Source of the DNA: Deltaproteobacteria bacterium
GTDB lineage: Bacteria > Desulfobacterota > Binatia > UBA9968
Direction: 5' to 3'
NCBI GenBank assembly: GCA_016193465.1
Contig: JACPSE010000081.1
Span: 1-38,922 of the forward strand
Length of the DNA stretch: 38,922 nucleotides
Shown here: positions 1 to 38,922 of the stretch, in pieces
How the letters are laid out: each line of letters starts with the position of its first letter
How positions within the stretch are numbered: the first letter of the stretch is position 1
Made by a program: the position numbers and the translations under genes
The notes under the pieces: model-generated
The model's database searches: none
The model's input: only the letters and a program-made list of their open reading frames with translations
What the model was told of the DNA's origin: nothing

Positions 1-422
1 ATATCCAATTTCACTAACGCTGCTTTCTCGTCCATTCGACCCTTCTCATGAAGCTCCAACAGTACGTGAATAGCGGTAAAGAAGGGAATGCCCATGATCT
101 TGGCGGCCTTTATGGCTGGTCCGTCATCTGTGCCGAGCGGCTGATCATTCTCCTTTGCTAAGAGGAGCGCGGCGGCCTCGCCTGCTTCAAGCCCGAAGTC
201 GACCTGAATTTGTCTGCGCCCCTCTGGCCGGGGAGATTTGGAAACTTGAATCTTTCCGGTGCGCAACATCTCTTCTATCATCCTAGCATCGTAGAACTCC
301 CTGCGCGCCAGCGCCTCCTGCTGGACCTCCGGAGGGATCTCTATTTGCGTTTTCTCAGCCAGTAGGGGCAGTAAATCGCTTTTGGCCAGGAGAATCAGCG
401 TTGAGGCGTCAAGAACAACCAT
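1..422 (-). CDS. PIN-domain protein (VapC-like), 3' end cut by window edge
   Basis: The first 140 residues of a PIN-domain protein are visible; the C-terminus lies outside the window. It opens with the hydrophobic strand MVVLDASTLI carrying the first acidic metal ligand (Asp5). A GEAAALLLA helix (Glu82) and a GTDDGPA motif (Asp99/Asp100) follow, the usual order of PIN nuclease acidic residues. Proteins of this family are typically Mg-dependent RNases, most often toxins. The start is the ATG at 420-422. No clear Shine-Dalgarno precedes it, and the start codon lies inside a 21-base inverted repeat (421-441). No antitoxin gene of normal size lies directly upstream; the next gene upstream on this strand is an SUMF1-like gene. 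The family is clear; the toxin role is inferred. Confidence 0.8.
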   Translation of the reverse strand, partial: MVVLDASTLILLAKSDLLPLLAEKTQIEIPPEVQQEALARREFYDARMIEEMLRTGKIQVSKSPRPEGRRQIQVDFGLEAGEAAALLLAKENDQPLGTDDGPAIKAAKIMGIPFFTAIHVLLELHEKGRMDEKAALVKLD

Positions 423-441
423 GTAGTTTACGCCACTACAT
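421..441. promoter_or_regulatory. Inverted repeat over the start of the PIN gene
   Basis: Two perfect 7-base arms, ATGTAGT and ACTACAT, are separated by 7 bases and overlap the start codon of the minus-strand PIN gene. The position suits an operator or an mRNA hairpin that limits translation. No function is proven. Confidence 0.4.
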
Positions 442-498
442 TCGTGTACAACATCTTTGGCCCGATGTCAACTCTGCGGCCCACTGGATGATCTCCCT

Positions 499-1224
499 TC
501 AATCGGGCGAGGATCGTACTGTCATCACCACGCGAAAGCCGTAATCCGCATATCTGAAAGAAGGAATTAGCGAGCTTCGGGCAGCGCAGCGGCTGAATTT
601 AACTCGGTGTCGCCAGGAGCCCCCGCGCGAGGCCCGTCTTTGTCCTGACGGTGGGCCTTGGGGATTTCTCTCCGGCGAGTGGTGGTAGTAGCTGGGATCG
701 TAAAAATCGCTGCACCATTCATGGACGCCTTCGCTCATGTCGTAGAGTCCGAAACTGTTTGGTTCGTTGAGGCCCACCCGCTGTGGCCCTCCTGTTTCAA
801 GATCGTAACCGCAAAAAGGCCTCTCCCAAGGCGGCTCGTCTCCCCAAGGATATTTTTTCCCTTCGCTTTGGCCTCGCGCCGCCCGCTCCCGCTCCGCCTC
901 GGTGGGGAGGCGCAACTTCTCTCCGCTGCGTTTGCTTAACCAGTCGCAGTACGCGATTGCATCATGCCAACTTGTGCCCACGACCGGCTTATCCGGATGG
1001 GAAAACATCTCATCGGACAGAAAGGGCGTCTCGGGAAAGCCAGTCTCCTCTAAGAAGATCTTGTACTGGGAATTGGTTACAGGAAATTTGCCGATCATAA
1101 AGCCGTCCACGCATACCCGATGAACCGGTTTTTCGTTATCGAGTCCATCCTCACTGCCCATCAGAAAGGTACCTTCGGGGATCAGGACCAGCTCCGGAAA
1201 AAATTCTTTTATTAGAGAGGGCAT
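499..1224 (-). CDS. SUMF1/formylglycine-enzyme-like domain protein, probably not an active FGE
   Basis: About 241 residues, a single SUMF1-type (FGE-sulfatase) domain. It begins ELVLIPEGTFLMGSEDG, has the internal LRLPTEAERERAARG and YPWGDE motifs, and ends with a GGSWRHR...CAARSS...YGFRVV segment. In true formylglycine-generating enzymes the stretch between GGS and RCAARS holds two copper-binding cysteines. Here it reads WRHRVKFS and has none, so sulfatase activation is unlikely. Other members of this fold are EgtB-type or ligand-binding proteins. I chose the ATG at 1222-1224. A TTG at 1261-1263 would add 13 residues and overlap the 5' end of the divergent transporter gene. The PIN gene follows 76 bases downstream on the same strand. 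Confidence 0.8.
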   Translation of the reverse strand: MPSLIKEFFPELVLIPEGTFLMGSEDGLDNEKPVHRVCVDGFMIGKFPVTNSQYKIFLEETGFPETPFLSDEMFSHPDKPVVGTSWHDAIAYCDWLSKRSGEKLRLPTEAERERAARGQSEGKKYPWGDEPPWERPFCGYDLETGGPQRVGLNEPNSFGLYDMSEGVHEWCSDFYDPSYYHHSPERNPQGPPSGQRRASRGGSWRHRVKFSRCAARSSLIPSFRYADYGFRVVMTVRSSPD

Positions 1225-1256
1225 GATAAAGAGATATTTAGGCAGGAGAAAAAAGG

Positions 1257-2132
1257 TTGTCAACGGATGAAAAGAGCTCCAGGGCGGACCCCGATTTGAA
1301 CCGGGGCAGGCTCTTCGTTCTCCTTACAGGCATCCTGTGGAGTCTGGCCGGGGTTTTCATTAAGTCTCTGGATCTCCATCCGCTGACCATTGTCTTTTAT
1401 CGCAGTCTCTTTGCCTCGCTTTTTTTCTTTCTTTTCGTCAGGACAAAGAGTTGGACCGTCAGTGGCCCCCTGCTGGTTTCCGTGGTCAGCTACACTGCGG
1501 CCATCAGCTTCTTCGTCTGGGCGAACAAACTGACCACAGCGGCCAATGCTATTGTTTTGCAATACACCGCACCGATCTTCGTTTTTCTTTTTGTCCGGCT
1601 GCTTTTCCGCGAGCCCATCTCAAGGCCGAATCTGATGACGCTCCTGTTCGGAATGGTGGGAGTGGCGGTCATTTTTGTCGGGAGCGCCGGGCAGCCGGAT
1701 TCGGTGGGGGTGATGATGGCCCTCCTGAGCGGTTTTTTATTTTCCGTTTATATGACTAATCTGCGCTTTTTAAAGAACATCAATCCCGGATACCTGACGC
1801 TGGTTAACAATCTGGTTTGCTGGCTGACGCTCTTCCCCTTGGTGCAGTCGCAACTCTCTCTCTCGCCGGGACAGGCCTTCGCCCTGGCGATTATGGGAGT
1901 GGTCCAGTTGGGTATTCCTTACTTTCTTTTTTCCAAAGGGCTAGAGACCGTCTCGCTTCAAGAGGCGTCCTTGATCGTTCTGATTGAACCGGTCCTGAAT
2001 CCTATCTGGGTGGCGTTCGTGGTCGGCGAAATCCCTTCTCCGGCTACCCTCGTCGGCGGAGGCATTATCCTGTTGAGCCTGACCTGCCGCTATGTGGGGC
2101 TGCTATCCACTGTCGGTCGTGTCAAACCTTGA
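1257..2132 (+). CDS. EamA/DMT-family transporter
   Basis: A 291-residue inner-membrane protein made of two EamA repeats, about ten transmembrane helices. The first repeat starts at RLFVLLTGILWSLAGVF near residue 20 and the second near residue 150. Each repeat ends in the family's typical helix, with motifs such as VLQYTAPIFVFLF and IVLIEPVLNPIWVAFVVGE. Such proteins export or import small metabolites by drug/metabolite-type exchange; the substrate cannot be told from sequence. The start is a TTG at 1257 preceded by AGGAG at 1244-1248, a good ribosome site. It is divergent from the SUMF1-like gene with only 32 bases between starts. Its stop codon lies inside a dispersed repeat that also covers the stop of smc. 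Confidence 0.9.
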   Translation: MSTDEKSSRADPDLNRGRLFVLLTGILWSLAGVFIKSLDLHPLTIVFYRSLFASLFFFLFVRTKSWTVSGPLLVSVVSYTAAISFFVWANKLTTAANAIVLQYTAPIFVFLFVRLLFREPISRPNLMTLLFGMVGVAVIFVGSAGQPDSVGVMMALLSGFLFSVYMTNLRFLKNINPGYLTLVNNLVCWLTLFPLVQSQLSLSPGQAFALAIMGVVQLGIPYFLFSKGLETVSLQEASLIVLIEPVLNPIWVAFVVGEIPSPATLVGGGIILLSLTCRYVGLLSTVGRVKP

Positions 2133-2194
2133 CAGACCGTTGAAAAAGGCCCATCTGCCGTCAGCCGGCCCGAGAGTCTCTCTCAGGTCCGATG
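2128..2194 (+). repeat. Dispersed 67-base repeat, copy 1 (covers the transporter stop codon)
   Basis: About 67 bases, from TTGACAG to GTCCGATG, match 33642-33708 downstream of smc at roughly five bases in six. In both copies the TGA stop codon of the gene lies in the first bases of the repeat, followed 10 bases later by AAAAAGGCCC. It resembles an extragenic repeat or a terminator-associated element. The rest of the 264-base gap up to the next gene shows nothing recognisable. Confidence 0.7.
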
Positions 2195-2396
2195 CGATAG
2201 ACCTGTGTTACGCTGAACCGAAGATACGCCTGACGCTCCTCGACTGACGCATCGGCCCTTCGAGAGCCCCCCAGGCCGGCGGTTATGATAGTTGCGCTCG
2301 ACCGCCTCGCTCCCTGGCCATCTATTTCACTTTTTGCATGATTCTATGATAGGTTTTTACCGTCTATTATCCTGGGGAAGGGGGCACAGATCGCTT

Positions 2397-3203
2397 ATGG
2401 ATTGGGGAATGAAAAATCGGTTGGCGAGGATTATTCAGCCTGGGGACGGACGGGCCGTCATGCTGGCGGTGGATCACGGATACTTCTTGGGGCCTACGAG
2501 CGGACTTGAGGAGCCGCGCAAGGCCATAGAGCCACTGCTCCCTTATGCCGACTCCATCATGCTCACGCGCGGGGTTTTAAGGACATCGGTTGATCCCGGC
2601 TCGAATGTTCCTGTGGTGCTGCGCGTGTCCGGAGGCACCAGTATCCTCAAGGAGCTTTCCAACGAGGACATCACAGTCTCGATCGAGGACGCCGTTCGCC
2701 TGAATGTCTCCGCCATGGCGCTTTCCATTTTTGTGGGCTCGGAGTTCGAGAAGCAGACTTTGGTAAGCCTGGCGCGGCTCGTGGACGAGGGGGAGAAACA
2801 TGGCATTCCCGTGCTGGCGGTGACGGCCGTGGGCAAGGATATGGCGCGCGACGCCCGCTACCTCGGTCTCTCCTGCCGGATCGCCGCAGAGCTGGGGGCG
2901 CATATTGTCAAGACCTATTATTGCGAAGAGTTTAAGAGCGTGGTGCAGAGCTGCCCCGTTCCCGTGATCATTGCGGGTGGCAAGAAGACCCCGGAGATGG
3001 AAGCCTTGGAGCTAGCCTTTAACGCCGCGCAGAGGGGCGCCGTGGGCGTGGACATGGGAAGGAATATTTTTCAGTCGGACTGCCCCGTAGGTATGATCCG
3101 AGCGGTGCGGGCCATCGTGCATGAGAAGACTTCGGTGAAGGAGGCTTACAAGATCTACGAAAGCGCCAAGGGCGGAAAGGCCAGAAGGGCCGCTCAAAAT
3201 TAA
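2397..3203 (+). CDS. LsrF-like class I aldolase/thiolase
   Basis: 268 residues, close in layout to LsrF, the 3-hydroxy-5-phosphonooxypentane-2,4-dione thiolase of autoinducer-2 breakdown, a TIM-barrel of the DeoC/FbaB group. Shared landmarks are DWGMKNRL at the N-terminus, VMLAVDHGYFLGPT near residue 21, TRGVLRT near 57, AVGKDMARDARY near 144, IVKTYYCEEF with the probable active lysine (Lys172), and VDMGRNIFQSD near 218. The start chosen is the ATG at 2397, matching the family N-terminus; an in-frame ATG at 2346 and a TTG at 2292 are less likely. An alcohol dehydrogenase follows after 12 bases, so the two are probably co-transcribed. No lsr transport or kinase genes are present. Related homologues make archaeal aromatic precursors or act on other sugar phosphates, so the substrate is open. 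Confidence 0.87.
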   Translation: MDWGMKNRLARIIQPGDGRAVMLAVDHGYFLGPTSGLEEPRKAIEPLLPYADSIMLTRGVLRTSVDPGSNVPVVLRVSGGTSILKELSNEDITVSIEDAVRLNVSAMALSIFVGSEFEKQTLVSLARLVDEGEKHGIPVLAVTAVGKDMARDARYLGLSCRIAAELGAHIVKTYYCEEFKSVVQSCPVPVIIAGGKKTPEMEALELAFNAAQRGAVGVDMGRNIFQSDCPVGMIRAVRAIVHEKTSVKEAYKIYESAKGGKARRAAQN

Positions 3204-3215
3204 AAACTCATAACT

Positions 3216-4244
3216 ATGAAAGTTGCCATGTATTACAACAATCGGGACGTCCGGTTGGAGGAGATGCCTGTTCCCTCCATTGGTCCCGGTGAGCTGCTGG
3301 TGCGCGTCAAAGCAAGTGGGATCTGCGGCACGGATGTGATGGAATGGTACCGCATTCAAAAGGCCCCTCTTGTCCTGGGGCATGAAATCGCCGGTGAGAT
3401 AGTCGAAGTGGGGGCCGGGGTAAGGCGTTACCGCGGAGGTGACAGAGTCTTTGTCTCCCACCATGTCCCCTGCGGTAGCTGCCGCTACTGCCTAAACGGT
3501 CACCATTCCGTGTGCGATACCTTGCGCACAACCCATTTTGATCCCGGCGGCTTTGCCGAGTATATCCGCGTGCCCAAGATCAACGTCGAGCTGGGAACCT
3601 TTCTCCTGCCCGAGGGAGTCTCTTTTGAAGAGGGTTCGTTCATCGAGCCTGTGGGTTGCGTTGTGCGAGCGCAACGGTTCGCTCAACTCGGCCCTGGACA
3701 GAGCGTCCTCGTTATCGGCAGCGGCCTTTCCGGTCTGCTCCACGTGCAGATGGCTCGCGTGCGCAACGCCGGCCATGTGGTGGCAACGGATATCAACGAT
3801 TTTCGTCTCAAAGCGGCAAGAGATTTTGGCGCCGATGCGATCATCCATGCCGGCGGGGACGTGCCCGGGCGGCTGCGTGAGGTGAATGGAGGACGCCTGG
3901 CCGATCTGGTAATCGTTTGCGCTGGGGTGATGCCGGCGGTTCAGCAGGCGATTCAATCGGTGGAGCGCGGCGGGACGCTGCTCTTTTTCGCTCCGACGGC
4001 AGCCGGCGTTGATGTGCCAATTCCCCTGTTCGAGTTCTGGCGTAACGAGGTGACAGTCGCTACTTCCTACGCTGCTAGTCCTCAGGATATCACCGAAGCG
4101 ATCGAATTAATCCGCGGCCGGCGCGTGCGGGTGCGCGAGATGATCACCCACCGGCTGGGTCTGGCAGAGGCGAGTATCGGTTTTCAACTCGTAGCAAATG
4201 CTCGAGATTCCATTAAAGTTATCATAGAACCCCAGCGGAGCTGA
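3216..4244 (+). CDS. Zinc-containing alcohol/polyol dehydrogenase (MDR family)
   Basis: 342 residues of the medium-chain dehydrogenase family. Catalytic zinc ligands are visible: Cys37 in GICGTD, His56-Glu57 in LGHEIAGE and Glu144 in FIEPVGC. Four structural-zinc cysteines are present at about 86, 89, 92 and 100 (CGSCRYCLNGHHSVC). The Rossmann motif VIGSGLSGLL lies near residue 167, and an acidic Asp192 at the end of the second strand suggests NAD rather than NADP. It is closest in style to sorbitol/threonine dehydrogenases. It starts 12 bases after the LsrF-like gene and likely works on the same pathway. It ends tail-to-tail with the isochorismatase-like gene, 23 bases apart. Confidence 0.92.
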   Translation: MKVAMYYNNRDVRLEEMPVPSIGPGELLVRVKASGICGTDVMEWYRIQKAPLVLGHEIAGEIVEVGAGVRRYRGGDRVFVSHHVPCGSCRYCLNGHHSVCDTLRTTHFDPGGFAEYIRVPKINVELGTFLLPEGVSFEEGSFIEPVGCVVRAQRFAQLGPGQSVLVIGSGLSGLLHVQMARVRNAGHVVATDINDFRLKAARDFGADAIIHAGGDVPGRLREVNGGRLADLVIVCAGVMPAVQQAIQSVERGGTLLFFAPTAAGVDVPIPLFEFWRNEVTVATSYAASPQDITEAIELIRGRRVRVREMITHRLGLAEASIGFQLVANARDSIKVIIEPQRS

Positions 4245-4267
4245 GGGAGAGTGTCTAAAAAAATATC

Positions 4268-4906
4268 TTACCCCCTGCCGCGCCAAATCTTGATTAGCGC
4301 GGCGGAATCAACCACATCGGCAAAGCGCTCCATGCGCTTGAGCGCTTCCAGATGGCCTTTCTCGGTGTAGGTCCCCACGCAATCCCGCACCACGACCATG
4401 AAGTAGCCGCGGTAGTAACCGTCCCGCACGGTGCTTTCAACGCCGCCGTCTGTGGTGCACCCAATCATGACAATTGTCGTTGCCTTCCGGTGCAAGAGCA
4501 GGCTTTCGAATTCAGTCCCGACAAACATCGTGGGGCGCCGTTTTTCCAGGACCAAATCTTCCTCGCCTGGAGCGAAGGGCTGCATGAGCTGCCAGCCAAA
4601 GCTGCCCCGGAGACGCCTCGGCTTCAGTTTGCTCGGGTGATCGACCTTTTGTTCCATCATCGCCCGTCTGATCCACGCCGGGGACTCATCGCGCCATAAG
4701 TAGGGAGTTGCCTGGGTATAAATAGTCTTGACTCCGGCGTCCCGTGCTGCCGCTGTCAGGGGAGGGGTACTACGGATTAGTTCTTCTTTGTTGAACGAGC
4801 CGCCCGCCTGGTCATTCTGCATGTCCCAGACCAGCAGGATGGTAGCGGAGGGATCAACGATCTCGTCGAGTTCCGTTGGTATCTCTCTTCCGTCAAATCG
4901 GATCAT
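4268..4906 (-). CDS. Isochorismatase-like cysteine hydrolase
   Basis: 212 residues of the isochorismatase/nicotinamidase/N-carbamoylsarcosine-amidase superfamily. The Asp-Lys-Cys triad is readable: Asp28 in LVWDMQND, Lys122 in VLEKRRPTMF and Cys150 in MIGCTTDGGVESTVRDG. Members hydrolyse amide, carbamoyl or vinyl-ether bonds. A nucleophilic cysteine in a GCTTDGG context points to an amidase type rather than a true isochorismatase, which lacks the cysteine. The ATG at 4904-4906 is preceded by AAAGGGG. It is the last gene of the minus-strand catabolic cluster, 17 bases after the second UbiD gene, and may release the last nitrogen or carbamoyl group of the substrate. That role is inference. Confidence 0.88.
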   Translation of the reverse strand: MIRFDGREIPTELDEIVDPSATILLVWDMQNDQAGGSFNKEELIRSTPPLTAAARDAGVKTIYTQATPYLWRDESPAWIRRAMMEQKVDHPSKLKPRRLRGSFGWQLMQPFAPGEEDLVLEKRRPTMFVGTEFESLLLHRKATTIVMIGCTTDGGVESTVRDGYYRGYFMVVVRDCVGTYTEKGHLEALKRMERFADVVDSAALIKIWRGRG

Positions 4907-4923
4907 AATTTCCCCTTTCTAAT

Positions 4924-6372
4924 TTATTCGCTGCGGGAGAGCAGCCCACCGAGGAGAGACCGGTATTTCTGGCAGAGCCTCTCCTTTAGCTCCGGGCTCA
5001 CGGCGTTGACCGCTGGAAACTGATCGCGCCAATCATAGGGACGGGTGGCGTCAATGAGGGCTCTTGAGTTTAACCCCTTGGCGCCTTGGGGGATAATTGG
5101 ATCGAGCGGGCCGCTCCAGGCGCGCCGGATGATCTCAATGGACTCTGTCGGATCCGAGCGCGTCGCCAGAGCCCAGATGACATCATCCGGGTTGTAGATG
5201 TCGATATCATCATCGACCACTACAACGTATCTGCCCAGATAGGCGCCCGCCCGGCACTGGCTCGCCAGGACTGCAGCCTGTCTCGCATGACCAGGATAGC
5301 GCTGGCGGATAGCGACGATGGTGAAAAATCGAAAGGCCGCGGGGTGAAGCCATACGGCCTGAACGTCCGGCACTCCGGCATCCTCAAGGGCGTTCCAGAT
5401 GAGAGCCGCCCTCAGAACCGAGCGATGGAACCCCTGGTTGGCCGAAGGCCGCAGCGGAGGCTCGCCGCCAAGAATGGGATCGCGCCGGTAATAGAGGGCC
5501 TTAACTCGCACGACAGGCTCAGGCCTCTGGCTGCTGGCGTAGTAGCCTGGCCACTCGCCAAACGGCCCCTCCGGCTGGAGATCTCCGGGAATCATCTCCC
5601 CTTCGATGGCGATCTCCGAGAAGGCCGGAATGGGCAGGCCCGTTCGCGGTCCCCGGACCAACTGGATCGGCTTTCCAAGAATCCCTCCGGCATAGGCAAA
5701 CTCGCTCACTTGAAAGGGCACATCGGTGCAGGCCGCGATAAACAGGAGCGGATGATGGCCGAAGGACATCGCCACGGGACAGGCCTTTCCCTGAGCGAAC
5801 CATTTATCTCTGTGGATGCGGCCGTGTTTCCCTGGAGAGATATAAAGCGCCAGCTTCTCCGGGCCTTGGACCATGACCCGATAGGTACCGGCGTTGATCC
5901 AGCCTTCTTGCGGATCTCGGGTGACGACGAGGTCGGCGGTGCCGATATACCTTCCGCCGTCCAGTTCATGCCAGCGAGGAATTGGGAATGAGGTGAAATC
6001 AATCTTTTCCTCTAAACAGTTCTCGAATACCGGACCCTGTTGGACGAGCTCTGGCTCCACCGGCCGGAGTCCTCTGACTTTCATCCTCCAGTTTTGAATG
6101 AAATCTCTGAGCCCCGCACGAGGCTCCGCGCCCATCGCCAGGGCGAGCCTCTCAATGGTGTCGAGCTGGCTGCAGAGAATCCGCATCTCCTCTCGGGCAT
6201 CGGGAATCTGCTCAAAGAGAAGCGCCGGCGGATGGCGATGCCTTTCGAGAATAACCTCGAGGAGGCCTCCGATCTCAAGATCCCAGTGAATTCCCCTGAG
6301 CCTTGCGAGTTGGCCGAGAGCTTCGACGCCCTTCACCCATTCGCGCAAATCCTGTGATGCCAACTCGGACAT
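4924..6372 (-). CDS. UbiD-family decarboxylase (second of two)
   Basis: 482 residues of the UbiD/Fdc family, prenylated-FMN-dependent reversible decarboxylases of aromatic or unsaturated acids. The cofactor/active-site motif INAGTYR is at 159-165 with the conserved arginine. SEIAIEGE is at 252-259 and EGPFGEWPGYY at 268-278, giving the usual acidic residues around prFMN. I chose the ATG at 6370-6372 because AAGGAGAGGG lies just upstream; a TTG at 6394-6396 would add eight residues. It starts 25 bases after the first UbiD gene. The two paralogues differ too much to be a recent duplication, so they probably act on different substrates or as distinct subunits. No UbiX prenyltransferase gene is in the window. 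Confidence 0.93.
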   Translation of the reverse strand: MSELASQDLREWVKGVEALGQLARLRGIHWDLEIGGLLEVILERHRHPPALLFEQIPDAREEMRILCSQLDTIERLALAMGAEPRAGLRDFIQNWRMKVRGLRPVEPELVQQGPVFENCLEEKIDFTSFPIPRWHELDGGRYIGTADLVVTRDPQEGWINAGTYRVMVQGPEKLALYISPGKHGRIHRDKWFAQGKACPVAMSFGHHPLLFIAACTDVPFQVSEFAYAGGILGKPIQLVRGPRTGLPIPAFSEIAIEGEMIPGDLQPEGPFGEWPGYYASSQRPEPVVRVKALYYRRDPILGGEPPLRPSANQGFHRSVLRAALIWNALEDAGVPDVQAVWLHPAAFRFFTIVAIRQRYPGHARQAAVLASQCRAGAYLGRYVVVVDDDIDIYNPDDVIWALATRSDPTESIEIIRRAWSGPLDPIIPQGAKGLNSRALIDATRPYDWRDQFPAVNAVSPELKERLCQKYRSLLGGLLSRSE

Positions 6373-6397
6373 AAGCCCTCTCCTTGACAATAACAAT

Positions 6398-7987
6398 TCA
6401 TTTTGCCGGCGCTCTCCTTTTCATCGCCTTCTCACCGGTCTGGTAGTGTTCCCCTTTCAGCGCGAGCCGCACCTCTTCTTCGTCCTCTTCCGACCAGGAG
6501 CCCAGATGGTAACCGAACCAGGGATCCTCCGGCCTGAGCTTCGGAAGCTCCAATCTCTCCCACAGCTCCCGCGCCCGCTCCATGAACTCGCGCTTGGGAA
6601 GCGAGACCGGCGGATAAGCCCACTTCCGCGTGGCATCAATCAAGAGCGCGGAACAGCCAGCGATTTCTTCCATCGAAACTTCCAGCCCCTTTCCCGGCGG
6701 AAAAGCCGAAGGATCCATGGAAGGCGTGCGATTTCGGATCACCAGCATGTCCCGATGGGGTTGCATCCCGAAGGCTAGGGCCCAGAGGACCGCGTCCATA
6801 TTGCGCGGGTTGATGTCCTCGTCAACCGCGATGACGATCTTGCCGGTGGCAGGGTGGAAGCCGACCATGCAGTGAAGGGCCTGCCAGACATGCGCCTGAT
6901 TGATCTTCTTCAGCCGGATCACGCAGATCTGGCGCACCGCGATCTCATGGAAAGCGACTTCCAGGATGCCCGGTATGTTGCAATCCTCTTTGAGAAAGCG
7001 CAGGTAGTTTCCTTCGGCGGCAAGCTGCTTCATTTTGCTTGATTCGCTTGGAGGGAACTGGCTTACGATGGCCGCAAAGATCGGGCTCTTGCGGTGCGTG
7101 ATGCATGTGACCTCGAAATAGGGATTCAGGAGTTTTTCCCCTATATATCCGGTGGCCTCGCCGAAAGGCGCCTCGGGCTCCAAATGCTCTGTCGAGATCA
7201 AGCCTTCGATCACGATTTCGGCGTAAGCGGGCACCACCATATCAATGGTCTTGCAGCGCACTACCTCGACCGCTCTTTCGGCAATCCCGCCCGCCACATC
7301 CAGCTCGCTCACGGTGAAAGGGACGCGGGCGGGCGCGGTGTAGGCGACGGCCGGCGGCGCGCCGATGACCAGCGCGGCCTCAAGGGGTATCCCCCTCTCT
7401 TGGCACTTTTTCCAATGGTAACCTCCGTGGTTGCTCGCGCCGATATAGACGCCGGTCCGCGCCGGACCTTTGATCTGGCCGCGATAGTTTCCGATATTGA
7501 TCCTCCCGGTCTCGGGATCTTTAGTAAACCAGTGGGACGCGGTCGTGTAGGGAGCACAGTCGAAGCCGGGCGTCGAGATCGGAACCGGGAATTCACCCAG
7601 GCCTCCCTTTTCCAGCAGGGAAGGGTCCATGTGCACCTCTTCGTGAACCGGGCCGCTCGCCACGATCGCGGGAGGAATAGGGTGGGCTTCAGCCTTCGTC
7701 CAGCGCTGCACGATCTCATCAGGCTTGCACTTAAGCCCCACGGCATAGATGTCCCGCGAGGCCGCAAGGCAACCCACGGCGACCGGAATATCATACTTTC
7801 TCCCCCTCACATCGGTCACATTGGTAAAGAGAAAAGCCCTTCTCTCTTCCTCGGGGAGACCACGGAACTGCCATCGGACGAGCGGCATCAGCTCCGTATC
7901 CTTATTGATCGGCGCCTGTATGCGAACCAACAATCCCGCGCTATCCAGCGCTTTGAGTTGCTCTCTCAAATCCAGGTAATAGGCCAT
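6398..7987 (-). CDS. UbiD-family decarboxylase (first of two)
   Basis: 529 residues, the second UbiD/Fdc-type enzyme of the cluster. The motif RINIGNYRG lies at 162-170 with the conserved arginine. YAEIVIEG lies at 255-262 and PEAPFGEATGY at 271-281. It is longer at both ends than its neighbour and has an insertion-free central beta-barrel with the SNHGGYHW stretch near 185. The ATG is preceded by AAGGAG about ten bases upstream. It sits between the bicupin dioxygenase gene (72 bases upstream) and the second UbiD gene (25 bases downstream) on one strand. Decarboxylation or carboxylation of an aromatic acid made or activated by the neighbours is a reasonable inference. Confidence 0.93.
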   Translation of the reverse strand: MAYYLDLREQLKALDSAGLLVRIQAPINKDTELMPLVRWQFRGLPEEERRAFLFTNVTDVRGRKYDIPVAVGCLAASRDIYAVGLKCKPDEIVQRWTKAEAHPIPPAIVASGPVHEEVHMDPSLLEKGGLGEFPVPISTPGFDCAPYTTASHWFTKDPETGRINIGNYRGQIKGPARTGVYIGASNHGGYHWKKCQERGIPLEAALVIGAPPAVAYTAPARVPFTVSELDVAGGIAERAVEVVRCKTIDMVVPAYAEIVIEGLISTEHLEPEAPFGEATGYIGEKLLNPYFEVTCITHRKSPIFAAIVSQFPPSESSKMKQLAAEGNYLRFLKEDCNIPGILEVAFHEIAVRQICVIRLKKINQAHVWQALHCMVGFHPATGKIVIAVDEDINPRNMDAVLWALAFGMQPHRDMLVIRNRTPSMDPSAFPPGKGLEVSMEEIAGCSALLIDATRKWAYPPVSLPKREFMERARELWERLELPKLRPEDPWFGYHLGSWSEEDEEEVRLALKGEHYQTGEKAMKRRAPAK

Positions 7988-8059
7988 ATCTCAAGACTCC
8001 TTGCCGGGCTTCAAACTGAAACATGAGATTCGTGACACGTCCTTGCCTCCTCTCCCGGT

Positions 8060-9082
8060 TTACGCTGTTTCTCGCTTTTCCTCGCGGTAAAAGCCCAGGG
8101 CCTCCACTGAAGGCCGGTCGTTGATTGAGAAAAGGATGGCAGGCTCTTTGAAACGGTTCTCATGTTGGTGCCAGCTCCACAGGGGAACGACAAAGGAATC
8201 TCCCTTTTCCCACTCCATGAGCTTATTGTCCACCACGGTCACGCCGCTTCCGCGAAAGGCATGAAAGATCGACGTATAGGTATGCCGGTGCGAACGGGTT
8301 TTCTCTCCGGGGCGAAGGAGTTGAATCTCGCAGGACATGGACGGCAGCGTCGGCCCGCCAGTCAGGGGATCGACAAAGCGGAGCATTACCCCGTCACACG
8401 GGTCCCCAGGCTTCTCGCTCAGCATCTCGAGCGCTCTCTCTGTCTCCTCCCAGGGGTAACGGTAGGGAGGCCTGAAGCTCCGGTTGGAAAGCGGAGCCTC
8501 CTGAGGTCGAACCACTCCGTAGTTTCGCTTCGACCAGCCGACAGGGCGGACCACCATCTGCTGGGCTTGAACATAGGGCTCTGCGAAGATGACCTGAAAG
8601 TAGTTGATCATGGGACCGTTCGCCCCGTCCAGCCAGATGATGGGCTTCTCGCCGGCGCTGACATGGTCATGCCAGCTCCAGTTGGGCGTGGTGATCAGAT
8701 CACCTTCCTCCATCGGAAACTGCTCTCCCTCTATAATGGTGCAGGCGCCCCTTCCGCCTACAACGAAGCGGATCGCCTCCATCATATGGCGATGGGCAGG
8801 CGCCCTCTCTCCCGGGCAGACCATCTGCGCGCCCATCAGAAGGGTGTGGCTTGTTCCCAGCTTGAGATCCGGGTGCTGAAAACCGATGAACCGGCGGTAG
8901 GCCTCCTCGGGACGGATATAAGCCACGGCCTTTTCCAGGGCGTCATGTATTTCCCGCCATTTCCAGAGAAAGGGGCTGAAGCTTGGCTTCGGTTCGCGAA
9001 AACCGTCGCTGCGGTTGGGAATCATCCAGTAGCCGATAAGGTTTTTTCCCTTAAGCTCTTGATTGAACCCTTCCAAAGACAT
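8060..9082 (-). CDS. Gentisate 1,2-dioxygenase-like bicupin
   Basis: 340 residues with two cupin domains in the arrangement of gentisate/salicylate/1-hydroxy-2-naphthoate dioxygenases, non-heme Fe(II) ring-cleaving enzymes. Domain 1 carries PGERAPAHRHMMEAIRF (His97, His99) and TPNWSWHDH (His138/His140). Domain 2 carries PGEKTRSHRHTYTS (His265, His267) and VPLWSWHQHEN (His305/His307). Both domains therefore keep a potential metal site, whereas many gentisate dioxygenases use only the first. AAGGAGACC precedes the ATG. It lies between the heme-oxygenase-fold gene and the two UbiD genes and is the likely ring-opening step. The true substrate (gentisate, salicylate or a relative) cannot be read from sequence. 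Confidence 0.88.
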   Translation of the reverse strand: MSLEGFNQELKGKNLIGYWMIPNRSDGFREPKPSFSPFLWKWREIHDALEKAVAYIRPEEAYRRFIGFQHPDLKLGTSHTLLMGAQMVCPGERAPAHRHMMEAIRFVVGGRGACTIIEGEQFPMEEGDLITTPNWSWHDHVSAGEKPIIWLDGANGPMINYFQVIFAEPYVQAQQMVVRPVGWSKRNYGVVRPQEAPLSNRSFRPPYRYPWEETERALEMLSEKPGDPCDGVMLRFVDPLTGGPTLPSMSCEIQLLRPGEKTRSHRHTYTSIFHAFRGSGVTVVDNKLMEWEKGDSFVVPLWSWHQHENRFKEPAILFSINDRPSVEALGFYREEKRETA

Positions 9083-9104
9083 ACAGGTCTCCTTCGAAGG
9101 TTGC

Positions 9105-9848
9105 TTAATGAGTTGCCCTATAAACCGCGTCCATCATCAGGGCATTGAGGTTGACCGGCGTGAGAGCGCAGTACTCATATGAATAACCAGGCCGCTCCAT
9201 AATCCCTTGCTGAAGAAGACGAGCCAGCACGGTTTCCGTGACCTCCGCATGCGCTTTGCGATCTAGATGATCCATGGTATCCGCCTCGTGGTGCTTCGAG
9301 AAATAGCTTGCCTGCTCTTCAGTGAGACCGTAGTGGGTCGTAAGGGCTTTGAACCAGTGCGCGCAGGAAGCCCCAAAGGCGCCCTCATAAAGGACTGAAA
9401 ACCAGTATTCCTGGATGAGTCCGTCTGTCAACAGCGTTCGGTGGAAATCGGCCAGGGCCCTGCCTTCGGGAAGCATCGGCGTGAGCAGGACCTCTTCTCG
9501 AGACAGACCCAGGGCTTCACCGGTGGAAAGGAGAATCTGAATATGACCCGGCGGCTTGGGGTGGCCGAATTCATCCAACACTTTTTCAGTATAAACTTCC
9601 ATTAAGTCGATGTTCTTTACAAAAAACCATAGATGTTTGTAAAAGGCTGCTGTGTAAATGGAATTGATCACCGGGACAAAGGCCCCCCAGTTCTGGTAAA
9701 AAAGCTTGATCGACTCTCTCTTGAGCTTGCCTTCCTTTAGCTCCTGCATAAAGCGAGTCCGGTCCACGGTCTCCCGCCAGCGCCGGTCGATCCTATCCCT
9801 CATCTCTCCCATAAGATCCTTTGCTTGTTCCTCGGACAACTTGAGCAT
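9105..9848 (-). CDS. Heme-oxygenase-fold protein (TenA/PqqC-like, possible diiron oxidase)
   Basis: 247 residues, all-helical, with the layout of the iron-containing redox enzyme/PqqC/TenA group. Candidate metal ligands come in three helices: DEFGHPKPPGH (Glu93, His96, His102), VLYEGAFG (Glu155) and KHHEADTMDH (His186/187, Glu188, Asp190, His194). This pattern suits the heme-oxygenase-like diiron oxidases (the SznF, UndA, CADD group), which oxidise or decarboxylate small substrates. A plain TenA thiaminase would not need so many ligands. A strong TAGGAGG site precedes the ATG, and that site lies at the end of a broken small reading frame (9865-9987). It is 22 bases upstream of the bicupin gene, so it probably serves the same pathway. 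Confidence 0.75.
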   Translation of the reverse strand: MLKLSEEQAKDLMGEMRDRIDRRWRETVDRTRFMQELKEGKLKRESIKLFYQNWGAFVPVINSIYTAAFYKHLWFFVKNIDLMEVYTEKVLDEFGHPKPPGHIQILLSTGEALGLSREEVLLTPMLPEGRALADFHRTLLTDGLIQEYWFSVLYEGAFGASCAHWFKALTTHYGLTEEQASYFSKHHEADTMDHLDRKAHAEVTETVLARLLQQGIMERPGYSYEYCALTPVNLNALMMDAVYRATH

Positions 9849-9864
9849 ACCCGTCGCCTTCCTC

Positions 9865-9987
9865 CTATAAAATTATTTTTGCGCAAAGCCCTATTTGTGG
9901 GGAATGTTCCTTATGCCTGTCAAGGAAACACCGGCTTCCAAAGCGGGCTATTCCCGCTTCGCTAAACTCGTATTTCGGCATTTCCAT
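9865..9987 (-). pseudogene. 5' fragment related to the small membrane-protein gene at 20.7 kb
   Basis: A 40-codon frame begins MEMPKYEFSEAG and then diverges. The intact small membrane protein at 20347-20751 begins METAKYEFSEAEN. The DNA match spans the ribosome site, start and first codons, with 20 identical bases at 9981-10000. After about 12 codons the similarity stops. It sits in the 180-base gap between the ligase and the heme-oxygenase-fold genes and looks like a leftover of an insertion or deletion. The fragment could still act as a leader peptide, since its stop codon overlaps the ribosome site of the next gene. Confidence 0.6.
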
Positions 9988-10028
9988 ATTTTTGTTTTCC
10001 CCTTTGGCTCCCCTATTGCCGAACCTTT

Positions 10029-12011
10029 TTATAGCGCCTTTCGCACCGCTTCCACGCTGTAGGGATTTTCCAGTGCGGAGAGGTCTCCAGGTTCCTGCTT
10101 CAAATAAGCGGCGCGGATGATGCGCCGCATGATCTTCGCGTTGCGCGTCTTCGGGAGGTCGTTGAGAAATCGCAAAACTTCTGGCTTAAGGGGTTTTCCC
10201 AGTTGCTCAGATACCCTGGTGCGCAGTTCCTCACGTAGCCTTTCGCTTACCTGGATTCCCGGCTTTAAAACACAGAAGCAAACTAAGGCCTCTCCCTTTA
10301 TCGGATCAGGGACACCAATGGCAGCTGCCTCACTCACAGCCGGATGCCCAACGAGGACGGATTCGACTTCGGCGGGGCCAAGACGCTTCCCCGCGATTTT
10401 GATGGTGTCGTCCGAGCGGCCGAGAATGTACCAGAGGCCATCCTCATCGACCACAGCCCAATCCCCATGGACCCAGACGTCGGGAAAGCGGCTCCAGTAG
10501 GTTTGAAAATAGCGCTCTGGATCGTTCCAGAAGCCCCGCGTCATGCCGATCCAGGGCTTCCGCACGACAAGCTCGCCAACCTCTCCGCGCAAAGACGTCC
10601 CTTCCTCATTCACGACGTCAGCAGCGATTCCCGGAACAGGCCCCGCGAACGCACAGGGCTTGAGAGGCGAAAGAACGTTCCCCACAACCAGCCCACCTGA
10701 AACTTCGGTACCTCCGGAATAGTTGACAATCGGCAGGCGGCCCTTCCCGGCTGTATGGAAGAACCAAAGCCACGGATCTGGATTCCAGGGCTCGCCCGTA
10801 GAGCCAAGGATTCGCAGGCTCGAGAGCTCATGCTGATCCGCGGGGACAGTCCCATAGGGCATGAGACTGCGAATCAAGGTTGGAGAGACACCGAGAATGC
10901 TTACCCGATGACGCTCGATGAGCGACCACAAACGATCCGGCCCAGGAAAATCAAGCGCTCCCTCGTAAAGGACCATCGTGGCACCGAGAAGCATTGTCCC
11001 AAAAATCTCCCACGGCCCCATCATCCAGCCCATGTCTGTTACCCAGTAAAGGACGTCCTCCTGGCAAACGTCTAGGCCGTGGACCATGTCCTGGGCAGCT
11101 TTGATCGGGAAACCACAGTGGGTGTGAAGGGCCCCTTTGGGCGACCCGGTCGTTCCGGAGGTGTAGATGATCATCAGCGGATCTTCAGCGTCTGTCCGTT
11201 CCGTTTCTCCATCGTCACTTTGGCAATCAACTGCCTCATGCCACCACCGGTCGCGACCAGGGCACCAAGAAATCGGAGTTCCCAGTTGCCTGAGGACGAG
11301 AACATGTTCGACGGATGTAGCAGACACCAGGGCTGCGTCGACAACCGGTTTCACAAGTACGCTCTGCCCTCTACGATAGAAACCATCGACGGTTAACAGG
11401 AATCGCGCCCCGCTGTCTCGCAGACGTTCGGTCACCGCCGCGGCGCCATAGCCGGAAAACAGCGGCAGGATTATCCCGCCAACTTTGGCCACAGCAAGAA
11501 GCGCCGCGACACTCTCCGGCATCATGGGCATGAAGAGCGCAACCGAGACACCCTTCTTTATCCCGAGCGCACGAAGGGCGTTCGCGATACGACATACACT
11601 ACGATTCAGCTCTTCATACGTGAGAACACGGGTCTCCCCATTTTCACCTTCCCACCGGACCGCTTCCTTCCCCCCAACAGGCGTCCCTCTCCATTTGTCC
11701 AGACAGTTATGAACGACATTCATTTTCCCGCCACAGCACCAACGCGTCCAGGCGATACCACGGGAACTATCTAGGACCCGCTCATATGGCTCGTAAAATT
11801 CAATCTTCAGCTCTTTGAGTACTGCGTTCCAGAACCATTCGATCTCCTCGGTGGACCGGCGATGTAATTCTTCGAGGCCGCCGATACCGTAAGCGTCCAT
11901 GAAGTTCTTAAGCCGACTCCGCGCGATAACCTGCGCGCTTGGCCGCCAAACGACATCGCCGCCGAATTGAAACTTAGATATCCCCTCACCTTTCTCTCGC
12001 TTAATATCCAT
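10029..12011 (-). CDS. Acetyl-CoA-synthetase-like AMP-forming acyl-CoA ligase
   Basis: 660 residues of the ANL adenylating family, of the long form with an N-terminal ACAS-type extension. The P-loop IIYTSGTTGSPKGALHTH is near residue 280, the YSGGTEVSGG motif near 400 and GRSDDTIKIAGKRLGPAE near 535. The C-terminal PKTRNAKIMRR, near 620, has the catalytic lysine. It should activate a carboxylic acid to its CoA thioester through an acyl-adenylate. The ATG at 12009-12011 overlaps the last codons of the upstream gene by 11 bases, a sign of translational coupling; a TTG at 12041 is possible. Substrate candidates are acetate-like, acetoacetate-like or aryl acids. The partner genes (UbiD, ring dioxygenase) favour an acid of that pathway. 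Confidence 0.92.
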   Translation of the reverse strand: MDIKREKGEGISKFQFGGDVVWRPSAQVIARSRLKNFMDAYGIGGLEELHRRSTEEIEWFWNAVLKELKIEFYEPYERVLDSSRGIAWTRWCCGGKMNVVHNCLDKWRGTPVGGKEAVRWEGENGETRVLTYEELNRSVCRIANALRALGIKKGVSVALFMPMMPESVAALLAVAKVGGIILPLFSGYGAAAVTERLRDSGARFLLTVDGFYRRGQSVLVKPVVDAALVSATSVEHVLVLRQLGTPISWCPGRDRWWHEAVDCQSDDGETERTDAEDPLMIIYTSGTTGSPKGALHTHCGFPIKAAQDMVHGLDVCQEDVLYWVTDMGWMMGPWEIFGTMLLGATMVLYEGALDFPGPDRLWSLIERHRVSILGVSPTLIRSLMPYGTVPADQHELSSLRILGSTGEPWNPDPWLWFFHTAGKGRLPIVNYSGGTEVSGGLVVGNVLSPLKPCAFAGPVPGIAADVVNEEGTSLRGEVGELVVRKPWIGMTRGFWNDPERYFQTYWSRFPDVWVHGDWAVVDEDGLWYILGRSDDTIKIAGKRLGPAEVESVLVGHPAVSEAAAIGVPDPIKGEALVCFCVLKPGIQVSERLREELRTRVSEQLGKPLKPEVLRFLNDLPKTRNAKIMRRIIRAAYLKQEPGDLSALENPYSVEAVRKAL

Positions 12012-13041
12012 AGCGCTCCGCCACTGCGCTGGCCCGCTCAAGATCCCCCTTCAATTCCTTCCGCTCTTTAAGCTCATTAAAAGCTTCCTTGACGAGATCC
12101 AGAGCGCAAACATCCTCGATAGCCGGCACGTCGTAATTGAGATCCCCGGCAGCTTTTTCCTCTCTTAAGAGATCCTCAAATCCGGTCGGAAGACCGTCGA
12201 TTGGAAACGGCATTCCCTCCATACGAAGCGGCGAATGAAAAGTAAACTTCATCGTCCTCTCCTCGGCATCGGGGCTTTGCTGACGAAGCCTCTTCTCAAG
12301 ATTGTAGATATAGTTATAATTTCTGTCCGGATCCCTCATAAACCAATAAGCGCGTATCATTCCTTTGAGAAAGCCCTTGACCATTGCAGGCCTCTCTTCA
12401 AGGATTCTTCCCGTTGCGGCGATAATTCGCTCCGGCCGCCCGTTCGGATACTGCTGTTGGAGCGTAACTAACGGATTGAACCTTTCCTTTTTGAGTCTTT
12501 CTGCTTCCCAAACCAACACCGCAACACAATCTACCTTGCCACTCCGTAAAGCTTCGATGTGGAGCGGATGAAAAATTCCCCTAACCCAGTGCACGTCCCG
12601 GTCTGGATCGAGCCCGGCCTTGCGTATCCATGTGGATATCGCCCAATGCTGATTGTCGCCAATATCGTTGATCCCGATCCGCTTCCCCTTTAGTTCTGCC
12701 AGGGATTTGATCTCGGGTGTGCCTATCCAGACATGGATGTGCTGGTTCCGCCAACCCGCGATAATATAAAGATCGGCCCCCCGCGAGCGCTGGAAAAAAA
12801 CCGTTCTAGTCTGGACATCCAGAGCAATATCCACCGATTTCTCCTTCATGGCCTGAGAAATCCCCAGCTTTTCCAGACCAAATGGCACCATGGAATCCCG
12901 GATGATTTCATAGTTCGGCAACCCATCTTCTCCTCGCAGTCCTTCATCGGAGAAAAAATTCATCTCGTGAGCGACCATGACCGGGATGAGATGAAGTACA
13001 TGATAGCACGTGGGAGCAATACGTAGCTTTTCACCTAACAT
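12001..13041 (-). CDS. NMT1/SsuA-like binding-protein fold without a signal peptide
   Basis: 346 residues with the NMT1/THI5/SsuA periplasmic-binding-protein fold. The N-terminus LRIAPTCYHVLHLIPVMVAHEMNFF is followed by SLAELKGKRIGINDIGDN near 110 and RSGKVDCVAVLVWEAER near 165. The chain starts directly with the first strand and has no signal peptide or lipobox, so it should stay in the cytoplasm. Some relatives of this fold are enzymes, such as 4,5-dihydroxyphthalate decarboxylase and THI5. Together with the 11-base overlap with the ligase gene, this argues for an enzyme or cytosolic ligand binder rather than an importer subunit. The start is well supported by ATAGGAGG seven bases before the ATG. 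The role is not determined. Confidence 0.82.
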   Translation of the reverse strand: MLGEKLRIAPTCYHVLHLIPVMVAHEMNFFSDEGLRGEDGLPNYEIIRDSMVPFGLEKLGISQAMKEKSVDIALDVQTRTVFFQRSRGADLYIIAGWRNQHIHVWIGTPEIKSLAELKGKRIGINDIGDNQHWAISTWIRKAGLDPDRDVHWVRGIFHPLHIEALRSGKVDCVAVLVWEAERLKKERFNPLVTLQQQYPNGRPERIIAATGRILEERPAMVKGFLKGMIRAYWFMRDPDRNYNYIYNLEKRLRQQSPDAEERTMKFTFHSPLRMEGMPFPIDGLPTGFEDLLREEKAAGDLNYDVPAIEDVCALDLVKEAFNELKERKELKGDLERASAVAERYGY

Positions 13042-13153
13042 TTACTTTCCTCCTATGATAATTACAAAAGTATCCGGCGACCTCGACATCATGCTTTCTA
13101 TGCTGATGCGGTCATCTTAATGACAATTTCCCAATATCCTGTATATTCTACCA

Positions 13154-14632
13154 TCACGTAACCGTTTCAATCCTTTCGCCGTCCCCACATTTCGCAACCT
13201 CAACGCCCGCAATTTGTTCCTTAAAAAGCTTCGCAGCCACGTCCGGATAGTTCTCCGCGAGAAGCCCGATGGCATAAAGCAGATAGCTTTGGTCGATGAA
13301 GATTCTGGGGTTTTTCGGTCTGAGGACCCGGTAGCGACCGTCACCTGAATCATTCTGTGAAAGTATGCGGTCCACAAACGGATTGTGGATGAATATCCCA
13401 CCGGTGCAGATAACGGTAGGCGTCTCGCGCAGGTCTTTTCCATATTGCAGCCAAATCTCGCCTTCCTTGGAGTAGATTCGCTCCAGTCTTCCCACATGTC
13501 TCTCTATGGCCAGTTCAATAGCCACTCGCGCTAGAATAGCGTCAACGGCATAATGCCAGTTTTTCTGTGGAACACGAGAGGTCTCGGAGCTAACCTCCTT
13601 GATGTATCCCGTAAAATCCTCCAAAGGAACAGCTAGCTCAGGAAAGACTTTGCTGAAATCACCGTAGAGCTTATCCGGACCTACTCGGCTTAGAATGTTA
13701 CAGGCATTATAGCGGATACCCAAATCCCCCTCGACCGTCCTTTTCGCCAATGGCTCAGGCAACCCCTTAGGGATGATGCCTCGATCCGCACATTTTTCCC
13801 AACAGACGGAGTGAACGTCAGTGGTGGCTCCCCCCACATCCAACACCATGAGATCTCCCCACCCCTCAAACTGGCCCGTCCCCTGTGAGCTGACTACTGC
13901 ACCCCGCAGCACGGCCATAGGCGTGGGTAGAACCATTGGTACCAGGGCTTGGATTTTCTCAAGCCCCTTGGCTTGAATGATCTTGTCCATGAAAAGCCGG
14001 CGGATCTCTTCCCGAGCCGCCTCGACCGAAATGGTGTTCGGTCGAGGCATGACATTCTCAACACATTTGACCTCCTTTCCCACCTGGGCCAGTATCTGAC
14101 AAACCTGGTCCGCTACTGCCTTATTGCCCGCCGCTATTACAGGCACGTTCAGAGCAGAATGGGCCAGCATGTTCGCATTATGAAGTAGGGTTTGGGAATC
14201 GCCGCCGTCAGTACCTCCCGTAAGCAGGATCATGTCCGGGCGAAGCGCCTCCATTTCTGCAATCCTTTTCTCCGAGAGCTTGAAGGAGAATGAGCCAACA
14301 ACTTTCGCGCCTGCCCCAAGGGCAGCCAAATTGGCGGCTTCCACAGTCAATCCTGGGACGAGGCCCACGACAGCCATTCTCAATCCGCCCGCCGCACTGC
14401 TCGAAACAAAGACCACCTTTCCGTAAAGGATCTCAAGATCAGATGGAATCCTGTGAAATAAGGCATGCTGCTCCTCAAGCAGAGCCAAGGCACGAAGCAG
14501 ACCCTCTTGCACGTCCGTCTGCACTGTCGTTGGAGCCTGTGCTATACCGACAACTCTTGCTGCGCTAAGATCCAGAGCAGTGACCTTCGTAAAGGTACTG
14601 CCAAAATCGATGAGGATAGATAAGGAAGTCAC
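13154..14632 (-). CDS. GlmL/MutL-type ASKHA ATPase (glutamate mutase accessory-like), orphan
   Basis: 492 residues of the GlmL family, acetate/sugar kinase-Hsp70-actin-fold ATPases that accompany B12-dependent glutamate mutase and aminomutases. The phosphate-1 motif ILIDFGSTFTKVTALDL is at the N-terminus. Further landmarks are ILLTGGTDGGDS near 135, DLMVLDVGGATTDVHSV near 265 and VICTGGIFIHNP near 410. In known systems it sits beside mutase subunits (GlmS, GlmE) and is thought to reactivate the cobalamin enzyme. No mutase or B12-binding gene is here; it lies between an ABC permease and a binding-fold protein. I took the GTG at 14630-14632 with GAGG eight bases upstream; a TTG one codon earlier is also possible. 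Confidence 0.85.
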   Translation of the reverse strand: MTSLSILIDFGSTFTKVTALDLSAARVVGIAQAPTTVQTDVQEGLLRALALLEEQHALFHRIPSDLEILYGKVVFVSSSAAGGLRMAVVGLVPGLTVEAANLAALGAGAKVVGSFSFKLSEKRIAEMEALRPDMILLTGGTDGGDSQTLLHNANMLAHSALNVPVIAAGNKAVADQVCQILAQVGKEVKCVENVMPRPNTISVEAAREEIRRLFMDKIIQAKGLEKIQALVPMVLPTPMAVLRGAVVSSQGTGQFEGWGDLMVLDVGGATTDVHSVCWEKCADRGIIPKGLPEPLAKRTVEGDLGIRYNACNILSRVGPDKLYGDFSKVFPELAVPLEDFTGYIKEVSSETSRVPQKNWHYAVDAILARVAIELAIERHVGRLERIYSKEGEIWLQYGKDLRETPTVICTGGIFIHNPFVDRILSQNDSGDGRYRVLRPKNPRIFIDQSYLLYAIGLLAENYPDVAAKLFKEQIAGVEVAKCGDGERIETVT

Positions 14633-14721
14633 CAAAAGGACCTCACGGGATCATCGCTCTTCTCCCCGTCCAAAATAAACCAAGATAACGAAACGGCAGA
14701 GGAACCACAGCATAATGCAAT

Positions 14722-16467
14722 CTAGTTCCTCTCGGACAGTAGAGCCCGGCGACCAAAAAAAGTCAGCAGCATGCAGAGGCCCATAACCACAACACTCATA
14801 GCAGCAACCAACCCCTGGTCTCTCCCTTCATGAAACCTTTCCCAAATGAGAGACGAAAGAACGACGTTGGACCGCGTCGTAAGCATGACAGCGATCGTCG
14901 CCTCTCTTAAGGCATGAACTGCTACCCACAACCAGCCGCTAAGAAAGGATGGCAGAATTAGGGGCACCGTTACCCGGCGCAAGGTTATCCACAGTGAGGC
15001 GCCACTAGTCTCAGAAGCCTCTTCTAGTTGTTTATCGATTTGTACTACGGCACCTCCTATGAGACGAGTCGTGAATGTCAAATATCTTGTTACGAAGGCA
15101 ATTATGATGATCCAAATGGTTCCGTAAATAGGAATGATCGAGAAACTTAAGTACACGAGCATTACGGCGAGCCCAAAGACCACGCTCGGAACCGCTGTAT
15201 TGATGAACGTCAGGAAATCGGGAATAGAGCTTCCGCGAAATCTACCACGAACAGCCATCCACGCAGTTAGCGTAGCCAAAACCATAGTGGCAGTAGCAAC
15301 GATGAGTGCAATAGTAACCGTGTTCACGGCCGCCACTCTGAACTGGCTCAGGTTCCAAATCGCAACATAGTTAGAAACCGTTAGTCGCGCAAATGCTTCG
15401 GTGGATAGGACGTTAAAGAAGGGTTGAAAGCTTACCCAGAGAAGGATGAGCATCGGACTGATTGCACCGAGCAGCAGATACAACGCCACACCCATAAAGG
15501 CTGCATACTTCCACTTCCCAAGCGAGAAACGTTGCGGACGGTAACCCTTTCCCGTTATCACGACAAACCTGTGCGCTTTTTTCATCATTCTGCGATACAA
15601 CACAATGAGAACCAGAGCCAAAAGAAAAAGCAACATGGCATATCCACTTGCCAGGCCATAATCAGGGAACCCGCTGACAGGATTCGCAGCTAAGTATATT
15701 CTCGTGCTGTAGACGTGAATGCCAGCATTCAGGCCCAAGATAGCGGGAATCTGGAAGTTGTCTAAGGCATCAGCCAAGTAATAAATGAACGCTCCTAATA
15801 AGGCCGGCCGCAACAGCGGCATCGTAACCAGTCGCTGAGTTTGCAATTTGGACGCCCCGGACACTTCACTGGCTTCTTCAAGGGCAGGATCGAAACTGCG
15901 AAAAACCCCTGAGAGCATTAGGACTATAGAGGGAACCATAGACAGAGCACTGACAAAAATCATCCCAGAAAGAGAATAAATATTTAGGGGACCAGAATTG
16001 CCCTCGATTCCAAGTATGTTTCTCAACGCTACATTGAACGCCCCTATCCTAGGACTGGCTAAGAAGGTCCATCCGATTGCCTTAATCAGGCCTGGCATCC
16101 CAAGCGGCATCAAAATCAGGGCGAAGAGGAGATCTCCGTCAGGTATGTCGGTGCGCTCGATAAGCCACACCAGTACAACAGATATAGCTACCGCAGCGAC
16201 AACCGTACAAAGAGCAAAGACCAGGCTGTTCTGAAACAGCAAATACGATTCAGCGCTGGTGAAGACTCTGATGTAATTGGATAAACTCCATGGCCCTGGC
16301 TCAAACGGCAACCTGTCAGCGGTGCTCTTGAAAGTGGAAATCAAAAGGAGAGCCAGAGGAGGGAGCACTAAATAAGTAACTACCAACCCCGGTATGAGGT
16401 AGACTAGCCTCTCCGCAGAAAAAACCCGTCTCCAGTCGCCTAAGTTAAGAGTTATCGGTGATCTCAT
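14722..16467 (-). CDS. Iron(III)-type ABC transporter permease, two fused domains
   Basis: 581 residues with about twelve transmembrane helices and two BPD_transp_1 domains in one chain, as in FbpB/AfuB/ThiP-type permeases. Each half carries an EAA loop that docks the ATPase: EEASEVSGAS near 198 and EEASETSGAS near 480, both followed by a V-x-x-P-L motif. It should form the inner-membrane channel for the binding protein encoded upstream at 16652-17695. The 184-base gap between these two genes has no coding capacity, and no ABC ATPase gene is in the window, so the ATPase must come from elsewhere. The upstream region of its ATG shows no clear Shine-Dalgarno. The gap holds a short hairpin near 16483-16501. 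Confidence 0.93.
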   Translation of the reverse strand: MRSPITLNLGDWRRVFSAERLVYLIPGLVVTYLVLPPLALLLISTFKSTADRLPFEPGPWSLSNYIRVFTSAESYLLFQNSLVFALCTVVAAVAISVVLVWLIERTDIPDGDLLFALILMPLGMPGLIKAIGWTFLASPRIGAFNVALRNILGIEGNSGPLNIYSLSGMIFVSALSMVPSIVLMLSGVFRSFDPALEEASEVSGASKLQTQRLVTMPLLRPALLGAFIYYLADALDNFQIPAILGLNAGIHVYSTRIYLAANPVSGFPDYGLASGYAMLLFLLALVLIVLYRRMMKKAHRFVVITGKGYRPQRFSLGKWKYAAFMGVALYLLLGAISPMLILLWVSFQPFFNVLSTEAFARLTVSNYVAIWNLSQFRVAAVNTVTIALIVATATMVLATLTAWMAVRGRFRGSSIPDFLTFINTAVPSVVFGLAVMLVYLSFSIIPIYGTIWIIIIAFVTRYLTFTTRLIGGAVVQIDKQLEEASETSGASLWITLRRVTVPLILPSFLSGWLWVAVHALREATIAVMLTTRSNVVLSSLIWERFHEGRDQGLVAAMSVVVMGLCMLLTFFGRRALLSERN

Positions 16468-16651
16468 CTAGGGATTTTCGCCAGCCAGTCCTCTAGCTGG
16501 TTACTAGACGACGCTGCTGTTCTTGCCCGGGTCTTTCGGACGTGGTCTATCTGCGCCATAGCTAATCCGTCCGTTCTTATTAACGGGCCCGGTACTTCTT
16601 GACAACAGTAACCGCCGGACAAAGGGCTCAGTGGCATTCAGGCGGAAAGTG

Positions 16652-17695
16652 TCACCTCAAAACACCCCACGCTTTTGCAATTTCTTGTCTGGTCGTTTCT
16701 GTTGCTAACAATTGCTCCAGAGGTAAATTCTCACCGAAATGAAGCTCTACCCCAATTGCCTTTAGCCCTTTCAAGAACCGCGTCCCTGGGATGGCAAGCC
16801 CGGATCCTATTTTGTCGGTAACTTCAATACCCTCTGGCGAGAGAAGCCATGCTATCAATAGCTTGGCCGCATTCGGGTGAGCGGCACCTTTGTAAGGCGT
16901 TAAAATCTGTGGGTAAATATACATGGGACTGAGAGGGACAAATTCCAACGGCGCTCCCTTTGCCCTAAGATCGTGCACAGTGGAAAAAGTTCCGCAGCCA
17001 AAATAGGCTTCTCCCGTCACTACCCTGTCTGTTGACGCACTACAGCGCGTGTCCCATACGGGGTTCTGTCCACCAAGGGATTTTATGAATTGCCAGAATT
17101 TTTGCTCTCCCCAGAGGATGCGCAGTAAAGTAAATTCCCATGGCCCCCGGCCGTCCAATCCTATCTTGCCCTTCCACTTGGGATCCAGAAGATCTTCATA
17201 GCGTTTTGGTAAGTCAGCTTTCGATACAAGTTTTGTATTATAAACAAAATGCGTCAATTGATGTCTGGCCACAGGGGATCTGGTATCGAAGAGATAAGAA
17301 ACTTTTTCAGGTTTGTCAGTCAACTCTGTCGGGTTAAGCGTTGCTATCAAGCCTCTATCGATAAGACTTTTTATGGCCGGTGGATTGCCAAGGTCAACGT
17401 CTATGGAAATCTTTCCCGCGCGCGCCTCGGCCACAATTCTAGGAAATAACTTTGTCGAGGAGATACCAGTAACGTCAAGTCTGATGCCGGGGAACCTCTT
17501 AGTAAATTTTTCGATACCTTCTTTCCCCCCGACGCTTAATTCACCACCCCCTGAATTGAATGCCACACTTCCTTCCGGCTTTGCTGCCATATAAAGCTTC
17601 TGGAGCATATGCTCCCAGCCCTGGCCTAAGGCATCATTTGATGCTACCATCAGCATGAAAACTACTGGAATTATAGCCATCAACCGGTACTTCAT
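16652..17695 (-). CDS. ABC transporter substrate-binding protein (AfuA/FbpA type)
   Basis: 347 residues, a periplasmic binding protein of the iron/putrescine/2-aminoethylphosphonate group (SBP_bac_6). It has a signal peptide, with Met-Lys-Tyr-Arg followed by a hydrophobic core and a likely cut after ALG near residue 24. Body landmarks are VAFNSGGGELSVGG near 43, YNTKLVSKADLPKRYEDLLDPKWKGKIG near 150-180, and TPYKGAAHPNAAKLLIAWLLSPEGIE near 265-290. Iron-binding members use paired tyrosines; I cannot confirm those here, so the ligand may be an organic acid, phosphonate or sulfonate rather than Fe3+. GGAGG precedes the ATG by about nine bases. Its partner permease is the next gene downstream. 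Confidence 0.9.
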   Translation of the reverse strand: MKYRLMAIIPVVFMLMVASNDALGQGWEHMLQKLYMAAKPEGSVAFNSGGGELSVGGKEGIEKFTKRFPGIRLDVTGISSTKLFPRIVAEARAGKISIDVDLGNPPAIKSLIDRGLIATLNPTELTDKPEKVSYLFDTRSPVARHQLTHFVYNTKLVSKADLPKRYEDLLDPKWKGKIGLDGRGPWEFTLLRILWGEQKFWQFIKSLGGQNPVWDTRCSASTDRVVTGEAYFGCGTFSTVHDLRAKGAPLEFVPLSPMYIYPQILTPYKGAAHPNAAKLLIAWLLSPEGIEVTDKIGSGLAIPGTRFLKGLKAIGVELHFGENLPLEQLLATETTRQEIAKAWGVLR

Positions 17696-17758
17696 TACCT
17701 GTCCTCCGTAAGATGATATAATACAACTTTAGCCCGCATCTGAAGAAAGCGCCTCAGC

Positions 17759-18706
17759 CTACTTGCTGAGGACGCTTACATCAATCGGGTAGTCTTCCTT
17801 CCACCAATCTTGGGCCGCCTTTCCCCGCCCTCTAGCTAAAGATTTAACCCAAAGCCTGCTGGTGGACCTACTCGGACCACCGACGAACATGACCCCCCGA
17901 CGAATAGCCTCAACATAGCGAACCTCGGCAATGGAACCTCCACCTCCCATGTTGACCTCAGGGCCAAAATTTCTGACAGCCCAGAACCGGTGGCACTGCC
18001 GGGCGTCAAAAGACAGCATGCCGGTGATCTCAATGACGATATGCTCTAAACCCACCGCCTCAACAACGCGACGGATCTGCTCTGTCCCTTCTTCCCTCTC
18101 GCCGTATTCACCAATAATCTCGTGCAAAACCTTGCTCTCTAGGTAGACAAGCTCGCAACCATCAGACAAAAGCCTCTTCATCTCAGCAACCACCGCGTCA
18201 ATATTTAGCAATCCTCTCCCCGCTCTCGCCGGATCTCCCTCCGGCCATTTCTGTCCCACTTCCCCTTCGATCTTTAAACCTAGCTCTCGCGCCATAGCCG
18301 TGTAGCGCACCTCGTCCTCGTAAAGCTTCTTATCGTCCGGGCCGTCCGCTAACTTTATGTGGCGGGTATCGATCTGGACGTGAGTCACCCCCATATCCCT
18401 CAGCGTGCGCAGAAGCGCCTCCGCTTTCCCCTGATAATAGGCGATGGCAAATATGGGGTCGGTTACCACCACATTCACCTGAAAATCACGGAACAGTTTA
18501 ATCCTCTTCTCTACGAGGCGCCAAGGCATGACAACGCTGAAGGGCATAATATGTACACAGTCCACATACTCCCCAAGTGCCTCCAACATTTCCCGCATCC
18601 AGCTAATAGGTTCTCCATCGTCCCCGATGGCCGTGATACCCCGGCTCCTGGGCTTTTTACTGCGGGGAGCCAATTCCAAATCGAGAAAGAGCTTTTCCTT
18701 TTCCAT
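17759..18706 (-). CDS. ComA/phosphosulfolactate-synthase-like TIM-barrel protein
   Basis: 315 residues resembling (2R)-phospho-3-sulfolactate synthase (ComA), which adds sulfite to phosphoenolpyruvate. Matching landmarks are YVDCVHIMPFS near 48, FQVNVVVTDPIFAIAYYQGK near 75-95, GVTHVQIDTRHIKL near 107, IEGEVGQKWPEGDP near 148, CELVYLESK near 185 and FGPEVNMGGGG near 250. The chain is longer than typical ComA. Several strand ends (MPFS where ComA has a Gly-Trp-Gly-Thr-Ser type motif) differ, so a different reaction is likely. The start at 18704-18706 is set by GGGAGGG just upstream. It is the first gene of the minus-strand cluster, directly before the ABC binding protein, and a promoter lies upstream. 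Confidence 0.75.
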   Translation of the reverse strand: MEKEKLFLDLELAPRSKKPRSRGITAIGDDGEPISWMREMLEALGEYVDCVHIMPFSVVMPWRLVEKRIKLFRDFQVNVVVTDPIFAIAYYQGKAEALLRTLRDMGVTHVQIDTRHIKLADGPDDKKLYEDEVRYTAMARELGLKIEGEVGQKWPEGDPARAGRGLLNIDAVVAEMKRLLSDGCELVYLESKVLHEIIGEYGEREEGTEQIRRVVEAVGLEHIVIEITGMLSFDARQCHRFWAVRNFGPEVNMGGGGSIAEVRYVEAIRRGVMFVGGPSRSTSRLWVKSLARGRGKAAQDWWKEDYPIDVSVLSK

Positions 18707-18743
18707 CTCAATCCCTCCCATGCCATTTTCTAGTAAGCTGCTT

Positions 18744-18773
18744 ATATAAGACCTAGGGACGAGTTGAAGTCAA
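18744..18773 (-). promoter_or_regulatory. Sigma-70-like promoter for the minus-strand cluster
   Basis: On the minus strand TTGACT (18768-18773) and TTATAT (18744-18749) are separated by 18 bases, about 40 bases before the ComA-like start codon. The rest of the 175-base divergent gap towards the amidase gene shows no other clear site. Confidence 0.5.
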
Positions 18774-18881
18774 CAGATAGTAGCTGGGCCCGAAGATGAA
18801 GATAAGGATGGACATCTACCCCCCAATTGGGCTAAGAGGCTTTCAAGTGTCCTGAATTGGTCGTGATAGGAGAGCTGTGAG

Positions 18882-20216
18882 GTGACCAAGCAAACGCCGT
18901 TGTTCTCCGCCCCACTTTTCGAATTTGTCGATTCCTTACGGAAAGGTCTGATCGATCTTTCTTCGTATGTCGAGGACGTTTGTCATCGAGTGGAGACTCT
19001 CGATACCGAGATTCACGCATTCTTGCCAGAGCCGGATCGAAGCGCTCGCTTGAAAAAGGAGGTCGCAGCTCTAAAGGAACGCTTCCCTCGACCAGCGACT
19101 CGCCCACCGCTTTATGGTCTCCTTATCGGCGTCAAAGATATTTTTCGAGTTGACGGTTTTCTTACCAGAGCTGGGTCGCAGCTCCCACAGAGCCTTTTTG
19201 ATGGTCCAGAGGCGACCTGCGTCTCAGCTTTGCGCTCGTTGGGCGCTCTCGTCCTTGGTAAAACCGCGACTACCGAGTTCGCCTATCGCGAACCTGGACC
19301 CACCCGCAATCCCCGCAAACTGGATCATACTCCCGGCGGCTCCAGCAGCGGCTCCGCGGCGGCCGTCGCCGCAGGCTTGTGCCCATTGGCGCTGGGGACA
19401 CAGACCATCGGCTCAGTGATTCGTCCAGCCGCCTATTGTGGGGTCGTAGGTTTTGTCCCAAGCCGCGGGCGCATCTCTACGGAGGGTGTGATCCCTTTCT
19501 CTAAAACGGTCGACGTGGTTGGTCTCTTCGCGCAGGACGTAGCCGGAACGCGATTGGTGGCGTCGCTTCTTTGCAAGAATTGGCGGTCCAAACTGAGTGA
19601 TGCACAGTTCACTAAACCCCCGGTGCTTGGCATCCCTGAAGGGGCCTATCTCGAACAGGCATCCCGAGAAGCGTTAGATGCTTTTGAGCGGCAACTGGAA
19701 GTTCTGGGGGGTGCAGGGTTCTCCTTGCGACGCGTCCGTGTCCTGGACGATGTCAGAAAAATCACCGCTCGTCACGAAAAAATGATTGCGATGGAAATGG
19801 CCCGGACTCATGAAGTATGGTTTAGACAGTACAAATCCCTGTACCGGCCTCAAACCGCCGCGATCATCAGGAGCGGACAGAAGGTCAAGGTCGGTGAGCT
19901 TGCGGCAGCCCGCGCATCCTGTAAACAACTGCGCGTCCATCTAGAACAGCTCATGGCGGAGCAAGGCCTTGATCTCTGGATTAGTCCCGCTGCCACGGGT
20001 CCAGCGCCGGAGGGACTGGACTCGACGGGAAGTCCAGGCATGAACTTGCCCTGGACTCATGCTGGGCTCCCCGCCGTCTGCTTCCCTGCTGGGCGATCCT
20101 CTAATGGCCTGCCTCTTGGCGTCCAACTCGTGGGGCGGTTCTTGAGAGATGACTACGTGCTGACGGTGGCGGAAAGATTGGCCGAAGAATTCAAATCCAG
20201 GCACGGTATGGATTAG
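18882..20216 (+). CDS. Amidase-signature-family hydrolase
   Basis: 444 residues of the amidase signature family. The Ser-cisSer-Lys triad is readable: Lys85 in LLIGVKDIF, the serine cluster GGSSSGSAA near 152-160, and the nucleophile Ser178 in GTQTIGSVIRPAAYCG. Such enzymes hydrolyse amides (aryl or alkyl amides, malonamate, glutamyl-tRNA). The C-terminal half has the usual LPAVCFPAGRSSNGLPLGVQLVG motif. The GTG start at 18882 has AGGAG about ten bases upstream. It is transcribed away from the minus-strand cluster, shares its 5' region and could supply the acid substrate from an amide; that link is inferred from position only. The gene does not look like GatA because no GatB or GatC is present. 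Confidence 0.9.
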   Translation: MTKQTPLFSAPLFEFVDSLRKGLIDLSSYVEDVCHRVETLDTEIHAFLPEPDRSARLKKEVAALKERFPRPATRPPLYGLLIGVKDIFRVDGFLTRAGSQLPQSLFDGPEATCVSALRSLGALVLGKTATTEFAYREPGPTRNPRKLDHTPGGSSSGSAAAVAAGLCPLALGTQTIGSVIRPAAYCGVVGFVPSRGRISTEGVIPFSKTVDVVGLFAQDVAGTRLVASLLCKNWRSKLSDAQFTKPPVLGIPEGAYLEQASREALDAFERQLEVLGGAGFSLRRVRVLDDVRKITARHEKMIAMEMARTHEVWFRQYKSLYRPQTAAIIRSGQKVKVGELAAARASCKQLRVHLEQLMAEQGLDLWISPAATGPAPEGLDSTGSPGMNLPWTHAGLPAVCFPAGRSSNGLPLGVQLVGRFLRDDYVLTVAERLAEEFKSRHGMD

Positions 20217-20271
20217 CTTGCGGACAGCATATGCGGCTACGCCTTAGCAACGGACCCCCGCCCTTCAACTC

Positions 20272-20340
20272 TTGACTGATAGGTGACTTCTCTTTGCCTT
20301 CGGCGGAGAGTGCCTGATAGGGAACTATTATGTCGGATGA
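20272..20340 (+). repeat. Dispersed repeat R, left half (copy A)
   Basis: Starts TTGACTGAT, contains GGCGGAGAGT and ends near CTATTATGTC. It matches 26280-26348 base for base in length with no gaps. Its last part (20313-20334) also matches the beginning of copy C at 20874-20895. It lies in the 130-base gap after the amidase gene and immediately next to the end of the small membrane-protein gene. Confidence 0.7.
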
Positions 20341-20346
20341 AGCTGA

Positions 20347-20751
20347 TCAGAGGAGGCTCATGCTCCAGAGAATAAGCGCAGCTGCGATAACGGCAATGAG
20401 GCTGTCGATCATCAGCCAGAATTGCATGTAGTAAAGCTTGAGCAGGTCGGTGAGGGCGTCCATGAGATTTGCGATATCGCTTCCGGCGGTTTTGACGATC
20501 AGCGAGAATGACTTAGCCGCGTCTAACGTCCAGATCCCGGTCAAGAGAAAAATGACTGCGAACAAGAGGAAGATAAGGGCGTTTACGTTAAGAGTGGACA
20601 CCGCAGCGCTTTGCACCAGCCCCACGATGCTGGCCAACGCCGTTGCGCCGCCGATGATTATGAGAAAAAGTCCTACCCACTTCATCCGGCTCGCCAGTGT
20701 CCCGATGGACTGGTTCTCCGCTTCACTAAACTCGTATTTGGCTGTTTCCAT
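20347..20751 (-). CDS. Small integral membrane protein of unknown function
   Basis: 134 residues. A charged N-terminus (METAKYEFSEAENQ, then SRMK) is followed by three predicted transmembrane helices near 25-45, 57-77 and 110-131. A short amphipathic stretch, FSLIVKTAGSDIANLMDALTDL, lies between the second and third. I do not recognise a named family; similar small proteins with a YEF(S/T)-x-E-x-N start appear in environmental genomes. AAGGAAAAC precedes the ATG. The gene is flanked by half-copies of a dispersed repeat (20272-20340 and 20873-20957). A fragment of its 5' end sits at 9865-9987, so it seems to belong to something that moves or is often rearranged. Confidence 0.75.
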   Translation of the reverse strand: METAKYEFSEAENQSIGTLASRMKWVGLFLIIIGGATALASIVGLVQSAAVSTLNVNALIFLLFAVIFLLTGIWTLDAAKSFSLIVKTAGSDIANLMDALTDLLKLYYMQFWLMIDSLIAVIAAALILWSMSLL

Positions 20752-20773
20752 ATTTTTGTTTTCCTTTCGCTAG

Positions 20774-20784
20774 GTTGTCACAAC
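20774..20784. promoter_or_regulatory. Short palindrome upstream of the small membrane-protein gene
   Basis: GTTGTCACAAC is a perfect 11-base palindrome directly upstream of the ribosome site of the gene ending at 20347. It could be a repressor site. It is absent from the 5' fragment at 9.9 kb. Confidence 0.25.
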
Positions 20785-20872
20785 GATCTACTCACCCCTC
20801 TAGTCCTGTGAGATCGCTAAGGTCTTCCTTCAAATGCGATTTAAGCCTATTTCCTATCTCGTGCAAGACAAT

Positions 20873-20957
20873 ACCTGACGGTGAATTGTCATGTCAACGT
20901 GAAATTTTGACTTTAACACGATGGACATTTACCCTGCCACGGGGTAATGAGGTTCTT
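20873..20957 (+). repeat. Dispersed repeat R, right half (copy C)
   Basis: Begins CCTGACGGTGAATT, contains ATGTCAACGTGAAATTTTG and ends GGGTAATGAGGTT. It matches the right part of the full copy at 26321-26404. Its right edge provides the GAGG upstream of the next gene's ATG. The remaining bases from 20785 to 20872 show nothing recognisable. Confidence 0.7.
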
Positions 20958-20959
20958 GA

Positions 20960-21685
20960 ATGCGCACCGAACAGGGAGGGTTGAGATTGCACACGATTGA
21001 TCGACCCAAAACGCTCTTATCCTGGAGTAGCGGCAAAGACAGCGCGTGGTCTCTGCACGTTTTAAAAACGCGGCAGGAGGTAGAACTGGTGGGGCTGCTG
21101 ACGACCGTCAATGAGGTCCACTCGCGCGTTGCCATGCATGCGGTCAGAGTCGAGCTTCTGAAGGCCCAGGCGAAGGCTGTCGGGCTCCCCCTCTGGAAGA
21201 TTCCCATCCCTAGTCCTTGCAGCAACGGAGAATACGAAGCCGCGATGCTCGCTGCCATCGAAAGAGCGAAGTCTCAGGGAATAAGTACATTCGCCTTCGG
21301 CGACCTGTTTTTGGAGGACATTCGTCGTTACCGCGAGGAGCGCCTTGGAGAAACGGGAGTTTCGCCGATTTTTCCAATTTGGGCCATGCCTACAAGAGAG
21401 CTGGCGTATGAAATGGTTAAATCGGGTCTGCGCGCCCGTGTGACCTGCGTCGATCCCAAACAATTGTCCGAGTCTTTTGTCGGGCGAGAGTTCGACGAGC
21501 AGTTCCTCGCTGATCTGCCTCCCAACGTCGATCCTTGTGGCGAAAGAGGCGAGTTTCACACCTTCGCCTATGACGGGCCTATGTTTCAACACCCCGTTCC
21601 GGTCCGGTTGGGCGAAATCGTCAAACGCGACGGCTTCGTCTTCGTGGATCTGCTGCTCTCTAAAAGCTCCAAGGCTGGCTTGTAA
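20960..21685 (+). CDS. Dph6-type ATP pyrophosphatase (diphthine-ammonia-ligase-like)
   Basis: 241 residues of the PP-loop adenine-nucleotide alpha-hydrolase family. The PP-loop LLSWSSGKDSAWSL is near residue 20, AFGDLFLEDIRRYRE near 113-127 and the C-terminal signature DPCGERGEFHTFAYDGP near 190-206. In eukaryotes and archaea Dph6 makes diphthamide on EF2. Bacteria lack that target, so bacterial members presumably adenylate another acid or amide substrate. The ATG at 20960 sits on the edge of the dispersed repeat. A TTG at 20987 with GGGAGG seven bases upstream would give 232 residues that still include the PP-loop and may be the true start. It stands alone as an operon and converges on the VapC gene. 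Confidence 0.85.
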   Translation: MRTEQGGLRLHTIDRPKTLLSWSSGKDSAWSLHVLKTRQEVELVGLLTTVNEVHSRVAMHAVRVELLKAQAKAVGLPLWKIPIPSPCSNGEYEAAMLAAIERAKSQGISTFAFGDLFLEDIRRYREERLGETGVSPIFPIWAMPTRELAYEMVKSGLRARVTCVDPKQLSESFVGREFDEQFLADLPPNVDPCGERGEFHTFAYDGPMFQHPVPVRLGEIVKRDGFVFVDLLLSKSSKAGL

Positions 21686-21785
21686 TGGAATGGAGAAAGC
21701 GCTCCGCGATCACGACCCACGGTCTCGGCTTGTTAAGCCTTTTTGTTTGTGGTACGGGGCGCAAGGACTCGGTCCTGTCCCTAGA

Positions 21786-22202
21786 TCACGTTACGAGCAG
21801 CACCGGGATGCGCACTTCTCGGGCAAGCAGTTCAAAATCTGCGAGATCCGCCGTGATCACGGTAGCGCCGTGGCGGCGGGCCGTCAGCGCGATGAGGGTA
21901 TCGTTTTGAAAATCTCGTCGCTTGTTTCTGTCCCACCCCCCTCCGTCTCCAATCTTTTGGACCAACCTGCCTGCCTCCCACCAATCTAAGGCCGTGGGCT
22001 CCCAACAAATCCGAGCTAGGCGGAACAGTTGCAGCACGAGCTGTTGGGCGTCGCGGGTTCGAGCGCCCCGCCGGAGCTCCGAAAGAACCACTGCTGAGTG
22101 GCGGACAATATAGGCTTTCCGAATCGCGTCCAGGCCATCTTGGTAGAGCCCTCTCTCCCAATGGCCGATATAGACGTTGGTGTCCAGGATGGCTAAATGC
22201 AT
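21786..22202 (-). CDS. vapC: PIN-domain toxin (VapC)
   Basis: 138 residues. The acidic PIN residues are visible in order: Asp7 in AILDTNVYIG, Glu42 in LSELRRGA, Asp101 in QNDTLIALTA and Asp119 in VITADLADF. VapC toxins are Mg-dependent endoribonucleases that cut tRNA or rRNA sites. It lies 33 bases after the small antitoxin-like gene on the same strand, the standard VapB-VapC order. The full set of catalytic acids suggests an active enzyme. The 100 bases to the convergent Dph6-type gene hold only a short hairpin (AGGAC/GTCCT near 21770). Confidence 0.88.
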   Translation of the reverse strand: MHLAILDTNVYIGHWERGLYQDGLDAIRKAYIVRHSAVVLSELRRGARTRDAQQLVLQLFRLARICWEPTALDWWEAGRLVQKIGDGGGWDRNKRRDFQNDTLIALTARRHGATVITADLADFELLAREVRIPVLLVT

Positions 22203-22235
22203 GCTCGCGTCAGGTTAATCCGCCTGACCTGTATC

Positions 22236-22439
22236 CTAGGGTCTCTCGAGGCTGCCGGGCTGAAGGGTGCGTCGGCTCTTCTTCATGAACTCCCAGAACT
22301 CTTCCATCTCTGCGATCCATTCGACGGAGAGCCGGATGACCTCGGCGTTGGTCTTTACTCGCAAGGCTTTTTTGGCTCGATGGAGTGTGGTTTCATCCAC
22401 AAAAAAAGATTTTCGCTTCAGTTTGTTTGCCGCACGCAT
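22236..22439 (-). CDS. vapB: VapB-like antitoxin
   Basis: 67 residues. A basic N-terminus MRAANKLKRKSFFVDETTL is followed by two short helices (HRAKKALRV and TNAEVIRLSVEWIAEM), as in ribbon-helix-helix antitoxins. The C-terminal tail SRRTLQPGS is charged and probably wraps the VapC toxin. It precedes the vapC gene by 33 bases. A consensus-like promoter with an overlapping inverted repeat lies directly upstream, which fits autorepression by the VapBC complex. The start has GAGGAGG upstream. Confidence 0.8.
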   Translation of the reverse strand: MRAANKLKRKSFFVDETTLHRAKKALRVKTNAEVIRLSVEWIAEMEEFWEFMKKSRRTLQPGSLERP

Positions 22440-22458
22440 AAAGCCTCCTCGCCCCCAA

Positions 22459-22505
22459 TGTTACTAATATGCATACATAATATTGATAACAGGCATACTT
22501 GTCAA
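22459..22505 (-). promoter_or_regulatory. vapBC promoter and overlapping operator
   Basis: On the minus strand TTGACA (22500-22505) and TATTAT (22477-22482) are exactly 17 bases apart, close to the sigma-70 consensus. A 12-base inverted repeat (22459-22470 and 22480-22491, 10 of 12 matching) covers the -10 box. A GCATAC direct repeat also lies here (22471-22476 and 22493-22498). Autoregulation is the likely function. Confidence 0.7.
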
Positions 22506-22533
22506 CGGTGCGCTGAGCGGTCATCCTTAGCTT

Positions 22534-23364
22534 TCATGGCTGCGTGCCGGGCGGGACGACGCGGAGCGCGGCTACTTTTCCCGCCATAGGTCCCCTAATG
22601 GGCAACGTAAACCGGATACCCTGCCGGTCGAAATAGAGACTCTTGGCGACGCCGTCGGAAACCGTCCTCGCGGGCTTTCCCATCGCCGCAAGCACTTCCT
22701 CCTCCGTTGAGCCGAGGCGGAGACCCTCACGCGTGGCAAGCTCCACCCAGGCATGGGGATTCGCCACAGGGCCTCCCTCGACGGATATCCAGAGCACCGC
22801 GCCCGTGGTGTCGTCCGCGATCAGCCACAGGCCGGTCGGATCCCACGCATAAGCCGTCGTGCCCAGCTGAAACCCCTGGCCATGTGGAACTCCGCTTCCC
22901 AATACACTAACGACTTCTTCCAGCTTATCTCCCAGTCTCAGTTGACCAACGCGCTCCCCAGGTACGATTCGCTTATCCCCCAAGAGCTTTGCTCGCTGTG
23001 ACTTTTGAAAAACCGACCTTTGGAAGTGCGCCAGGTTGGCGAGGTGGTATTCTTCCGTAAGCTCCTCCACTTCCTTTGCCTCGTCTTCCTTCTCTCGACT
23101 CTTGAGCAGCACGGCATATTCCTTCAGGGTGGCAACGGGGTCAAAACCAAGAGGTGTGGGGTAGGGGTTCTGGAAGGCTTGGCGGAGCTTCTCCGCCCGC
23201 GTCTCCATCTCCGCCGCCTCGCTGTGACGGTTAAGCTCCCGCAGCAACGCAGCATAGTCCTGGAGACTGGCTGCTGTAGCGCTCCCGACATCGGAACGGA
23301 TGATGGCGCAGGAGACCAAGAGCAGCGCTCCCGCCAGCAGCCAGAGCGCCGTACGTCGAACCAT
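22534..23364 (-). CDS. Predicted lipoprotein with two BamE-like repeats
   Basis: 276 residues. The signal peptide ends in a lipobox LLLVSC, so Cys19 is probably lipidated. Residues about 35-110 look helical and TPR-like (LQDYAALLRELNRHSEAAEMETRAEKL, then LKEYAVLLKSREKEDEAKEVEEL). The C-terminal part has two similar motifs, VGQLRLGDKLEEVVSVLG near 140 and GLRLGSTEEEVLAAMGKP near 210, like the SmpA/BamE beta-fold. It is the last gene of a three-gene operon, 12 bases after the propeller gene, with AGAGGA before its ATG. An outer-membrane or periplasmic role is inferred. I do not recognise the full-length family. Confidence 0.75.
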   Translation of the reverse strand: MVRRTALWLLAGALLLVSCAIIRSDVGSATAASLQDYAALLRELNRHSEAAEMETRAEKLRQAFQNPYPTPLGFDPVATLKEYAVLLKSREKEDEAKEVEELTEEYHLANLAHFQRSVFQKSQRAKLLGDKRIVPGERVGQLRLGDKLEEVVSVLGSGVPHGQGFQLGTTAYAWDPTGLWLIADDTTGAVLWISVEGGPVANPHAWVELATREGLRLGSTEEEVLAAMGKPARTVSDGVAKSLYFDRQGIRFTLPIRGPMAGKVAALRVVPPGTQP

Positions 23365-23376
23365 TTTGCGGTCCTC

Positions 23377-24999
23377 TCAACTCCGCACGCGCTGCTCCGT
23401 GGCGTATCGGAATCCTTCAATCCTTTTCAGCACTGTTCCGTCCGGCGCCAAAATGACGATGGTCCGCTCTTCACGGATGTAGAGCCGACCGTTGGTTCTT
23501 GACCGGATAGCGTCAGGGACAAGGTCCGGGCGGCCCCAGACGCCTCTGGTTGTTCGGGACAGGCTGACGCCTGCCGCCGGAAAGATCTTTCCGTCGGGAT
23601 TGTAACGAAAGATCCCCCCTTCTCGGCCCTCAAAGCGTTGGGCTCCAATCCATCCTGAGCCTGTCCCTGGCTCAGGGAGAATCCAGGAAATTCCCTGGAA
23701 ACGCGGGGTCCGCCAGATCGCTTGTCCTTCCATTGAAAACTTGCTGAGCTGTGTCTGGGCGGCTTCTATAATGAACAGGGCGCCGGCATCTACCGCAATC
23801 TCTGTGGGACGATTGACATCACGATATTCCTTTTCGACGCGTCCTGTCCGGTCGAAGCGGGTCACGCGATGCTGATCCGCCTCGATCACCCAGATGCTTT
23901 TACCTTGGGTGATGACACTGCGCGGCTTGGAGGCAAACGGCCCCAGCCGCGGCGCCTGCAACCCTCCGAAGCTCATCCGCTCAACGAAGTGTGGCGTCCC
24001 CGGCGGCGGATTCGCCGGACCTGCTAAGACCCATAGACTTCCCTCCTCTGTATCGAATCCTACGATCCGGTCATAGCCTACTTGAGGGCCCCGCTGGAGG
24101 ATTGCCCCATCCTCGCCGATCTTTGCAAGCTGCACTGTCGCGTAGCCCCAACGCTCGGTAGCCAACAGCGCCCAGAAGGTTCCATCGGTGGGATGCGCCT
24201 CGCCATAGACGAGCCGGCCGGCAACCTCGACTGTGTTTAACTCTTTTCCCGTCCCATCAAAAAAGAATAGTCGGGTGCGAAGCGGCTGGTCGTCGGAACG
24301 TTGCATCCTTTCAAAGCGCCAAACTTCGGGCGCGAACACCACCAACCGGTCCCGGGTTGCGTGATAGGTGAAGCTCATCTCGTCTGTCCAGGCTTGACCG
24401 ATTAAACGGATGTTGTCGAAGTAGCGCTGCCCCAGGAACCCCTGCCGGAGGCTGGCTCGCACCATGCTTGGCCTTGAAAGCTGTTCCAATGCAGACGAGT
24501 CGATGGGAATAGAGGCAGGGAGATCCAATTCCACAGCCGTTGACGGCTTTCCGACCAGCGCAACCATGACCCGCTGGGCAGAGGAGAACGACCTGTCGGC
24601 GGTCTCTTTTCGGACCGTTCCTGGAATGCTAAAACGCTCTTTGCTGAAAGGCAGCTCCTTACCCCAGCCTTTTCGTTCGATCTGCGCGACTCTAGGCCGG
24701 CTGCCAGGTTTCACGCTGAAGAAAACCAAAACCTTGTCGCCAGCTTCAAGTTGCTTCGGAGGGACACCCGCCTTCGCGCCGTCAAGATCTAGGGCCGGTC
24801 GGCCGCTGATCGACGCGCCCCGGAATGGATCCTTCTGCGCATGCGCTTGGGTGAGTTCAAGCTCCACTGAAAGGCTGGCATCGAGGAGCCGATTGACCTC
24901 TTGAGAGGCCACGATTGCGGCAAGGATCACGAGCTGGAGGCCGATGACGAGATACATGAGGCCGCGCCGTGACCAGCGCCACTGCCAGGCTTGGATCAT
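23377..24999 (-). CDS. GDYXXLXXY-type membrane protein with a C-terminal beta-propeller
   Basis: 540 residues. One transmembrane helix lies near 12-32 (LMYLVIGLQLVILAAIVAS). An extracytoplasmic GDYXXLXXY-like domain follows to about residue 170, although the GDY motif is weak here. From about 215 the chain shows repeated strands typical of an NHL or Kelch-type propeller, for example GKSIWVIEADQHRVTRFDRTGR and DAGALFIIEAAQTQLSKFSMEG. GDYXXLXXY proteins are usually short and encoded beside DUF2157 genes, as here: its ATG overlaps the DUF2157 stop by four bases (ATGA). The propeller extension is unusual. It probably reads a ligand or contacts the lipoprotein encoded next in the operon; this is inference. 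Confidence 0.75.
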   Translation of the reverse strand: MIQAWQWRWSRRGLMYLVIGLQLVILAAIVASQEVNRLLDASLSVELELTQAHAQKDPFRGASISGRPALDLDGAKAGVPPKQLEAGDKVLVFFSVKPGSRPRVAQIERKGWGKELPFSKERFSIPGTVRKETADRSFSSAQRVMVALVGKPSTAVELDLPASIPIDSSALEQLSRPSMVRASLRQGFLGQRYFDNIRLIGQAWTDEMSFTYHATRDRLVVFAPEVWRFERMQRSDDQPLRTRLFFFDGTGKELNTVEVAGRLVYGEAHPTDGTFWALLATERWGYATVQLAKIGEDGAILQRGPQVGYDRIVGFDTEEGSLWVLAGPANPPPGTPHFVERMSFGGLQAPRLGPFASKPRSVITQGKSIWVIEADQHRVTRFDRTGRVEKEYRDVNRPTEIAVDAGALFIIEAAQTQLSKFSMEGQAIWRTPRFQGISWILPEPGTGSGWIGAQRFEGREGGIFRYNPDGKIFPAAGVSLSRTTRGVWGRPDLVPDAIRSRTNGRLYIREERTIVILAPDGTVLKRIEGFRYATEQRVRS

Positions 25000-26243
25000 A
25001 GAGCGCCTCCGGCAAACCGGCGGATGATGCGCCGCCGCGCCCGCTCTACCCAGATACCGCCCGCCATCAGCGTGGCCCCGCCGACGATGAAAAAGAGGGA
25101 CTTAGGCATGGCGTCCCAGAAGTATTCGTAGAAGCGCGTATATATATTGATAGCGAAGAAGACAATGCTCGTGTTTAAGAAAACAGCGCTCTCCCAGGCG
25201 ATTCCCAGGTAAATGCCGGCCGAGGTTAAAAGCGTCAGGAGCGCGATGAACCAGAATTCTCGCGGTCCGGGCGTCCACGCGATCACATTGGTCAGGAGCA
25301 TGAGGCAAAAGAGAAAAAGCACTGCCAGGGCCGGCGGGTCAGTCAAGCTCGTACGCCGCCAGCGCAGGTGAATGAATATCAGGGCGGCGACCGCGAGCAG
25401 GTAGGGTCCGTAGAGCATAAGCCAGACCGCCAGCGGCGCTTGCCACTCCACCGCCCGGAACTCCTTTTGCAAATCGAAGATCGAGAGGATGAGGCTGGAG
25501 AGATAGATGAGCTGCAAGCCGACCGCAGCATAAGGCGCCGCAAAGCCCCGCTGGCCGCGCCAGGCGTGGAGGCCGGATATCGCGATCATGAGGGCCCCCA
25601 AGCCGATGAAGTGAAACGGGCGGCCTAGATAAATCCAGTATCCGCCCCAGAGGTATCCCACCTCGGCTCCGAACCAGGAGGTAACCCCGATCAAGGCCAG
25701 GAAAAGAACCAAGCGGGATTTGACCAGATAAGCGACGGAAAGCCAGGCGATGCTGTCTATCAGCATGGCCCAGGCGTGCTCAGCCTTGAGGTCGTAGATC
25801 AGGGCCAGCAGGAGGATATCCACCCCGAACATGACACAGCCGATGAAGACCAGGGCTAGGCCGAGCTTGGGAAATTTCCAACGGCCTTCCTGGGTCAGCT
25901 CGAAGCCAACAAGATAGAAAAACAGCGTGAGCGCGAAGAGACTGCCGATCTTGGCAGCGCGCCCAAATTCGATCCAGTTGGAAGCGAAGAAGATAATGAG
26001 ACCGGCAGCTACGGCGACCGCCCCAAGGTTGATGAGGATGGTGACGCCGCGGCCAAGCTTGCGCTCCTGGCTGAGAGCGCGCTGGTCAACCTCTGGGGGT
26101 ATCGACGGAGCGGTCGCCGAGATTCGAGCAACGAGTAGCTTGTGCTGCCCTTCAGTGATTAGCCCCTCGTCCCGCCAATTATCCAGGTTCTCCCGAAGCA
26201 GCCGCGCACGAATTTCCGGCGAGATTTCGGAGGAATCTGTCAT
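24996..26243 (-). CDS. DUF2157-domain membrane protein
   Basis: 415 residues. The cytoplasmic N-terminal DUF2157-like region (ISPEIRARLLRENLDNWRDEGLITEGQHKLL) is followed from about residue 65 by roughly twelve hydrophobic helices. DUF2157 proteins have no settled function. It is the first gene of the operon and overlaps the propeller gene by four bases. I chose the ATG at 26241-26243; an in-frame GTG nine bases earlier is also possible and neither has a strong ribosome site. The next gene upstream on this strand (HEPN-like) is 241 bases away, and a dispersed repeat fills part of that gap. Confidence 0.82.
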   Translation of the reverse strand: MTDSSEISPEIRARLLRENLDNWRDEGLITEGQHKLLVARISATAPSIPPEVDQRALSQERKLGRGVTILINLGAVAVAAGLIIFFASNWIEFGRAAKIGSLFALTLFFYLVGFELTQEGRWKFPKLGLALVFIGCVMFGVDILLLALIYDLKAEHAWAMLIDSIAWLSVAYLVKSRLVLFLALIGVTSWFGAEVGYLWGGYWIYLGRPFHFIGLGALMIAISGLHAWRGQRGFAAPYAAVGLQLIYLSSLILSIFDLQKEFRAVEWQAPLAVWLMLYGPYLLAVAALIFIHLRWRRTSLTDPPALAVLFLFCLMLLTNVIAWTPGPREFWFIALLTLLTSAGIYLGIAWESAVFLNTSIVFFAINIYTRFYEYFWDAMPKSLFFIVGGATLMAGGIWVERARRRIIRRFAGGAL

Positions 26244-26279
26244 AAGCTTCACTTCTTAGCGACTTACGCGCGCCCCTTA

Positions 26280-26404
26280 TTGACTGATGGCAAGCTTCTC
26301 TGCGTTCTTGGCGGAGAGTATCCGATGGAGAATTATTATGTCAATGTGAAATTTTGGTATAGGGGGGGGTGGAAAATCCGCCGTCTTAGGGTAATGAGGT
26401 TTTA
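26280..26404 (+). repeat. Dispersed repeat R, full-length copy B
   Basis: A 125-base element that joins the left half (seen at 20272-20340) and the right half (seen at 20873-20957) without interruption. It contains GGCGGAGAGT, TATTATGTCAATGTGAAATTTTGG, an eight-G run and GGGTAATGAGGTTTTAA. It lies in the gap between the DUF2157 and HEPN-like genes. No protein-coding frame is convincing. Confidence 0.7.
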
Positions 26405-26484
26405 AATTAATGGCTCGATTGAGTAATGCCTAGAAAAACGTGCGGTTAAAAAGATCAATAAGGTCACCCGAACCCTTCAAAAGC

Positions 26485-27393
26485 TTAATGCCTCTCTCCC
26501 GTTTTTTCCTTCTGTTCGAAGAAGTAATGCATGATTGTTGCCTCTAAGTCCGGCACGGCTTCGGAAAAGTTCGTTACAGTTTTGTCAGCTTCACCTGCCA
26601 TCGCGTACAACGCTTTGGCAAAAAACTGATCCTCGATTCCCGTGTTGTTCGAGGGATACCATGCCATTGTAATACGGCCCGTTGTCGGATCGGAGATTAT
26701 GCTAAGAGAAAAGTCCTGTCCCTTTAAAAATTCGGTTTTATCCGTGCCTAGCAGGAGATAATTATGTTGCCACAAAGCTGGCACTTTAAGCTGGGAAAAA
26801 GATTGGTACGAATCCGGAATCTCGAACCCATTCAGAGTAATCCTGATCGTTTTTTCCATTTCCGCTATAGTGAAATCAAGCTCTGATAGAGTCAATCTTG
26901 GACTTATGAGAAATGTTGTTTTTCTCTGCATCTTGTCAAAATACCGGAGTTCGTAGCATTCACGTAAGTATCCTATAAAATCCTTGTTTATGCCGCTGAA
27001 AACCCCTTTAACTGCGTTTTTCACCGAATTTATTAAACCCTTGTCTAAGTGAGAGTTCTTCGGCTTCTTTTTGTCTTTTAACGTAACAATAGCCTTGAAG
27101 TATTTTTCTACGCTCGTAGCTGCAAGCGCACAGGCCGGTAGCAGCAGATGGCCTACCTCTAGGCTTTTTGCGAACTCAGTATGCTGTGTGATAGCAATCT
27201 TTTTGGCGAGTTCGTCGATGTCTCGTGCTTTATTTGGAATGGGCTCTTTGATTGTTTCTAATGCTCTCGTGAGCAACTCGCGAGCAGCGATGTAATCCAT
27301 GAATCCCCACTGTCGAAACATGCTTGCAGCGTGAATAATGTCCTGGTCTTTAACTAACGTCTTTGATCTTCGCCTCTTTATCGATTCAGCCAT
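26485..27393 (-). CDS. HEPN-like protein with an unknown C-terminal domain
   Basis: 302 residues. Residues about 25-170 look like a HEPN four-helix domain: YIAARELLTRALE, then LLLPACALAATSVEKYFKAIV, then DFIGYLRECYELRYFD. I see no R-x(4-6)-H catalytic motif, so it may be an inactive or scaffold HEPN. The C-terminal 130 residues have beta-rich segments (LKGQDFSLSIISDPTTGRITMAWYPS) with no family I recognise. The DNA is visibly richer in A+T than its neighbours (24 G+C in the 60 bases from 26941, against 37 of 60 from 30301 in smc), which suggests transfer. An AGGAG site precedes the ATG and lies inside the leftover rarA 3' fragment. It may form a toxin/defence module with the small gene upstream. 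Confidence 0.65.
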   Translation of the reverse strand: MAESIKRRRSKTLVKDQDIIHAASMFRQWGFMDYIAARELLTRALETIKEPIPNKARDIDELAKKIAITQHTEFAKSLEVGHLLLPACALAATSVEKYFKAIVTLKDKKKPKNSHLDKGLINSVKNAVKGVFSGINKDFIGYLRECYELRYFDKMQRKTTFLISPRLTLSELDFTIAEMEKTIRITLNGFEIPDSYQSFSQLKVPALWQHNYLLLGTDKTEFLKGQDFSLSIISDPTTGRITMAWYPSNNTGIEDQFFAKALYAMAGEADKTVTNFSEAVPDLEATIMHYFFEQKEKTGERH

Positions 27394-27423
27394 GAAATTT
27401 CTCCTAAACTGTTCTGCTCTTTT

Positions 27424-27545
27424 TTCTCCTCCCGACCCTTAATTATCTCGTTGAATGTTTTCCCTTGAGCTCTTCCGGGAGGTGTTCCTGCTCGACGACG
27501 TGGCCGGGAAAGTTGTGGGTCTGGTGGTAGCCTTTACGGGGCGAT
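27424..27545 (-). pseudogene. Duplicated 3' fragment of rarA
   Basis: About 37 codons read KGYHQTHNFPGHVVEQEH, then LPEELKGK and EIIKGREEKKE. They are homologous to the last part of RarA (KDYKYAHNFPGHVVEQEH, FPEGLKG, RIKGWEEKKKG). There is no start codon, and the frame enters directly from the end of the small gene at 27534-27746. The copy is diverged, so the duplication is not recent or the fragment comes from another lineage. Together with the intact rarA 3' end it flanks the small gene like imperfect direct repeats. Confidence 0.7.
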
Positions 27546-27746
27546 TCTTGCCCACTTTACCATGCGGTAAATCTCATCAAGAGACTTCCCGCGCCAAAAG
27601 CGTTTGATTTCCTTGACCGAATCGCCCTCTCCACGCTCAAACGCGACCAAGAAACGGGTCGCCTTGACTATTCCCATCTTCTTCACCAGCGTTTTCCAAC
27701 CCTCCCGGATTATTGCAGCATCAACTTTTGTAGCAGCTTTGCTCAT
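27534..27746 (-). CDS. Small helical protein, possible antitoxin-like
   Basis: 70 residues from the ATG at 27744-27746 (a GTG at 27797 inside the end of rarA is possible). It is basic and helical: IIREGWKTLVKKMGIVKATRFLVAF, then a Gly-Glu-Gly-Asp turn, then SVKEIKRFWRGKSLDEIYRMVKWAR. I recall small proteins with this G-W-x-x-L-x-x-x-x-G...RF...GxGD pattern beside toxin-like genes, but I cannot name a family with certainty. It lies between intact rarA (17 bases upstream) and the broken rarA 3' fragment that begins at its stop codon. The HEPN-like gene follows. An antitoxin role is a hypothesis. Confidence 0.6.
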   Translation of the reverse strand: MSKAATKVDAAIIREGWKTLVKKMGIVKATRFLVAFERGEGDSVKEIKRFWRGKSLDEIYRMVKWARIAP

Positions 27747-27763
27747 AAGTGACCACTTGGGTT

Positions 27764-29095
27764 TCAAGTCCGTTTGCCTTTCTTCTTCTCTTCCCACCCC
27801 TTGATTCTCTCCTTGATCATTTTCTCATAGCCGGATTCGGAAGGGGAGTAGTACTTGCTCCCTTTAAGCCCTTCGGGGAAGTGCTCCTGCTCGACGACGT
27901 GACCGGGGAAGTTGTGGGCGTATTTGTAGTCTTTGCCGTAGCCAAGCTCCTCCATGAGCGCCGTCGGCGCGTTGCGCAGGTGCAACGGCACGGGCAAGGC
28001 ACCTTTTTCTTTAACATCCGCTGCTGCCGCTAGCATCGCCTTATACGAGGCGTTGGATTTTGGCGCTGTTGCCAGGTAGGTCGTAGCCTGAGCCAGCGGT
28101 ATTCTTCCTTCGGGAAGGCCGACGAAGTGGACAGCGTCCTTGGTCGCCACCGCGACCTGGAGCGCCTGGGGATCTGCGTTGCCGATATCCTCGGCGGCAA
28201 AGATAATCATTCGCCGCGCGATGAAGAGCGGATCTTCTCCAGCGTCCAACATGCGCATCAGCCAGTACAGGGCCGCATCCGGATCGCTTCCCCTCAGACT
28301 TTTGATGAAGGCGGAGATGACGTTGTAGTGTTCCTCGCCGGATTTGTCGTAGAGGAGAGCTTTTTTTTGCAGCGCCTCTTGAAGATGCGAGAGCTCAATC
28401 GCTTTTTTGTCGTCTTGGCGGCGGGCCAGAGATGCGGCGTTCTCCAGGGCATTAAGGGCAATGCGGGCATCTCCTTGAGATTGCTGTATCAGGAAATCGC
28501 GCCCTTCAGAGGTCAGCTCCAACTTCAACGAACCCAAACCTCTTTTAGAATCATGGAGCGCGCGATCAATGATCTCGCTGATCTCGTCGGTTGAAAGGGG
28601 CTGGAGAACCAGTACCTGGCAGCGAGAGAGCAGAGGAGGGATCAGTTCGAAAGAGGGATTCTCGGTAGTGGCGCCGATGAGAATCAGAGTACCGTGCTCT
28701 ACGTGCGGGAGAAACGTGTCTTGCTGCGCCTTGTTGAAGTGATGGATTTCATCAACGAACAGGACAGTGGGTTTTCCCAGGCGGTGGAGTCGCTCCGCCT
28801 CTTCGATGATTTTCTTTAGCTCCTTGACGCCTGATGAAACCGCGGAGAAATGGATGCGGTGAGCGCCGCCAGAGCTGGCCAGGATCTGTGCCAGAGTGGT
28901 TTTTCCGCTTCCAGGAGGCCCCCACAAAACGAGGGAGTGGAGTTTGCCTGCGGCGACCGTCTCGCGCAGTAACTTGCCGGGGCCGAGCAGATGGTGCTGG
29001 CCGATGAATTCCTCCAGGCTTGACGGGCGCATCCTTTCAGCCAGTGGAGTCGCGGCGCGCCGCTCTTTTGCGGGGGCAGAGTCGAATAGGTCCAT
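27764..29095 (-). CDS. rarA: Replication-associated recombination protein A (RarA/MgsA)
   Basis: 443 residues of the clamp-loader-like AAA+ family that acts at stalled replication forks. Walker A GPPGSGKTTL is near residue 54, Walker B VLFVDEIHHFN near 108, sensor 1 LIGATTENPSF near 135, and the C-terminal MgsA domain with HNFPGHVVEQEHFPEGLKG near 395. The start chosen is the ATG at 29093-29095, giving the family N-terminus MDLFDSAPAKERR; an upstream ATG-like frame extends 47 residues but does not match the family. No strong Shine-Dalgarno is seen. The 3' end is duplicated nearby (27424-27545). The 210-base gap to the divergent HNH gene shows no clear promoter. Confidence 0.95.
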   Translation of the reverse strand: MDLFDSAPAKERRAATPLAERMRPSSLEEFIGQHHLLGPGKLLRETVAAGKLHSLVLWGPPGSGKTTLAQILASSGGAHRIHFSAVSSGVKELKKIIEEAERLHRLGKPTVLFVDEIHHFNKAQQDTFLPHVEHGTLILIGATTENPSFELIPPLLSRCQVLVLQPLSTDEISEIIDRALHDSKRGLGSLKLELTSEGRDFLIQQSQGDARIALNALENAASLARRQDDKKAIELSHLQEALQKKALLYDKSGEEHYNVISAFIKSLRGSDPDAALYWLMRMLDAGEDPLFIARRMIIFAAEDIGNADPQALQVAVATKDAVHFVGLPEGRIPLAQATTYLATAPKSNASYKAMLAAAADVKEKGALPVPLHLRNAPTALMEELGYGKDYKYAHNFPGHVVEQEHFPEGLKGSKYYSPSESGYEKMIKERIKGWEEKKKGKRT

Positions 29096-29305
29096 AGAAA
29101 AAGATGCTACCACAAACCGGCAAAAAGGGTATAGGAGAGCAGCCCGTCGGTTGTGTGTACGTGTCCATGATACAAGAGATGGCTGTTCTACCCAATGTTC
29201 AGGGACCTTGTAGTTGATTGGGTTGACTTTCTCCAATCACGTCGATATGTTAGGCTACAATCTTGGCCGTAAATAGAAGAGTGTTATAGTTCTCCAGGGG
29301 ATATT

Positions 29306-29938
29306 ATGGACTACAGCGTGGCGGTACCGACCTACTCGATCCTGAATACCAAGGTTCTTATCCTCAATCGCTCTTACCTCCCCATCCACGTTACCTCAGT
29401 CCGTCGGGCCTTTGCCCTCCTCTATCAGGGAATCGCCCGAGCCGTGAATGAACAGTATCAAACGTTTGATTTTGACAGTTGGAGCGATTTGTCGGTTTCA
29501 GTGCGTGATGAATCGATAGGATTGGTCAATCGGGTGATACGCGTCCCCAGAGTCATCCTGCTGGTAGGCTATGACCGAGTGCCGAAACGACAGGTCCGAT
29601 TTAGCCGTTACAACATTTACGCCAGGGACAAATGTACCTGCCAGTACTGCGGGAGAAAGCTCCCGCGCCACGAGCTGAATCTGGACCACGTCATACCGCG
29701 CTCCACGGACGGCACGTCCACCTGGGAGAACGTGGTTTGCTCCTGCCAGGAATGCAATCGCAAGAAAGGGGGCAGAACTCCGCAGGAGGCAGGAATGAGC
29801 CTGCTCAGGAAACCCTACAAACCGAGATGGACCCCCTTCATGCAGGAGACTTTTAGCCTTTCCCGCTACCGGGAATGGCTCCCCTTCCTCAATACCGTCG
29901 ATGTTTCCTATTGGAATACAGAGCTTTTGGAAAAGTAG
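29306..29938 (+). CDS. HNH endonuclease family protein
   Basis: 210 residues. The N-terminal region (NTKVLILNRSYLPIHVTSVRRAFALLYQG) is typical of a widespread group of chromosomal HNH proteins. The zinc/HNH core is at about 108-160: CTCQYCGRKL, then the catalytic LNLDHVIPRSTDGTSTWENVV, then CQECNRKKGG, with two CxxC pairs and the HNH motif. Such proteins are thought to be DNA endonucleases, with no known target. The ATG is preceded by AGGGGAT. It stands between the divergent rarA and smc and has its own transcript or joins smc (153-base gap). Confidence 0.88.
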   Translation: MDYSVAVPTYSILNTKVLILNRSYLPIHVTSVRRAFALLYQGIARAVNEQYQTFDFDSWSDLSVSVRDESIGLVNRVIRVPRVILLVGYDRVPKRQVRFSRYNIYARDKCTCQYCGRKLPRHELNLDHVIPRSTDGTSTWENVVCSCQECNRKKGGRTPQEAGMSLLRKPYKPRWTPFMQETFSLSRYREWLPFLNTVDVSYWNTELLEK

Positions 29939-30008
29939 TTTTATTCGTGTCTTAGCCCAATATATTGTGGTAGAGTCCTCAAGGTATCCCTTATATTGTA
30001 ATTTTTTC

Positions 30009-30037
30009 TTGACTCCCTCCCGCGCTTGTGAAATAGT
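30009..30037 (+). promoter_or_regulatory. Possible promoter for smc
   Basis: TTGACT (30009-30014) and AATAGT (30032-30037) are 17 bases apart, with TAGTAT two bases further on, about 55 bases before the smc ATG. The -10 box is weak. Confidence 0.35.
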
Positions 30038-30091
30038 ATCAGGTAAATCGCGCTTTTACCGGTTAACGATCTGTCCTCAGTGAACTAGGCC

Positions 30092-33000
30092 ATGCGCCTG
30101 AAATGCCTTGAAATGGTGGGGTTTAAGTCCTTTGCCCAAAGGACACTCCTTGACTTCACCCCGGGGATCACTGCCATCGTCGGCCCCAACGGTTGTGGAA
30201 AATCCAATGTGGTTGACGGCCTGCGATGGGTCATGGGGGAGCAAAGCGCCCGTCATCTGCGCGGCCACCTCATGGAGGACGTGATCTTCAACGGCAGCGA
30301 AAGCGTTCCGCCGACCGGAATGGCAGAGGCCTCCTTGGTGTTTGACAACGAGGACGGACGCGGGCCCGCGGAGTACAGCGGTTTTAGCGAGATTATGATC
30401 ACCCGCAGGCTCTTCCGCTCCGGAGAATCAGAATATTCGATCAATAAGGTCCCCTGCCGTCTCAAAGACATTATCGAACTCTTTCTCGGCACAGGTGTCG
30501 GCAACAAGGCTTACTCGATCGTGGAGCAGGGTCGGGTTGACGAGTTGGTCAATGCCAAACCCGAGGAACGCAGGTCCATCATTGAAGAGGCCGCAGGCAC
30601 GAGCAAATACAAAAGCCGCAAGCTGGTCGCCGAGCGCAAGCTGGAGCGCACGCGTCAAAATCTTCTTCGGGTAAGTGATATTGTGCGGGAGATCGAGCGG
30701 CAGATCCGGAGCATGGAACTGCAGGCGAAGAAGGCGGAGCGGTACCGGGCCCTCAAAAAGGATCTCAAAGAAAAAGAGCTCGCCTGGGCCACCATGCAGC
30801 GCAAGGGCATGGAAGGGGAGATCGCCGCGCACGAGGCAAGACTAAAGGCCGCAGAGGATCATCTGGCCGAGCTCACGGCCTCGCTTCATTCCAAGGAAGC
30901 GGAGAGCGAAAGGATCAAGTTGTCACTCTTGGAAGCCGAAAAGGAAATCAGCCTGCAGCAAGAGGCGGTCTACCAGCACAAGGTCGAGGTCCAAGGCGGG
31001 GAGCAGCGAATCGAGTTCTACAAGAAGGAACTGGCCGGTATCCAGGATGCCAGGCAGAAGACGGAGTCCGAGCTACTCCAGTTGCGGGACAAACTCCGTT
31101 CCCTGACCCTGGAAATAGAACAGCTCCAAAAGGCCCAGGAGGAGTTCGTCCAGCTCTCTCTCTTCGAGGAGGCCTATCTCCGAGACAAGGAGAAGGAGTT
31201 GGAAAAAATCAAGCTGCAAATCCGCGATCTCCAGGGCGAGGTGGAGCGAGAAAAGGAAGCCCTCATCGGCGCGGCGAATCAGGCAGCTCACCTGAGGAAT
31301 GAATCTCTCCTGAAAGAGAGACAGCGTGGCGAGACAGAGCGGGAACTCGCCAGGAACCGCAGCGAGGGATCGGAAACGGCGCGCTCGCTGGAGACTTGCC
31401 AGAAAAAACGGCAGGAAAAGAAATCAGCCTTAGAGCGCTCGCTGGAACATGCGGGCGAGATACGAAAGGAAACCGGCGAGGCGGCCGGCGCCATTGAGGA
31501 GTGGAGCAGGATTCTGGAAAAAGAGGAAATCAAGATCGCGGCCTTAAAAGAACGGCTGCATGAGAGTCGCTCTCGTCTTGCCTCGCTGGAGGCCTTGCAG
31601 AAAAATTACGAGGGATACCAGAAGGGCGTGCGGGCCATTATGCTGAGGTGCCAGAGGGAGGCCGCTTTTGGGGGAGTGCATGGTCTCGTCGCCGAGGTTA
31701 TCGAGGCGCCGGAGAGCTATGAGAAGGCGCTGACGGCGGTGTTGGGCGACCGCCTCCAGTACGTCATCGTACGCGGCCACGAAGAGGGCGTCGAGGCCAT
31801 TGAGTATTTGAAGCGCGAATCTTCTGGTCGTGGAAGCTTCATCCCTCGTCAGTTGTCCAGGAAGGAGCGCCGCCCTCTTCCGTTAACCGAACCAGAGGTC
31901 ATTGCCCCGTTGCTCGATATCGTCTCTGTGAGAGACGGCTTCAAGGAAATCGCCGAATACCTGCTGGGGGATGTGGTGATGGTCCGGGATATGAAGTCGG
32001 GGCTGGAGCTGTGGAACCGCAATGGCTTTGTCTGCACACTGGTCACTCCCGAGGGAGAGGTGATTGATGCCATGGGCGTGGTGACAGGGGGAAGTCTGGA
32101 GGGCCTCGAAGACAGTCTGCTTGCCCAAAGGCGGCACATGAAGGAACTGGAAGCCCTATTGTCAAGACTCGAGTCGGAGTTCGCCGAAGGAGAAAAAAAG
32201 GCGGCCGATCTCCGGGAGCAGATGGAGCGGACCGAGGAGAAAAGGGCTCTCCTGATAGAGGAAGGCCACAGCCTCGCTATGGAAAAAATCCGCCTGGAGC
32301 ATGACCTGGCTCAGTCAGACCAGGAAGTGGAACGTCTAGAGAGAGCCCTCCGAATGCTGCAACAAGAGCAGGAGGACTTATCCGCTAGCCTGCGGTTGCT
32401 GGCGGAAGAGATAGGAAAATGCCAGGCGGAAATCGCGGCGCTGCTCCAGGAAAAGGGCGAGCGAGAGACAAACCTGGCGCGGCACCAGGAGCGGGCGGTC
32501 CAGCTAGGGGAGGATGCTGAGCGGCTGGAAAAAGAGGCGACGGAGTCGCGGATCCGCGGCGCGGCATTGGGCGAAAGAAAAGAAAATGCCCACCTCAATC
32601 TGGAGAACAGAATGCGACTCCAGGGCGAGGTGTCCGGGCAAGTCGGCGCCCGCGAAGCCGAGACGGCTCAGATGCGTCAAAAGATCGAGCAACTGGATGA
32701 AGCCTCCCGCTCTGCCGAAAGATCGGTGGCAGAAGGCAAAAAGGCATTGGAGGCGTTGGGAGAAAGGCTGGAGCGGGAGCGCCAGAGATATCGGGAGATA
32801 TCGCGGCAGCTAGCAGAGCTTGAAGAGGCGGTGAAAGAGATTCGCCCCTCGGTGGAGGCATCCCAGGAGGAGAAAAACCAGCTCCATCTGGTTCTGTCGG
32901 AAGAAAGGCTTAGCCTGCAGCACCTGTTTGAAAATATTCGCGAGAAATACGGTCTCGATCTCAAGGGCCTGCCCGCTGATGGAGCTGCTCCCGAACCTTC

Positions 33001-33646
33001 CGAGGGGGAGTTGTTGGCGGAGATTGAGGAATTGAGAGAACGGCTGGACCGGATGGGGGAAGTCAATCTGGCCGCGATCGGGGAATTCGAGGAGCTCAAC
33101 AGCCGCTATCAGTTTTTAGGTCAGCAAAAGCAGGATCTGGAGCAGTCGATGGCCGATCTCCAGCGGACCATCGTCAAGCTGAATCGGATCTGTCGGCTGC
33201 GCTTCAAAGAGAGTTTCGAGGAGATCAATCAGAGGTTCGAAGAAATCTTCCCTCGCCTGTTTCACGGAGGAAAGGCGCGACTGGTTTTGACCGATGAGAA
33301 CGATTACCTGGAGACCGGGGTCGATATCGTGGCTCAACCGCCAGGGAAAAAGCTCCAATCGATTACACTTCTATCCGGCGGAGAGAAGGCCTTGACGGCC
33401 GTAAGCCTGCTCTTCGCTATTTTCCTGACCAAGCCGAGTCCCTTCTGCTTTCTGGATGAGGTGGACGCCCCTCTGGACGACGCCAATCTTGACCGGTTCA
33501 ACGAGATAGTCAAGGAGATGAGTCAGACCTCTCAATTTATCCTCATCACCCACAACAAAAGGACCATGCAAGCGGCCGAGGTGCTCTACGGCATCACTAT
33601 GTCAGAGCCTGGGGTGTCAAAGGTAGTCTCGGTCAGAATGAGTTGA
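30092..33646 (+). CDS. smc: Chromosome segregation protein SMC
   Basis: 1184 residues, full length for bacterial SMC. The N-terminal Walker A GPNGCGKSN is near 32, a long coiled coil runs from about 165 to 500, and the hinge lies at about 505-665 (GGVHGLVAEVIEAP to DAMGVVTGGSLEGL). A second coiled coil runs from about 670 to 1010. The C-terminal ABC signature LLSGGEKALTA is near 1094, with Walker B FCFLDEVDAPLDDAN near 1117. It forms the condensin ring with ScpA and ScpB, which are not in this window. No frameshift is seen. The ATG at 30092 has no strong ribosome site. Its TGA lies inside the dispersed 67-base repeat. ftsY follows on the same strand, a common bacterial arrangement. Confidence 0.97.
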   Translation: MRLKCLEMVGFKSFAQRTLLDFTPGITAIVGPNGCGKSNVVDGLRWVMGEQSARHLRGHLMEDVIFNGSESVPPTGMAEASLVFDNEDGRGPAEYSGFSEIMITRRLFRSGESEYSINKVPCRLKDIIELFLGTGVGNKAYSIVEQGRVDELVNAKPEERRSIIEEAAGTSKYKSRKLVAERKLERTRQNLLRVSDIVREIERQIRSMELQAKKAERYRALKKDLKEKELAWATMQRKGMEGEIAAHEARLKAAEDHLAELTASLHSKEAESERIKLSLLEAEKEISLQQEAVYQHKVEVQGGEQRIEFYKKELAGIQDARQKTESELLQLRDKLRSLTLEIEQLQKAQEEFVQLSLFEEAYLRDKEKELEKIKLQIRDLQGEVEREKEALIGAANQAAHLRNESLLKERQRGETERELARNRSEGSETARSLETCQKKRQEKKSALERSLEHAGEIRKETGEAAGAIEEWSRILEKEEIKIAALKERLHESRSRLASLEALQKNYEGYQKGVRAIMLRCQREAAFGGVHGLVAEVIEAPESYEKALTAVLGDRLQYVIVRGHEEGVEAIEYLKRESSGRGSFIPRQLSRKERRPLPLTEPEVIAPLLDIVSVRDGFKEIAEYLLGDVVMVRDMKSGLELWNRNGFVCTLVTPEGEVIDAMGVVTGGSLEGLEDSLLAQRRHMKELEALLSRLESEFAEGEKKAADLREQMERTEEKRALLIEEGHSLAMEKIRLEHDLAQSDQEVERLERALRMLQQEQEDLSASLRLLAEEIGKCQAEIAALLQEKGERETNLARHQERAVQLGEDAERLEKEATESRIRGAALGERKENAHLNLENRMRLQGEVSGQVGAREAETAQMRQKIEQLDEASRSAERSVAEGKKALEALGERLERERQRYREISRQLAELEEAVKEIRPSVEASQEEKNQLHLVLSEERLSLQHLFENIREKYGLDLKGLPADGAAPEPSEGELLAEIEELRERLDRMGEVNLAAIGEFEELNSRYQFLGQQKQDLEQSMADLQRTIVKLNRICRLRFKESFEEINQRFEEIFPRLFHGGKARLVLTDENDYLETGVDIVAQPPGKKLQSITLLSGGEKALTAVSLLFAIFLTKPSPFCFLDEVDAPLDDANLDRFNEIVKEMSQTSQFILITHNKRTMQAAEVLYGITMSEPGVSKVVSVRMS

Positions 33647-33708
33647 TAGTCCGCTCAAAAAGGCCCAGCTGCCGTCAGCCAGCCTGGGAGCATCTCTCCG
33701 GTCCGATG
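33642..33708 (+). repeat. Dispersed 67-base repeat, copy 2 (covers the smc stop codon)
   Basis: Matches 2128-2194 from TTGATAG to GTCCGATG. It includes the smc stop codon and has the same 10-base spacing from the stop to AAAAAGGCCC. A heptad-type inverted repeat follows immediately. Confidence 0.7.
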
Positions 33709-33714
33709 TATGCC

Positions 33715-33787
33715 AGTAGAAAGCAGATAGCAGAAGGCAGTATGCAGTTTTCTTTTACTGCCAACTGCTTGCTGCCGACTGCCTACT
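33715..33787 (+). repeat. Inverted repeat built of 7-base GCAG units
   Basis: The left arm (33715-33747) repeats a 7-base unit with GCAG at its core four times. The right arm (33757-33787) repeats the complementary CTGC unit four times. A T-rich loop of about nine bases separates them. It could fold into a long hairpin between smc and ftsY and perhaps reduces read-through or stabilises mRNA. Confidence 0.7.
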
Positions 33788-33810
33788 AATCCTCAACGGG
33801 AGTTTAACTG

Positions 33811-34740
33811 ATGGACAGAGGCTCCTTTTTTCAACGTCTAAAAAAAGGCCTTTCCAAGACCCGGGAGAGTTGGGTCCAGAGGCTGGAGGGCATTTTTCAA
33901 AGCCGGCGCTGGGACGAGGAAGCGCTCGCCTCAATGGAAGAGATTTTGCTATCTGCGGATGTGGGCGTAAAGGCCACGCAGAGACTCATGGAAGCCGTCA
34001 GGCGGCAATCTTCCAAAGGCAACGAGGGCAACGCCAAAAATCTCTCTTTGTGTTTCCAGCAGGAGATCATCAATCTGCTCGTTGGCCCCGAGAAAAAGAG
34101 CGCCCCGGCTGCGCTCCCGGCTTGCCCTTGGGTGATACTGTTTCTTGGCGTCAATGGGGTCGGGAAAACCACCACGATCGCAAAAGTGGCTGACAAGTAC
34201 CGACAGATGGGGAAAAAAGTCTTGCTCGTGGCTGCTGACACATTCCGCGCTGCTGCCATAGAGCAGTTGGAGATCTGGGGACAAAGGGTCGGAGCGGAGG
34301 TAGTGAAGCATAAAGCCGGGGCCGATCCATCCGCGGTCGTCTATGACGGTCTCCACGCGGCCAAAAAGCGTGAGGTCGATGTCGTATTGATAGACACCGC
34401 CGGCAGACTTCATACGAAGGTCCATTTGATAGAAGAACTAAAGAAGATCCGGCGGGTCACTGCCAAAGAACAATCTGACGCTCCCCATGAAACCCTTTTG
34501 GTCCTGGACGCCACGACGGGGCAGAATGCCTACCAGCAGGCACGGGTGTTCAAGGAAGCCCTGGATATCACTGGAATCGTGCTCACCAAGCTGGACGGGA
34601 CAGCTAAAGGCGGAGTCATCATCGGCATCCAGGAGGAGCTGGGCGTGCCGGTCAAGTACATCGGAGTTGGGGAAGGTGTCGATGACCTTCAGCCGTTCGA
34701 TCCCGCCGGTTTCGTCCAGGCCCTTTTTGAAAAAGGTTGA
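33811..34740 (+). CDS. ftsY: Signal recognition particle receptor FtsY
   Basis: 309 residues, a short FtsY without a long acidic A domain. The N domain covers about 1-105. The G domain has GVNGVGKTTTIAK near 114, DTFRAAAIEQL near 147, the DTAGRLHTK motif near 197 and TKLDGTAKGGV near 257. FtsY is the membrane-associated GTPase that docks SRP-ribosome complexes at the Sec translocon. The ATG has GGGAG about eight bases upstream. It lies 164 bases after smc on the same strand, and that gap is largely filled by two repeats. Confidence 0.96.
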   Translation: MDRGSFFQRLKKGLSKTRESWVQRLEGIFQSRRWDEEALASMEEILLSADVGVKATQRLMEAVRRQSSKGNEGNAKNLSLCFQQEIINLLVGPEKKSAPAALPACPWVILFLGVNGVGKTTTIAKVADKYRQMGKKVLLVAADTFRAAAIEQLEIWGQRVGAEVVKHKAGADPSAVVYDGLHAAKKREVDVVLIDTAGRLHTKVHLIEELKKIRRVTAKEQSDAPHETLLVLDATTGQNAYQQARVFKEALDITGIVLTKLDGTAKGGVIIGIQEELGVPVKYIGVGEGVDDLQPFDPAGFVQALFEKG

Positions 34741-34747
34741 GGTAATC

Positions 34748-34781
34748 AAAAAACTATCATTAGGCGAAGGTAGGTTTTTTT
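34748..34781. terminator. Possible bidirectional terminator between ftsY and the bicupin gene
   Basis: An A-run (34748-34753) and a T-run (34775-34781) flank an imperfect stem (ACTATC against GGTAGG) in the 54-base gap between two convergent genes. The G+C part of the stem is short. Confidence 0.3.
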
Positions 34782-34794
34782 CTGAGTAGGGAAT

Positions 34795-35937
34795 TTACCC
34801 AGCCTTCTTGGGGTGCCAGTCAAAGCCTCTCTCTTTATAAGCCGCTTCTGGCATCAGACTGGTAATCCCTCTTTTAGCCAACTCCTCTTCGAATCTCTTT
34901 CGAATCCACGGATCCTCGTTATAATATTCAATCATGTCCTTGGCGCGATCTTCGATCTTTTCTGCATGTCCACGAAACTGCCGCGGCGGATGGAGCGCCA
35001 GATACCTGGCCGGAGTGGCGCCTACGTTGAAGTGCTGATGGAACCATTTATTGGGAGGCACAAACATACTTCCCTCGTGCCACGGGCAGACGATCTTTTC
35101 CTTGCCTTCCTCCCATAACACCGAATATCCTTCGCCCCCAGGGATGACAATCACACGCCCCGGCCCGTGCCGGTGCGCTTTCTTGTAGGTCCGATTGGGA
35201 AATACGGACATGTGACAGGACATCTCTGAATTTGGAAACATGATTGTGACGCTAAAACCTCCTCGCTTGTTCGGACTGAAATTATCCCAAGCTCGCATGT
35301 CAGGGAAGAAATTGCCGTACCAGTAAACGCTCTTACCACCCCATGCATGGGCAGGATTGCCATCCTGGACGAGCTTCGCCTCAGAGTAGAGTTCGCCGCC
35401 CCGCCCCAAGCGGTCCTCTTCTTGAAACGGGTTGTTAAAGTAAAAACGCGGCTCAGTGATGAGCGACGATGCCAGTGGCAGGTAACTGTAGCGCAACACC
35501 CGGGCCGGCTTGTCGCCGCGCATATTACCAAGCTGCTGGAAATAATTGTGCGGAATTTGAAACAAACTGCGGTCTTGCCATTCAAAAGTCTTTTTAGGGG
35601 CTGCCTCCGCGGCCCAAACGGTAGTGACACCTCGGCCCTCCAACACATAAATGAATTCATCCAGGGCGAACCTTATTGGAGGCAGGGTTTTCCCTGCCGG
35701 GATCTCCGTGACCATGGCAGAAGTTATCCCTTCCTGCCCCATGAGTTGAATAAACGCCGCATCGCACTGGCGCTCCTCCCACCATCCCAGCTCAACGGTT
35801 CTCAAATCTTCAATAAAGTACCCACGATGGATCGGTATTCCGACCGACTCCATCCAAAGATCGTAAGTGTATTCCTTCGTCTCTAAGTCCGGATTACTCG
35901 ATTCATACACGTTTGTGGCAATTCTTTCTTCTTGCAT
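34795..35937 (-). CDS. Bicupin-fold protein, one metal site retained
   Basis: 380 residues with two cupin domains. The first (about 75-150: AGKTLPPIRFALDEFIYVLEGRG and IPHNYFQQLGN) lacks the H-x-H pair of the cupin motif. The second (about 240-310) keeps it: AHRHGPGRVIVIPGGEGY and WFHQHFNVG, so one metal site is likely. The layout recalls the (S)-ureidoglycine aminohydrolase and dioxygenase bicupins, but I cannot assign the reaction. A good GAGGTAGGAG site precedes the ATG. It is the last gene of the second minus-strand cluster, 134 bases after the aconitase-like small subunit, and may act on the same compound. Confidence 0.78.
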   Translation of the reverse strand: MQEERIATNVYESSNPDLETKEYTYDLWMESVGIPIHRGYFIEDLRTVELGWWEERQCDAAFIQLMGQEGITSAMVTEIPAGKTLPPIRFALDEFIYVLEGRGVTTVWAAEAAPKKTFEWQDRSLFQIPHNYFQQLGNMRGDKPARVLRYSYLPLASSLITEPRFYFNNPFQEEDRLGRGGELYSEAKLVQDGNPAHAWGGKSVYWYGNFFPDMRAWDNFSPNKRGGFSVTIMFPNSEMSCHMSVFPNRTYKKAHRHGPGRVIVIPGGEGYSVLWEEGKEKIVCPWHEGSMFVPPNKWFHQHFNVGATPARYLALHPPRQFRGHAEKIEDRAKDMIEYYNEDPWIRKRFEEELAKRGITSLMPEAAYKERGFDWHPKKAG

Positions 35938-36071
35938 AGTATTTCTCCTACCTCCCTCGTTTAGGGGACCATCTCTCTCGATGTCCTCGAGCCGCTGGGT
36001 AAAGATAATTTTTCTCTATATCATAGACCAAAGGGCTCCGTCCATTCACCCCGTGCCACAGAACGTTCCGC

Positions 36072-36617
36072 TTAGCGCCTCTCGAGCCTCCTAGGTATTC
36101 GACCCGCTTCCACTTCATTTTTTAAGAACGGGATCATTCCTCCAGCGTCCAGTCGCTCCAGGATAAAAGGAGGCGTGGGTTCGAACTTCAGCTCTACCGC
36201 CGACGAGAGGTTCGTCAGATGCCCCCTGTCCAAATTCACTTCAAGCTCATCACCCTGTTTCACCGCCTTCAGAATCCCAGGGAGCTCCACTATCGGCAAG
36301 CCACGCTCTATGGAGTTTCTGAGGAAGTAGGGCGCAGCGGTCTCACAGATGACCGCCGACACTCGAGCGCCTAGGATGGATAGACAGGCATGATCGTGGT
36401 CGTGTCCAAATCCCATGTACTCCGCTATGATGAAATCGCCCGACTGCACTTTCTTTGGAAAATCAGGGTCCACCTTAGTCATACAGTACTTGCCTAGCTC
36501 TTCCTCGGTATAAAGCCCTTTGGCCTGGAGTTCATGAGAGATCTCAAACGGACATATTTCCCAATCGACATCCAGAACGCCGCGAAAAATCCAGGCCCTC
36601 CCTCTTATCGGCTTCAT
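36072..36617 (-). CDS. LeuD-like small subunit with altered catalytic loop
   Basis: 181 residues colinear with isopropylmalate/homoaconitate dehydratase small subunits (aconitase swivel domain). IRGRAWIFRGVLDVD is at the start, DPDFPKKVQSGDFIIA near 50-65, RVSAVICETAAPYFLRNSIERGLPIVELPG near 85-115 and FILERLDAGGMIPFLKNEV near the end. In active enzymes the loop after the Phe-Gly pair reads Cys-Gly-Ser-Ser-Arg-Glu-His-Ala, where Ser and Arg are catalytic. Here it reads GFGHDHDHA, so those residues are missing and three histidines and two aspartates have appeared. It follows the large-subunit gene after 27 bases. The partnership is clear from order; the chemistry is not known. Confidence 0.85.
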   Translation of the reverse strand: MKPIRGRAWIFRGVLDVDWEICPFEISHELQAKGLYTEEELGKYCMTKVDPDFPKKVQSGDFIIAEYMGFGHDHDHACLSILGARVSAVICETAAPYFLRNSIERGLPIVELPGILKAVKQGDELEVNLDRGHLTNLSSAVELKFEPTPPFILERLDAGGMIPFLKNEVEAGRIPRRLERR

Positions 36618-36644
36618 AATTCCTCCTTGACGGTTTTCTCGGGG

Positions 36645-37913
36645 TTAGAGATATTTTCTCGGATCGGCAATTTTCCCCTCAAGACAGGACGCGGCTACTG
36701 TCATTGGATTGCCCAAGTAGATTTGGGCTTGGTTACTACCCATGCGCCCGGGATAGTTGGTTTGACCCGATGCAATACACACCTCATCGTCCGATAACGG
36801 GGTGTTTGCTCCCCATTCCATCCCTTCATTGGGAACAGGCACCACGCACTCAGCCTCGATGAACACTTTGAATAGACCTTCATCCAAAGCCTGACGGAGA
36901 ATATTCGTAGTCCCTGGTGTGATGTTCAGCACAACACGCGGATGGATCTTCCTGCCCTTGAGGATTTGCGCGGCCATGCGCAAGTGCTCCAGCCATCCCC
37001 CGGCATCACTGCCGATGAACCCTCGGTTGATTGGGGTCCCTTCCAGATCCTTGACCGATCTTACAACGTGGCGCTTGGGCGGCGATACGACCTGTGGTTC
37101 CAAGTCCGAAATATCAAATTCGTAGACTTTAGCGTACTGAGCATCGGGGTCACTCACCTGAGGCTCAAAAGGTTCTTTTGTTCGCGCCCGGACATAGTCG
37201 AGAGTTTTTCCGTCGGGGTTGATAATCGCAGTCCACGCCCCTGTAAAGATTGCCAAGGAACAGAGAGAAAACCGCTCGTCCATACTCAAGGCGTCAATGA
37301 CCGGACCGGTCCACTCAATCATCGCGCCTCCCGCTCCTGTGGGTCCGATCTGCCCAAGGATGCATTCAAAAACGTCCCGCGCACAGGTCCCTTTCGGAAG
37401 TTTCCCATTGACAACGATCTTTACCGAACGTGGAGCCCGGATCCACGTCTTTCCCGTCATGAAATACGAGCCGCGTCCGTATGAGAGGGTTGTGGCGAAA
37501 GCGCCCAGCGCGCCGTTGCCGCTCGAATGGCCATTGACAGCCTGGAGGTAAACCTCTCCAGGCAATGCCCAGGCCCTTTCAGCAGAAAACATATTTTCGA
37601 TGCCGCCTCTTCCGAGAATGTAGATATTTTCTTCGGGAATGCCGACGGCTTTTGCCCATTCTCTCGTAATGCGGCGTGATCTGGCTGCATTGTGGGAAGC
37701 GGTAGCCCCGAGGTGACCGTCCACGATCCTGATAAGCTGGGGATTGAAAACCCCGACTCCCCACTCAACGCAGAACTCCAAGCCGCCCCGTAAGTTACCG
37801 AAATTCCCCATGGGCGTGGGGCATCGGCTGCTCACTTCGATGTACTCACCGGGTGAAACTTTCTTTCGACCAGCAGCTCTGGCCAGAATTTTTTCCGTGA
37901 TCGTTTTTCCCAT
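36645..37913 (-). CDS. LeuC-like large subunit lacking the [4Fe-4S] ligands
   Basis: 422 residues colinear with LeuC/homoaconitase large subunits: TITEKILARAAG at the N-terminus, SSGNGALGAFATTLSYG near 130, EWTGPVIDALSMDERFSLCSLAI near 200 and NYPGRMGSNQAQIYLGNPMTVAASCLEG at the end. By hand alignment the three cluster cysteines are all replaced: GSCT becomes GSDA near 290, and the CxxC of the PGCxxC loop becomes Asn and Met near 355. The catalytic His of GIVH and the Asp of DSHT are also changed (GGIEN, VNGHS). It should not bind a normal [4Fe-4S] cluster. It is encoded just before the small-subunit gene and 39 bases after a binding-protein gene. The substrate and the reaction are unknown. 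Confidence 0.85.
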   Translation of the reverse strand: MGKTITEKILARAAGRKKVSPGEYIEVSSRCPTPMGNFGNLRGGLEFCVEWGVGVFNPQLIRIVDGHLGATASHNAARSRRITREWAKAVGIPEENIYILGRGGIENMFSAERAWALPGEVYLQAVNGHSSGNGALGAFATTLSYGRGSYFMTGKTWIRAPRSVKIVVNGKLPKGTCARDVFECILGQIGPTGAGGAMIEWTGPVIDALSMDERFSLCSLAIFTGAWTAIINPDGKTLDYVRARTKEPFEPQVSDPDAQYAKVYEFDISDLEPQVVSPPKRHVVRSVKDLEGTPINRGFIGSDAGGWLEHLRMAAQILKGRKIHPRVVLNITPGTTNILRQALDEGLFKVFIEAECVVPVPNEGMEWGANTPLSDDEVCIASGQTNYPGRMGSNQAQIYLGNPMTVAASCLEGKIADPRKYL

Positions 37914-37952
37914 AAGCTACTCTCCAGAATCGAATCTCCAGTCTAAGCGGGC

Positions 37953-38922
37953 TTAAGGTTTTTTATAAACGCTCTGAATGAAACCGGAGCTTTCAAGTTT
38001 GTTGATAAAGCTGTTATCTACGACCGTTTCCGGTCGCACAGTCGCCAATTTGGGATTAATCGAGGTCAGAATGCCGTGTAGCCTTTTCATCGCATCAACG
38101 TTGGCGTAGGGGATGCGCTCGTAGGCATGGGACACTGACTGGTAGGCCTCCTCCGCGTCAGCCGGGTTGCTCAAGCGCAGGTGGGAAGCCATGGTGCGTT
38201 TCACGATCTCTTTATTCGCCGGCTCCGCAATAAATGCGATGCCCTCGATAAACGCCTTCACGTAGGCCTCCACGAGCTGGGGCTTATTGGCAGTAATCCG
38301 GCGCGTGGTTAAGACCATTGTCTGCGGCAGGGTGATGCCCGATCCTGTGAAATTAAAGAGCGCGGGGTAGCCCTTGTTTCGGTATAAGTCACCCATGGCG
38401 CCCCTGAGCGGTGTGGCATCGACACTGCCAGACTCTAGGGCCAACCGGCGGTTGAGCTCGGTGCCGGGAATCGATATAAGACTGATCTTGGCCTGATTTG
38501 GCTCTATGCTCAAATTTTGCAGGGCCAGCAGGGCCACAATATGCGAGGTAGCGCCGGGGCCGCTAATCGCCAACCGCTTCCCCCTGAGGTCCTCTGGCTT
38601 CTTGATTTCAGGTCTAGCACTTAACGTATAGTCCAACTTTTGGAAGAAGTTGGCGACACCAATGACTTCGGCCCCGCCGACAGCGGCGTTCAAGAGGTGT
38701 CCCGGCCCGGTCACTGCCATGTCGATCTCGCCCGTCACTAGCGCCGCAATACTCAAGGGCGCTCTGGGCATGAGAATGAGTTGCACAGCTAGGCCGTGCT
38801 TGCGGAAGAGACCCTGCTCGTTGGCCACCCACACTACAGTTACGCTCTCGCCTGAGACGCTCGTAGCAAAGTTGCTCTTTATTAATTGCGGATGGGCCAG
38901 GGAGGGTACATGCAGGGTCAGG
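37953..38922 (-). CDS. NMT1/SsuA-type ABC substrate-binding protein, 5' end cut by window edge
   Basis: At least 323 residues are visible; the reading frame stays open to the window edge and the N-terminus lies outside. Landmarks of the NMT1/TauA/SsuA family are VVWVANEQGLFRKHGLAVQLI, VTGEIDMAVTGPGHLLNAAVGG, KKPEDLRGKRLAISGPGATSHI and the C-terminal VVDNSFINKLESSGFI. The start is not in the window (an internal GTG at 38834 is not the real start). Such proteins bind sulfonates, pyrimidine precursors or other organic ligands for an ABC importer. No permease or ATPase is beside it in the window. It leads the aconitase-like and bicupin genes and may bring in their substrate. Confidence 0.88.
   Translation of the reverse strand, partial: LTLHVPSLAHPQLIKSNFATSVSGESVTVVWVANEQGLFRKHGLAVQLILMPRAPLSIAALVTGEIDMAVTGPGHLLNAAVGGAEVIGVANFFQKLDYTLSARPEIKKPEDLRGKRLAISGPGATSHIVALLALQNLSIEPNQAKISLISIPGTELNRRLALESGSVDATPLRGAMGDLYRNKGYPALFNFTGSGITLPQTMVLTTRRITANKPQLVEAYVKAFIEGIAFIAEPANKEIVKRTMASHLRLSNPADAEEAYQSVSHAYERIPYANVDAMKRLHGILTSINPKLATVRPETVVDNSFINKLESSGFIQSVYKKP

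Follow-up and report, generated by a model that had tools for sequence, protein, structure and literature searches.

What becomes of an aconitase-type enzyme when the ligands of its iron-sulfur cluster are gone? The question is raised by a gene pair encoding a two-subunit relative of LeuCD and aconitase near one end of the DNA analyzed here (the window; 38,922 nucleotides, which is the whole of contig G000:C23 in a genome of 4.5 Mb and 238 contigs). The reading we favor, at a probability of about 0.4, is that the pair is a catabolic hydro-lyase in which the active site was remodeled first and the cluster was later replaced by what would be a carboxylate metal site.

The gene pair and its superfamily

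Four genes follow one another on the minus strand in the order solute-binding protein of the NMT1 type, large chain, small chain, and bicupin, with gaps of 39, 27, and 134 bp.

37953..38921, minus strand: NMT1/SsuA-type solute-binding protein, truncated at its 5′ end where the contig stops
36645..37913, minus strand: large chain, LeuC/HACN type, 422 amino acids; intact open reading frame; Pfam PF00330, 165 bits; 4nqy, E = 2.2e-64
36072..36617, minus strand: small chain, LeuD type, 181 amino acids; intact open reading frame; 3vba, E = 3.7e-36
34795..35937, minus strand: bicupin, neighbor of the pair, 134 bp after the small chain

An earlier note on this DNA had described the pair as intact and adjacent, and both frames are indeed open, on the same strand and 27 bp apart. 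Ribosome-binding sites precede both genes, that of the small-chain gene being strong (AAGGAGG). The solute-binding protein gene, 39 bp before the large chain, likely belongs to the same operon. A promoter and terminator scan gave no more candidates than shuffled sequence (2 versus 2.4 and 2 versus 4.8).

The LeuC-like order ascribed to the large chain was borne out by end-to-end matches to solved LeuC/HACN chains (4nqy, E = 2e-64; 4kp2, 6e-57), residues 1 to 419 aligning on LeuC 4nqy. The large chain scores above the Pfam PF00330 (Aconitase) cut-off and the small chain above no Pfam cut-off. Against NCBIfam, the large chain reaches at best 323 of 385 bits, below every cut-off of the families matched, and the small chain reaches 94.9 of 108.95 bits, below the cut-off of TIGR02087. 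With LeuCD and homoaconitase (4nqy, 4kp2, 3vba, and 2pkp, which we take to be of the Methanocaldococcus type), the pair has in common full-length homology and the two-subunit architecture, with domains 1 to 3 on the large chain and domain 4 as a separate chain. Unlike them, it has no cluster cysteines (D303, E363, and E366 instead), no Ser-Ser-Arg loop with its serine general base (GHDHD instead), and no DSHT motif. Judged from sequence, the pair is a member of the aconitase superfamily by descent, yet it lacks both the cluster ligands and the Ser-Ser-Arg loop that define the two-subunit enzymes.

The window protein has no match to the Pfam AcnX family (PF04412) up to E = 1, and an Azospirillum member of the clade described below has a weak one (18.2 of 31.5 bits). 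Aconitase X is likewise a branch of the superfamily with an altered cluster site. It retains a [2Fe-2S], [3Fe-4S], or [4Fe-4S] cluster held by cysteines, according to two reports (PMC8184944, PMC10040528), whereas none of the three cysteines is left in the window protein.

Cluster positions and the remodeled active site

The large-chain positions that bear on the cluster and on catalysis are as follows.

37005..37007, minus strand: codon GAT, Asp303, first cluster cysteine position (Cys358 of mitochondrial aconitase)
36825..36827, minus strand: codon GAA, Glu363, second cluster cysteine position (Cys421)
36816..36818, minus strand: codon GAA, Glu366, third cluster cysteine position (Cys424)
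37593..37595, minus strand: Asn107 at the His147 position (GIxH motif); His in the nearest relative
37527..37535, minus strand: Asn127-Gly128-His129 replacing Asp-Ser-His (165-167)

The nearest relative (G010:C62; hereafter, the sister pair) is 62% identical in the large chain and 56 to 57% identical in the small chain, and it aligns without gaps at the cluster sites (window first, PNEGMEWG versus PACGMCYG and GSDAGG versus GSCADG). It keeps all three cluster cysteines, which align with those of mitochondrial aconitase and are faced by D303, E363, and E366 in the window protein. The ligands of mitochondrial aconitase are Cys358, Cys421, and Cys424, as given in PMC8184944. The earlier note had correctly seen that all three cysteines are gone, but its assignment of Asp, Asn, and Met to the three columns is rejected by the gap-free alignment: the Asp is right, and the Asn and Met are N362 and M365, each one residue before the true column. 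The sister codons are TGC, TGC, and TGC, compared with GAT, GAA, and GAA in the window, so that nine of nine bases differ. An assembly or sequencing artifact, for which one might point to the single assembly of 238 contigs and the contig end nearby, is hardly credible against nine base differences spread over three separate in-frame codons with the frame left open.

Among 80 large chains (chains shorter than 360 amino acids, weak hits, and contained duplicates were left out; the 99% identical Azospirillum rows L115 and L139 were both kept), the cluster columns read Cys-Cys-Cys in 73, His-Thr-Asn in 6 that form one separate clade, and Asp-Glu-Glu in the window protein only. Three large chains that are each broken, L059 and two from Polaromonas, stand outside the 80 and the tree, and their pieces show three cysteines. 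On these alignments, a classical three-cysteine [4Fe-4S] site is excluded in the window protein, and the replacement of all three cysteines is placed after the split from the cysteine-keeping sister. Of the earlier suggestion that the enzyme is cluster free or differently metallated, the loss of the three-cysteine cluster therefore stands, and the three acidic replacements make a different metal plausible.

The large chains of the window and the sister differ at 160 positions, 19 of which are changes to Asp or Glu in the window protein; three acidic residues out of three would have a probability of about 0.002 if the changes were independent, an estimate made post hoc. That every one of the three ligand positions turned acidic speaks for a putative functional site; caution is called for by the additional loss of His147, by the long branch, and by the existence of only one example. 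We know of no precedent for three noncysteine ligands of an iron-sulfur cluster, which counts against the idea that the window protein still binds such a cluster through its carboxylates. A glutamate did ligate a [2Fe-2S] cluster in an engineered AcnX mutant, but the report presents this as the first glutamate ligand and a very uncommon arrangement (PMC8184944), and we consider a carboxylate-bound cluster very improbable.

Changes elsewhere in the active site are numerous. The earlier note had reported altered GIVH and DSHT motifs, and GIxH does read GIEN and DSHT reads NGHS. The NGH at positions 127 to 129 is common to the window protein and its sister, and the plasmid relatives with a GHPH small-chain motif have DGH. 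In an earlier set of 58 large chains (chains shorter than 380 amino acids or below 140 bits were left out; its seven His-Thr-Asn rows correspond to the six above, L012 and L039 being the same gene), 38 columns are invariant among 49 cysteine-keeping chains, the sister apart; these chains were picked for their three cysteines, and the cluster columns are invariant by construction. The window protein departs at 14 of the 38 columns and the sister at 11. Positions 66, 114, 125, 127, 128, 142, 183, 223, and 385 are changed in both proteins; H107, C303, D310, C363, and C366 are changed in the window protein and kept by the sister; and P333 and E377 are changed in the sister only. The window-only changes thus comprise the three cluster ligands, His147 from the hydrogen-bond network of the cluster, and one other residue, and the nine changes common to the sister suggest that much of the active-site remodeling took place before the cluster was lost. 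The description of the pair as otherwise well conserved proved half right, since among columns conserved at 90% or more in the 49 chains, 51 of 81 are kept by the window protein and 55 of 81 by the sister.

Aligned to aconitase, position 127 corresponds to Asp165, position 128 to Ser166, position 223 to Glu262, position 385 to Arg447, and position 107 to His147; position 66, outside the aligned aconitase stretch, would be Asp100. Aconitase has the pairs Asp100-His101, Asp165-His147, and Glu262-His167. If this pairing is right, all three His-carboxylate pairs are without their carboxylate in both the window protein and the sister. Asp165, His167, and His147 form the hydrogen-bond network of the fourth iron of aconitase, according to a published account.

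A clade marked by a His-x-His small chain

The small chain carries a replacement of its own.

36396..36404, minus strand: His72-Asp73-His74 of the small chain replacing Ser-Ser-Arg (642-644), the mark of the HxH clade

The GHDHDHA loop noticed earlier was confirmed, GHDHD standing in place of GSSRE, and His72 and His74 are invariant in seven of seven aligned small chains. Among 94 small chains, 8 rows read HPH and 2 read HDH; two further rows, from Roseomonas, were out of register in this alignment and read HNH when examined separately. GHPH replaces GSSR in plasmid relatives from Azospirillum, Variovorax, Comamonas, Polaromonas, and Rhodococcus. When the 80 large chains were placed in a tree without the three cluster columns, the bearers of this loop form a clade of 10 rows (support, 100/99) composed of the window protein, its sister, two Roseomonas chains, and six chains of the GHPH group, two of them 99% identical; Polaromonas is counted in the clade by motif only. 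The window protein is the only row without Cys-Cys-Cys, the other nine having all three. Its grouping with the sister is firm (100/99), the fork joining Roseomonas to these two has support of 94/52, and long branches meet within the clade (Rhodococcus L136 and Roseomonas), which makes its inner order unsure. The clade traits are the HxH small chain, Gly at the Ser166 position, loss of Arg447, and Phe at the Glu262 position except in Roseomonas.

The earlier proposal that the His/Asp loop is a new metal partner that came with the loss of the cluster does not hold, and the loop was rejected as a replacement metal site evolved for that purpose, because relatives that keep all three cysteines carry it too. 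No function is known to us for this clade, which comprises chains from plasmids of Azospirillum, Variovorax, Comamonas, Rhodococcus, and Roseomonas and from the sister genome. In the annotated records examined, its members bear the generic names "aconitase family protein" and "3-isopropylmalate dehydratase", and, unlike the window protein with its Asp-Glu-Glu, the other clade rows and the two broken Polaromonas chains have Cys-Cys-Cys. These sequences are best read as an uncharacterized clade of LeuCD-type two-subunit hydro-lyases, of which the window pair would be the terminal member.

Nine rows of the same bacterial family (L036, L042, L057, L010, L011, L014, L016, L017, and L037) adjoin the HxH clade (19 rows together, 95/92). 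They keep the cluster cysteines (SECGxC or PECGLC), have DE at the conserved large-chain DH, and read SSA, SSS, or ASD for SSR in the small chain. The sister genome also encodes a second LeuD-like small chain in tandem (L020:9921-10586), which is 42% identical to the window small chain, has an inserted loop ending in HLH, and has no Pfam match at E 0.01.

The earlier note had suggested listing the genomes that carry the pair, and close relatives occur in 2 of 148 genomes of the class, that of the window included (E ≤ 1e-74). At the same threshold, 37 of 395 genomes of the phylum pass, again including the window's, and the best of the others are 39 to 40% identical and score at most 274 bits. 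Of 29 phylum loci fetched, 28 have full chains, all with Cys-Cys-Cys, and the 29th is broken by a stop and has the cysteine motifs. A clade profile (A6) at E ≤ 1e-120 matches 2 of the 145 genomes searched in the class and 15 of the 395 in the phylum, where the window protein scores 677 bits and the next protein 418. On plasmids, 32 records match the Azospirillum chain at E ≤ 1e-60; identity is at least 60% in 7 of these, counting the record of the query itself, and the Rhodococcus plasmid chain is 47% identical to the query. No match was found at E ≤ 1e-92 in nine genomes around L019, outside the phylum; no relative was confirmed in two scans of viral contigs; and a scan of genome contigs gave one locus, a cysteine-keeping 40% relative. 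The single-genome status of Asp-Glu-Glu holds for the sample searched.

Is the window pair, then, a pseudoenzyme that has lost catalysis and is decaying or serves a noncatalytic role? This is the main rival, and we hold it to be somewhat unlikely. The pair has lost the cluster, His147, Arg447, Glu262, and the Ser-Ser-Arg loop, the example is single, and the branch of the window protein is about twice that of the sister (0.67 to 0.74 versus 0.32 to 0.35). The genome has other LeuC-type genes, which probably makes the pair dispensable for housekeeping. Against decay stand the acidic nature of all three replacements, the two intact genes with their ribosome-binding sites, and the occurrence of the active-site changes other than that of His147 in the cysteine-keeping sister, by which they predate cluster loss. 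Comparison of window and sister gave a pN of 0.25 and a pS of 0.81 for the large chain and 0.31 and 0.85 for the small chain, values that cover both branches jointly and in which pS is saturated; pN below pS points to purifying selection over much of the joint history. AlphaFold models had a mean pLDDT of 37.9 for the small chain alone and 34.0 for the large chain with one relative, from one- and two-sequence alignments.

A second rival is a metal-free enzyme, in which the acidic residues and the HxH loop would take part in acid-base chemistry or bind a cationic substrate. The carboxylates in place of ligands would suit it, and so would the absence of arginine from positions 447, 580, and 644, which face the substrate; the substrate therefore probably differs. 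The nine other clade rows keep their cysteines, however, and the chemistry of the clade probably needs a Lewis acid; we regard a metal-free enzyme as distinctly unlikely.

Loss of all three cysteines has a parallel in the His-Thr-Asn LeuC group of the same bacterial family, which, unlike the window protein, falls in a separate clade (100/100) and keeps DSHT, with SGR in the small chain. Its members come from six genomes of the family: contig C41 of the window's own genome (L021:11366-12622), L009, L029, L039, L040, and L056. The own-genome gene adjoins a cysteine-keeping LeuCD pair, UbiD-type decarboxylases, and NMT1-like binding proteins. As a conserved clade, the His-Thr-Asn group is perhaps the better test case for cluster-free catalysis.

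Neighborhood and candidate activity

Ten clade loci offer gene information (Polaromonas again by motif), with a solute-binding protein in view at eight and a lyase-family gene at four. In two Azospirillum and one Variovorax, the pair is part of an operon-like array whose other genes encode an FAD-binding oxidoreductase, an MBL-fold hydrolase, a member of the isocitrate lyase/PEP mutase family, and a branched-chain-type ABC transporter together with its binding protein. ABC permeases follow the pair in Comamonas and in one of the two Polaromonas copies, where the genes in view include no binding protein; the other Polaromonas copy lies ahead of a tripartite-tricarboxylate binding protein, and both Roseomonas copies come after one. 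Adjacent to the sister pair, the opposite strand carries a solute-binding protein gene and two lyase-family genes. There is no lyase beside the pair in the window, whose contig ends in the NMT1 gene. From these neighborhoods, the role common to the clade would be a hydro-lyase reaction in a pathway that degrades an organic acid taken up by the cell.

The possibility, raised in the earlier note, that the bicupin and NMT1 genes always accompany the pair was not upheld, as neither was matched at E ≤ 1 in 18 kb around the sister pair. The bicupin was rejected as an obligatory partner because genomes that lack the pair carry many members of its family: at E ≤ 1e-40, it occurs in 35 of 145 class genomes, with up to at least 13 matches each, and the window's genome has an 86% identical copy elsewhere. 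At least 13 matches are found in many genomes of the order, and no solved structure is closer to the bicupin than E 0.08.

A phosphonate pathway with PEP mutase, like that of pantaphos, was also considered. The motif EDKxxxxxNS, presumably that of PEP mutases, is in none of the five PEP-mutase-family neighbors read (two at the sister locus, one from Azospirillum, one from Variovorax, and one from Ancylobacter, which is not part of the clade), and PKRC is in four, so that these neighbors are likelier lyases. In the pantaphos case, the LeuCD homologs HvrDE are proposed to dehydrate phosphonomethylmalate (PMC7858074). The two genes of this family at the sister locus are in tandem (L020:6848-7858 and 7878-8741), with PKRCG in the second only, and the first may be inactive or different in role.

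We hypothesize that the favored catabolic hydro-lyase arose in two steps. Remodeling of the active site, common to the sister (NGH, with Glu262, Arg447, and the Ser-Ser-Arg loop lost), would have come first, and the cluster would have been lost afterwards with the change of its cysteines to D303, E363, and E366. The enzyme would still add water to, or remove it from, a small organic acid imported via the adjacent solute-binding protein; the carboxylates, perhaps with a small-chain histidine, would coordinate a divalent metal (Mg, Mn, Fe, or Zn), and that metal would serve as the Lewis acid in place of the lost fourth iron. The more specific proposal, a mono- or dinuclear site built from Asp303, Glu363, Glu366, and the small-chain His-x-His in place of the [4Fe-4S] cluster, is possible but doubtful. 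In favor of the metal-site hydro-lyase are the change to Asp, Glu, and Glu at every cluster position, where the sister has Cys; the single such row nested among nine Cys-Cys-Cys rows (100/99); the intact frames, ribosome-binding sites, and purifying selection; and the catabolic-looking context of the clade (binding protein at 8/10 loci, lyase family at 4/10). Against it are its occurrence in one genome, the additional loss of His147, a long branch likewise expected of a decaying enzyme, the lack of a lyase in the window, and the permeases without a binding protein in view at 2/10 loci.

A metal switch of a related kind is known from porphobilinogen synthase, in which a three-cysteine metal site has given way to acidic residues in some lineages; unlike the window protein, that enzyme has an unrelated fold and a Zn rather than an Fe-S site. 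The literature searched, drawn mostly from outside subscription journals, yielded no cysteine-less catalytic enzyme of the aconitase family, and a search on the 2,3-dimethylmalate dehydratase DmdAB gave nothing of use.

The aconitase superfamily is known by its cluster, and even aconitase X keeps one (PMC8184944, PMC10040528). Carried by cultured bacteria under generic family names, the HxH clade differs from the textbook active site at several further positions. Acidic residues at three ligand positions, together with a cysteine-intact sister, constitute a natural experiment on cluster loss, and the window protein may catalyze chemistry of the same kind with another metal. If true, the metal-site reading would provide a natural example of a cluster enzyme converted to a form that is perhaps oxygen stable, and the cysteine-keeping sister would serve for comparison.
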